Below are positions 1 through 35,169 of a stretch of 35,169 nucleotides of DNA, one piece after another. A model generated the notes under the pieces. That model saw nothing but the letters and a program-made list of their open reading frames with translations, did no database searches and was not told the origin of the DNA. Numbering within the stretch: position 1 is the stretch's first letter; the number at the start of each line of letters is the position of its first letter. A program made the position numbers and the translations under genes. The stretch comes from a virus, in IMG/VR virus record IMGVR_UViG_3300009370_000091, positions 1-35,169 of that record, one strand, 5' to 3'.

Positions 1-63
1 GGCGAGTGGGACAATCTTACACCTAGTGAAGACACAATGACTCTTACTGAAAGGAACAGGTAA
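1..63 (+). CDS. 3' end of an upstream gene (partial)
   Basis: Frame 1 is open from the window edge to a TAA at 61-63 and gives the last 20 residues of a protein, GEWDNLTPSED and onward, ending in NR. It is followed at once by a good intrinsic terminator, which supports a real gene end. The fragment is too short to identify. It could be a structural gene, since none of the other genes here are, but that is only a guess. Confidence 0.5.
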   Translation, partial: GEWDNLTPSEDTMTLTERNR

Positions 64-85
64 TGGTTTACTGTAAAAAGAACAA

Positions 86-152
86 AGAAGCTATACTAGC
101 TAAAGTGCAATATCTAAAATTTTGGACTAGAGTTAAGTGTAGCTTCTTTTTT
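86..152 (+). terminator. Rho-independent terminator
   Basis: An 11-nt arm at 86-96 (AGAAGCTATAC) pairs with 137-147 (GTGTAGCTTCT) with one mismatch, and is followed by a run of T to 152. It closes the unit that ends at position 63. The loop is long and contains an AGTGCAA heptamer that recurs in other gene-free stretches. Confidence 0.8.
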
Positions 153-208
153 CCGACCTCTTTAAAAAGAATTTGGTTATGTAAAAGGTATAAAAACAAG
201 GGATGAAC

Positions 209-505
209 ATGATTTTTGATGGCGACATAATGGGAGTAGTTGACAACCTAATATTGGCAATTTGTGCCTATTGGGGAGTTGACATAGATAAAAAATTAGG
301 AGGCTCAGGAGTGCAAGGTGCATTAACAGGTGCACTGCTTGGCAATGCTGTGTCCGATTTAATTGGTGCAGCGATTGATCCTAGTACACGACATCTAGCT
401 TTTGGTATTTTCGCAGGTTGTATGTATGTTTTCATAGTGGTAAAACTATGGGAAATAGTGCAAAATCTATACGAATCATGGAAAGGATATAAGGAGTTAG
501 GTTAA
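209..505 (+). CDS. Small membrane protein with glycine-rich segments
   Basis: A 98-residue protein. I chose the ATG at 209 because AGGG lies 6 nt before it; the in-frame ATG at 203 directly abuts the same AGGG and is less likely. The first helix region (LILAICAYWGVDIDKKLG) is followed by a Gly/Ala-rich stretch (GALTGALLGNAVSDLIGAA), then a strong membrane span (FGIFAGCMYVFIVVKLW). Two to three membrane segments and a short charged tail are compatible with a holin or other inner-membrane phage protein, but there is no diagnostic motif. The stop overlaps the start of the next gene (TAATG), so the two are probably translated together. Confidence 0.75.
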   Translation: MIFDGDIMGVVDNLILAICAYWGVDIDKKLGGSGVQGALTGALLGNAVSDLIGAAIDPSTRHLAFGIFAGCMYVFIVVKLWEIVQNLYESWKGYKELG

Positions 506-660
506 TGAATAAACCATCAGATACACAGATACAGTTCATGATAAATGCCTTTACTAAACGGATGGAACAAGCCGCTAGTGAAGGGGATAAAGAAACATTT
601 GAGCAGATGCAAGAACAATTAAAGTGGTTGCATGAAGCTCAAAGGAATAAATACAAATGA
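505..660 (+). CDS. Small hydrophilic protein, 51 aa
   Basis: It starts inside the stop of the preceding gene (TAATG) with AAGGAG about 10 nt upstream, and ends in an ATGA overlap with the next gene. The protein is charged and probably helical (EQAASEGDKETFEQMQEQL). No family is recognised. Its tight coupling on both sides is the main argument that it is real. Confidence 0.65.
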   Translation: MNKPSDTQIQFMINAFTKRMEQAASEGDKETFEQMQEQLKWLHEAQRNKYK

Positions 661-833
661 AGAAAACAATATTACAACAATATAAACAGTGGAAAATCGA
701 GCATAAAAGATTAATAGATGGAACATTTGATATTTTGGTCTTTTATGGTATATTATTCTTTTTTGCTATGTTAGCTAGTGCAGATGCGATATGTAATAAT
801 TGGTTACCTTTTTGTTCTAACTGGTTCAATTAG
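657..833 (+). CDS. Small single-span membrane protein, 58 aa
   Basis: It starts by ATGA overlap with the gene before. A basic N-terminal region of about 20 residues precedes one hydrophobic span (FDILVFYGILFFFAMLA), and a short Trp/Cys-containing tail follows (CNNWLPFCSNWFN). The layout suggests an inner-membrane protein with the N-terminus in the cytoplasm. Function unknown. A 9-bp hairpin overlaps its last codons. Confidence 0.6.
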   Translation: MKKTILQQYKQWKIEHKRLIDGTFDILVFYGILFFFAMLASADAICNNWLPFCSNWFN

Positions 834-851
834 TGCGAATTAAATTGAACC
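823..851 (+). terminator. Stem-loop at operon end, possible terminator
   Basis: GGTTCAATT (823-831) pairs perfectly with AATTGAACC (843-851) around an 11-nt loop. It overlaps the stop codon of the preceding gene and lies just before the next promoter. There is no T-run after it, so it may block exonucleases or act as a weak terminator rather than a classical one. Confidence 0.4.
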
Positions 852-867
852 CAGCCAAAATTAATTC

Positions 868-896
868 TTGACTCAGAGGTTATTTTTTAGTAAAAT
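868..896 (+). promoter_or_regulatory. Sigma70-type promoter
   Basis: TTGACT (868-873), a 17-bp spacer, then TAAAAT (891-896), followed by ATATCTATAG. It matches eight other promoters in the window in spacing, in the preceding TTC and in the downstream CTATA stretch. It faces the SANT/HTH-like gene at 942 and, beyond that, the large gene-free block. Confidence 0.8.
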
Positions 897-941
897 ATAT
901 CTATAGAATTTAGAAATAAGCATTTTAATTGGGAGTAAATT

Positions 942-1256
942 ATGCAAGTTAACACAAATACAAACTACACGGAAAAAATGGTCACTACTATGCACGAGGT
1001 GTATACAGCAGAACCAACTAGAGACAGCGTGGAAGCTCTAGCAAAGACTTTTGGCAAAAGTACTAGAAGTATCATTGCCAAACTTTCCCGAGAAGGTATC
1101 TATATACCTATGGAAAGAAAGACTAAAACTGGAGAGCCGATTGTTCGCAAAGCAGAACTTGTTGCTCAGATTGAGTCTTATTTTGAAGATGAAATGCCAA
1201 GTTTAGTTAAAGCTACTAAAGCTGACCTACAAAAATTAGTGGAAAAACTACAGTAG
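942..1256 (+). CDS. SANT/Myb-like HTH protein, family copy 1
   Basis: A 104-residue protein with GGAG 6 nt before the ATG. Residues about 8-55 form a three-helix DNA-binding-like module: an N-terminal NYTEKMV helix, PTRDSVEALAKTF, then GKSTRSIIAKLSREGIY as the putative recognition helix. A linker (KTKTGEPIVRKAEL) and a C-terminal helical region follow. It is clearly paralogous to the gene at 3402 (NYTxxxV, PTRxxVE, GKSTxSIIxKLSREGxY, KTGE) and more distantly to those at 16247, 19227 and 6746 (minus). It is the first gene after a promoter. Probably a small phage DNA-binding regulator or nucleoid-type protein (inference); no function is established from sequence. Confidence 0.8.
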   Translation: MQVNTNTNYTEKMVTTMHEVYTAEPTRDSVEALAKTFGKSTRSIIAKLSREGIYIPMERKTKTGEPIVRKAELVAQIESYFEDEMPSLVKATKADLQKLVEKLQ

Positions 1257-1261
1257 TTTTA

Positions 1262-2160
1262 GGAGGGATTCTTTTTAAAGTGCAACATGAAGTTGAGCGC
1301 AAGCCAAATGGCATGGTAAGAATCCTAAACCTAACTGTCTAGATTCCCACGACAGTATAAAAGAAAGTAGGAAACAGAACTGAGAGGCGGGATTGATAGA
1401 GGCTAATTACCTCGAATGGATTAGATAGAAATATCTTGAACAGTCTGAGAGCGGAACATGGATACGATCTGCGTGATATAGTAGAGGATACGAAAAGCGT
1501 CAAGGACAAGGGAGTTGAAAAACTCATGTGACTTTAGGTGCAAATCAGTTCAAACTGCTGACTACTCCAGTATAAAATAAGTAGTAATAATAATAAGACT
1601 CAGACGATAGCGCAGAAATAGAATATGCGATCTAATACTCGGGAGTTCCGAGCGACTGATAAAGATAGTCGGAGTAGAAGGAGTGAAAAGCTCCACGATG
1701 TTAATCCAGTAAGGCTGGGAGTCGGTAGAACTACGAGGTGCAATTCCTTACAAAGATAGAGTCTTAAACTCAGCTCACGAGTATAAAATCGAGCCGTAGG
1801 AAGCAAACGAGAGAAAAGCTCCGTACTTGGAATGACGAGAAGGATACCTGCGCTTAGTGACCAGCAAAGAAGAAAAAGTCAATAGTGAGAACTTACAGCT
1901 AAAAGTGAAGTCGTGATTATATCCGTAAATGCACGAAAATATTTCGGGAGCGAAGGAAAACCTCAAAGGATACCCGAGAACTGAATACTGGTAAATCGCA
2001 ATCTCGTAAAAAAGAAACCATTACCACAAAGCCTTATACTAAAGAACTGTAGGTATAGGGTCTGATTGAGAACAATATTTGATAGTAATTAGGACACTCA
2101 GGTAATCATGGTAAATACCAAGAAAGGATAAACTATAAATGGTGGAGTAAGGTTGTGTGA
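1262..2160 (+). ncRNA. Candidate giant structured RNA (about 900 nt)
   Basis: There is no convincing gene on either strand across about 900 nt; composition is purine-rich on the plus strand with many GAAA- and GTAA-type loops. Helices seen by eye: GGATTCTT 1266-1273 with 1318-1325, enclosing two small hairpins; CTGTC 1335-1339/1351-1355; GAGTT 1512-1516/1521-1525 with a GAAA loop; a long-range AAGACTC 1595-1601 with GAGTCTT 1759-1765, enclosing hairpins at 1611-1629, 1638-1652, 1653-1671, 1680-1694 and 1706-1718; TCGGG 1944-1948/1973-1977; TGGTAA 1989-1994/2021-2026; CC(T)TATAC 2032-2039/2053-2059. Size, phage setting and nearby tRNA genes resemble the GOLLD and ROOL classes of ornate phage RNAs (established classes; assignment here is inference). 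It is probably transcribed from the promoter at 868. The true ends are uncertain; the 3' end may reach the terminator at 2560. Confidence 0.6.
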
Positions 2161-2207
2161 AGTCGATTAGTAAATATGTTTTTTTACACTATTGAAAAGG
2201 ATGGAAC

Positions 2208-2456
2208 ATGAAAAATATGAATGATCCTTATGTTGAAGCCTACTCGAATAATGGCATGATGGTGCAGTTGTCTAACAATGAGTATAAAATAAATAATATA
2301 AAAACCCGCGTGAGTGTTTATAATTTTCAACAGATGCGAAAACCAGAAAGAAAATTATACAAGAGTCCCCGAATGGTCTTTCGTAAATTGAGTATATCTC
2401 TATGTGGACTGGACTCTATCTTTCAAGCAGTAAATATTAACACCTTAGGGTTGTAA
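2208..2456 (+). CDS. Possible 82-aa protein downstream of the structured RNA
   Basis: AAGGA stands 6 nt before the ATG, and the first approximately 50 residues read like a real protein (DPYVEAYSNNGMMVQLSNNE, then a basic stretch). The last third is less convincing: it overlaps a possible GAGTCC/GGACTC helix, and further hairpins follow (CCTAC-ACA-GTAGG near 2468-2480). The reading frame may be genuine, or the 3' part may belong to the structured RNA, which would then run to the terminator at 2560. No family recognised. Confidence 0.4.
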   Translation: MKNMNDPYVEAYSNNGMMVQLSNNEYKINNIKTRVSVYNFQQMRKPERKLYKSPRMVFRKLSISLCGLDSIFQAVNINTLGL

Positions 2457-2514
2457 GTCTTGAGAGCCTACACAGTAGGAAAGTGAGTTAGAGTTCTTTC
2501 AAAACAAAACTCAG

Positions 2515-2560
2515 GAAGGGGTAGTTGTCAGTCGCTTAAACGCATATTACCCCTTCTTTT
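2515..2560 (+). terminator. Rho-independent terminator
   Basis: GAAGGGGTA (2515-2523) pairs with TACCCCTTC (2548-2556), followed by TTTT. It is a strong 9-bp stem with a 24-nt loop. It ends the transcript containing the SANT-like gene at 942, the structured RNA block and the small frame at 2208. Confidence 0.8.
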
Positions 2561-2600
2561 AAGAGTAGTAATTAAACGATCAAATACAAGGGGAGCAGAT

Positions 2601-2819
2601 ATGCCAACAAAATTTAAACCAGATGGCTTCGAATATATAGGAGTTCGTGGCAGTAGGAAACAAATATTAGTCAAGTCCTATATCAAAAATACTTCTAAGA
2701 AAGAGTTAATAGATTATATTAATAACTCTTATGGAAAACCCAAGATTAAACAAAAGTGCAGAAACGAGCTTACTCGTAGGGGTATTAAGTTAGTCTGGAA
2801 GGAGAGTCCTAATGTCTAA
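2601..2819 (+). CDS. Small basic protein, 72 aa, conserved-looking
   Basis: AAGGGGAGC precedes the ATG. The protein is lysine-rich (KNTSKKELIDYINNS, then KPKIKQKCRNELTRRGI). The KQKCRNELTRRG segment resembles short uncharacterised proteins I associate with marine T4-type phages, but I cannot verify that without a search. No catalytic or metal-binding motif. It overlaps the next gene by 8 nt. Confidence 0.7.
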   Translation: MPTKFKPDGFEYIGVRGSRKQILVKSYIKNTSKKELIDYINNSYGKPKIKQKCRNELTRRGIKLVWKESPNV

Positions 2820-3033
2820 AAAATGGATAGTATATGGCACGGAATTCATAGAACGAGATGTGCAAGTTAGAGTTAATGCTCCTACAGAAGAATTAGCTAT
2901 CCAAGCGGCAGATGATATAACAAGTGCAAGAGCGAGGCGATCAAAAAATACAAAAGGTTATTTTTCTGTGGATTGGGCAGAGTGTGTGGGCGAAGAAAAA
3001 AGTAGGTTCGAAGGAATTACCTCACCATCATAA
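2812..3033 (+). CDS. Small protein, 73 aa, unknown
   Basis: It starts within the end of the preceding gene, with GGAG 7-8 nt upstream. The first 40 residues have the look of a beta strand followed by a helix (KKWIVYGTEFIERDVQVRV, then TEELAIQAADDI), somewhat like the DpnD/PcfM-type small fold. That resemblance is weak. It is followed by an intrinsic terminator, so it closes a two-gene unit. Confidence 0.7.
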   Translation: MSKKWIVYGTEFIERDVQVRVNAPTEELAIQAADDITSARARRSKNTKGYFSVDWAECVGEEKSRFEGITSPS

Positions 3034-3055
3034 GATTCTTTATAGTGCAAAAATG

Positions 3056-3083
3056 AAGGGATATTTAGCGATATCCCTTTTTT
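3056..3083 (+). terminator. Rho-independent terminator
   Basis: AAGGGATAT (3056-3064), loop TTAGCG, ATATCCCTT (3071-3079) and a run of T to 3083. It insulates the upstream pair of genes from the promoter that starts 19 nt later. Confidence 0.85.
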
Positions 3084-3101
3084 ATTAACTAAAAATAGTT
3101 C

Positions 3102-3130
3102 TTGACAACGAGTTGAAAAGTGAGTATAAT
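3102..3130 (+). promoter_or_regulatory. Consensus sigma70 promoter
   Basis: TTGACA (3102-3107), 17 bp, TATAAT (3125-3130), both perfect hexamers. TTC precedes the -35, as in most promoters of this set. It drives the coiled-coil gene at 3164, the SANT-like gene at 3402 and probably the tRNA cluster beyond, since no terminator intervenes. Confidence 0.9.
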
Positions 3131-3163
3131 TACTATATAAATAAATTTAAGTAAGGATTTTGT

Positions 3164-3412
3164 ATGTCAAACCAAAATAATGTTCTACCATTTCCAGCTA
3201 AAATGGATTCAACTCTTTTGGAGTTCCGTCAAATTGTATCTGAATTGATAATCTTGGAGGCTCAAATGATGAAAATGCTAGAAGAAGTGGAGGAAGTAGA
3301 ACATCAATGTTTTACTTTGGCAGAAAGACGAGATGAATTACTTGAAGATTTAAAGAGAAAAGAATTAATACATTTAGCTATGGAGGTAGCAGAAGAACAA
3401 CATGACAACTAA
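3164..3412 (+). CDS. Coiled-coil protein, 82 aa
   Basis: AAGGA lies 6 nt before the ATG. Residues about 15-75 are a long heptad-type helix rich in Glu and Leu (EVEEVEHQC, AERRDELLEDL). No membrane segment. It overlaps the following SANT-like gene by 11 nt and shares its promoter, so it may partner that protein (inference). A similar arrangement, a short coiled-coil protein just before a SANT-like gene, is seen again at 16068/16247. Confidence 0.75.
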   Translation: MSNQNNVLPFPAKMDSTLLEFRQIVSELIILEAQMMKMLEEVEEVEHQCFTLAERRDELLEDLKRKELIHLAMEVAEEQHDN

Positions 3413-3713
3413 TTATACAACAGAACAAGTTAGTTATATGATTGATAAATATGATGAAACTCCTACTAGGGAAACAGTAGAAATTCTGTCCCAAGAATTG
3501 GGCAAGAGTACAAAATCTATAATAGGAAAGCTGTCAAGAGAAGGTGTATATCAAAAAGCGATATATGTATCTAAGACTGGCGAAATTCCTATTACAAAAA
3601 AGGAGTTAGTAGTAAATATATCTACTGCTCTTGATGGAGATCTTGACAAACTTGAAGGACTAGAAAAGTCTCCCAAGCAGGAACTAAAGTATTTACTATC
3701 CTTAGTGGAATAA
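3402..3713 (+). CDS. SANT/Myb-like HTH protein, family copy 2
   Basis: A 103-residue protein with the same order of motifs as the gene at 942: NYTTEQV, PTRETVEILSQEL, GKSTKSIIGKLSREGVY, then a KTGE linker and a C-terminal helical region. The putative DNA-binding segment is about residues 3-50. Identity with copy 1 is high in the recognition-helix block and low in the C-terminus, as expected for a conserved nucleic-acid-binding module with a variable partner surface. Probably an early regulator or DNA-coating protein (inference). Confidence 0.8.
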   Translation: MTTNYTTEQVSYMIDKYDETPTRETVEILSQELGKSTKSIIGKLSREGVYQKAIYVSKTGEIPITKKELVVNISTALDGDLDKLEGLEKSPKQELKYLLSLVE

Positions 3714-3727
3714 TAACAATAACAAAA

Positions 3728-3802
3728 GGGGCTGTAGCTCAACGGGAGAGCATCTGCTTTGCAAGCAGAGGGTTGGAGGTTCGATTCCTCTCAGCTCCAC
3801 CA
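3728..3802 (+). tRNA. tRNA-Ala (anticodon TGC)
   Basis: The full cloverleaf can be read. The acceptor GGGGCTG pairs with CAGCTCC and has the G3-U70 pair that marks alanine tRNAs. The anticodon arm is TCTGC-TTTGCAA-GCAGA, the T-loop is GGTTCGATTCC, and the 3' ACCA end is encoded. It is the first of three tRNA genes within 700 nt. Confidence 0.95.
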
Positions 3803-3818
3803 AAATAAAGGAACTAAA

Positions 3819-4049
3819 ATGGAAACATTCGGAAAAATGGACAGTATCGATTATACTGTAGATGATGAAGGAGTCTTAACAATGAAGATAGACACACAAA
3901 GTGATATCGGACCTTCTGCTAGTGGTAAAACAATAATGATCGCTAGCTCTGGTGGGAATACAAAATTAAATGTCGGTAATGAAGCAACTGGTGATGACTT
4001 TGTTTACATAGGTTTAAATATCTATCGTTATCCACCTAAAACTAGCTGA
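3819..4049 (+). CDS. Small beta-rich protein, 76 aa
   Basis: The start at 3819 has AAGGA upstream; a longer in-frame extension to 3759 would run into the tRNA-Ala gene and is rejected. The protein alternates short strands with Gly/Ser turns (DYTVDDEGVLTMKID, SASGKTIMIASSGGN, VYIGLNIYR). The pattern resembles a widespread small uncharacterised beta protein in which SASGK is followed by a GLN-x-Y end. No function known to me. TGATG overlap with the next gene. Confidence 0.7.
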   Translation: METFGKMDSIDYTVDDEGVLTMKIDTQSDIGPSASGKTIMIASSGGNTKLNVGNEATGDDFVYIGLNIYRYPPKTS

Positions 4050-4231
4050 TGACAACAGTTATATTTCAACGATATGAAAGTCCTCAAGTAACTTTTGAAG
4101 GTATACCTTTAAAAGAGCAAAAGGTTAAGACTTGGTATTATAAGTTTAAAAATAATACCTTTGGACCTTTCTTAACTAAAAAAGATGCTGAGGACGATAT
4201 CCAAGTTAGAATTATGAAGTGCAAAAACTAG
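4049..4231 (+). CDS. Small protein, 60 aa, unknown
   Basis: It begins in a TGATG overlap with the preceding gene. The central part, KTWYYKFKNNTFGPFLTKKDAEDDI, read as strand, turn and helix, looks like a short GYF-type or tail-accessory peptide but no family can be claimed. It ends 10 nt before tRNA-Gly. Confidence 0.6.
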   Translation: MTTVIFQRYESPQVTFEGIPLKEQKVKTWYYKFKNNTFGPFLTKKDAEDDIQVRIMKCKN

Positions 4232-4241
4232 AGCTTTTCTA

Positions 4242-4316
4242 GCGAGATTAGTATAGTGGCTATTATATCTGGCTTCCAACCAGAGGACAAGGGTTCGACT
4301 CCCTTATCTCGCTCCA
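4242..4316 (+). tRNA. tRNA-Gly (anticodon TCC)
   Basis: The acceptor GCGAGAT pairs perfectly with ATCTCGC. The anticodon arm is TCTGG-CTTCCAA-CCAGA, the T-loop is GGTTCGACTCC, the discriminator is T and CCA is encoded. TCC reads GGA/GGG, and GGA is the common glycine codon in the surrounding genes. Confidence 0.95.
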
Positions 4317-4327
4317 AGAGCTTTAAA

Positions 4328-4402
4328 GGTTCTTTAGTTAAGTGGTTATAATGCTAGCTTGTCACGCTAGAGTCAGGAGTTCGATTCTCCTAAGAACCGC
4401 CA
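4328..4402 (+). tRNA. tRNA-Asp (anticodon GTC)
   Basis: The acceptor GGTTCTT pairs with AAGAACC. The anticodon arm is CTAGC-TTGTCAC-GCTAG, the T-loop is AGTTCGATTCT, the discriminator G is present and CCA is encoded. It lies 11 nt after tRNA-Gly. A 17-nt direct repeat begins at its last base. Confidence 0.94.
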
Positions 4403-4457
4403 CCTTGAAGCCAAATCGCAGACACCCAACAAACCTAACAACCTTGACGCCAAATCG
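4402..4457 (+). repeat. Two copies of a 17-nt direct repeat after the tRNA cluster
   Basis: ACCTTGAAGCCAAATCG (4402-4418) and ACCTTGACGCCAAATCG (4441-4457) differ at one base, 39 nt apart start to start. The first overlaps the 3' end of tRNA-Asp. A stretch continuing from copy 1 (GCCAAATCGCAGACAC) recurs with one change inside the gp46-like gene near 30911. Function unknown. Possible uses include a protein-binding site or a remnant of recombination at the tRNA end. Confidence 0.55.
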
Positions 4458-4977
4458 ATTATACTAAGGATAATTTCGATAAATTCAGCTTATACCCGTT
4501 AAGTTTACTTAAAGTAGTAAGTAAATAATGGTTTATATATTTTCGGTTTGGGGAAATTGTCTTTGAGTTTTTAAACGGAGTAAGCCCCATTTAATTTAAG
4601 AAAGTAGTTGTGATTTAAGTTTAAAAGACTTGTCGAATTAAAACGAGGTTAAAGAGTTGTCTTAAAGTAGCATTTAATTCCGTTTTCTCGACTACTTCGA
4701 CCATCCCTCCTAAGGGAGGGCTGTTCTCGTGTCTTCGAAACAACAGTTTGAATGAAATCTAAGATGACGAAGTCAATTAAAAATTTATAATATAATTATA
4801 CCATACTTTTTGACAAATGTAAAATTCTTTTTTCCTTAGGTGAATGTTTTAAAGTGTTTGTATAGGGTGAGTTGCCAGACAAAAAGTGCAATCTTCTATG
4901 GTAGCAAAGGGAGTGTGTTTGAAATGTTGCGCAAAAACGCCTAGAAATTTAGTAGACTAAAAATAAAAGTTATATTT
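4458..4977. other. Gene-free convergent region with several stem-loops
   Basis: About 520 nt with no plausible gene, between the tRNA cluster (plus) and the end of the minus-strand operon. Visible structure: TTTACTT 4504-4510 with AAGTAAA 4519-4525; a helix of GTCGA plus AAAACG (4632-4645) with CGTTTT plus TCGAC (4681-4692); a short CCCTCC-TAA-GGAGGG hairpin near 4705-4719; TTC(G)AAAC/GTTTGAA near 4735-4751. No clear intrinsic terminator for either converging transcript is seen. It could hold a second non-coding RNA. Confidence 0.4.
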
Positions 4978-5553
4978 TTATGTTTTGTTCGTGGTTCGAA
5001 ACCAAGTGATCATTGAATTTCTAACACCTTTGAGTACAGGAGTGACTCGATGTTTAAGGTGTGGTTTCATCAGAAGGACAGTATTTTTGTTTCGAGTAAA
5101 GGGAGGAAGTGTTAAATCTTCAATTTGAAAATCTCCTCCCTCGTACTCATCAGAGTCTGTCAGTTGAGCTATAATAGTTAGATGTCTAGGATCTTGTGCG
5201 CTCCCGTCTACGTGCCAATTATAAAAATTATGTCTTCTGTAAGTAGTGACTTGTACGGGCTCGGGCACTAAAGACCCCTTATCTAAGTTTATAGTTCTTC
5301 CAAACTCATTTGAGTTGTTAAAGAAACCATAGTACTCATCTGCCATATCTATCAACCATTCTCTAACAAAAGTATTGCTTTCATTATATTGCATGAATCT
5401 AACTTCTGAATCTCTTGTATTTTTATCTATATTTCTACCATCTATGAAACTTGGTATTGGTAAGTATCCAGTTAATACTTGTTCCATATGAGTAAGAATC
5501 TGAAGTGGAAGTGCGTTTTCTAGTATAATTGCTTTGTCTTTAATTAATTCCAT
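4978..5553 (-). CDS. 2-oxoglutarate/Fe(II)-dependent oxygenase
   Basis: A 191-residue protein of the phage PKHD-type/2OG-Fe(II) oxygenase group. The metal triad is visible as H114-x-D116 (YNWHVDG) and H168 (HRV), with R178 (GVRNS) placed to bind 2-oxoglutarate. The GGDFQIED stretch is typical of the double-stranded beta-helix core. Such enzymes hydroxylate proteins, nucleic acid bases or small molecules; the substrate here cannot be told. It is the last gene of the minus-strand operon and overlaps the endolysin gene by 10 nt. Confidence 0.88.
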   Translation of the reverse strand: MELIKDKAIILENALPLQILTHMEQVLTGYLPIPSFIDGRNIDKNTRDSEVRFMQYNESNTFVREWLIDMADEYYGFFNNSNEFGRTINLDKGSLVPEPVQVTTYRRHNFYNWHVDGSAQDPRHLTIIAQLTDSDEYEGGDFQIEDLTLPPFTRNKNTVLLMKPHLKHRVTPVLKGVRNSMITWFRTTNKT

Positions 5554-6062
5554 GTTCCCGTTACTGATTCATTTGCAAAAAGGATAGCTTCTTTTTCTCG
5601 CCTCCTAGTAAGTCCTAAACTGACTTCTCCATTAACTCTGTTCCATTTTCTTAGCTCATCTGGAACTAGATCAAATTTCTTCTCATTTACATATTTTAAT
5701 AAGGTGGATTTCGCGAACTGCGTTGCTCCAATATTATATATAAAGGATAATAATGCAGTATATTGATTCTGGGTTAGTTCAACTCGGACAAGTCTTTGAA
5801 GTTGTAATTCGAAGGCAATTAGATCAGTATTTAAGTATGTATTTGCTTTATGAGTGCTTATACTATCGCCTTCCTTGACTCCGCGAGTATGACCATAACC
5901 TATAGTCCATACACCTCCTTCATCTTGGTATGCGTTGTGTTCTAGTCCTTCGACTTCACGAATAAAATTTAGTTCTTCGTCTTTCAACAGACCACCTTTT
6001 ATCATCCAAATCCCTAGTAGTATTACTGCTATTATTGTTGTATTAAGTCCCTTATGAAACAT
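5544..6062 (-). CDS. GH24 endolysin with N-terminal signal-anchor
   Basis: A 172-residue phage lysozyme that cleaves peptidoglycan. The catalytic triad is E38, D47 and T53, with the spacing of T4 lysozyme E11-D20-T26, in REVEGLE, YQDEGG and WTIGYGHT. Residues about 8-26 are an uncleaved hydrophobic segment of modest strength (TTIIAVILLGIWMIKGGLL), the layout of SAR endolysins, which reach the periplasm through Sec and are released when the membrane is depolarised. It overlaps a 46-residue membrane protein upstream that could be its holin partner. The spanin genes are on the other strand near 9707-10502. Confidence 0.93.
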   Translation of the reverse strand: MFHKGLNTTIIAVILLGIWMIKGGLLKDEELNFIREVEGLEHNAYQDEGGVWTIGYGHTRGVKEGDSISTHKANTYLNTDLIAFELQLQRLVRVELTQNQYTALLSFIYNIGATQFAKSTLLKYVNEKKFDLVPDELRKWNRVNGEVSLGLTRRREKEAILFANESVTGTWN

Positions 6063-6172
6063 AATATAATTATTATCCCTGCTGTTGTTGCTAAAAATGA
6101 TGCGACATTCTTCTTGTCGTAGTCATCTAAATTCATTAAAAATTCCTTTATCTCAGTTATAAACTTACTCAT
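6032..6172 (-). CDS. Single-span membrane protein, 46 aa, pinholin candidate
   Basis: AAGGA stands 7 nt before the ATG. A charged N-terminus (MSKFITEIKEFLMNLDDYDKK) is followed by one membrane span (FLATTAGIIIILCFI) and a short tail RDLIQQ. Its last 31 nt overlap the start of the endolysin gene in another frame. Position, size and topology suggest an accessory of the SAR endolysin such as a pinholin or antiholin (inference). It is easily missed because it is so short. Confidence 0.6.
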   Translation of the reverse strand: MSKFITEIKEFLMNLDDYDKKNVASFLATTAGIIIILCFIRDLIQQ

Positions 6173-6332
6173 ATAGTTTTCCTTTATGTTTAGGGTTACG
6201 AACATACTTTTTCTTGTTCGTTAAAACAGAAGATCTATTAAACCAGTGCATAAACTTTGCAACTGGATTATTTAATACATTTTCTTCTTTCCGAACCTTA
6301 TTGGGTCTAGTTCCCTTTCTTTTCTTCGCCAT
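6165..6332 (-). CDS. Very basic 55-aa protein overlapping the S21 gene
   Basis: It starts with ATGGCGAAGAAAAG inside the 3' part of the S21 gene in another frame and continues about 100 nt past its stop, ending in the first codons of the next gene. The sequence is Lys/Arg-rich (MAKKRKGTRPNKVRKEE, NPVAKFMHWFNRSS, KKYVRNPKHKGK), suggesting nucleic-acid or ribosome binding. I have a weak impression of similar short proteins in other marine phages. The long open extension beyond S21 and the coupling at both ends support it. Confidence 0.6.
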   Translation of the reverse strand: MAKKRKGTRPNKVRKEENVLNNPVAKFMHWFNRSSVLTNKKKYVRNPKHKGKLYE

Positions 6333-6520
6333 CTTAATTTACCTGCCATTTTTGCTAACCTTCTTTTCTTAGTAGGTTTAGTATAATGTCTTCGTTCCCT
6401 GAACTCTTGAAGTCTTCCGTCACTATTGACTGCACGCTTAAATTTCCTAAGTGCAAAATCAAAATTGTTCTTTCTTACTTCTACTTTCAAATTAATCTTG
6501 TGTGAGTTTTGTCCACTCAC
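6272..6520 (-). CDS. rpsU: Ribosomal protein bS21
   Basis: The body matches bacterial S21: KVEVRKNNFDFALRKFKR, then LQEFRERRHYTKPTKKRR, with a basic tail ending KKKMY. S21 sits at the 30S platform by the anti-Shine-Dalgarno region and affects initiation. Phage copies may replace the host protein to bias translation (established idea for marine phage S21, not proven). The GTG at 6520 gives 82 residues but its GGGA is too close. A TTG at 6490 would give 72 residues, closer to the usual approximately 71 and starting just after the glutaredoxin stop, so it may be the real start. Confidence 0.88.
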   Translation of the reverse strand: MSGQNSHKINLKVEVRKNNFDFALRKFKRAVNSDGRLQEFRERRHYTKPTKKRRLAKMAGKLRWRRKERELDPIRFGKKKMY

Positions 6521-6749
6521 TCCCTTTTCTTTGGAAAAAATCTTTTAGCTCTGTAAACCCACCTACATATTCTTTATCAAAGAATATCTGTGGAACAGTT
6601 CTAGGCTCGAACCCTAGTTTAAACTTTATCCAGTCCTTATCAACAGTTGTAATATCGACTGCTCGATATTCTACACCTGCACTATCACATAATTGTTTTG
6701 CTCTATCACAATAAACACAATTATCTGTCCCATAAATTGTTATCATCAT
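6492..6749 (-). CDS. Glutaredoxin
   Basis: About 85 residues from the ATG at 6749, which overlaps the TGA of the preceding gene; an upstream in-frame GTG at 6773 is less likely. The active site is CVYC in ITIYGTDNCVYCDRAKQL, followed by the cis-proline TVP (RTVPQIF) and GG (VGGFTEL) typical of class I glutaredoxins. It reduces disulfides using glutathione and could supply electrons to phage ribonucleotide reductase or reset oxidised proteins. The class II reductase in this window takes external dithiols at its C-terminal cysteine pair. Confidence 0.92.
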   Translation of the reverse strand: MMITIYGTDNCVYCDRAKQLCDSAGVEYRAVDITTVDKDWIKFKLGFEPRTVPQIFFDKEYVGGFTELKDFFQRKGSEWTKLTQD

Positions 6750-6940
6750 CTTCTTGTCGTTGTAAAGCTCCACCCCTTTTTTCGTAGGCGTTTCACTCTT
6801 GACCTAATAGCATTTTCACTTCTGCCTTCAAAGATTAACCTCAGTTGCTTCATGGATATCTTTCCATAATACTGTTTTAATAGGTTGTCTTCCGTGTCAT
6901 CCCATGCTGGTCTTGTCTGTTTTGTGTTCTGTTTTTTCAA
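6746..6940 (-). CDS. SANT/Myb-like HTH protein, 64 aa (minus-strand member)
   Basis: A single SANT/Myb-type module: AWDDTEDNLLKQYYG (helix 1 with the Trp-Asp-Glu pattern), KISMKQLRLIFEG (helix 2), RSENAIRSRVKRLRKKGW (recognition helix). The recognition-helix block is like the AIRSRxxRLRKxG of phage and bacterial SANT-like proteins and recalls the S-IIxKLSREG block of the plus-strand family. It is the first gene of the minus operon, just behind its only promoter, as expected for a regulator. Confidence 0.75.
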   Translation of the reverse strand: MKKQNTKQTRPAWDDTEDNLLKQYYGKISMKQLRLIFEGRSENAIRSRVKRLRKKGWSFTTTRR

Positions 6941-6977
6941 TGTGTTTCTTTTACCTGAAAATTTTATTTATAGAGAT

Positions 6978-7006
6978 ATTATAGCGAAATTCAAGTTACT
7001 TGTCAA
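6978..7006 (-). promoter_or_regulatory. Sigma70 promoter for the minus-strand operon
   Basis: Read on the minus strand: TTGACA (7006-7001), 17 bp, TATAAT (6983-6978), then ATCTCTATAAATA. TTC precedes the -35. It is the only promoter found for the minus-strand genes from 6940 down to 4978. It is back to back with a plus promoter whose -35 starts 32 bp away. Confidence 0.88.
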
Positions 7007-7037
7007 GAACTTTTTATAAGTTGGTTAAAATTAGTTC

Positions 7038-7066
7038 TTGACTCTAACCCTAAATTTTGCTATAAT
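7038..7066 (+). promoter_or_regulatory. Sigma70 promoter, divergent partner
   Basis: TTGACT (7038-7043), 17 bp, TATAAT (7061-7066), TTC before the -35. It forms a divergent pair with the minus promoter at 6978-7006. It serves the small gene at 7093. Confidence 0.85.
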
Positions 7067-7092
7067 AATATAATGAAAAATAGAGAAATAAG

Positions 7093-7251
7093 ATGGACAT
7101 AAACCTAATTATTTTAGTTTCGCTACTAATAGTGGGTTGTGGTTATACATCATATCGCATAGGCGTAATGGAAGGTATTGAAGCTACAGTATCTTTTATA
7201 GAAGATAATGATCTTATCGATTTTGATGACAATGCAAAAAATGATACTTGA
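7093..7251 (+). CDS. Small membrane-anchored protein, 52 aa
   Basis: It starts at 7093 shortly after the promoter, with AATAAG as a weak ribosome site. The N-terminal hydrophobic segment (LIILVSLLIVGCGY) contains VGCG, which could be read as a degenerate lipobox or just the end of a membrane span. The tail is acidic (EDNDLIDFDDNAKND). The TGA stop lies inside the -35 hexamer of the next promoter. Function unknown. Confidence 0.55.
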   Translation: MDINLIILVSLLIVGCGYTSYRIGVMEGIEATVSFIEDNDLIDFDDNAKNDT

Positions 7252-7276
7252 CAACGAGTTCAAATTTTGTTATAAT
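7248..7276 (+). promoter_or_regulatory. Sigma70 promoter for the hsp20 transcript
   Basis: TTGACA (7248-7253), 17 bp, TATAAT (7271-7276). The -35 overlaps the TGA stop (7249-7251) of the preceding gene. Transcription should start near 7283, giving a leader of about 220 nt before the Hsp20 gene, the longest leader in the window. Confidence 0.88.
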
Positions 7277-7282
7277 ATCCAT

Positions 7283-7506
7283 AATATAATAAATTAGAGT
7301 TGGCACTCGTTAAAATGCCCCTCTTGTATCCAGAGCCTACGATCAGTAGGCGGGTGGGCATAAGGAAAACTCTTTAATTCTGGTCGCACAGATTTGAAGT
7401 TCTAAAATTAAGAGTTTAGGGAATTTTACTGGATTCGGAGGTTTTATTAACCGAGTCACCGAAAGGGACTCAATTCGCTACCGAAAGGAGCTTATAGGAG
7501 AAAACA
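7283..7506 (+). promoter_or_regulatory. Structured 5' leader of the hsp20 mRNA
   Basis: A gap-free three-way junction is formed by ATGCCC 7315-7320/7356-7361, CTCT 7321-7324/7332-7335 and CCTAC 7336-7340/7346-7350. Next is a 12-bp helix with one bulge, 7367-7379/7406-7417. Then two hairpins of the same design, GAGTC-A-CC-GAAA-GG-GACTC (7453-7471) and GCT-A-CC-GAAA-GG-AGC (7477-7491), each with a bulged A and a GAAA loop. GATTCGG near 7432-7438 can instead pair with CCGAGTC (7451-7457), which would undo the first hairpin. The ribosome site AGGAG (7496-7500) follows. It may be a thermosensor, ligand switch or mRNA stabiliser (inference); no known riboswitch class recognised. Confidence 0.6.
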
Positions 7507-7929
7507 ATGGTAAAGACATTGAGTACAAGTTTGACCGACTTTGATAGGTTATTTTTAGGTTTTGATCGTTTACAATCACAGTTAATGAACAATCCTACAG
7601 CAGATACTAACTATCCACGATACAATATTATCTCAGGTAAAGAACAATATAGACTTGAAATAGATGTAGCTGGACTCGAAAGAGAAGGTATATCAGTAGT
7701 TCAAGATCAACAAGAGTTGATAATTAAAGGCAAAAAGACAAGTCCTTTACTTGAAGACGGAGAAAAGTATGTGTATAAAGGAATTAGTGGTAAAGCATTT
7801 ACTAGAATATTTTCTTTAGGGGATTGGATTAAAGTTGATGATGCGGTATTAAAAGACGGATTATTAGTAGTATATCTAATTATTGATAAACCAGAAGAAT
7901 TAAAACCTAATAACATTAGAATTAATTAA
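7507..7929 (+). CDS. Small heat-shock protein Hsp20 (IbpA-like)
   Basis: A 140-residue alpha-crystallin-type chaperone. The N-terminal DFDRLFLGFDRL segment matches IbpA-type proteins. The crystallin domain runs about residues 38-130 (YNIISGKEQYRLEIDVAGL, then IIKGKK, and the AFTRIFSLGDWI strand). It ends with a PEELKPNNIRIN tail. It binds unfolding proteins; phage copies are known in marine T4-type phages and may help capsid or tail assembly. It has AGGAG 7 nt before the ATG, its own promoter and a long structured leader, so expression looks specially controlled. Confidence 0.93.
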   Translation: MVKTLSTSLTDFDRLFLGFDRLQSQLMNNPTADTNYPRYNIISGKEQYRLEIDVAGLEREGISVVQDQQELIIKGKKTSPLLEDGEKYVYKGISGKAFTRIFSLGDWIKVDDAVLKDGLLVVYLIIDKPEELKPNNIRIN

Positions 7930-7940
7930 AAACACTACAT

Positions 7941-7964
7941 GGGGGCTACCTCAGTGTAGTCCCC
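7941..7964 (+). terminator. Stem-loop after hsp20
   Basis: GGGGGCTAC (7941-7949) pairs with GTAGTCCCC (7956-7964) with one G-U, around CTCAGT. It is strong but lacks a T-run. It may act as a processing site or partial terminator that lowers transcription of the genes downstream. Confidence 0.55.
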
Positions 7965-7983
7965 AAATGATACGAGGAGGATC

Positions 7984-8076
7984 ATGAATCAAGAAAACTA
8001 TGAAAAACAGAGGAAATTCTATAAAAGAGGATTTTGGATTTGTTTTGCATATTTTTTGGTTGATGTTCTTATTTAA
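7984..8076 (+). CDS. Tiny membrane protein, 30 aa, first of a tandem pair
   Basis: GAGGAGG stands just upstream of the ATG. A short polar N-terminus (MNQENYEKQRK) leads into one hydrophobic segment, FYKRGFWICFAYFLVDVLI. The segment is clearly related to the end of the next protein (LYKYGFWFFFIYTLVDTVF). This paralogy is the main support for a real gene and for this reading of the locus. Confidence 0.55.
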   Translation: MNQENYEKQRKFYKRGFWICFAYFLVDVLI

Positions 8077-8077
8077 G

Positions 8078-8239
8078 ATGTTTAATGGGAACAACGAGCC
8101 TCGATGGAAAGCATATAACTTGCGACCACCGAGTAAACAAGAACTGAAAAAACAGAAAGATCAAGATGATTTATATAAGTACGGATTCTGGTTCTTTTTT
8201 ATCTACACTTTAGTAGATACTGTCTTTTCGCTATTTTAG
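8078..8239 (+). CDS. Small membrane protein, 53 aa, second of a tandem pair
   Basis: I start it at the ATG at 8078, one base after the TAA of the previous gene. A longer frame from 8000 exists but would overlap the first paralogue out of frame. The N-terminal half is polar (NEPRWKAYNLRPPSKQELKK); the C-terminal span YGFWFFFIYTLVDTVFSLF matches the upstream mini-protein (Y-x-GFW-x-x-F-x-Y-x-LVD). It probably sits in the inner membrane with N-terminus in. Function unknown. Confidence 0.6.
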   Translation: MFNGNNEPRWKAYNLRPPSKQELKKQKDQDDLYKYGFWFFFIYTLVDTVFSLF

Positions 8240-8248
8240 GAGAAATAA

Positions 8249-8902
8249 ATGAATCATTCATTAAAATTAATACCAGTCCTAATGTTACTTGCTACGCCTT
8301 TAACTTTTGCTCAAGAAGTGGTTGTTAAAGAAAGATTTGATGTAAGTGGACAAGTAGGAGTAAGGTCTAATTATCTATGGAGAGGAATAGATCAGAATAA
8401 ACATAGCCCAATGGGAGAAGTTAATCTAGAGATCAACAAAGGCGGAGCTTTTGGTGGAGTTTGGATTGGAGGTGTCGACTATGATGATGGATCTAACGCA
8501 GAGTTAGATTTCTATGGTGGATATAACTTCAAACCCATAAAAGGAGTGTCTTTCAGTACGGGAGTAACGCATTACGAGTTTGTAGATGGAATAGATCAAA
8601 TGTCAGATTTCACAGAAGGTTTTGTATCAGCAGGATATAAAAATCTTACAGTAGAGTACTATTTTGATTTAGACAATGACGCAGACGTACAGTCATTTTA
8701 TGACGTGAAAGTTGCAGTACCTTACATACCATATGTAGACGTAGTTTTAGAATATGGTAGATGGGAAGACGATTCCGACTTTAAAGCCCTTAATCTTTCA
8801 AAAGATTTCGGAAAATTTACAGTAGGAATGCAAACATTATCTAGTGCCAGACATGGTCACTTTTGGGATAATGCAGTAGTCCAAGTTAATTATAATTTTT
8901 AA
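8249..8902 (+). CDS. TorF-like putative outer-membrane porin
   Basis: A 217-residue beta-barrel-type protein. A signal peptide with a hydrophobic core (LKLIPVLMLLATPLTFA) is cut before QEV. The mature part has alternating amphipathic strands (SGQVGVRSNYLWRGI, VWIGGVDYDD, LDFYGGYNF) and ends in Phe after VVQVNYNF, the outer-membrane insertion signature. SNYLWRGI-x-Q near the start and the overall length match the TorF/TIGR02001 putative porin family. A phage-encoded porin could alter nutrient entry or receptor display on the infected cell (inference). AGGAG precedes the ATG; it follows the tandem mini membrane genes. Confidence 0.85.
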   Translation: MNHSLKLIPVLMLLATPLTFAQEVVVKERFDVSGQVGVRSNYLWRGIDQNKHSPMGEVNLEINKGGAFGGVWIGGVDYDDGSNAELDFYGGYNFKPIKGVSFSTGVTHYEFVDGIDQMSDFTEGFVSAGYKNLTVEYYFDLDNDADVQSFYDVKVAVPYIPYVDVVLEYGRWEDDSDFKALNLSKDFGKFTVGMQTLSSARHGHFWDNAVVQVNYNF

Positions 8903-8920
8903 TTTGGAGATACGAACCTA

Positions 8921-9229
8921 ATGCCCTTAAAACAGTTTATAAATTTTGTCAGAACTATGTATGATGAAAACTGTGCCGAAAGGTGGGAAGCAGGTATGAA
9001 GCCCTTTTCTAACGAATGGGAATATTTAACTAAAAATCTTCATTGGTTGGAAAAGGAGTTTTATCATAAACAAGCCATAGATTGGCGACATGGTACAGTT
9101 TGGGATAAACAGTTTGATAGAAATCATATATTAGATTTAATGGATACAACAGAATATAGAGAAAAGAACGATAGTCAAATAAGACACGAAAATAAGATAT
9201 TTAGAGATGAAGAAGAAAGAAGTTTATAA
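8921..9229 (+). CDS. Unknown hydrophilic protein, 102 aa
   Basis: It is rich in aromatic and charged residues (ERWEAGMKPFSNEWEYL, WRHGTVWDKQFD). No membrane span or known motif. GGAG is about 12 nt upstream of the ATG, a rather long gap. The end overlaps the next mini-gene. Unrecognised. Confidence 0.65.
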   Translation: MPLKQFINFVRTMYDENCAERWEAGMKPFSNEWEYLTKNLHWLEKEFYHKQAIDWRHGTVWDKQFDRNHILDLMDTTEYREKNDSQIRHENKIFRDEEERSL

Positions 9230-9332
9230 ATTTAAACCACTTGCAGGTTGGGATGATACAACTAGTTGGCTAACGATAGCTTTTTTGATTGTTTATTTTA
9301 CTAGTGCAGGAGTATGGGCTTTTTATGGATAA
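9207..9332 (+). CDS. Small single-span membrane protein, 41 aa
   Basis: It starts within the end of the previous gene (AGAGATGAAG). A basic N-terminus (KKKEVYKFKPLAGW) is followed by a membrane span (WLTIAFLIVYFTSAGVWAF). It overlaps the next gene by 8 nt. Probably an inner-membrane peptide; function unknown. Confidence 0.6.
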   Translation: MKKKEVYKFKPLAGWDDTTSWLTIAFLIVYFTSAGVWAFYG

Positions 9333-9522
9333 GTACTATTTCTATAACCCAGAAACAGGATGCGATTGGGAAGAATACTTTACAACTGTAGATAAAAAAG
9401 AACAGTTTTTGGAAAAAAGGTCTTGGATTAAAGAAGGCGAAGAGGCAAAAGAAATGATGATACAAGCAGAACAAAAAAGACAAGAATGGGCAAAGCGTGC
9501 TCAAGAGGATCAAGAGAAATAA
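9325..9522 (+). CDS. Unknown protein with charged helix, 65 aa
   Basis: The chosen ATG at 9325 overlaps the stop region of the preceding mini-gene; a longer frame from 9289 would cover its membrane segment and is less likely. The N-terminal part is aromatic (DKYYFYNPETGCDWEEYF), the rest a Lys/Glu helix (EEAKEMMIQAEQKRQEW). No family recognised. It ends 2 nt before the L33 gene. Confidence 0.6.
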   Translation: MDKYYFYNPETGCDWEEYFTTVDKKEQFLEKRSWIKEGEEAKEMMIQAEQKRQEWAKRAQEDQEK

Positions 9523-9524
9523 AA

Positions 9525-9707
9525 ATGGCTAAAGGAAGGAAAGGCAAACAGACAAGAATTAATATAAAAATGCAGAGTACAGAATCTCCGCATTATTATA
9601 CAACAACAACAAACCCAAAGAATAACTTTGGTAAGCTAGAATTGAAGAAATTCGATCCTACTTTGAATAAGGTCGTAGTCTATAAACAGGCTAAAAAAAT
9701 AAAATAA
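9525..9707 (+). CDS. rpmG: Ribosomal protein bL33
   Basis: A 60-residue protein matching bacterial L33 from end to end: MAKGRKGKQTRINIKMQSTE, then HYYTTTTNPKNN, then KLELKKFDPTLNKVVVYKQA and KKIK. The family hallmarks HFYTTxKN, KxExKKFDP and YKExK are all recognisable. L33 lies near the E site of the 50S subunit. It is of the cysteine-free type, as usual in proteobacteria. I start it at 9525, because MAKG is the canonical N-terminus and an extension to 9486 would overlap the previous gene. Together with S21 on the other strand the phage carries two ribosomal proteins. Confidence 0.9.
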   Translation: MAKGRKGKQTRINIKMQSTESPHYYTTTTNPKNNFGKLELKKFDPTLNKVVVYKQAKKIK

Positions 9708-10108
9708 TGCAATATATTTATATAATAGTAATAGCAGGAGGATTAATTGGTGGAGCGTACACATGGTACCAAGACACAATGGAGCGGTACGAGTTACTCG
9801 CTTCGGAGAAAGCTGCACTTGATCTCAAAAATCAACAACAAGCACTTGCGTTTGAGGCTCTACAAACAGCTATGGAAAAGCAACGAAAGGCAAATGAGGC
9901 TCTTACAAAAAGAAATGCAGAAATTACAAAAGAAACCCAATCCTATTTGGAAGTATTTAAGAAGCACGACCTTACTAAATTGGCTAAAGCCAAGCCAGGT
10001 CTTATCGAGACTAGAGCGAATAATGCAACAGATAGAATATTTAAAGTGATAGAAGATGAAACAGAACCACAAGATTACGACCCTAATAATCCCGCTAATA
10101 CTAATTAG
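9707..10108 (+). CDS. Rz-like inner-membrane spanin
   Basis: A 133-residue protein with an N-terminal membrane anchor (YIYIIVIAGGLIGGAYTW) and a long periplasmic coiled coil (about residues 25-85: ERYELLASEKAALDL, then MEKQRKANEALTKRNAEITK). That is the layout of i-spanins, which pair with an outer-membrane lipoprotein to fuse membranes at the last step of lysis. The next gene starts inside it in another frame and encodes just such a lipoprotein, the classical overlapping Rz/Rz1 arrangement. Confidence 0.85.
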   Translation: MQYIYIIVIAGGLIGGAYTWYQDTMERYELLASEKAALDLKNQQQALAFEALQTAMEKQRKANEALTKRNAEITKETQSYLEVFKKHDLTKLAKAKPGLIETRANNATDRIFKVIEDETEPQDYDPNNPANTN

Positions 10109-10502
10109 TAGCTGTTCTTTAACAGGACAGAGATTACCCAACCCCGTTGAGATACAAACGGCACCCATAGAAATTGAAATTTACCACCCACCTTTACCTT
10201 CAGCAATCAAGTTAGAAAGACCTGATTGGTATGTAGTGAGTGATCAAAATGTAGATGAATTTATGGAAAAAGTATCAAAAATACAAGGAGTTGAAGGTAC
10301 ACCTACATTCTTTGCCCTTTCGCCACAAGGATATGAAAAAATGAGTGGAAACTTACAAGAGATGAGAAGATATATTCTAGAACAAAAAGAAATAATAGTG
10401 TATTACAAAGATGTAACTACACCTGACAGACCCTATGAAGGAGACGAGGAGACGAGTAATAGACCTTCAGTAGGAATTAAATCACCATTTGAGGATAAAT
10501 AA
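10056..10502 (+). CDS. Rz1-like outer-membrane lipoprotein spanin
   Basis: The signal peptide ends in a lipobox ISSC with the lipidated cysteine at residue 20 (LIIPLILISSC). A proline-rich start of the mature protein follows (RLPNPVEIQTAP, HPPLPSAIKLERP). It overlaps the i-spanin gene by 53 nt in a different frame. At 148 residues it is larger than lambda Rz1. The middle domain (PDWYVVSDQNVDEF, FFALSPQGYEKM, LQEMRRYILEQ) has the look of a lipoprotein domain I associate with marine phages (not checked). Partner of the protein encoded at 9707. Confidence 0.82.
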   Translation: MKQNHKITTLIIPLILISSCSLTGQRLPNPVEIQTAPIEIEIYHPPLPSAIKLERPDWYVVSDQNVDEFMEKVSKIQGVEGTPTFFALSPQGYEKMSGNLQEMRRYILEQKEIIVYYKDVTTPDRPYEGDEETSNRPSVGIKSPFEDK

Positions 10503-10693
10503 TGAGAGCTTATATAGCAAGGATACTAGGTTTGACTGATGCCTATACAAGAATAATGCAGTTAGAAATTGAAGTAGAAAGATTAAATACTTTAGTTGAC
10601 AATCATGAAAGTAATTTAATGATTTTACATAAAGAAAGTACAGCTTTAAAGATGGAAGCAGACATAATTAATAAAAAAATTAGTAATGAATGA
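10502..10693 (+). CDS. Coiled-coil protein, 63 aa
   Basis: It starts by overlapping the spanin stop (TAATG). A short N-terminal segment (MRAYIARILGLTDAY) precedes a helix rich in heptad leucines (QLEIEVERLNTLVDNHESNL). No membrane segment. It may belong to the lysis group by position. Unknown function. Confidence 0.6.
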   Translation: MRAYIARILGLTDAYTRIMQLEIEVERLNTLVDNHESNLMILHKESTALKMEADIINKKISNE

Positions 10694-11060
10694 AAATTCA
10701 TGCGGAGGAGTTCCAGCAGGCTGGATTCCTAAAGAAGAGTTTGAGAAAGATATGGGCGCAGAATTTATAGATAGATACAATCCACCTTTAAGAGTAGAGG
10801 AGTTTAAATTTGATGAAAAAGAAAAGTTAAAGAGAACTCTGAATTATATAAAAACTACATATAGTAAACACTACGCTAAAGGAATTACTAAACAGGCAAC
10901 GGAAACTATACAAGGGGCAGGATATTTAGAAGGATTTTGTATAGGAAATATTATTAAATATGCACAGAGATACGGAAAAAAAGAGGGAGAAGATAAGAAC
11001 AACAATCTCATGAAAATTATTCATTATGCAGTAATTTTGATGGATCATAAAGATGATTGA
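10686..11060 (+). CDS. DUF3310-domain protein
   Basis: A 124-residue protein. The C-terminal half carries the DUF3310 pattern: HYAKGITKQATETIQGAG, then GFCIGNIIKYAQRYGKK and a final AVILMDH helix. The family is common in phages, near replication or nucleotide genes, and has been linked loosely to nucleotide kinase-like proteins; no activity is established. It overlaps both neighbours by 8 nt. Confidence 0.75.
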   Translation: MNENSCGGVPAGWIPKEEFEKDMGAEFIDRYNPPLRVEEFKFDEKEKLKRTLNYIKTTYSKHYAKGITKQATETIQGAGYLEGFCIGNIIKYAQRYGKKEGEDKNNNLMKIIHYAVILMDHKDD

Positions 11061-11367
11061 TATTACAGAAGCGGCAGCTAATAAATTAAGACCATTTATT
11101 GATAAAGAAAATGTCGTAAGAATATCTGTAGAAGGAGGAGGTTGTGCAGGATTTCAATATAGGTTTGGACTAGCACCTATCGAAGATACATTCGAAGACG
11201 ATTATATCGTAGAAAAGCTAGGCATTAAACTATTTGTTGACGCAATTAGTATAGGATATTTAGAGGGGACAACTATTGACTATGAGGAAGATTCCTTTAT
11301 GTCAACATTTAAAATAAAAAATCCAAGTGCTAACGCTACTTGTGGCTGTGGAAACAGCTTTAATTAA
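11053..11367 (+). CDS. A-type iron-sulfur carrier (IscA/ErpA family)
   Basis: A 104-residue A-type carrier with all three cluster cysteines: GGGCAGFQYRF around residue 31 and CGCGNSF at the C-terminus. ITEAAANKLRPFI at the start is typical. It passes Fe-S clusters to apo-enzymes. Phage copies are known in marine phages and may support Fe-S enzymes of host or phage during infection. Nothing suggests decay. It precedes the ammonium transporter by 19 nt. Confidence 0.93.
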   Translation: MIDITEAAANKLRPFIDKENVVRISVEGGGCAGFQYRFGLAPIEDTFEDDYIVEKLGIKLFVDAISIGYLEGTTIDYEEDSFMSTFKIKNPSANATCGCGNSFN

Positions 11368-11386
11368 AACCTAAAAAGGATATAAA

Positions 11387-12544
11387 ATGGATCTAGCATA
11401 CTCGCTTAATACCTTCTATTTTTTATTGTCTGGTGTCTTAGTTATGTTTATGGCGGCAGGCTTTACAATGTTAGAAGCAGGATCGGTTCGTTCAAAGAAT
11501 GTAATCGAAATTTTAATAAAGAATATCGCACTTTATAGTGTGGCTTCTATAACTTACCTACTACTAGGATATACATTAATGTATGGGTGGAGTGATCCTC
11601 CAGATCATGCTTTAATGGCAGACTTCTTCTTTCAAGCAGTCTTTGTAGCAACCGCAATGTCGGTAGTTTCAGGTGCAGTAGCAGAAAGAAAAAGACTTTG
11701 GACTTTCTTAGGGTTTGCAGCAATATTTACTGCTTTAATATACCCTATACAAGGTGCTTGGTCATGGGGTGGTGGTTTTCTAAGTGAATTAGGATTCTCA
11801 GACTTCGCAGGATCAGGTATAGTTCATATGGCAGGAGCAGCCGCGGCTTTAGCAGCAGTACTTTTGATTGGACCAAGGATAGGTAAGTATGATGAAAATG
11901 GAAACCCTCAACCAATACATGGTTCTAATGCAGTAGCCGTTACACTCGGAACTTTAGTTTTATGGTTTGGTTGGTTTGGATTTAATGGTGGATCTCAATT
12001 ATCTATTATAGGTATGGATAATGCTAATGCAGTAGCACAGATTTTTGTGAATACAAATACAGCAGCTGCCGCAGGACTTTTATCTGCTATGATATTATCT
12101 AAACTATGGTTAGGTAAAACCGCGTTAAATGCAGTATGTAATGGAGCTTTAGCAGGATTAGTAGTTATAACAGCAGATCCTGTAACACCTAGTCCTCAAA
12201 TGGCGGTTGTATATGGATCTTTAGGAGGATTATTAGTACCACTTTCAATGAGTTATCTTGAAAAGTGGGGAATTGATGACCCAGTAGGAGCAATAAGCGT
12301 GCATGGAGTAGCAGGTATATTAGGACTTATGTTAGTACCAATACTAAATACAGATGCAACTTTTTTAGCACAGGGTATAGGAACTTTAAGTATATTTAGT
12401 TTTGTCTTCGGAACTTCTTATGCAGTATGGTTTATAATGAAGAAAACAATAGGAATTAGACCAACAAGAGAAGAAGAAGTAGGCGGACAAGATATGTGGG
12501 AAACAGGTAATAGTGCTTATCCCGAATTTATGAAACAACAATGA
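11387..12544 (+). CDS. amt: Ammonium transporter, Amt/MEP/Rh family
   Basis: A 385-residue polytopic membrane protein, close to full length for Amt, with about 11 membrane helices. The substrate-site elements are intact: DFAGSGIVHMAGA carries the conserved Asp and first pore His, and ISVHGVAGILG the second pore His; WFGWFGFNGGS and the SGAVAER segment correspond to the gate and recruitment-site regions. It conducts ammonium across the inner membrane. No GlnK-type regulator is seen nearby. It has AAAAGGA before the ATG and an ATGA overlap with the next gene. It is probably used to raise nitrogen supply during infection (inference). Confidence 0.96.
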   Translation: MDLAYSLNTFYFLLSGVLVMFMAAGFTMLEAGSVRSKNVIEILIKNIALYSVASITYLLLGYTLMYGWSDPPDHALMADFFFQAVFVATAMSVVSGAVAERKRLWTFLGFAAIFTALIYPIQGAWSWGGGFLSELGFSDFAGSGIVHMAGAAAALAAVLLIGPRIGKYDENGNPQPIHGSNAVAVTLGTLVLWFGWFGFNGGSQLSIIGMDNANAVAQIFVNTNTAAAAGLLSAMILSKLWLGKTALNAVCNGALAGLVVITADPVTPSPQMAVVYGSLGGLLVPLSMSYLEKWGIDDPVGAISVHGVAGILGLMLVPILNTDATFLAQGIGTLSIFSFVFGTSYAVWFIMKKTIGIRPTREEEVGGQDMWETGNSAYPEFMKQQ

Positions 12545-12720
12545 AAGAACAATTTTATAAAATAGAAATTATATGTGAGTGGGATAATGAAAAGAAGATC
12601 ACTCTAGGAAATCTAATGGCTAAAGGTAAAGAGCCCCTTTCCGTAGATATAACACCAATAGATATTGAAACAGACCAATTTAAGTGGGTCAAAGCAGCAA
12701 AGAGTTTAGATGAACTTTAA
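12541..12720 (+). CDS. Unknown protein, 59 aa
   Basis: It starts in an ATGA overlap with the Amt stop. The protein is a hydrophilic alpha/beta mini-protein (EQFYKIEIICEWDNEKKI, DIETDQFKWVKAAKSL). It overlaps the next gene by 11 nt. Not GlnK-like. Function unknown; translational coupling to amt is notable. Confidence 0.6.
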   Translation: MKEQFYKIEIICEWDNEKKITLGNLMAKGKEPLSVDITPIDIETDQFKWVKAAKSLDEL

Positions 12721-12910
12721 TCATTTAAAGGAAACAAACGAAACTTATTTCGAACACGCAAAATGTGCTAGTTTATATTCTCTGCTTTTTCTAGGGTTAA
12801 GTATTGTAAGTATAATTCATGCAATATTTCCCTTTATATTCTATACCACAGTATCAGATAAATTGGAAGAGATGCAGAAACATTTAGAAGAACGTAGATG
12901 TGGAATGTAG
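12710..12910 (+). CDS. Small membrane protein, DUF6356-like
   Basis: A 66-residue protein: HLKETNETYFEHAKCA, then the span SLYSLLFLGLSIVSIIHAIF, then PFIFYTTVSDKLEEM. The order HL-x-E-x-NETYFEH, IHAxFPFxF, T-x-S is what I know as the DUF6356 family, found in bacteria and marine phages. Function unknown. It overlaps the preceding gene. Confidence 0.7.
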   Translation: MNFNHLKETNETYFEHAKCASLYSLLFLGLSIVSIIHAIFPFIFYTTVSDKLEEMQKHLEERRCGM

Positions 12911-12940
12911 ATCAAAGCTCGAAAGAGATGGGAGAAAGAA

Positions 12941-13123
12941 ATGATACAATTAGTAAAAGCAAAAGAATGGATTGAAGCTAGAATAGCGGAAAGAACTTCT
13001 TGGGACGGAGTTAGTATTATAGCACTTAGTATTGCTATAGTAGTAGCCTCTCCCATAGCGAAGTGGATAGCCTATGCAGGATTAGTCTACGGGTTATACA
13101 CTTTAGTTAAGGAACAAAAATGA
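12941..13123 (+). CDS. Small membrane protein, 60 aa
   Basis: GGAGAAAG precedes the ATG. An amphipathic N-terminus (VKAKEWIEARIAERTSWDGV) is followed by two short hydrophobic segments (SIIALSIAIVVASPIAKWI and AYAGLVYGLYTLV). It overlaps the next gene by 4 nt. Location between spanins and another two-span protein makes a role in lysis possible. No holin family can be assigned. Confidence 0.65.
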   Translation: MIQLVKAKEWIEARIAERTSWDGVSIIALSIAIVVASPIAKWIAYAGLVYGLYTLVKEQK

Positions 13124-13497
13124 ACGAAAACGAACGTTTTAGTGGCGATATGAGCCGAAACGAAGTTGAATTGGATCTTAATAAATTCATGGCAATGGTT
13201 ACCGAGATAGGTGAACTAAAAGCAAAGATCATGGAGATGGAAATGGCTCAAGAGCCTGAGAATCCGTGGCAAAGATGGATATGGTTATCTAACATGGTAG
13301 ATGCGTGGAGAATATTTCCACGAGCCTTCCTAAGTGTATATATGTTTTTATTATATTACTCTACACTTTGGTTTATGGAATTACCAGAGCCAACATTAGA
13401 ACAATCTGGACTTATTAGTATTATAGTAGGTGCAGGAGCAGCTTGGTTTGGTTTATATGCTGGAACCGCTAAAGATAAAATTAATAGCAAAGGCTAG
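13120..13497 (+). CDS. Two-span membrane protein, holin candidate
   Basis: A 125-residue protein. The N-terminal third is a coiled coil (EVELDLNKFMAMVTEIGEL to MEMAQEPENPW), followed by two membrane spans (about residues 68-86, FLSVYMFLLYYSTLWFM, and about 98-116, ISIIVGAGAAWFGLYAG) and a short basic tail. That topology fits several holins; the endolysin is on the other strand about 7 kb away. A structural or membrane-tethering role is equally possible. Confidence 0.65.
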   Translation: MNENERFSGDMSRNEVELDLNKFMAMVTEIGELKAKIMEMEMAQEPENPWQRWIWLSNMVDAWRIFPRAFLSVYMFLLYYSTLWFMELPEPTLEQSGLISIIVGAGAAWFGLYAGTAKDKINSKG

Positions 13498-13506
13498 GAT
13501 TTAATT

Positions 13507-13746
13507 ATGAAATCACAAGTAGTAAATATAATAGGGAAAACGTTAGGGATACCTATAGCAGATGTAAAAATGAGTGCTCATTTTATGAATGATCTAGGGT
13601 GTGATTCCTTAGATACAGTAGAATTAGTAATGGTTTTAGAAGATCATTTTGATATAGAAATACCTGATCATGAGGCAGAACAAATGGAAACAGTAGGATC
13701 CGTAGTTAATTTCATAACTCATGCGTTAGAAACTAGAAATATGTAA
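13507..13746 (+). CDS. acpP: Acyl carrier protein
   Basis: A 79-residue ACP with the phosphopantetheine serine in LGCDSLDTVELVM (the DSL motif), then the typical acidic helix (EDHFDIEIPDHEAEQM) and the final VGSVVNFI. The length equals bacterial AcpP. It carries fatty-acyl chains in fatty acid synthesis. Phage use might be to shift lipid synthesis or to act as an interaction hub; ACP has many protein partners. A strong stem-loop follows it. Confidence 0.94.
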   Translation: MKSQVVNIIGKTLGIPIADVKMSAHFMNDLGCDSLDTVELVMVLEDHFDIEIPDHEAEQMETVGSVVNFITHALETRNM

Positions 13747-13752
13747 TAATAA

Positions 13753-13782
13753 CAGAAGCCTGAATACCCCAACAGGCTTCTG
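13753..13782 (+). terminator. Stem-loop after acpP
   Basis: CAGAAGCCTG (13753-13762) pairs perfectly with CAGGCTTCTG (13773-13782) around AATACCCCAA. It is a very stable 10-bp stem without a T-run. Either a terminator of unusual type, a processing site or a 3'-end stabiliser. No promoter is visible immediately after it, so transcription may read through to the genes that follow. Confidence 0.6.
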
Positions 13783-13815
13783 TATAAAATAATGGGGATT
13801 AACCGATAGGATAAA

Positions 13816-13980
13816 ATGTTAGTATTATACACAGAGAAACAATTAGAAACAGCTTACCGAATATTTATAGCAGACTACGAGGGAACAATAGTTCCAGATC
13901 TAGAGGCTTTCAGAGTATTATTTGAAGCAAGTGAAGAACTACAAGAATTAGCCTATCACGAAGAAATAACGATACATTAA
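13816..13980 (+). CDS. Unknown acidic protein, 54 aa
   Basis: AGGA stands 4 nt before the ATG. It is a short, mostly helical acidic protein (KQLETAYRIFIADYEG, FRVLFEASEELQEL). No motif. It ends 13 nt before the peroxiredoxin gene and is probably cotranscribed with it. Confidence 0.65.
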   Translation: MLVLYTEKQLETAYRIFIADYEGTIVPDLEAFRVLFEASEELQELAYHEEITIH

Positions 13981-13993
13981 TTAGGAGAAAATT

Positions 13994-14497
13994 ATGTTAT
14001 CAGTAGGAAATGTATTTCCATACTTTGAGTTACAAGGTGTGGATCATAATAATAATATGGTAAATGTCACAGATGATGATCTTGAAGGGAAATGGGCAGT
14101 AATTTATTTTTACCCAAAAGACTTTACCTTTATATGCCCAACAGAAATAGCTGCAATGGACGAAATATCTAGAGTTTGTAGAGTTATTGGTATAAGTGGA
14201 GATAATGAGTTTTGTAAACTTGCTTGGAAAGAAAGTAATCCAATGATTGCAAATATCCAACACGTTTTAGCCGCAGATTGTGGTTTAGAATTATCTCATG
14301 GATTAGGTATAGTGGAGTCAGGAGTTTGTTTAAGAGCAACCTTTATTATTGATCCAGAAGGAATAATTCAGCATGTATCAGTAAATGCCTTAGATACAGG
14401 AAGAAACGCAGATGAAGTTCTTAGAACTGTACAAGCACTACAAGCTGGTGGATTAACTGGCTGTAATTGGCAAGAAGGAGAGGACTTCGTAGGATAA
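13994..14497 (+). CDS. Peroxiredoxin (AhpC/TSA family)
   Basis: A 167-residue protein. The peroxidatic cysteine is in FYPKDFTFICPTE (P-x-x-x-T/S-x-x-C pattern), and a C-terminal cysteine in LTGCNWQEGEDFV is placed like the resolving cysteine of AhpC-type enzymes. LRATFIIDPEGIIQ is the usual strand-helix before it. It reduces peroxides and lowers oxidative damage; together with glutaredoxin and the Fe-S carrier it points to redox maintenance in the infected cell. AGGAG precedes the ATG. Confidence 0.93.
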   Translation: MLSVGNVFPYFELQGVDHNNNMVNVTDDDLEGKWAVIYFYPKDFTFICPTEIAAMDEISRVCRVIGISGDNEFCKLAWKESNPMIANIQHVLAADCGLELSHGLGIVESGVCLRATFIIDPEGIIQHVSVNALDTGRNADEVLRTVQALQAGGLTGCNWQEGEDFVG

Positions 14498-14652
14498 TGG
14501 AAAAGATGAAAGGATTCCAAGCGGATTTCTTTAATGGTTGGGAAGAAGATGGAGAACCTGTACCAGTCTTAAAAAAATCTATAGTTATAGGAACAAAGAT
14601 TGAAGAAAAGAATCTTTGGAAAAGAATTAGAGAGTTTTTAAGGAGAAGGTAA
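14497..14652 (+). CDS. Small protein, 51 aa, unknown
   Basis: The ATG at 14497 overlaps the peroxiredoxin stop (TAATG); an extension to 14467 inside the peroxiredoxin gene is rejected. The protein has an aromatic acidic start (GFQADFFNGWEEDGE) and a basic end (KRIREFLRRR). It abuts the next gene in another TAATG overlap. Confidence 0.6.
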   Translation: MEKMKGFQADFFNGWEEDGEPVPVLKKSIVIGTKIEEKNLWKRIREFLRRR

Positions 14653-15338
14653 TGGCAGTAAAAGCAAAGGCTCATGAGAAACTAGACGATACAAATGTTG
14701 AAAGAGTACTAAATTCTTTAGAAGCTGAGAAACCAGTAACAAAGAAAGAAGCCTGTGAGATGTTAAACATAGCTTATAATACCACTAGATTAAATAAGAT
14801 TATAGTTGAGTTTAAAGAAAAAAGAGAATACAGACGAAATAGAATGGATCAGAATAAGGGCAAAATTGCCACTAATGCTGATATAAAAGAAGTCGTAGTA
14901 AATTATCTTATGGGAATGAATTTTGCAGAAATTTCTAGACAGATGTATCGTTCTCCAACTTTTGTGAAAAACATTGTAGATAGAGTAGGAGTACCTACAA
15001 AAGTAGCAATTGGAGAAGAATTTATAGTACCAGACGAGTGTGTAAAGTACGAATTTGATGAAGGCGAATGGGTCTGGTTTAATGATCCACACCCAGATTG
15101 TAGAGGTGGTAAAGCAGGTCAAATAGTAAGACAAGTAAAATCTAAACGAGCTATAAAGGAAGGGTATAAAGCCTACAAGATAAAATATTGGATACCATTA
15201 GAATGGCAAGAAAGCTTTTGGCTACCGTGGTGGCCTGGTATTAGAAGATTTAGTGGTTGGACAATTAAACCCTCTTATAGTATCGGAAGTATACAACATT
15301 TAGTAGATGAGTACGATTTAAATACAGAAGCCTTATGA
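14652..15338 (+). CDS. Putative DNA-binding regulator, 228 aa
   Basis: Residues about 25-55 (KPVTKKEACEMLNIAYNTTR) and 78-115 (MNFAEISRQMYRSPTFVKNI) each read as a helix-turn-helix, the second like resolvase or sigma-type HTH (EIxxxMxRSPTxVKxIVxRVG). The C-terminal half is rich in Trp/Tyr (DEGEWVWFNDPHPDCRGGK, AYKIKYWIPLEWQ, LPWWPGI) and may be a small beta barrel. It resembles no named phage transcription factor I know. A role in late or middle transcription is plausible (inference). GGAG precedes the start. Confidence 0.7.
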   Translation: MAVKAKAHEKLDDTNVERVLNSLEAEKPVTKKEACEMLNIAYNTTRLNKIIVEFKEKREYRRNRMDQNKGKIATNADIKEVVVNYLMGMNFAEISRQMYRSPTFVKNIVDRVGVPTKVAIGEEFIVPDECVKYEFDEGEWVWFNDPHPDCRGGKAGQIVRQVKSKRAIKEGYKAYKIKYWIPLEWQESFWLPWWPGIRRFSGWTIKPSYSIGSIQHLVDEYDLNTEAL

Positions 15339-15415
15339 ACCCTATATGGTTAATATGGCTAGGAGTTATCATAGTGATAATTATAAAAGATATAAGGTTA
15401 TTATATGGAAGTTAA
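15335..15415 (+). CDS. Tiny membrane peptide, 26 aa
   Basis: It starts in an ATGA overlap with the preceding gene and ends inside the next one. Nearly the whole peptide is one span (MNPIWLIWLGVIIVIIIK) with a short basic tail. Coupling on both sides supports it; function unknown. Confidence 0.5.
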   Translation: MNPIWLIWLGVIIVIIIKDIRLLYGS

Positions 15416-15731
15416 AAAGAAAATAGTCAGTTTTCTAGGCAAAGTAAAACCTGCCATTAGAAAAACTAAAACATTTTTAGAAAGAATTAATAAAGGTATT
15501 ATTAATATTGGGATATGGATATTAAGTTTATTCGAAAAACACCAACAACTTAGAGTAAGATATAATCAGTATGATGTAGAAGGTAAAATTATTGATAATA
15601 TGGTTAGAGTATTTGAAGTACGAAAAATGTATAAATGTACACCTAAACATATGAGATTTAAGGTTATGAGTGGTAAAATGGTGGAACTTAAAACAACCAG
15701 TCCTATGGACTATATATTAGAAGATTTATAA
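15405..15731 (+). CDS. Unknown basic protein, 108 aa
   Basis: A basic N-terminus (KKKIVSFLGKVKPAIRKTK), an amphipathic or membrane-associating stretch (GIINIGIWILSLFEKH), then a small beta-rich domain (VFEVRKMYKCTPKHMRFKV, KMVELKTTSPMDYIL). No known family. Starts in the end of the tiny membrane peptide gene; stop overlaps the next start. Confidence 0.65.
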   Translation: MEVKKKIVSFLGKVKPAIRKTKTFLERINKGIINIGIWILSLFEKHQQLRVRYNQYDVEGKIIDNMVRVFEVRKMYKCTPKHMRFKVMSGKMVELKTTSPMDYILEDL

Positions 15732-16000
15732 TGTCAGAATTATTAACATATTATGCAGTTTTTGCCTTAAGTGGTGGTTTAGTATGTACTTGGGCATTAT
15801 TTAGACCTTCAATGTATATAGTAGAAGATAATCACCCTAATAGTAAAGTTCTTAAACATAAGTTAGTAGCAGGTATTAGTTTTTTTGTATTTTCAACAGC
15901 AATGGCTCCCTTTATGATACCTTGCTTGTATTATGAAGAGCATTTTATAGATACATTTGTAAATAACCTATTAAAAATAGATTCAAAAAATACTTCTTGA
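15731..16000 (+). CDS. Two-span membrane protein, 89 aa
   Basis: Two hydrophobic segments (LLTYYAVFALSGGLVCTWALF and GISFFVFSTAMAPFMIPCLYY) flank a polar loop. Function unknown. Its TGA stop is part of the -35 hexamer of the promoter for the next unit. Confidence 0.7.
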   Translation: MSELLTYYAVFALSGGLVCTWALFRPSMYIVEDNHPNSKVLKHKLVAGISFFVFSTAMAPFMIPCLYYEEHFIDTFVNNLLKIDSKNTS

Positions 16001-16025
16001 CAATTATGTTAAAAAATATTATAAT
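15997..16025 (+). promoter_or_regulatory. Consensus sigma70 promoter
   Basis: TTGACA (15997-16002), 17 bp, TATAAT (16020-16025), followed by ATATCTATAAAAA. The -35 contains the TGA stop (15998-16000) of the preceding gene. Serves the coiled-coil gene at 16068 and the SANT-like gene at 16247. Confidence 0.9.
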
Positions 16026-16067
16026 ATATCTATAAAAACTCGAAAAAGCAATTTATATAGGATACCA

Positions 16068-16244
16068 ATGGAAAAATATGACACACTAAAAGCATGGGGG
16101 ATAGATAAAGTTAATTCTGTTGCTAAGACCCACCATGAAAGAACTGTCAAAGAATTAACAGAACAGGTATATAGAGCATATGCTCGAATTAAAGAACTTT
16201 CAGAGGAAAATAATCAACTTAAAAAGAAACTAAAGGAGATATAA
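16068..16244 (+). CDS. Coiled-coil protein, 58 aa
   Basis: First gene behind the promoter, AGGA about 6 nt before the ATG. The second half is a coiled coil (RIKELSEENNQLKKKLKEI). It precedes the SANT-like gene at 16247 by 2 nt. This repeats the pairing of a short coiled-coil gene with a SANT-like gene at 3164/3402, so the two may act together (inference). Confidence 0.7.
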   Translation: MEKYDTLKAWGIDKVNSVAKTHHERTVKELTEQVYRAYARIKELSEENNQLKKKLKEI

Positions 16245-16246
16245 AA

Positions 16247-16594
16247 ATGGCTTGGACAGACGAAAGTAAAGAAATGGCTATAGACATGTACACTTCTGCT
16301 GATGCTACACCTGAAACAAGTATGGAAATTGTTAAAGATATAGCTGAAGAATTAGAGGAATCACCAAATGGTGTAAGAATGATTCTTACTAGAGCTGGAG
16401 TTTATGTCAAGAAGAACCCTTCAAAAGCTAATGGAAGCACAGGCGGTGGAGGACGAGTAAGCAAAGCTGAATGTCATCAACAACTTGTAGACGCAGTAGC
16501 TAGTATAGGTGGTTCACTAGATATGAATATCATTGACAAGATATCTGGTAAAGCAGCGAAGCATATCGCTGAGCAAATTACAAGTTCTAACTAG
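16247..16594 (+). CDS. SANT/Myb-like HTH protein, family copy 3
   Basis: A 115-residue, diverged member: AWTDESKEMAIDMYTS (helix 1 with the Trp), TSMEIVKDIAEELEES (helix 2), PNGVRMILTRAGVYVKK (recognition helix, compare SIIAKLSREGIY). A Gly/Ser linker (NGSTGGGGR) separates it from a C-terminal helical domain. AAGGAG lies 7-8 nt before the ATG. It is followed by a strong stem-loop, so this two-gene unit is discrete. Probable DNA-binding regulator or architectural protein (inference). Confidence 0.78.
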   Translation: MAWTDESKEMAIDMYTSADATPETSMEIVKDIAEELEESPNGVRMILTRAGVYVKKNPSKANGSTGGGGRVSKAECHQQLVDAVASIGGSLDMNIIDKISGKAAKHIAEQITSSN

Positions 16595-16599
16595 AACTT

Positions 16600-16640
16600 A
16601 GGGCGACATTAATCCGATTTCGAAAGGTGAGTCGCCCTTT
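16600..16640 (+). terminator. Intrinsic terminator-like stem-loop
   Basis: AGGGCGAC (16600-16607) pairs with GTCGCCCT (16631-16638), with an inner CC/GG hairpin, then TTT at 16638-16640 and ACTATA. The stem is strong, the T-run short. Confidence 0.7.
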
Positions 16641-16770
16641 ACTATACCCAAAAATAGTACCATAGAATTTCAGGATATAAATTCCCTGAAGCAACTCTTA
16701 AATCCCAGCAAGAATTAAGAAGTTAGCAACACCGTAGTTATTAAATTACTTAATAATATAAGGTGTTCAT
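16641..16770 (+). promoter_or_regulatory. Structured leader hiding a ribosome-binding site
   Basis: TTCAGG 16669-16674/16685-16690; AACTCTTAA 16693-16701 with TTAAGAAGTT 16715-16724 (one bulge); AACACC 16728-16733 with GGTGTT 16762-16767, enclosing TTATTAA 16738-16744/16750-16756. The last stem covers the AAGGTG ribosome site (16760-16765) of the GTG-initiated gene at 16771. No promoter of the common set is seen in it, so the RNA probably comes from read-through of the upstream stem-loop. Confidence 0.5.
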
Positions 16771-17052
16771 GTGGAAAAAAATGAATTTATAGAGAGAGTA
16801 AAAAGATGTGGAGACGCTGTAATTACTTACCGAAGTACAAACTCACGGAAGTTAAAATATAATGTCTGTACACTAGATTTTACTACTCCTCATATACAAC
16901 GAAAGCACAATCGTGCGAAAGAAACTAAAGATACAGTTCTGTTATTCTGTTGGGATACAGATTCCTACAGATTATTGCGTCCTGCAAATGTAACAAGTAT
17001 CGTTCCCTTAAATTCAATTCTAAAGAACAAAGGAGTACATGACGAATGGTAG
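16771..17052 (+). CDS. Unknown protein, 93 aa, GTG start
   Basis: GTG at 16771 with AAGGTG 5 nt upstream; no better start nearby. The protein has a short basic N-terminus, a CTLDFTTPHIQRKHNRAKE stretch and a firm hydrophobic core (TVLLFCWDTDSYRLLRPANV). It looks like a small beta barrel or nucleic acid-binding fold but no family is recognised. The upstream leader can form a hairpin over the ribosome site, so translation may be controlled. It overlaps the next gene by 7 nt. Confidence 0.7.
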   Translation: MEKNEFIERVKRCGDAVITYRSTNSRKLKYNVCTLDFTTPHIQRKHNRAKETKDTVLLFCWDTDSYRLLRPANVTSIVPLNSILKNKGVHDEW

Positions 17053-17354
17053 ATATATGGCAAGAACCAGAGATGTATTCTAGAATTATTCATGAAAAAG
17101 AAGACGGACTGGAACAAATAAGATTAACTGTAAATACCTTTAGAGAGATAGAATATTTACACCTAAGAAAATATTATTTAGATTTTAACGAAGAGTGGAA
17201 ACCCTCCAAAGACGGCATATCCATGCCTCTTAACTTAACAAATTCCTACGAATTATTCGCAGCTCTAGTAGAAATACTATCTCTTGCTGAGAGCAAAGAT
17301 ATGATTACCGAACAATTCGGAGAAATTTTCAACGAAGTTTACAATAGTTCTTGA
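17046..17354 (+). CDS. PC4-like ssDNA-binding transcription cofactor
   Basis: A 102-residue protein. Residues about 22-60 match the PC4/p15 fold pattern: LEQIRLTVNTFREIEYLHL, RKYYLDFNEEWKPSKDGISM. The order I-R-x-x-V-N-x-F, R-x-Y-Y-x-D, E-W-K-P-x-K-x-G-I is the signature. PC4-like proteins bind single-stranded DNA, act in transcription or repair, and occur in phages. The C-terminal half is helical and acidic. Its TGA stop lies inside the next promoter. Confidence 0.8.
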   Translation: MVDIWQEPEMYSRIIHEKEDGLEQIRLTVNTFREIEYLHLRKYYLDFNEEWKPSKDGISMPLNLTNSYELFAALVEILSLAESKDMITEQFGEIFNEVYNSS

Positions 17355-17379
17355 CAAAAAGGTTCATTTTTAGTATAAT
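17351..17379 (+). promoter_or_regulatory. Consensus sigma70 promoter
   Basis: TTGACA (17351-17356), 17 bp, TATAAT (17374-17379), then ATTCCTATAAATT. The TGA stop (17352-17354) of the PC4-like gene is within the -35. Drives the ligase N-terminal gene with a short leader of about 24 nt. Confidence 0.9.
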
Positions 17380-17409
17380 ATTCCTATAAATTCAAAATTT
17401 GGGAAAAAA

Positions 17410-18402
17410 ATGAGCATAGAAAAGTTATTAGAACGCGCAAGTAAAGCCTACTACGAAGGTAACCCAATCATGCACGACTGGGAATTTGATGCTATAGAAA
17501 GTAGAGCACAAATCAATCGAATAGGTTATAAAACTAAAGATGGTGTAAAACATATGCACAGACTCTATAGTTTACAAAAAATATTTGAAGGAGAAGAATT
17601 CCCCATAGCTAATGCTGATTTAATTGAAACCCCTAAACTAGATGGAGCTTGTGTTAGTTTACTTTATAAAGAAGGTTATCTAACACAAGCCCTAACAAGG
17701 GGTGATGGTATTGTAGGAATAGATATTACAGATAAAATATTTTATTCAGATATAGTACCAAATGAATGTAAAAACGCAAGTTTAGAATGGAACCCAGATG
17801 ATACATGGGTTCAGGTCACGGGAGAAGTCGTTGCTCCCAAATCAAAACTAAACTCTAGAAATTATGCTGCAGGTGCACTAAATCTGAAAGATAATAAAGA
17901 GTTTGCCTCCCGTGACTTAACATTCGTAGCATATGATGTAAAATGGGAAAATCCTACAGAATATCAAATGAGTAATAAATGGACATATAAAGATGATATG
18001 TCTATGCTACAAATATTTGGGTTTAATACAGTAATAGATTCAGAATGGCAAGAGTTCCCTCATGATGGAAGGGTATTTAGAATTAACAATACAATAGAAT
18101 TTGAGAAAATGGGCTATACTGCCCACCATCCTCGAGGAGCTTTTGCTCTTAAACAACAACAAGAAACTAAGCAAACAATTTTAAAGGACGTAGAATGGCA
18201 GGTAGGAAAAAGCGGTCAGGTATCGCCAGTAGCCATACTAGAACCAGTCCGTATAGGTGGAGCAGTCGTAAGACGAGCAACCCTTCATAATATTGCATTT
18301 ATTGAAGATTTAGGATTAGAAATTGGTTGCAAGGTAGAAATCATTAGATCTGGAGAAATCATACCTAGAATTGTGGGAGTCATCCCAAAAAATAATTCTT
18401 GA
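17410..18402 (+). CDS. ligA: NAD-dependent DNA ligase, N-terminal (adenylation and OB) subunit
   Basis: 330 residues. Domain Ia is at the start (SKAYYEGNPIMHDWEFDAIE), the adenylation domain carries the nucleophile K76 in KLDG (ETPKLDGACVSLLY), motif RGDG follows (TRGDGIVGIDIT) and the OB fold ends the protein (GQVSPVAILEPVRIGG, GCKVEIIRSGEIIPRI). The zinc finger, HhH and BRCT regions of a full LigA are missing here and encoded by the next gene. Phage T5 also splits its NAD ligase in two, so this can be a functional two-subunit enzyme. It seals nicks using NAD. Confidence 0.93.
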   Translation: MSIEKLLERASKAYYEGNPIMHDWEFDAIESRAQINRIGYKTKDGVKHMHRLYSLQKIFEGEEFPIANADLIETPKLDGACVSLLYKEGYLTQALTRGDGIVGIDITDKIFYSDIVPNECKNASLEWNPDDTWVQVTGEVVAPKSKLNSRNYAAGALNLKDNKEFASRDLTFVAYDVKWENPTEYQMSNKWTYKDDMSMLQIFGFNTVIDSEWQEFPHDGRVFRINNTIEFEKMGYTAHHPRGAFALKQQQETKQTILKDVEWQVGKSGQVSPVAILEPVRIGGAVVRRATLHNIAFIEDLGLEIGCKVEIIRSGEIIPRIVGVIPKNNS

Positions 18403-18427
18403 CAAGAGATCTCTGATTTGATATAAT
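18399..18427 (+). promoter_or_regulatory. Sigma70 promoter between the two ligase genes
   Basis: TTGACA (18399-18404), 17 bp, TATAAT (18422-18427). The -35 overlaps the TGA stop (18400-18402) of the first ligase gene. The expected start of transcription is only a few nt before the ATG at 18438, so the mRNA from here would be almost leaderless unless a later start is used. Confidence 0.88.
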
Positions 18428-18437
18428 ATATAAATAA

Positions 18438-19217
18438 ATGAAAGAAATGGTAAAAGAAATAAGCACGAAGATTATGCCTCCAGCGAATTGCCCAAGTTGT
18501 GGTTCGATACTAGAATGGAAAAATGACCAGCTTTTTTGCGTAAGTCATAGTTGCCAAACTAAGGTATATAAACGAGTAGAACACTTTGCCAAAACTCTCA
18601 GGATAAAAGGTCTTGGACCAAAGACAGTAGAGAAGTTAGCTTTAAAAGATATAAACGAAATTTACTTATTAAATTATGATTATATACACTTTTGTTTAAA
18701 ATCTCATATAATGGCAAATAAGTTATTAGCAGAGATTGAGAAAAGTAAAGATGCGGATTTACAAACTTTATTACCAGCTTTTTCTATCCCCCTTTTTGGC
18801 AGAAGTGCTGCCGAAAAACTTTGTAGCAAAATTGAACATCTTAATGAGATCAATTTTACCAAATGCAAAGAGGCAGGGCTAGGTCAAAAAGTTACAGATA
18901 ATTTAATGGAATGGCTCATTATGACCTTTGATCAGTATTCAGACTTACCTTTTACTTGGAGAACGAACCACCCTGCAAAAACGGGGCAACAAGTAACTGA
19001 GTTAAAAGGAATAGTTTGTATATCTGGTAAGTTAAACACTTATAAAACAAAAGCTATTGCTAAAAATATTTTAGAAGAAAATGGTTATAAAGTAAAAAGT
19101 GGGTTAACAAAGGACGTGAACATTTTAGTAAATGAAAGTGGGATTGAATCCGCTAAAACTAAAAAGGCACGAAAAAATAAAATAAAAATAATAAATAATA
19201 TTAACGAATTAATCTAG
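18438..19217 (+). CDS. NAD-dependent DNA ligase, C-terminal (Zn finger, HhH, BRCT) subunit
   Basis: 259 residues. A four-cysteine zinc finger lies near the start (CPSCGSILEWKND, then C-x-4-C in FCVSHSC), followed by helix-hairpin-helix repeats (LRIKGLGPKTVEKLAL, AFSIPLFGRSAAEKL, AGLGQKVTDNL) and a C-terminal BRCT domain from about residue 190 (LKGIVCISGKLNTYKTKA, LEENGYKVKSGLTKDVNILV). These are exactly the parts missing from the upstream protein. Possible starts are 18438, 18450 or 18474; the first is given, though the last (MPPANCPSCG) would leave room for a leader from the intergenic promoter. Confidence 0.9.
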   Translation: MKEMVKEISTKIMPPANCPSCGSILEWKNDQLFCVSHSCQTKVYKRVEHFAKTLRIKGLGPKTVEKLALKDINEIYLLNYDYIHFCLKSHIMANKLLAEIEKSKDADLQTLLPAFSIPLFGRSAAEKLCSKIEHLNEINFTKCKEAGLGQKVTDNLMEWLIMTFDQYSDLPFTWRTNHPAKTGQQVTELKGIVCISGKLNTYKTKAIAKNILEENGYKVKSGLTKDVNILVNESGIESAKTKKARKNKIKIINNINELI

Positions 19218-19226
19218 GAGATTAAA

Positions 19227-19952
19227 ATGGCAGTACCTAAGTGGACAGATGAGCGCACAGACGAGCTCACAAATTTTGTAGGATCAGAGAGTCCTATCAG
19301 TCAAGCAACTGTTGCTTCAGCAGCAGAACACCTTGAAACAAGCCCAAGATCAGTTTCCTCTAAGTTAAGAAAAATGGGTTTTGACGTAGAATTAGCATCT
19401 AATGTTTCTACCAAAACTTTTTCTGACGAAGAAGAAGCTACACTTCAATCATTTGTTGAAGGTAATTCTGGGCAATATACTTATGCAGAAATAGCTGAAG
19501 CCTTTGCAGGTGGAAATTATTCCGCTAAGTCTATACAAGGTAAGATCCTTTCTATGGAACTTACTGGACACGTCAAGCCTACTGAGAAGCCTGCAAGCGT
19601 TAGAACTTATTCACCTGATGAAGAAGCAACATTCTTAGGAATGGTTGCAGATGGTGCATTTGTTGAAGATATCGCAGCAGCTCTTAATAGACCTATCAAT
19701 TCAATCAGAGGTAAAGCTCTTTCTTTCTTGAGAACAGGAGAGATTGGTGCTATACCAAAGCAAAGAGAAAGTAATGCAGCTTCTAAAGTTGATGCACTTA
19801 CTGAACTTGGTGATATTTCAGAAATGGGTGTCGCTGAGATTGCTGACAGTATTGGTAAAACTGAACGTGGCGTTAAAACTATGTTAACCAGACGCGGTTT
19901 AACTGCGGCTGATTATGATGGTGCAGCGCGAAAAGAAAGAGTAGCTAACTAA
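19227..19952 (+). CDS. Four-module SANT/HTH-like protein, family copy 4
   Basis: A 241-residue protein made of about four related modules: residues 5-55 (KWTDERTDELTNFV, TSPRSVSSKLRKMGF), 62-115 (TFSDEEEATLQSFV, YSAKSIQGKILSM), 125-175 (TYSPDEEATFLGMV, RPINSIRGKALSFLR) and 185-235 (DALTELGDISEM, KTERGVKTMLTRRGL). Each ends in a basic recognition-like helix. Codon use is richer in G/C-ending codons than in neighbours, hinting at high expression. AGGAG precedes the ATG and a strong terminator follows. A multi-domain DNA binder, maybe coating or organising phage DNA (inference). Confidence 0.8.
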   Translation: MAVPKWTDERTDELTNFVGSESPISQATVASAAEHLETSPRSVSSKLRKMGFDVELASNVSTKTFSDEEEATLQSFVEGNSGQYTYAEIAEAFAGGNYSAKSIQGKILSMELTGHVKPTEKPASVRTYSPDEEATFLGMVADGAFVEDIAAALNRPINSIRGKALSFLRTGEIGAIPKQRESNAASKVDALTELGDISEMGVAEIADSIGKTERGVKTMLTRRGLTAADYDGAARKERVAN

Positions 19953-19973
19953 GTTACCTTTTTCCAAAGGATT

Positions 19974-19999
19974 TTTAGGGTAGAAATACCCTAAATTTT
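19974..19999 (+). terminator. Rho-independent terminator
   Basis: TTTAGGGTA (19974-19982), GAAA loop, TACCCTAAA (19987-19995), then TTTT. A clear end for the ligase/SANT unit. The next gene starts 25 nt further on with no promoter of the common set, so helicase transcription may depend on read-through or a different promoter class. Confidence 0.85.
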
Positions 20000-20024
20000 C
20001 TTTGCTTAAAATCTGGGAGAAAAG

Positions 20025-21371
20025 ATGAATATAGCGTCTGCTTTATTTAATAGGATTATATTGGAACAAGATACTGAGACTTGGGGAAACCTTCAATCTC
20101 ATTACTTACCTCCAGAATATCAACCTATCCACAGAGCTATTAACAAACATTTTGAGCAATATCTTGCTCTTCCAACTTTTGACGACTTAAAACTAGAGTT
20201 AAGGGATCAGTCATTAAAAGAAAAAATATACGCAATAGAATCCCTCGAAGTGGACTCAAATCCATATCAATTACTAGAATACCTAAAAAATGAATATACC
20301 CAGATCGAAATACTCGGTCAGGTTGATGGTTATATTGATCAATCTGTAGGTATGGCTACGGCAGAAGAAAACATAGAAGCTATAGAAGATATAGTAGTTC
20401 ATGTTCGAAATAAAGTAGAAATAGATACAGAAACAGTAAGTATGCAGAAGATCAATGCCTTAGAAACCGAAGAAGAAATATCTAACTATATACCTCTTGG
20501 TCTTAATGATGAATATGATCAAAAGATGAAATTTACAAAAACAGACTTAGTATTATTAGGAGGTCGTAGAGGTGCGGGTAAATCCTTTAGTTGTGCTAAT
20601 ATAGCAGTACATCAATATAATCTAGGAAAAAGTTCTTTATACTTTACGATAGAAATGACTAAAGAGCAGACTTTTAGAAGATTTGCAGCTCTCGGTGCGA
20701 ATATACCTTTGAATAGATTAACACAAAGAATGTTAACTAAAAAAGAATATCAACGATTAGCTGAGTGGCAAGCCGATAGGTTTGAAGGAAGTAGTTCTGC
20801 TCTAATGGATTATTATAGTCATCAAAACTATGATAAATTTCAAGATACAGTTACAAAACTACCACTAAGACCCGATAAACAAATGGATATAGTATATGAT
20901 ACATCCCTTACATTAGCTAAGATTAAGGCTGAGATAGAGTATAGATCTAATTATTTAGATTTGGGTGTTGTAATAATTGATTATATAAATCAAGTAAGAA
21001 GATCGGCTGTACCCTCACGAGCAGGTCAATATGATTGGACAGAACAAATAGAAGTTAGTAAAACTTTAAAACAGTATTCACAAGATTATGGAGTATTATT
21101 CTTTTCTCCCTATCAAACGGATGCTACAGGAGAAGCTAGGTTTGCAAAAGGTATACTAGACGCAGCAGATGCAGCCTTTGCTATAGAGACTTATGATCCT
21201 TCAGATGGTTGTATTAGTTTTGTCTGTAAAAAAATGAGGAATGGTGCAATGGAAAGTTTCACAAGTGAAATGGATTGGGATACTTTACGTATTGGACCGA
21301 AAAGCGCGCTTAATCCAAAAGAGAAAGCGGATATGAAAGCAAAAATGAACGAGGAGGTTCATGAATTATGA
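20025..21371 (+). CDS. Replicative DNA helicase, DnaB/gp41 type
   Basis: 448 residues. The N-terminal domain of about 170 residues resembles phage gp41-type linkers. The RecA-like core has Walker A GGRRGAGKSF (about residues 184-192), a following YFTIEMTKEQTFRR (H1a-like), Walker B LGVVIIDYINQVRR with the catalytic-type Asp, and the sensor-like LFFSPYQTD. It unwinds DNA 5'-3' as a ring hexamer on the lagging strand and works with the primase at 21912. GGGAG precedes the ATG; an ATGA overlap leads to the next mini-gene. Confidence 0.92.
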   Translation: MNIASALFNRIILEQDTETWGNLQSHYLPPEYQPIHRAINKHFEQYLALPTFDDLKLELRDQSLKEKIYAIESLEVDSNPYQLLEYLKNEYTQIEILGQVDGYIDQSVGMATAEENIEAIEDIVVHVRNKVEIDTETVSMQKINALETEEEISNYIPLGLNDEYDQKMKFTKTDLVLLGGRRGAGKSFSCANIAVHQYNLGKSSLYFTIEMTKEQTFRRFAALGANIPLNRLTQRMLTKKEYQRLAEWQADRFEGSSSALMDYYSHQNYDKFQDTVTKLPLRPDKQMDIVYDTSLTLAKIKAEIEYRSNYLDLGVVIIDYINQVRRSAVPSRAGQYDWTEQIEVSKTLKQYSQDYGVLFFSPYQTDATGEARFAKGILDAADAAFAIETYDPSDGCISFVCKKMRNGAMESFTSEMDWDTLRIGPKSALNPKEKADMKAKMNEEVHEL

Positions 21372-21463
21372 CACAAGATGAAATTATAGGAATTACAGCA
21401 GTAGTATTAGGTTTCTTTAGTTGGGGAATAATACTAGGAATGTATATAGAAAAATGGAAATAA
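21368..21463 (+). CDS. Tiny membrane protein, 31 aa
   Basis: It starts in an ATGA overlap with the helicase stop (preceded by GAGG) and its end overlaps the SET gene. It contains one glycine-bearing span (IIGITAVVLGFFSWGIILGMY) with a basic end. Function unknown. Confidence 0.5.
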   Translation: MTQDEIIGITAVVLGFFSWGIILGMYIEKWK

Positions 21464-21852
21464 AAAAACATTTAGTAATAGAAAGAAGCGGATACAAATC
21501 CGTTCATGCAGCTGTACCTATTGGGAAAAGGGAGTTAATTTTACACTTAACAGGACTTTGGACTCCCTACCCAACAAGAACATCTATACAAGTAGGAAAA
21601 AGACATTTAGAGTCTGAAACAGGTGCTTGTATAAATCATAATTGTTATCCTAATGCAGAAATACTTTATATTCAAGGCTGGGACGCTAATGGAAGTCCTG
21701 TTTCTTCAGGTACTACAGGATTGGTTTCATTAAAAGAAATAGATAAAGGGGAAGAAATAACATTTGATTATAATATGACAGAAGATGTACTTGCTTGTCC
21801 TTTTATATGTAATTGTTGTGGCGTAGTAATAAAAGGAAAAAATTATGGGTGA
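21454..21852 (+). CDS. SET-domain protein lysine methyltransferase
   Basis: 132 residues from the ATG at 21454, which overlaps the previous mini-gene; a longer frame from 21421 would read through that gene. Hallmarks: NHNCYPN (61-67, the SET NHS/C-x-x-PN motif), GLVSLKEIDKGEEITFDY (90-106, with the E-[IL]-T-[FY]-DY motif) and a post-SET-like cysteine cluster (C115, C119, C121, C122). The size is close to the minimal viral SET proteins. It would transfer methyl groups from S-adenosylmethionine to lysine in a protein; the target is unknown. It sits between helicase and primase genes. Confidence 0.85.
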   Translation: MEIKKHLVIERSGYKSVHAAVPIGKRELILHLTGLWTPYPTRTSIQVGKRHLESETGACINHNCYPNAEILYIQGWDANGSPVSSGTTGLVSLKEIDKGEEITFDYNMTEDVLACPFICNCCGVVIKGKNYG

Positions 21853-21858
21853 TATATT

Positions 21859-21915
21859 ATGAGAGATATATTTTTATTTATAATTGGTGTCATTATTGTA
21901 TTTGTATTATTATGA
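21859..21915 (+). CDS. Possible 18-aa membrane peptide
   Basis: MRDIFLFIIGVIIVFVLL, one membrane span, ending in an ATGA overlap with the primase gene. The short gap after the SET gene and the overlap speak for it; the tiny size speaks against. Ribosome site weak (GGTGATAT). Unproven. Confidence 0.35.
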   Translation: MRDIFLFIIGVIIVFVLL

Positions 21916-22772
21916 ATGTAGAAGAACTAATACAAAAGAAAAAGATACCCTATAGATTACAGGGTGCTGATATTGTTATTGGATGTTTAAATCCTGAACA
22001 TGATGATAGTAATCCTTCTATGCGTATTGATAAAATTACAGGAATATTTCATTGTTTTTCTTGCGGATTTAAAGGAAATGTATTTAAGCATTATGATCAA
22101 CCAGTATCTTTTTTAGATCAAAAAAGAGTAGGTCTAAAGAAAAAGATAGAAGATAGTTTAATTTCTAGTGTAGGATTATCAATGCCGAAAGACTTTATGT
22201 TATATAAAGGAAACTATAGAGATATAAGACCAGAGACATATGAAGAATATTCTGCTTTTACACATCATGAGTCTCAATATATAGGTAGAGTAGTATTCCC
22301 AATAGAAGATATTACAGGTAGAATAACAGCTTTTATAGGCAGACACATGGATAGTACAATAGTACCAAAATATATGATATTTCCACCTAAAGCAAAATTG
22401 CCCATATTTCCACCTAAAGCAAATCCTATTTTAGGAAGGGTAGTATTAACCGAAGGTATATTTGATGCCTTAAATTTATTAGACAAAGGGTTATCTAATG
22501 CAATGTGCTGTTTTGGTACTAGAAATATAGATATTTATAAATTATCTGTATTAAAAGTTCAAGGAGTCATTGGAGTAGATATTCTTTTCGATGGAGATCA
22601 AGCAGGAAGAGAAGCCGCAGAGAACGTAGTTGAGCTTTGCGATAAAGTAGAATTAATCTCTCAGGTAGTAAGAATGCCAGATGGAATGGATCCAGGAGGG
22701 CTACCAAAAGAGAGAGTACAAAAATTAAAGGAGTGGTTATATGACGAACCAAACGAAAGTAGCATTAATTGA
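21912..22772 (+). CDS. DNA primase, DnaG type (CHC2 zinc finger and TOPRIM)
   Basis: 286 residues from ATG at 21912; an open extension upstream reads through the SET stop region and is rejected. A CHC2-type zinc site is near the start (CLNPEHDDSNPSM, then FHCFSCGFKGN). The TOPRIM domain has the catalytic Glu in LTEGIFDAL and DxD in VDILFDGDQAGREAA. It lays RNA primers with the helicase. A perfect in-frame 20-nt repeat adds nine residues in the middle (IFPPKA twice). It overlaps the polymerase gene by 32 nt, giving an order helicase, SET, primase, polymerase. Confidence 0.92.
   Translation: MNVEELIQKKKIPYRLQGADIVIGCLNPEHDDSNPSMRIDKITGIFHCFSCGFKGNVFKHYDQPVSFLDQKRVGLKKKIEDSLISSVGLSMPKDFMLYKGNYRDIRPETYEEYSAFTHHESQYIGRVVFPIEDITGRITAFIGRHMDSTIVPKYMIFPPKAKLPIFPPKANPILGRVVLTEGIFDALNLLDKGLSNAMCCFGTRNIDIYKLSVLKVQGVIGVDILFDGDQAGREAAENVVELCDKVELISQVVRMPDGMDPGGLPKERVQKLKEWLYDEPNESSIN
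22377..22423 (+). repeat. Tandem repeat inside the primase gene, period 27
   Basis: ATATTTCCACCTAAAGCAAA occurs at 22377-22396 and again at 22404-22423. The period of 27 nt is in frame, so the protein reads IFPPKAKLP followed by IFPPKANP. It looks like a recent slippage or duplication event and falls in a loop between the zinc and TOPRIM parts. Confidence 0.85.
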
Positions 22773-25026
22773 TAAAGCACCTAACAGAACGGACTATGTT
22801 AGGCACTTTAATAACGCATTTGAATTTGACCAATATCATCTGTGTTCAGAACAAAAAAAGAAAGTCCTAAAACGAGATGTAGATATAGAAATAGATTTAG
22901 ACCAATATGATTGGATTATATTGGTCGGTTCAGAGGCACTAATCTTCTTTACAAATGAAAGATCAGTGACTGAGCATAGCGGGCGTTTAATAGATAACAA
23001 ATTTCTCCCAGTTATAAACCCCGCTATGCTTTCCTTTAAACCCGAAGCAAGAAGAACATGGGAAGAATCCTTAAAGAATATAATAGGATATATAGATGGC
23101 AGTTTAAAACCTGTGGAATATTCAACAGAAAAGTTTAGGGGAATAGATAATAAAGCAGAAGCAGTAGAATATTTAAAAACGGCAATAGAGTCAGATAGTG
23201 AATATATAGCCTGCGATACAGAAACAACAGGTCTATTTCCAAGAGATGGACATATATTAGGAATTAGTTTATCTTATGAAGAAGATGCAGGAGTATATAT
23301 TCTAACAGATATTATTGATAATGAAGTGGAACAATTACTACAGTATATTTTCTGGCATAAAATAGTAATATTTCATAATGCTAAGTTTGACTTAGCTATG
23401 TTAGAGTATCATTTTAATTTTACTTTTGCAAGAGTAGAAGATACAATGCTAATGCATTATTTATTAAATGAGAATCCAGGTACTCATGGTTTAAAACAGT
23501 TAGCTATGAAACACACTAAATATGGTGATTATGAAAAACCATTATCAGAATATATAGATACTTATTGTAAAAGAAATAGAGTACTAAAATCACAATTTAA
23601 TTGGGGTATGATTCCTTTTGATATAATGCAAGTATACTCAGCTATGGATGCTGTAGTTACTTTCTGTATATTTAAACTATTTAAAGAAGCTATCGCTAAG
23701 AATCCAAAACTAGAAAAGGTATATAATAACCTATTAATTCCAGGTATGTTATTTTTAAAAGATTGTCAAGATACAGGAGTTCCTTTTGATAGAAAGAGAT
23801 TAGAACTTGCTCAGAATTTAATGGAAAAAGAGATACAAGAAGCTATTGATAATCTTTATAACTTTAAAGAAATAAAAGTATTTGAGAAAGGACAAGGTAA
23901 AGACTTTAATCCAAATAGTACAGTTCAATTACGAAGTTTATTATTTGATTACATTGGTTTAAGACCAACAGGAAAGAAAACAGGCACAGGAGCGCATAGT
24001 ACTGACGCAGAAGTGTTACAAAAATTAGGAGCAGAACATGAAGTACCACAATATATTCTCGATATACGACAGAAATCAAAGATCAAGAACACATACCTCG
24101 ATAAGATTATACCGCAACTTGACAGAGATAGTAGGCTTCGTACTAACTTTAATTTGCACTCTACTACTTCAGGCAGGTTATCTTCTTCTGGTAAGTTAAA
24201 TATGCAACAAATACCAAGAGATAATTCAATTATTAAAGGTTGTATAAGAGCAAAAGAAGGTAATAAAATAGTAGCTATGGATTTAACAACTGCAGAAGTA
24301 TATGTTGCTGCAGCCTTGTCTGGTGATAAGAATTTGCAACAAGTATTTAGAAGTGGTGGTAATTTCCATAGTTCTATTGCTAAACTAGTTTTTAAATTAC
24401 CTTGTGATGTAGAAGATGTAGGAAATATGTATAGCTTAGAAAGACAGGCAGCTAAGGCTGTTACTTTTGGTATTATGTATGGTGCAGGGGCTATGAAAAT
24501 ATCTCAACAAGTATCTTCAGATGCAGGTTCTTACTTTTCTGTAAAAGAAGCGCAAGAAGTTATCAATGATTATTTTCATCAATTTCAAGATTTAAAAAAG
24601 TGGTTAGAACATTGTAAAAACTTTATCGAAGCAAATGCTTTTATATATTCTACCTTTGGAAGAAAAAGAAGATTAGAAAATGTAAAATCAGCAGATAAAG
24701 GTATTGCTAGCCACGAAGTACGGTCGGGTATTAATTTCTTGGTACAATCTGTGGCTAGTGATATTAATTTAGCGGGTGCAATAGATATGCACAATTATGT
24801 TAAAGAACATAGTTTAAAAGCTAAAATATTCGCATTAGTTCATGACTCAGTTCTAGCAGAAGTTCCAGAGCATGAGATAGATCATTATTGTAAAAAGCTA
24901 AAAGGATTTATGCAATTTGATAGAGGAGTTTATATTGAAGGATGTCCTGTAGGATGTGATTTTGATATAGCAGATGATTATTCAAATGGAAAATTTGAGA
25001 AACAATATGGGAATTTAATGATATGA
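22741..25026 (+). CDS. DNA polymerase, family A, with 3'-5' exonuclease
   Basis: 761 residues. Exonuclease: ACDTETTG (D159, E161) and FHNAKFD. Polymerase: motif A AMDLTTAEVYVAAALSG with the catalytic Asp and Glu, motif B RQAAKAVTFGIMYGAG, motif C LVHDSVLAE. The residue equal to E. coli F762 is Phe. About 130 residues precede the exonuclease; this stretch (ILVGSEALIFF, LPVINPAMLSFKPEARRTW) recalls the last part of a uracil-DNA-glycosylase-type fold, without its cysteines. It overlaps the primase gene and the next small gene, so it is the centre of a replication operon. Confidence 0.95.
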   Translation: MTNQTKVALIDKAPNRTDYVRHFNNAFEFDQYHLCSEQKKKVLKRDVDIEIDLDQYDWIILVGSEALIFFTNERSVTEHSGRLIDNKFLPVINPAMLSFKPEARRTWEESLKNIIGYIDGSLKPVEYSTEKFRGIDNKAEAVEYLKTAIESDSEYIACDTETTGLFPRDGHILGISLSYEEDAGVYILTDIIDNEVEQLLQYIFWHKIVIFHNAKFDLAMLEYHFNFTFARVEDTMLMHYLLNENPGTHGLKQLAMKHTKYGDYEKPLSEYIDTYCKRNRVLKSQFNWGMIPFDIMQVYSAMDAVVTFCIFKLFKEAIAKNPKLEKVYNNLLIPGMLFLKDCQDTGVPFDRKRLELAQNLMEKEIQEAIDNLYNFKEIKVFEKGQGKDFNPNSTVQLRSLLFDYIGLRPTGKKTGTGAHSTDAEVLQKLGAEHEVPQYILDIRQKSKIKNTYLDKIIPQLDRDSRLRTNFNLHSTTSGRLSSSGKLNMQQIPRDNSIIKGCIRAKEGNKIVAMDLTTAEVYVAAALSGDKNLQQVFRSGGNFHSSIAKLVFKLPCDVEDVGNMYSLERQAAKAVTFGIMYGAGAMKISQQVSSDAGSYFSVKEAQEVINDYFHQFQDLKKWLEHCKNFIEANAFIYSTFGRKRRLENVKSADKGIASHEVRSGINFLVQSVASDINLAGAIDMHNYVKEHSLKAKIFALVHDSVLAEVPEHEIDHYCKKLKGFMQFDRGVYIEGCPVGCDFDIADDYSNGKFEKQYGNLMI

Positions 25027-25286
25027 CAGAAGTAGAAGTAAAACATAATATATACACCATAACATGGTGGATTAAATGGATTAGTAGCATTATAATATTA
25101 ATGGCTATGGTTATTCGTGCTTCACACCTAAGTCCTTTCTATGATAATGTATTATCTCTCATAGGTTGTATAGGATGGTTAATAGTAGGTATGAGATGGA
25201 GAGATAGAGCAATTATGATATTAAATACTGCGGCAGTTATAATATTATCTTTGGGAATTATAAACACGTTAGTGGGAATTATCTAA
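25023..25286 (+). CDS. Three-span membrane protein, 87 aa
   Basis: It starts in an ATGA overlap with the polymerase stop. Hydrophobic segments are about residues 15-32, 42-58 and 64-86 (IMILNTAAVIILSLGIINTL). A membrane protein coupled to the polymerase gene. Function unknown; a membrane tether for replication is a speculation only. Confidence 0.65.
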   Translation: MTEVEVKHNIYTITWWIKWISSIIILMAMVIRASHLSPFYDNVLSLIGCIGWLIVGMRWRDRAIMILNTAAVIILSLGIINTLVGII

Positions 25287-25302
25287 CAAATTAAGGGAAT
25301 TT

Positions 25303-25383
25303 ATGAAAAACATGGCAGAAATAGTTATATTCCTATTTTTATTCTTAATAATACAAATAGTATGGTATGAGAGCCTACAGTGA
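25303..25383 (+). CDS. Tiny membrane peptide, 26 aa
   Basis: AAGGGA lies 5 nt before the ATG. One strong span (IVIFLFLFLIIQIVWY). The stop overlaps the GTG start of the next gene (GTGA). Function unknown. Confidence 0.5.
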   Translation: MKNMAEIVIFLFLFLIIQIVWYESLQ

Positions 25384-25535
25384 AGTATTCTATAGAAAAA
25401 TTATATCACTTTACTTGTGATAAGTGTAAAATGTGGTGGAGTGTTGCAACTAATGAATTAGTTATGTATAATAAAACATGGTATTGTCCTTGGTGTTCTC
25501 ATAAACACAAACCTCCACATAAAGAGTTATTATGA
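25380..25535 (+). CDS. Small zinc-ribbon protein, 51 aa, GTG start
   Basis: GTG at 25380 overlaps the TGA of the previous mini-gene. Two CxxC knuckles (FTCDKCKMWW and YCPWCSHKH) separated by about 25 residues make a classical zinc ribbon. Such small proteins often act in transcription or nucleic acid binding. Its stop overlaps the next start in ATGA. The coding is very likely despite its size, because of the cysteine pattern and coupling. Confidence 0.75.
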   Translation: MKYSIEKLYHFTCDKCKMWWSVATNELVMYNKTWYCPWCSHKHKPPHKELL

Positions 25536-26011
25536 AAATACATAAGATAAAATTTCCAATTTATGTTATAGGCACAGAAGAAATAGAGGAAAGAGATGGA
25601 GTTTTATTTGCAGATCATAAAGTCGTAGATGATAAAAATATGAGTGGAGATACATTAGGTATACGAAGATTACAAACAAGTTTACCTAATTTATACCCAT
25701 TAAAATATATGTTGGAAGCTATGCCTAACTTAATGAGGCATAGAGGATATAACTATATAGATAATGAAGGAACTCTATTTAGTTATATGAAAGAAACATT
25801 TTATCCAATGAAATATCATAAGATAACAGCAGTAGATAAAAAAGATACAGTTTCATTACTATGGTTAGAAGATATTAACTTTCCAATAGAAGTACCAAGA
25901 CCACCAGCAATAGACTATAGATGGGCTGCAGTAATTTATAGAAATAACTTACCTTGGTTTTTTTATGAATATTCAACTGAATGGAAAAAAGACACAAAGA
26001 GAAAAGTATGA
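25532..26011 (+). CDS. Unknown protein, 159 aa
   Basis: A hydrophilic, mixed alpha/beta protein (IKFPIYVIGTEEIEERDG, GIRRLQTSLPNLYPLKYML, WAAVIYRNNLPWFFYEYS). No motif recognised and no membrane span. Overlaps both neighbours by 4 nt (ATGA), inside the replication cluster. Confidence 0.7.
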   Translation: MKIHKIKFPIYVIGTEEIEERDGVLFADHKVVDDKNMSGDTLGIRRLQTSLPNLYPLKYMLEAMPNLMRHRGYNYIDNEGTLFSYMKETFYPMKYHKITAVDKKDTVSLLWLEDINFPIEVPRPPAIDYRWAAVIYRNNLPWFFYEYSTEWKKDTKRKV

Positions 26012-26091
26012 TGACAATAAATAATTTAATCTTTATAGGATCTATGCTAGGATTCGTAGCATTAATATTAATAGTGATAAACTGGAAATGA
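26008..26091 (+). CDS. Tiny membrane peptide, 27 aa
   Basis: It starts in an ATGA overlap (or at the second ATG, 26011) and ends in ATGA overlap with the next gene. One membrane span (LIFIGSMLGFVALILIVI). Function unknown. Confidence 0.45.
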   Translation: MMTINNLIFIGSMLGFVALILIVINWK

Positions 26092-26441
26092 CTACAATAA
26101 TGACATTATTATTAATAAAACATTTTCTAGCAGATTATGTTTTTAATCCTGCTTATACCGTACCTGTAGATAAACATATATACGGAGGAAGAGGAGGACT
26201 AGAACATACTGCTATGCATATGTTCTGGTGTTTTATATTACTAGTGTGGATTCTACCTGTACAAACCGTATTATTAGTTACATTATTTGATGGATTTATA
26301 CATTATCACGAAGATTGGATTAAGACAAAGTATTTGTATAAAAGAAAGGGCTTATCACAACAACTTAGAAGATGTATAACAGGTTTTGATCAATTAGTAC
26401 ATATGCTAACATATGTGGCGATAACATATTTTGTAACATGA
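26088..26441 (+). CDS. DUF3307-like integral membrane protein
   Basis: 117 residues. The pattern LLLIKHFLADYVF near the start, a Lys (DKH), EHTAMHMFWCFILLV in the middle and FDGFIHYHEDWIK later follows DUF3307: a helix with H-x-x-x-D at one end, then His-rich helices in the membrane. Family function is unknown. ATGA overlaps on both sides tie it to the UvsW-like gene. Confidence 0.72.
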   Translation: MTTIMTLLLIKHFLADYVFNPAYTVPVDKHIYGGRGGLEHTAMHMFWCFILLVWILPVQTVLLVTLFDGFIHYHEDWIKTKYLYKRKGLSQQLRRCITGFDQLVHMLTYVAITYFVT

Positions 26442-27718
26442 AAGCAGTATTAAGTAATAGAATTTATCTCACAGTAGATGAAAGATTAGAGTCTATAATA
26501 GATAAACAATTAACTTATAAGATACCTTCTTATAAGCCCTTAGATCCACCTCAAATTATAAAAAATATGGGATTTGTGAGAACAGGATTAATAACTATGC
26601 CTGTAGGTAGATTGGATTTAATTCCTTCAAATTATGAAATTGTTGATAAAAGAATGACAGTTCCTACAAAATTTCCAAAGTTCCAATTCGACTTAAGAGA
26701 AAGTCAACAAGCAGTATATAATGAAGTAAAAGATAATTGTATAATAAATGCTTGGGTTAGTTGGGGTAAAACATTTACAGCATTAGCTATTGCAGCTAAA
26801 CTTAAACAGAAAACCTTAGTTGTAGTACATACTCTAGCATTAAGAACTCAGTGGGAAAAAGAAGTAGAAAAAGTATTTGGTATTAAAGCAGGAGTTATTG
26901 GTAGTGGAAAATTTAATATTGATAGTCCTATTGTAATAGGAAATGTACAATCTCTATATCGAAGGATTCCCGATATAATAAATCAATTTGGAACAGTAAT
27001 ACTTGATGAGATGCATCATGTTAGTAGTCCAACATTTGCAAGAGTAATAGATAAATCACTAGCAAGATACAAGATAGGATTATCAGGAACAATACAAAGA
27101 AAAGACGGAAAACATGTGGTGTTTAGAGATTATTTTGGACAAAAAATCTTTACACCACCAAAAGAAAATTATATGACTCCTAGTATAAATGTGATACATT
27201 CAGAGATTAGATTTATGGATGGAGCAAGTATTCCTTGGGCTAGAAAAATAAATCAACTAGCATGGAATGAGGAATATAGACACACAGTAGCAATGATAGC
27301 AAGTGCTTATGCTGCTAAAGGTCATAAAGTTTTAGTAGTATCAGATAGAGTTGATCTACTAAAGAAATGCGCTGAACTCAGCGGAGATAAAGCATTAGTT
27401 ATTACAGGAGAAATTCCTCATGCAGAAAGACCTAAAATGATGAAAAGAATTGATACAGATAAGGATATACTTTATGGAACTCAATCTATCTTTTCAGAGG
27501 GTATTTCACTCAACTCTTTAAGTTGTTTACTATTAGCAACGCCTGTTAATAATGACCCACTATTAACGCAGTTAATAGGCAGGGTTATTAGAGAAGAGGA
27601 AGGTAAAAAAGATCCCGTAGTAATTGATATTAACTTAGTAGGTAAGACGGCACGCAGACAAGCTAAGAATAGGTTAGGGTACTATATGAAACAGGGATAT
27701 GTTATTAAACACCTTTAA
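26438..27718 (+). CDS. SF2 helicase, UvsW-like
   Basis: 426 residues. Motif I is AWVSWGKTFTAL (the first Gly of the usual Walker A replaced by Ala), followed by motif Ia (TLVVVHTLALRTQWEKEV), motif II DEMHH, motif III GLSGT and motif VI QLIGRVIR. The N-terminal RESQQAVYNEV is the Q-tip helix of the UvsW/RAD25-type group. In T4, UvsW branch-migrates junctions and unwinds R-loops, shifting from origin- to recombination-dependent replication. The neighbouring SSB and gp46/47 genes fit that. Confidence 0.9.
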   Translation: MKAVLSNRIYLTVDERLESIIDKQLTYKIPSYKPLDPPQIIKNMGFVRTGLITMPVGRLDLIPSNYEIVDKRMTVPTKFPKFQFDLRESQQAVYNEVKDNCIINAWVSWGKTFTALAIAAKLKQKTLVVVHTLALRTQWEKEVEKVFGIKAGVIGSGKFNIDSPIVIGNVQSLYRRIPDIINQFGTVILDEMHHVSSPTFARVIDKSLARYKIGLSGTIQRKDGKHVVFRDYFGQKIFTPPKENYMTPSINVIHSEIRFMDGASIPWARKINQLAWNEEYRHTVAMIASAYAAKGHKVLVVSDRVDLLKKCAELSGDKALVITGEIPHAERPKMMKRIDTDKDILYGTQSIFSEGISLNSLSCLLLATPVNNDPLLTQLIGRVIREEEGKKDPVVIDINLVGKTARRQAKNRLGYYMKQGYVIKHL

Positions 27719-27729
27719 AAATTTAGTTC

Positions 27730-27758
27730 TTGACAGGGTGTCATTTTTTTGGTATAAT
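27730..27758 (+). promoter_or_regulatory. Consensus sigma70 promoter, very close to a start codon
   Basis: TTGACA (27730-27735), 17 bp, TATAAT (27753-27758), TTC before the -35. The ATG of the next gene is only 2 nt after the -10, upstream of where transcription should begin, so this promoter may serve the SSB gene and others rather than that ATG. Confidence 0.88.
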
Positions 27759-27760
27759 AT

Positions 27761-28162
27761 ATGATACAATATAATTGGAAAAAGATAAAAGAAGCAACCA
27801 ATGGAATCTCTACAGAGGTTCTATTAGTAATACACACGCTTACTTACAATCTGACTCCCAAAAATTATCGTGATCCTTTATATAAATATTGGAACAAAAA
27901 TTGGTTTGGATTCTCTTTTCTGGTTAATCCAGAAGCTATATTTGAACACAGACCAGAATACTCCGAAAGAGAGTGGATAGAGTATGTAACTTTAGCTAGT
28001 TATAGAAATGTCAATCTCTTTAACGATAACGGAGAAACAACACTAGACCTCAAACACTCACCAGTGAGCGAGGACATTATAAAAAACAACAGACTACTGA
28101 AAGTCGAAAATAACAAAATAAGATTTCGATATGAAGAAGTCACTCAAATAAGGAGAAAATAA
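27761..28162 (+). CDS. Unknown protein, 133 aa
   Basis: A soluble protein with an aromatic middle (YRDPLYKYWNKNWFGFSFLV, EREWIEYVTLASYRNVNLF) and a basic end. No known motif. The given ATG lacks a ribosome site and sits almost on the promoter -10, so translation from it needs read-through RNA; no other in-frame ATG exists near the start. The stop overlaps the SSB start (TAATG). Confidence 0.65.
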   Translation: MIQYNWKKIKEATNGISTEVLLVIHTLTYNLTPKNYRDPLYKYWNKNWFGFSFLVNPEAIFEHRPEYSEREWIEYVTLASYRNVNLFNDNGETTLDLKHSPVSEDIIKNNRLLKVENNKIRFRYEEVTQIRRK

Positions 28163-28809
28163 TGGCTATAAAATTTGGTCAATTAGAAGGGAAAGCAAAA
28201 AAATCAAGTATTAATCAATTTGCTTACCGAGACGGAGATAACGTAGTAAGAATGGTAGGAGATATCCTTCCTAGATACGTTTATTGGATTAAAGGCGAAA
28301 ACGCTAAAAATATACCTATGGAATGTTTATCATTCAATAGACAAACAGAAACTTTTGACAATGCGGAAAAAGATTGGGTACGAGCATACAATCCTGAAAT
28401 GAAATGTGGATGGTCTTATGCAATTCAATGTATAGACCCTGCAGATGGACAGGTTAAAGTTTTGAATTTGAAGAAAAAGTTGCTTGAGCAAATCATGCTA
28501 GCAGCCGAAGACTTAGGAGATCCTACGGATCCAGAAACAGGTTGGGACATTTACTTCAAAAGGGTTAAAACTGGACCAATGGCATTTAATGTCGAATATC
28601 AGTTACAGGTCTTGAAATGTACAACAAGAGCCTTATCAGAAGATGAGATGGCATCTATTGCAGAACTTAAGTCAATGGACGAAGTTCTACCAAGACCAAG
28701 TGCAGAAGCACAAAAAGAACTCTTAGATCGAATCAGATCTCAAGGGAACGAAACACCTGCTGAGGTGTCTAAGGAATTTGAAAATCAGGGAACTAAGAAC
28801 CCGTGGTAA
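28162..28809 (+). CDS. Single-stranded DNA-binding protein, gp32-like
   Basis: 215 residues. The core (FAYRDGDNVVRMVGDILPRY, EKDWVRAYNP, WSYAIQCIDP) and the well-marked central part (NLKKKLLEQIMLAAEDLGDP to GWDIYFKRVKTGP and FNVEYQLQVLK) resemble the marine-phage SSB group known as gp32-like. LGDPxDPExGWDI is a strong pointer. It lacks the zinc site of T4 gp32. A short acidic/polar C-terminal tail fits protein-protein contacts. AAGGAGA precedes the ATG. Confidence 0.78.
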   Translation: MAIKFGQLEGKAKKSSINQFAYRDGDNVVRMVGDILPRYVYWIKGENAKNIPMECLSFNRQTETFDNAEKDWVRAYNPEMKCGWSYAIQCIDPADGQVKVLNLKKKLLEQIMLAAEDLGDPTDPETGWDIYFKRVKTGPMAFNVEYQLQVLKCTTRALSEDEMASIAELKSMDEVLPRPSAEAQKELLDRIRSQGNETPAEVSKEFENQGTKNPW

Positions 28810-29765
28810 ACAGAATCCTATTCACAGCAGACTGGCACTTGAAACTGGGACAAAAAAATGTTCCAGTTACTTGGGCTAAAAATAGGTTTAATCTGTTCAT
28901 TGAGCAGATAAAAGAGTTAGAAAACGAAGCAGATTTACATATAATTGGTGGTGATTTATTTGATAGAGTACCATCAATGGAAGAATTAGAGTTATATTTT
29001 AAGTTCATCAGTAATGTTGGCATTAAAACTATCATATTTGATGGCAACCATGAGGCTACAAGAAAGGGGAAAACATTTTTTACTCAGTTAAAGAGTGCTA
29101 CAACCAGACTCAATCCTTTAGTAGAAATCGTTGACGATATTTACAAAGGGGAACAGTTTGGTATCCTTCCCTACCGTGAGCTACATAGGAAGTGGCACAT
29201 TACACAATTTAACAATAGGCAACCGCTATTCACTCATGTTAGGGGAGCGATACCTCCTCACGTAAATCCTGAAATAGACTTGAAGAGGTTTTCACCTTTT
29301 CCAGTTGTATTTGCAGGAGATTTACATAGTCATAGCAATACACAACTTAATATCGTATATCCAGGTAGTCCAATGGCTACACAGTTTCATAGAACTAAAA
29401 TTAAAACAGGATATTTATTGATAGACGCAAACAACTGGTCTTGGGAATGGAAAGAATTTGCACTCCCGCAGTTATTAAGAAAAACAATAACTAGTACTGA
29501 TAAGATGATTCCCACGGATTATGACCATACGATTTATGAAATAGAAGGAAATGTTACCGATCTTGCAGATGTTTCTAACTCTGAACTTTTAGATAAAAAA
29601 ATTGTTCGAAGAAAAACAGAAGCTACTCTCATTTTAGATAAAGAAATGACAATTGAAGATGAGTTAGTAGAATATCTAAGTTATATTCTCGAATTAAACG
29701 AAAATCAAGTTAAGGAGATTATAGGAGTATATCATGATCACGCTAGGGACATTGCAATGGGATAA
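28803..29765 (+). CDS. Recombination nuclease, gp47/SbcD/Mre11 type
   Basis: 320 residues, GTG start overlapping the SSB end. Metallophosphatase motifs: TADWHLKLG (D-x-H), IIGGDLFDR (GD), IFDGNHEA (GNHE), then FTHVRG and FAGDLHSH (GDxHxH). It forms the nuclease half of the SbcCD/Mre11-Rad50 type complex that resects DNA ends for recombination. The start of the gp46-like gene overlaps its end by 32 nt. Confidence 0.93.
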   Translation: MVNRILFTADWHLKLGQKNVPVTWAKNRFNLFIEQIKELENEADLHIIGGDLFDRVPSMEELELYFKFISNVGIKTIIFDGNHEATRKGKTFFTQLKSATTRLNPLVEIVDDIYKGEQFGILPYRELHRKWHITQFNNRQPLFTHVRGAIPPHVNPEIDLKRFSPFPVVFAGDLHSHSNTQLNIVYPGSPMATQFHRTKIKTGYLLIDANNWSWEWKEFALPQLLRKTITSTDKMIPTDYDHTIYEIEGNVTDLADVSNSELLDKKIVRRKTEATLILDKEMTIEDELVEYLSYILELNENQVKEIIGVYHDHARDIAMG

Positions 29766-31533
29766 TTGTTTTAGCTATGGAGCCAAGAACACATTAGACC
29801 TAAACGATAGTACACTTACCCAACTTGTCGGTACAAACGGCATGGGTAAATCTAGTATACCTTTAATACTTGAGGAAGTTCTTTTTAATAAAAATTCAAA
29901 AGGTATCAAGAAAGCAGACATACAGAATAGGTATTTTAACAAGGGTTACAATATCTCATTAGACTTCTCAGTTGAAAAACAACATTATAGATTAGAAGTT
30001 CGTAGAAGTAGAGGTGTGATAAAGGTTAGGTTATTTGATGGTAAAGAAGATATTTCAAGCCATACGGCAACAAACACTTACAAAACAGTAGAGGGCATTT
30101 TAGGAGTAGACTTTAAAACTTTCTCACAATTAGTGTATCAAAATACAAATGCAAGTTTACAATTTTTAACCGCTACAGATGCAAATAGAAAGAAGTTTCT
30201 TATAGATCTATTTTCACTAGATGAATACTTAGGTTATCATGAGATATTCAAAGGCGCTGCAAAAAAGCTGAACGCAGAGGTAATTAAAATAAATGCAACC
30301 ATAGAATCAATTAAAAATTGGCTTGATAATAATGTTCTCGATGATACTACCATACTTCCTATGAAAAATGTATCAATCGAAACAAGTGATGATGAGAAAG
30401 TTTTACGTCAACTATTAATAGATTTTGAAAATAAAAATTTGACAAATAAAAAAATTAATGAAAACCGTCTGAAAAAAGACTTATTTAAACAAATCAAAAT
30501 AAGTGATTTTAGTGGATTTAGAAAACCTGATATAATGAGCACTATCGACTTAGAGCGAAAAATCGGAGAAATGGATGCTCAGATTAGACAAGAGTCTAAC
30601 CTAATCGACTCAATTAGTGGAATTGGTGCAATATGTCCAACTTGCTCGCAGGAAATAAGTTGGGCGTATGTTGAGGAACTTGTCACAGCTTCGGACAAAA
30701 ACATACGCAAATTGACACTAACCCGAGAAAATACAAAAGACGATATTGCTGAAATTCAAATGAGGATTGACAAATATGAGCAAGCAGAGAGCAAGCGTGA
30801 TGAATGGTCAGAATTAAAACGCAGTATTAATGATGATTTACCAGATGAGCTGATTGACTCGATTGAGCTTCAAGAAAGAATAGAAACTTTGGAAGATAAA
30901 ATAACTGACGCCAAATCGCAGATACAGAAGATAATTGTAGAGAATGAAAAAATAGCAAATAGGAACACAAGGATACAAGTAATACAAGAGCAAACAAAAG
31001 AATTTGAAACAAGATTAGGAGCGCACACGGAAAAGCTGTCAAAAATTTCGGGCGAACTCTCTAATTTGGAAATACTTAAACGCGCATTTAGCACTAGCGG
31101 ACTTATAGCTTATAAGATCGAGAACCTAGTAAAGGACTTAGAAGATATGACGAATGATTATCTTGCGGAGCTCAGCGATGGACGGTTTAGTATAAATTTT
31201 GTTGTAAATAACGACAAATTGAACGTAGAGATAACAGACAATGGGAAGACGGTCGCAATTACCGCACTTTCCAGCGGTGAGTTGACACGAGTAAATACAG
31301 CGACACTAATTGCTATTAGAAAGCTCATGAGTAGCATTTCTAAAAGTCGAATAAATGTCTTGTTTTTAGACGAAGTAATAAATGTCTTAGACGAAGCGGG
31401 TAGGGAGAAGCTCGTGGAATTGTTACTACAAGAAGAAAACTTGAATACATATGTAGTTAGTCACGGTTGGACTCACCCACTGTTAGAAAAAATAGAAGTA
31501 ATTAAAGAAAATAATATATCGAGGTTAGAATAA
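29734..31533 (+). CDS. Recombination ATPase, gp46/SbcC/Rad50 type
   Basis: 599 residues. Walker A GTNGMGKSS (33-41), long coiled coils flanking a zinc hook CPTCSQE near residue 301, then the ABC signature SSGELTRV and Walker B INVLFLDEVINVLDEAG. It partners the gp47-like nuclease. A short GCCAAATCGCAGATAC stretch in the coiled-coil part is like the repeat after tRNA-Asp. Codon use in 30600-31450 appears richer in GAG, CTC and GCG than in neighbours. Confidence 0.94.
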   Translation: MITLGTLQWDNCFSYGAKNTLDLNDSTLTQLVGTNGMGKSSIPLILEEVLFNKNSKGIKKADIQNRYFNKGYNISLDFSVEKQHYRLEVRRSRGVIKVRLFDGKEDISSHTATNTYKTVEGILGVDFKTFSQLVYQNTNASLQFLTATDANRKKFLIDLFSLDEYLGYHEIFKGAAKKLNAEVIKINATIESIKNWLDNNVLDDTTILPMKNVSIETSDDEKVLRQLLIDFENKNLTNKKINENRLKKDLFKQIKISDFSGFRKPDIMSTIDLERKIGEMDAQIRQESNLIDSISGIGAICPTCSQEISWAYVEELVTASDKNIRKLTLTRENTKDDIAEIQMRIDKYEQAESKRDEWSELKRSINDDLPDELIDSIELQERIETLEDKITDAKSQIQKIIVENEKIANRNTRIQVIQEQTKEFETRLGAHTEKLSKISGELSNLEILKRAFSTSGLIAYKIENLVKDLEDMTNDYLAELSDGRFSINFVVNNDKLNVEITDNGKTVAITALSSGELTRVNTATLIAIRKLMSSISKSRINVLFLDEVINVLDEAGREKLVELLLQEENLNTYVVSHGWTHPLLEKIEVIKENNISRLE

Positions 31534-31646
31534 TGAAAGAATGGTGGAACAAAATCATGCACAAGAAATTCCATATTGGATGGGTGTTTCTTGTATTAGG
31601 TATAGGGATAGCAACCTGTGTAACAATATTAATCAAAATAACATAA
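31533..31646 (+). CDS. Small membrane protein, 37 aa
   Basis: It starts in the stop of the gp46-like gene (TAATG). A basic N-terminus (KEWWNKIMHKKFH) is followed by one span (IGWVFLVLGIGIATCVTILI). Function unknown. Confidence 0.55.
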   Translation: MKEWWNKIMHKKFHIGWVFLVLGIGIATCVTILIKIT

Positions 31647-31657
31647 TGAGGTAATAA

Positions 31658-32098
31658 ATGGTAGACTCAAGAGCTAAGGGAGCCGCAGGAGAACGACAAG
31701 TAAGAGATGTACTACGAAGCAGAACAGGATTAGCGTGGCAAAGGGTGCCACATTCGGGTGCATTAGAATATATGAAAGGGGATTTATTCGTTCCTAACGT
31801 ACATAATAATTATTGCGTTGAAGTAAAGTTTTATAAAGATAGTCATTTTAATGATAAAATACTAACAAATAAGACTAATGAATTTATAAGTTGGTGGGAA
31901 CAGACAACTTCTCAAGCTAAGAAACAAGGTGGTAAGCCAGTATTGTTTTTTAAATATAATAGAAGTAAAATATTTGTAGCAACTAAAGATAAACCTGAAT
32001 CAGTAAAGAATTATATGTATGTAAATCAGTTAGAATGTTATGTTATGGAGATGGTTAACTGGTTAGTACATGAGAAACCGAGTTTTACTAATGGCTAA
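31658..32098 (+). CDS. PD-(D/E)XK nuclease, Holliday-junction-resolvase-like
   Basis: 146 residues. KGAAGERQVRDVL brings E12, QRVPHSGALEYMKGDLF brings D42, and CVEVKFYK brings E55-x-K57: the E, D and E-x-K order of archaeal-type Holliday resolvases and related nucleases. It may cut recombination intermediates made by the neighbouring gp46/47-like system, or act as an endonuclease in DNA packaging. GAGGTAATAA precedes the ATG. Confidence 0.82.
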   Translation: MVDSRAKGAAGERQVRDVLRSRTGLAWQRVPHSGALEYMKGDLFVPNVHNNYCVEVKFYKDSHFNDKILTNKTNEFISWWEQTTSQAKKQGGKPVLFFKYNRSKIFVATKDKPESVKNYMYVNQLECYVMEMVNWLVHEKPSFTNG

Positions 32099-32933
32099 AA
32101 CATTTACATCATTAGGAGCAAAAGCTCCAAAAGACAGAGTATTAGTTATAGATGCTTTGAATTTAGGCTTTAGATGGAAACATCAAGGTAGAACTGACTT
32201 TAGAGAAGATTATATGCGAACAGTAGACTCCTTTGCTACATCATATAATTGCGGAACAATAATTATAACAGCAGACAAAGGAAGCAGTACTTATAGGAAA
32301 GAGGTATATCCTGAGTACAAATCTAATAGAAAAGCAAAGTACGAAAAACAAACCGAAGAAGAGAGACAAGCATTTATAGATTTTATAGAAGAATTTGAAG
32401 CAACTCTTAAATTAATGAATAAGAAGTGGCTTGTTTTACAGTATGATGGTGTAGAAGCAGATGATTTAGCTGCTTACATAGTGCGAAATCTAGAGAATTA
32501 TAATATATCTCATATGTGGTTAGTAAGTTCTGATAGAGATTGGGATTTATTAATTAGTGAAAAAGTGTCAAGATTTTCATATATAAACAGAAAAGAAACT
32601 ACTTTTGAAAACTGGCAAGATACACATAACTATAGTATAGAAGATTATATTACAATAAAATGTTTAATGGGAGATTCTGGAGATGGCATAAGTGGCATAC
32701 CTCAGATCGGACCGAAGAGAGCTGAACAATTAGCTGCACAATATGGAAGTGCGTTTGATATTTATGATACACTACCTATCGACAGCAAATATAAATATAT
32801 TCAGTCATTAAATGAAAGTGGAGATGTACTTCTTCGTAACTATGAAATTATGGATTTACTTGCTTACTGTGACGAAGCAATCGGAGCAGCAAATACAAAT
32901 GATATAGATAATTTATTATCGAGCCATATATAA
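32091..32933 (+). CDS. 5'-3' exonuclease/flap nuclease (FEN, T4 RNase H type)
   Basis: 280 residues from the ATG at 32091, overlapping the end of the nuclease gene; an in-frame ATG at 32070 is the alternative. FEN motifs: VIDALNLGFRW, ADKGSSTYRKEVYPEYKSNR, GVEADDLAAYI, SSDRDWDLLI and MGDSGDGISGIPQIGPKRA (H3TH region). It removes RNA primers and flaps, a partner of the polymerase and ligase encoded upstream. Confidence 0.93.
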   Translation: MAKTFTSLGAKAPKDRVLVIDALNLGFRWKHQGRTDFREDYMRTVDSFATSYNCGTIIITADKGSSTYRKEVYPEYKSNRKAKYEKQTEEERQAFIDFIEEFEATLKLMNKKWLVLQYDGVEADDLAAYIVRNLENYNISHMWLVSSDRDWDLLISEKVSRFSYINRKETTFENWQDTHNYSIEDYITIKCLMGDSGDGISGIPQIGPKRAEQLAAQYGSAFDIYDTLPIDSKYKYIQSLNESGDVLLRNYEIMDLLAYCDEAIGAANTNDIDNLLSSHI

Positions 32934-32943
32934 GGAGTATAAA

Positions 32944-34908
32944 ATGGCAAGTACAAGAGCACAAATAATTACTAGAAGAACCTACAATAGACCTTTAAAT
33001 GCGGAAGGCACTGAGTTTGAAACATGGGAACAAACTATTGGTAGAGTAATTTCTCATCAGAAATGGTTATGGGAAAGAGCAAAAGGGGAAACTAGATTAA
33101 ACAGCGAGGAATGGAACGAACTCGTTGAACTACAACAAATTCTATTAGAAAGAAAGGTATCAATGTCAGGTAGAACATTATGGTTAGGAGATACACCAAT
33201 ATCTCGTAGGCGTGAAAGCTCTATGTTTAATTGTTCTTTTACAATAGTAGAAACTGTGTATGATGTAGTAGATGTTCTATGGTTATTATTGCAAGGGTGT
33301 GGAGTAGGATTTAAACCTATTACAGGAACTCTTAATGGATTTTATAAACCAATAGAAGATATACAAGTTGTACATACACAAAGAACAGGAAAAGGCGGAA
33401 ACGAAGATAATGTAGAAACTTGGGATCCAGACACACGCGTATGGGTATTAAGTATAGGAGATTCCGCAGAATCATGGGCAAAAAGTATTGGAAAGCTATT
33501 AGCTGGTAAATATCCTGCTAAAAAATTGATTCTTGACTTTTCTGAAATAAGACCTGCAGGAGAAAGATTAAAAGGCTACGGCTGGATTTCTTCTGGTAGT
33601 GAAGCAATAGGTATAGCTTATATGGAAATAGCTAAGATACTTAATTTAAGAAGTGGAAATCTTTTAAGAAAGATAGATATATTAGATATAGTAAATTGGT
33701 TAGGAACAGTTTTATCTTCTAGAAGAAGTGCAGAACTTGCTTTATTTGATTATGGAGAACCCGAATGGGAAGACTTTGCAGTAGCAAAGAAAGACTGGTG
33801 GGTTAATGGAAACGAACAAAGACAACAAAGTAATAATTCTTTGCTTTTTAGATATAAACCACAGAAAAAAGAATTAGCTCATATATTTCAGCTAATGGCA
33901 GATTCTGGTGGTTCAGAGCCAGGTTTTATAAATGGTGTTGCTGCATTAGAACGAGCCCCTTGGTTTAAAGGAGTTAATCCTTGCGCAGAAATCTTACTAG
34001 GAAATAAGTCTTTCTGTAATTTAACAGAAGTAGATTTAGGAAAATTTGTAGGAGATCATGCAGGTCTAATGAGAGCATTAAAATTAATTGCTAGGGCGAA
34101 CTATCGTCAGACTTGTGTAAATCTTCATGATGGAGTTTTACAAGAAGCATGGCACTTAAATAATGAATTTCTCCACTTATGTGGGGTAGGACTAACTGGC
34201 ATAGCCAGAAGAAAGAACTTGGGAGCATATGACTACAAACAAATGCAAAGAGTCACAACATCAGCAGCATATCGTATGGCTGATGAATTGGATCTTCCCA
34301 GACCAAAAAATGTTACAACTGTCAAACCCTCGGGAACACTTAGTAAAATTATGGATACTACTGAAGGCGTGCATAAGCCTCTCGGGAAATATATTTTTAA
34401 CAATGTTAATTTTTCTAAGCATGATCCTCTTATTAGCGTTCTACGTAATGCTAACTATAACGTATTTGATCACCCTACCGATCCAGAAGGTATCTTGGCT
34501 ACTTTTCCAGTATCCTACTCGGATGTCGAGTTTGATAAGGAAAATGGTAAAGACGTTAACTTGGAAACGGCAATCGAACAACTCGAAAGGTATAAATTAA
34601 TACAGAATAATTGGTGTCAACAAAATGTTAGTGCAACAATTAGTTATAGTCCAGATGAGGTTAATGATATAGTTAACTGGCTCTATAGTAACTGGGATCA
34701 GTATGTAGGAGTAAGTTTTATTTATAAAGCAGATCCTACTAAAACTGCAAAAGATTTAGGCTACTTATATTTACCACAGGAAGTAGTAACTAAAGAAGAA
34801 TACGATAAATATGTGGAAAGGCTTCTTCCTATTAATCTAGAAGGTACGAATACCTTTGAAGAGATAAAGGATGAAGAATGTGCAACGGGCGCTTGCCCAA
34901 TTAAATAA
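32944..34908 (+). CDS. nrdJ: B12-dependent class II ribonucleotide reductase (NrdJ)
   Basis: 654 residues. The thiyl-radical site is NPCAEI (C347, E349). C97 (FNCSF) and C358 (SFCNL) form the active-site dithiol, and the C-terminal shuttle is CATGACPIK (C-x-4-C), as in the monomeric Lactobacillus-type enzyme. It makes deoxynucleotides from ribonucleoside triphosphates using adenosylcobalamin, independent of oxygen. No cobalamin riboswitch is seen upstream. The host must have or import B12. AAGGAG precedes the ATG. Confidence 0.95.
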   Translation: MASTRAQIITRRTYNRPLNAEGTEFETWEQTIGRVISHQKWLWERAKGETRLNSEEWNELVELQQILLERKVSMSGRTLWLGDTPISRRRESSMFNCSFTIVETVYDVVDVLWLLLQGCGVGFKPITGTLNGFYKPIEDIQVVHTQRTGKGGNEDNVETWDPDTRVWVLSIGDSAESWAKSIGKLLAGKYPAKKLILDFSEIRPAGERLKGYGWISSGSEAIGIAYMEIAKILNLRSGNLLRKIDILDIVNWLGTVLSSRRSAELALFDYGEPEWEDFAVAKKDWWVNGNEQRQQSNNSLLFRYKPQKKELAHIFQLMADSGGSEPGFINGVAALERAPWFKGVNPCAEILLGNKSFCNLTEVDLGKFVGDHAGLMRALKLIARANYRQTCVNLHDGVLQEAWHLNNEFLHLCGVGLTGIARRKNLGAYDYKQMQRVTTSAAYRMADELDLPRPKNVTTVKPSGTLSKIMDTTEGVHKPLGKYIFNNVNFSKHDPLISVLRNANYNVFDHPTDPEGILATFPVSYSDVEFDKENGKDVNLETAIEQLERYKLIQNNWCQQNVSATISYSPDEVNDIVNWLYSNWDQYVGVSFIYKADPTKTAKDLGYLYLPQEVVTKEEYDKYVERLLPINLEGTNTFEEIKDEECATGACPIK

Positions 34909-34918
34909 GGAGATCAAA

Positions 34919-35158
34919 ATGGCAACAGAAGTCACAGATCAAGAACCAGTATTGGTGTTAAATGACAAAAAATACATTATTAGTGAGCTTGAACCCCAAG
35001 CACAATATTGTGTTGGTCAAATGAATTTTATTCAACAAAACATCAACAAAGCTCAAGAAGAGCTAGACAGACAACAAATGGCATATACAGGATTTCAAGC
35101 AAATCTAGTAGAAATGTTAGAACCTGGCGATACTGAAGATTCTGCGGAAGCAGAATAA
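34919..35158 (+). CDS. Small acidic protein, 79 aa, DUF6447-like
   Basis: The start at 34919 has AAGGAG 7-8 nt upstream; a longer frame from 34871 overlaps the reductase and is rejected. LVLNDKKYIISELEPQAQYCV, then a coiled-coil helix (NFIQQNINKAQEELDRQQM), then an acidic tail (GDTEDSAEAE). The strand-turn-helix start is like a small family I know as DUF6447; unsure. Only 11 nt follow to the window edge. Confidence 0.72.
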   Translation: MATEVTDQEPVLVLNDKKYIISELEPQAQYCVGQMNFIQQNINKAQEELDRQQMAYTGFQANLVEMLEPGDTEDSAEAE

Positions 35159-35169
35159 CTAAAGCCCGC

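Follow-up and report, generated by a model that had tools for sequence, protein, structure and literature searches.

A putative giant structured RNA at a conserved locus of T5-like environmental phages

Few giant ornate RNAs of phages have been described, namely GOLLD and ROOL, for which recent cryo-EM showed RNA-only cages; the GOLLD cage is a 14-mer. Both are known as large phage RNAs that lie near tRNA islands and assemble into RNA-only cages, their function being unknown (PMC12286853). GOLLD is longer than 800 nt, is encoded by phages or prophages, often near tRNA genes, and has a conserved and a variable part (PMC12286853).

The DNA considered here (the window) is a whole viral record of 35,169 bp. 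It contains genes for DNA polymerase, NAD ligase, DnaB, SbcC and ribonucleotide reductase, and the best matches of the polymerase are T5-like phages (43-44% identity); the gene set and these matches suggest that the window is a fragment of a T5-like phage. It also contains a gene for an AmtB-type ammonium transporter (11387-12544; Pfam PF00909, E 3e-89), a possible auxiliary metabolic gene.

We believe that a stretch of the window encodes a giant structured phage RNA, and that this RNA belongs to an undescribed, modular and fast-evolving superfamily occupying a single conserved locus in T5-like phages from the environment. The probability that we attach to this statement, about 0.85, concerns the class of RNA and not its mechanism. 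The core of the sequence-only reading, a giant structured phage RNA, withstood both tests that could have told against it: compensatory changes were found, and substitutions of a codon-like pattern were not.

Comparison with described RNA families

The element resembles GOLLD in being a giant phage noncoding RNA (here about 1.3 kb, in a viral record) with tRNAs nearby; the tRNA cluster noticed downstream of the block consists of three tRNAs (at 3728, 4242 and 4328), about 1.2 kb downstream of the giant RNA. ROOL is likewise a large noncoding RNA with many helices, encoded by phages and prophages close to tRNA islands. It is tempting to regard the element as a divergent GOLLD or ROOL RNA, considering that its size, phage setting and downstream tRNAs fit the published descriptions (PMC12286853); however, we find this very unlikely. 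The GOLLD model RF02032 (gathering threshold 150 bits), run with no positive control, matched none of 17 records (the window and 16 relatives), and its best score was 6 bits, in one of the relatives. The ROOL model RF03087 (99.1 bits) matched neither the window nor the 16 relatives, and the control genomes gave no ROOL match as well. At looser thresholds, neither model matched at E<=10 in the block or at E<=3 in five relatives.

In contrast to GOLLD, the element shows no sequence or covariance-model match and no common 3' domain was detected; its module order differs between groups, and its locus is marked by a D5-like ORF. It differs from ROOL in lacking a covariance-model match and in size (about 0.9-1.4 kb here against the 574-position ROOL model). 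The block had been proposed to be either a divergent member of these families or a new class; the likeness in size and setting holds, membership is opposed by RF02032 and RF03087, and a new class is favoured.

The same applies to Rfam 15 as a whole, where no family, GOLLD and ROOL included, matched the giant RNA; at gathering level, only tRNAs were found in the window and in the scanned relatives of groups 1-4 (defined below). This, together with the intergenic position of the element, bears on the proposal that it is a catalytic or mobile RNA (a group I or II intron, a permuted tmRNA or similar), which we consider highly improbable. Phage introns are known, and in two contigs (L011 and L012, 5290-5668 in each) a permuted tmRNA (RF04321, 103 bits) directly follows the D5-like ORF, i.e., stands at the place of the giant RNA; it too is noncoding and near a tRNA. 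However, the RF04321 match is confined to these two contigs, and the window has neither such a match nor a detected tRNA-like domain. A group I intron model reached 11.8 bits in the window, on the minus strand and below the gathering threshold of 50, and no host gene is split.

Limits of the element and coding potential

The features of the element and its surroundings are listed in Table 1. The sequence-only reading had ended the block at 2160; the element continues to an intrinsic terminator at 2515-2560, so that it spans about 1258-2560 and the block first noticed is its 5' two thirds. The closing stem, taken at first for 8 bp (1266-1273/1318-1325), is present and has 9 bp. The complementary arms of the long-range 7-bp stem are also present, in a segment that is missing or replaced in both near relatives (L007 and L002).

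Table 1. Features of the putative giant RNA and of its 5' flank (window coordinates)
Feature	Position	Strand	Basis or remark
Promoter-like site TTGACT-17-TAAAAT, 5' of ORF 942	868..896	+	Recurs in L002 and L007
ORF 942, small D5-like / DNA-binding protein ORF	942..1256	+	PHROG 1725 and 323, weak; syntenic marker immediately 5' of the RNA
Putative giant noncoding structured RNA gene, ~1.3 kb	about 1258..2560	+	Synteny, covariation, non-coding pattern, module models
P1 closing stem, 5' arm GGGATTCTT	1265..1273	+	Pairs with 1318-1326
P1 closing stem, 3' arm AAGAATCCT	1318..1326	+	Double-sided changes, hand alignment
Module T hairpin with bulged A, UUG[A]GC-loop-GCCAA; loop variable (GCAA, UAAC, long hairpin)	1293..1307	+	Core motif by eye
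P2 hairpin ACTGTC/GACAGT; AGCGT/ACGCT in L002	1334..1356	+	
Hairpin CTACT/AGTAG, loop CCAGTATAAAATA	1562..1584	+	Retained in L007, similar form in L002; blast match
Long-range stem AAGACTC/GAGTCTT, 1595-1601/1759-1765	1595..1765	+	Read in sequence
Module B: CGTGATTAT and covarying 5-bp stem, C....AA loop	1912..1949	+	CM R1 from other groups, E 1.6e-4
ORF-like insert	2223..2384	+	Near-identical in L007 but frameshifted; absent from L002
Module A: UUUCGUAAAUU/UAUGUG internal-loop hairpin, core 2373-2411; outer stem GAGTCC/GGACTC	2363..2416	+	CM R2 from group 3, E 1.4e-4
3' domain stem CTTTCAAG/CTTGAGAG	2420..2466	+	Nearly invariant
Hairpin GAGTT/AACTC; GTGTT/AACAC in L007, GGGTT/AACTC in L002; 12-nt loop conserved	2491..2512	+	
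Intrinsic terminator GAAGGGGTA...TACCCCTTC-TTTT	2515..2560	+	Both sides of the stem differ in L002

The claim that the block holds no convincing gene is upheld: the block has no conserved protein gene, and the whole interval from ORF 942 to ORF 2601 contains no convincing one. In the 3' part of the block, the substitutions between the window and L007 are distributed as 25/27/35 by codon position, and 8 of the 10 indels between these sequences are not multiples of three. The noncoding unit gives 52/54/53 and 99/95/93 in two groups of relatives, so codon-like substitution is absent from all three comparisons; the flanking ORFs are periodic (14/10/42, 12/4/21 and 13/10/27). An ORF-like stretch at 2208-2456, which contains the insert of Table 1, has a frameshift in L007, is missing in L002, and had no match in Pfam, PHROG or cultured phages.

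Relatives, covariation and hairpin modules

The window has two near relatives, L002 and L007, whose flanking proteins are 76-99% identical to its own. Within this window group, the block has diverged strongly, both in its sequence and in its length (about 990, 1120 and 1300 nt), while islands are conserved; in the central part of the window RNA (about 1390-1910), a short stretch alone aligns with L002. A scan with a second D5-like ORF gave 39 further contig loci. The order of D5-like ORF, 1.0-2.2 kb of noncoding DNA and ORF 2601 occurs in 13 distinct complete loci, duplicates aside, and the window element has the same position between the two ORFs.

Noncoding units of about 0.9-1.4 kb occupy the locus in the two near relatives and in 14 more distant phage contigs, with one further partial unit; counting the window, this amounts to 17 distinct complete members in four groups and one partial member. 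The three other groups are group 2 (L034, L041, L042), group 3 (L017, L028, L029, later L064-L067, and the partial L019) and group 4 (L020, L023, L030, L051). No match was found in the cultured-phage collection, either for the block by similarity search or for ORFs 942 and 2601 by tblastn; the holin-like ORF had a single weak match there, which is not syntenic. Our search of open-access papers found no description of the D5-like ORF / ORF 2601 locus. One more candidate relative (L008), proposed by a match to the 5' motif pattern, proved to be a chance match in GC-rich coding sequence.

Concerning the helices, folding energy is of little help. The MFE z-score is -1.85 for 1258-2160 but falls as low as -5 to -6 in coding stretches of this genome; we rejected energy z-scores as evidence because the coding controls reach -6. 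Some coding alignments also have low RNAalifold energies. It is the counts of double-sided pair changes that discriminate, not the energies. The claim of many helices therefore divides: by folding energy they are not above chance, but double-sided changes and module homology in the relatives exceed it.

Compensatory changes are present in the groups of relatives and in the 3' domain of the window group. Group 4 has 41 double-sided pair changes (column shuffles: mean 12, maximum 21), group 2 has 36 (shuffle mean 19, maximum 25), and the seven members of group 3 also have 36 (shuffle mean 12, maximum 23). With only three members, group 3 came out narrowly above its shuffles (64 vs a maximum of 58), and the seven-member set was used instead. 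Coding controls from the same loci show no excess (11 vs 10, 18 vs 16, 2 vs 3, 18 vs 14 and 14 vs 20).

Direct covariation is limited in the window group, as it has three members. Its 3' domain contains 7 double-sided changes, whereas 200 shuffles yielded at most 6; the window and L007 alone show no excess (6 vs a shuffle mean of 6.7), since their sequences are too similar. The automatic three-way alignment of the whole group misaligned L002, and its pair list was discarded for this reason. Owing to misalignment of the P1 arm, the automatic covariation test of the 5' domain did not reach significance, and covariation in this domain is read from the hand alignment only. In the hand-aligned helices of the three sequences, 11 of 34 pairs are changed on both sides; the figure is five of nine for P1 (GGGATTCTT/AAGAATCCT in the window, CTCGCTCTC/GAGAGTGAG in L002) and four of nine for the terminator stem.

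Three hairpins, designated modules A, B and T, recur between groups. In group 3, module A (UUUCGUAAAUU-hairpin-UAUGUG within a covarying stem) has 100% of cells paired and five double-changed pairs, a number unreached in 500 shuffles. Module B (GAUUAU, a 5-bp stem and a C....AA loop) has four double-changed pairs, and module T (UUG[A]GC...GCCAA) covaries in other groups.

Covariance models were built for modules B (CM R1, from other groups) and A (CM R2, from group 3) with no sequences of the window group. They identified window positions 1912-1949 (E 1.6e-4) and 2373-2411 (E 1.4e-4), respectively; the E-values are rough, and these sites are the sole good matches of the two models within the window. 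The window thus shares the covarying modules A and B with the other groups. The module T model (CM R3) did not find 1293-1307, where the core motif is visible by eye; because of this miss, we take the homology of the window hairpin to module T of groups 3 and 4 as no more than suggestive.

Among viral contigs, 15 stretches matched a DNA pattern describing module B. Two of them are L007 and the contig of L002, and six adjoin a D5-like ORF (the contigs of L028 and L029 and the new L064-L067); the other seven have no D5-like ORF and no modules A and C. Among genome contigs, the pattern gave 47 matches, roughly the chance estimate, and the best E-value of CM R1 in this pre-selected set was 0.011. 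The modules are arranged as T..B..A in the window group and as A..B..C..T in group 3, so they have moved relative to each other.

These results bear on another explanation, i.e., decayed protein genes or normal intergenic DNA in which hairpins arise by chance. Phage intergenic DNA changes fast, the MFE is only mildly low, and there is one ORF-like insert (2223-2384), all of which such an explanation would accommodate; it is contradicted by the missing codon periodicity, the frame-breaking indels, covariation above the controls, module homology across groups and the strict synteny, and we give it very little weight.

Transcription signals, possible role and neighbouring units

Transcription signals were called by consensus only. 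The consensus promoter reported ahead of the block exists, but it lies about 370 nt upstream and fronts ORF 942-1256 rather than the RNA. Promoter-like sites are no commoner in the region than in shuffles (6 found vs 4.9 expected), and the site at 868-896 is the sole candidate that recurs in both near relatives. Its recurrence 5' of ORF 942 points to co-transcription, and judging by these signals the RNA of the window group probably shares a transcript with ORF 942; no promoter was found directly 5' of the RNA in this group. In most members of groups 2, 3 and 4, the unit has its own strong TTGACA-17-TATAAT promoter after the D5-like ORF and terminator-like ends, and a further promoter serves the next gene.

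The lack of an own promoter in the window group means that co-transcription with the D5-like ORF followed by processing, or a role in cis, has to be considered. As a cis-acting element, the sequence would be a structured 3' UTR of ORF 942 (for stability or autoregulation) or a leader of downstream genes. The RNA indeed begins only a few bases past the ORF 942 stop in the window group, and ORF 2601 is close behind the terminator; nonetheless, the unit in groups 2, 3 and 4 is delimited by its own strong promoter and terminator with the next gene promoted separately, and about 1 kb of multi-domain structure is, in general, too much for a UTR. We consider a UTR improbable; the promoters of the relatives favour a separate RNA.

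We presume that the giant RNA would be transcribed during infection, together with the D5-like ORF here and from its own promoter in the relatives, and that the product would act as RNA and not as a message. It may fold into a multi-domain scaffold, in which protein or RNA could dock at the few conserved hairpins (A, B and T), the remainder being variable spacer and scaffold. On the analogy of GOLLD and ROOL, an RNA particle or scaffold acting in trans appears to be the likeliest mode of action, at roughly even odds for the scaffold. Self-assembly into a homo-oligomer seems less likely. A search for self-complementary hairpin loops, a sign of homodimers, gave none in the window group. More tentatively, and somewhat short of even odds, the superfamily could be a route by which phages arrived at a large ornate RNA machine for a third time, independently of GOLLD and ROOL. 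In that case it would evolve as hairpin modules are shuffled, gained and lost, and would work during infection as a particle made of RNA alone or of RNA and protein.

If the superfamily is indeed independent, with a size and setting like those of GOLLD and ROOL, it would suggest that kilobase-scale RNA machines evolved repeatedly in phages. The common but rearranged modules show on which hairpins selection acts, which makes a hunt for a binding partner possible. The locus also suggests that current RNA libraries overlook entire classes in environmental phages, owing to the overly fast turnover of the sequence that separates the short modules.

Other noncoding units were noticed in the same setting. 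Most of the group 3 and group 4 members (L051, at 2475-2690, L020, L023, L030, L028 and L029) have a second strong promoter about 125-180 nt upstream of that of the giant RNA, which suggests a separate small RNA. Near the D5 locus, L011 (about 6360-6850) and L013 (about 5850-6150) have further noncoding units, about 500 nt and 300 nt long, respectively, which look bounded by promoter and terminator; the module A model gives E 0.075 at L011 6492-6535. In the window, a second long noncoding block (4403-4978) lies between tRNA-Asp and a convergent 2OG-Fe(II) oxygenase gene; it is 84% identical in L002 and 79% in L007, has a short match in L028, and may represent either a regulatory region or a further structured RNA.
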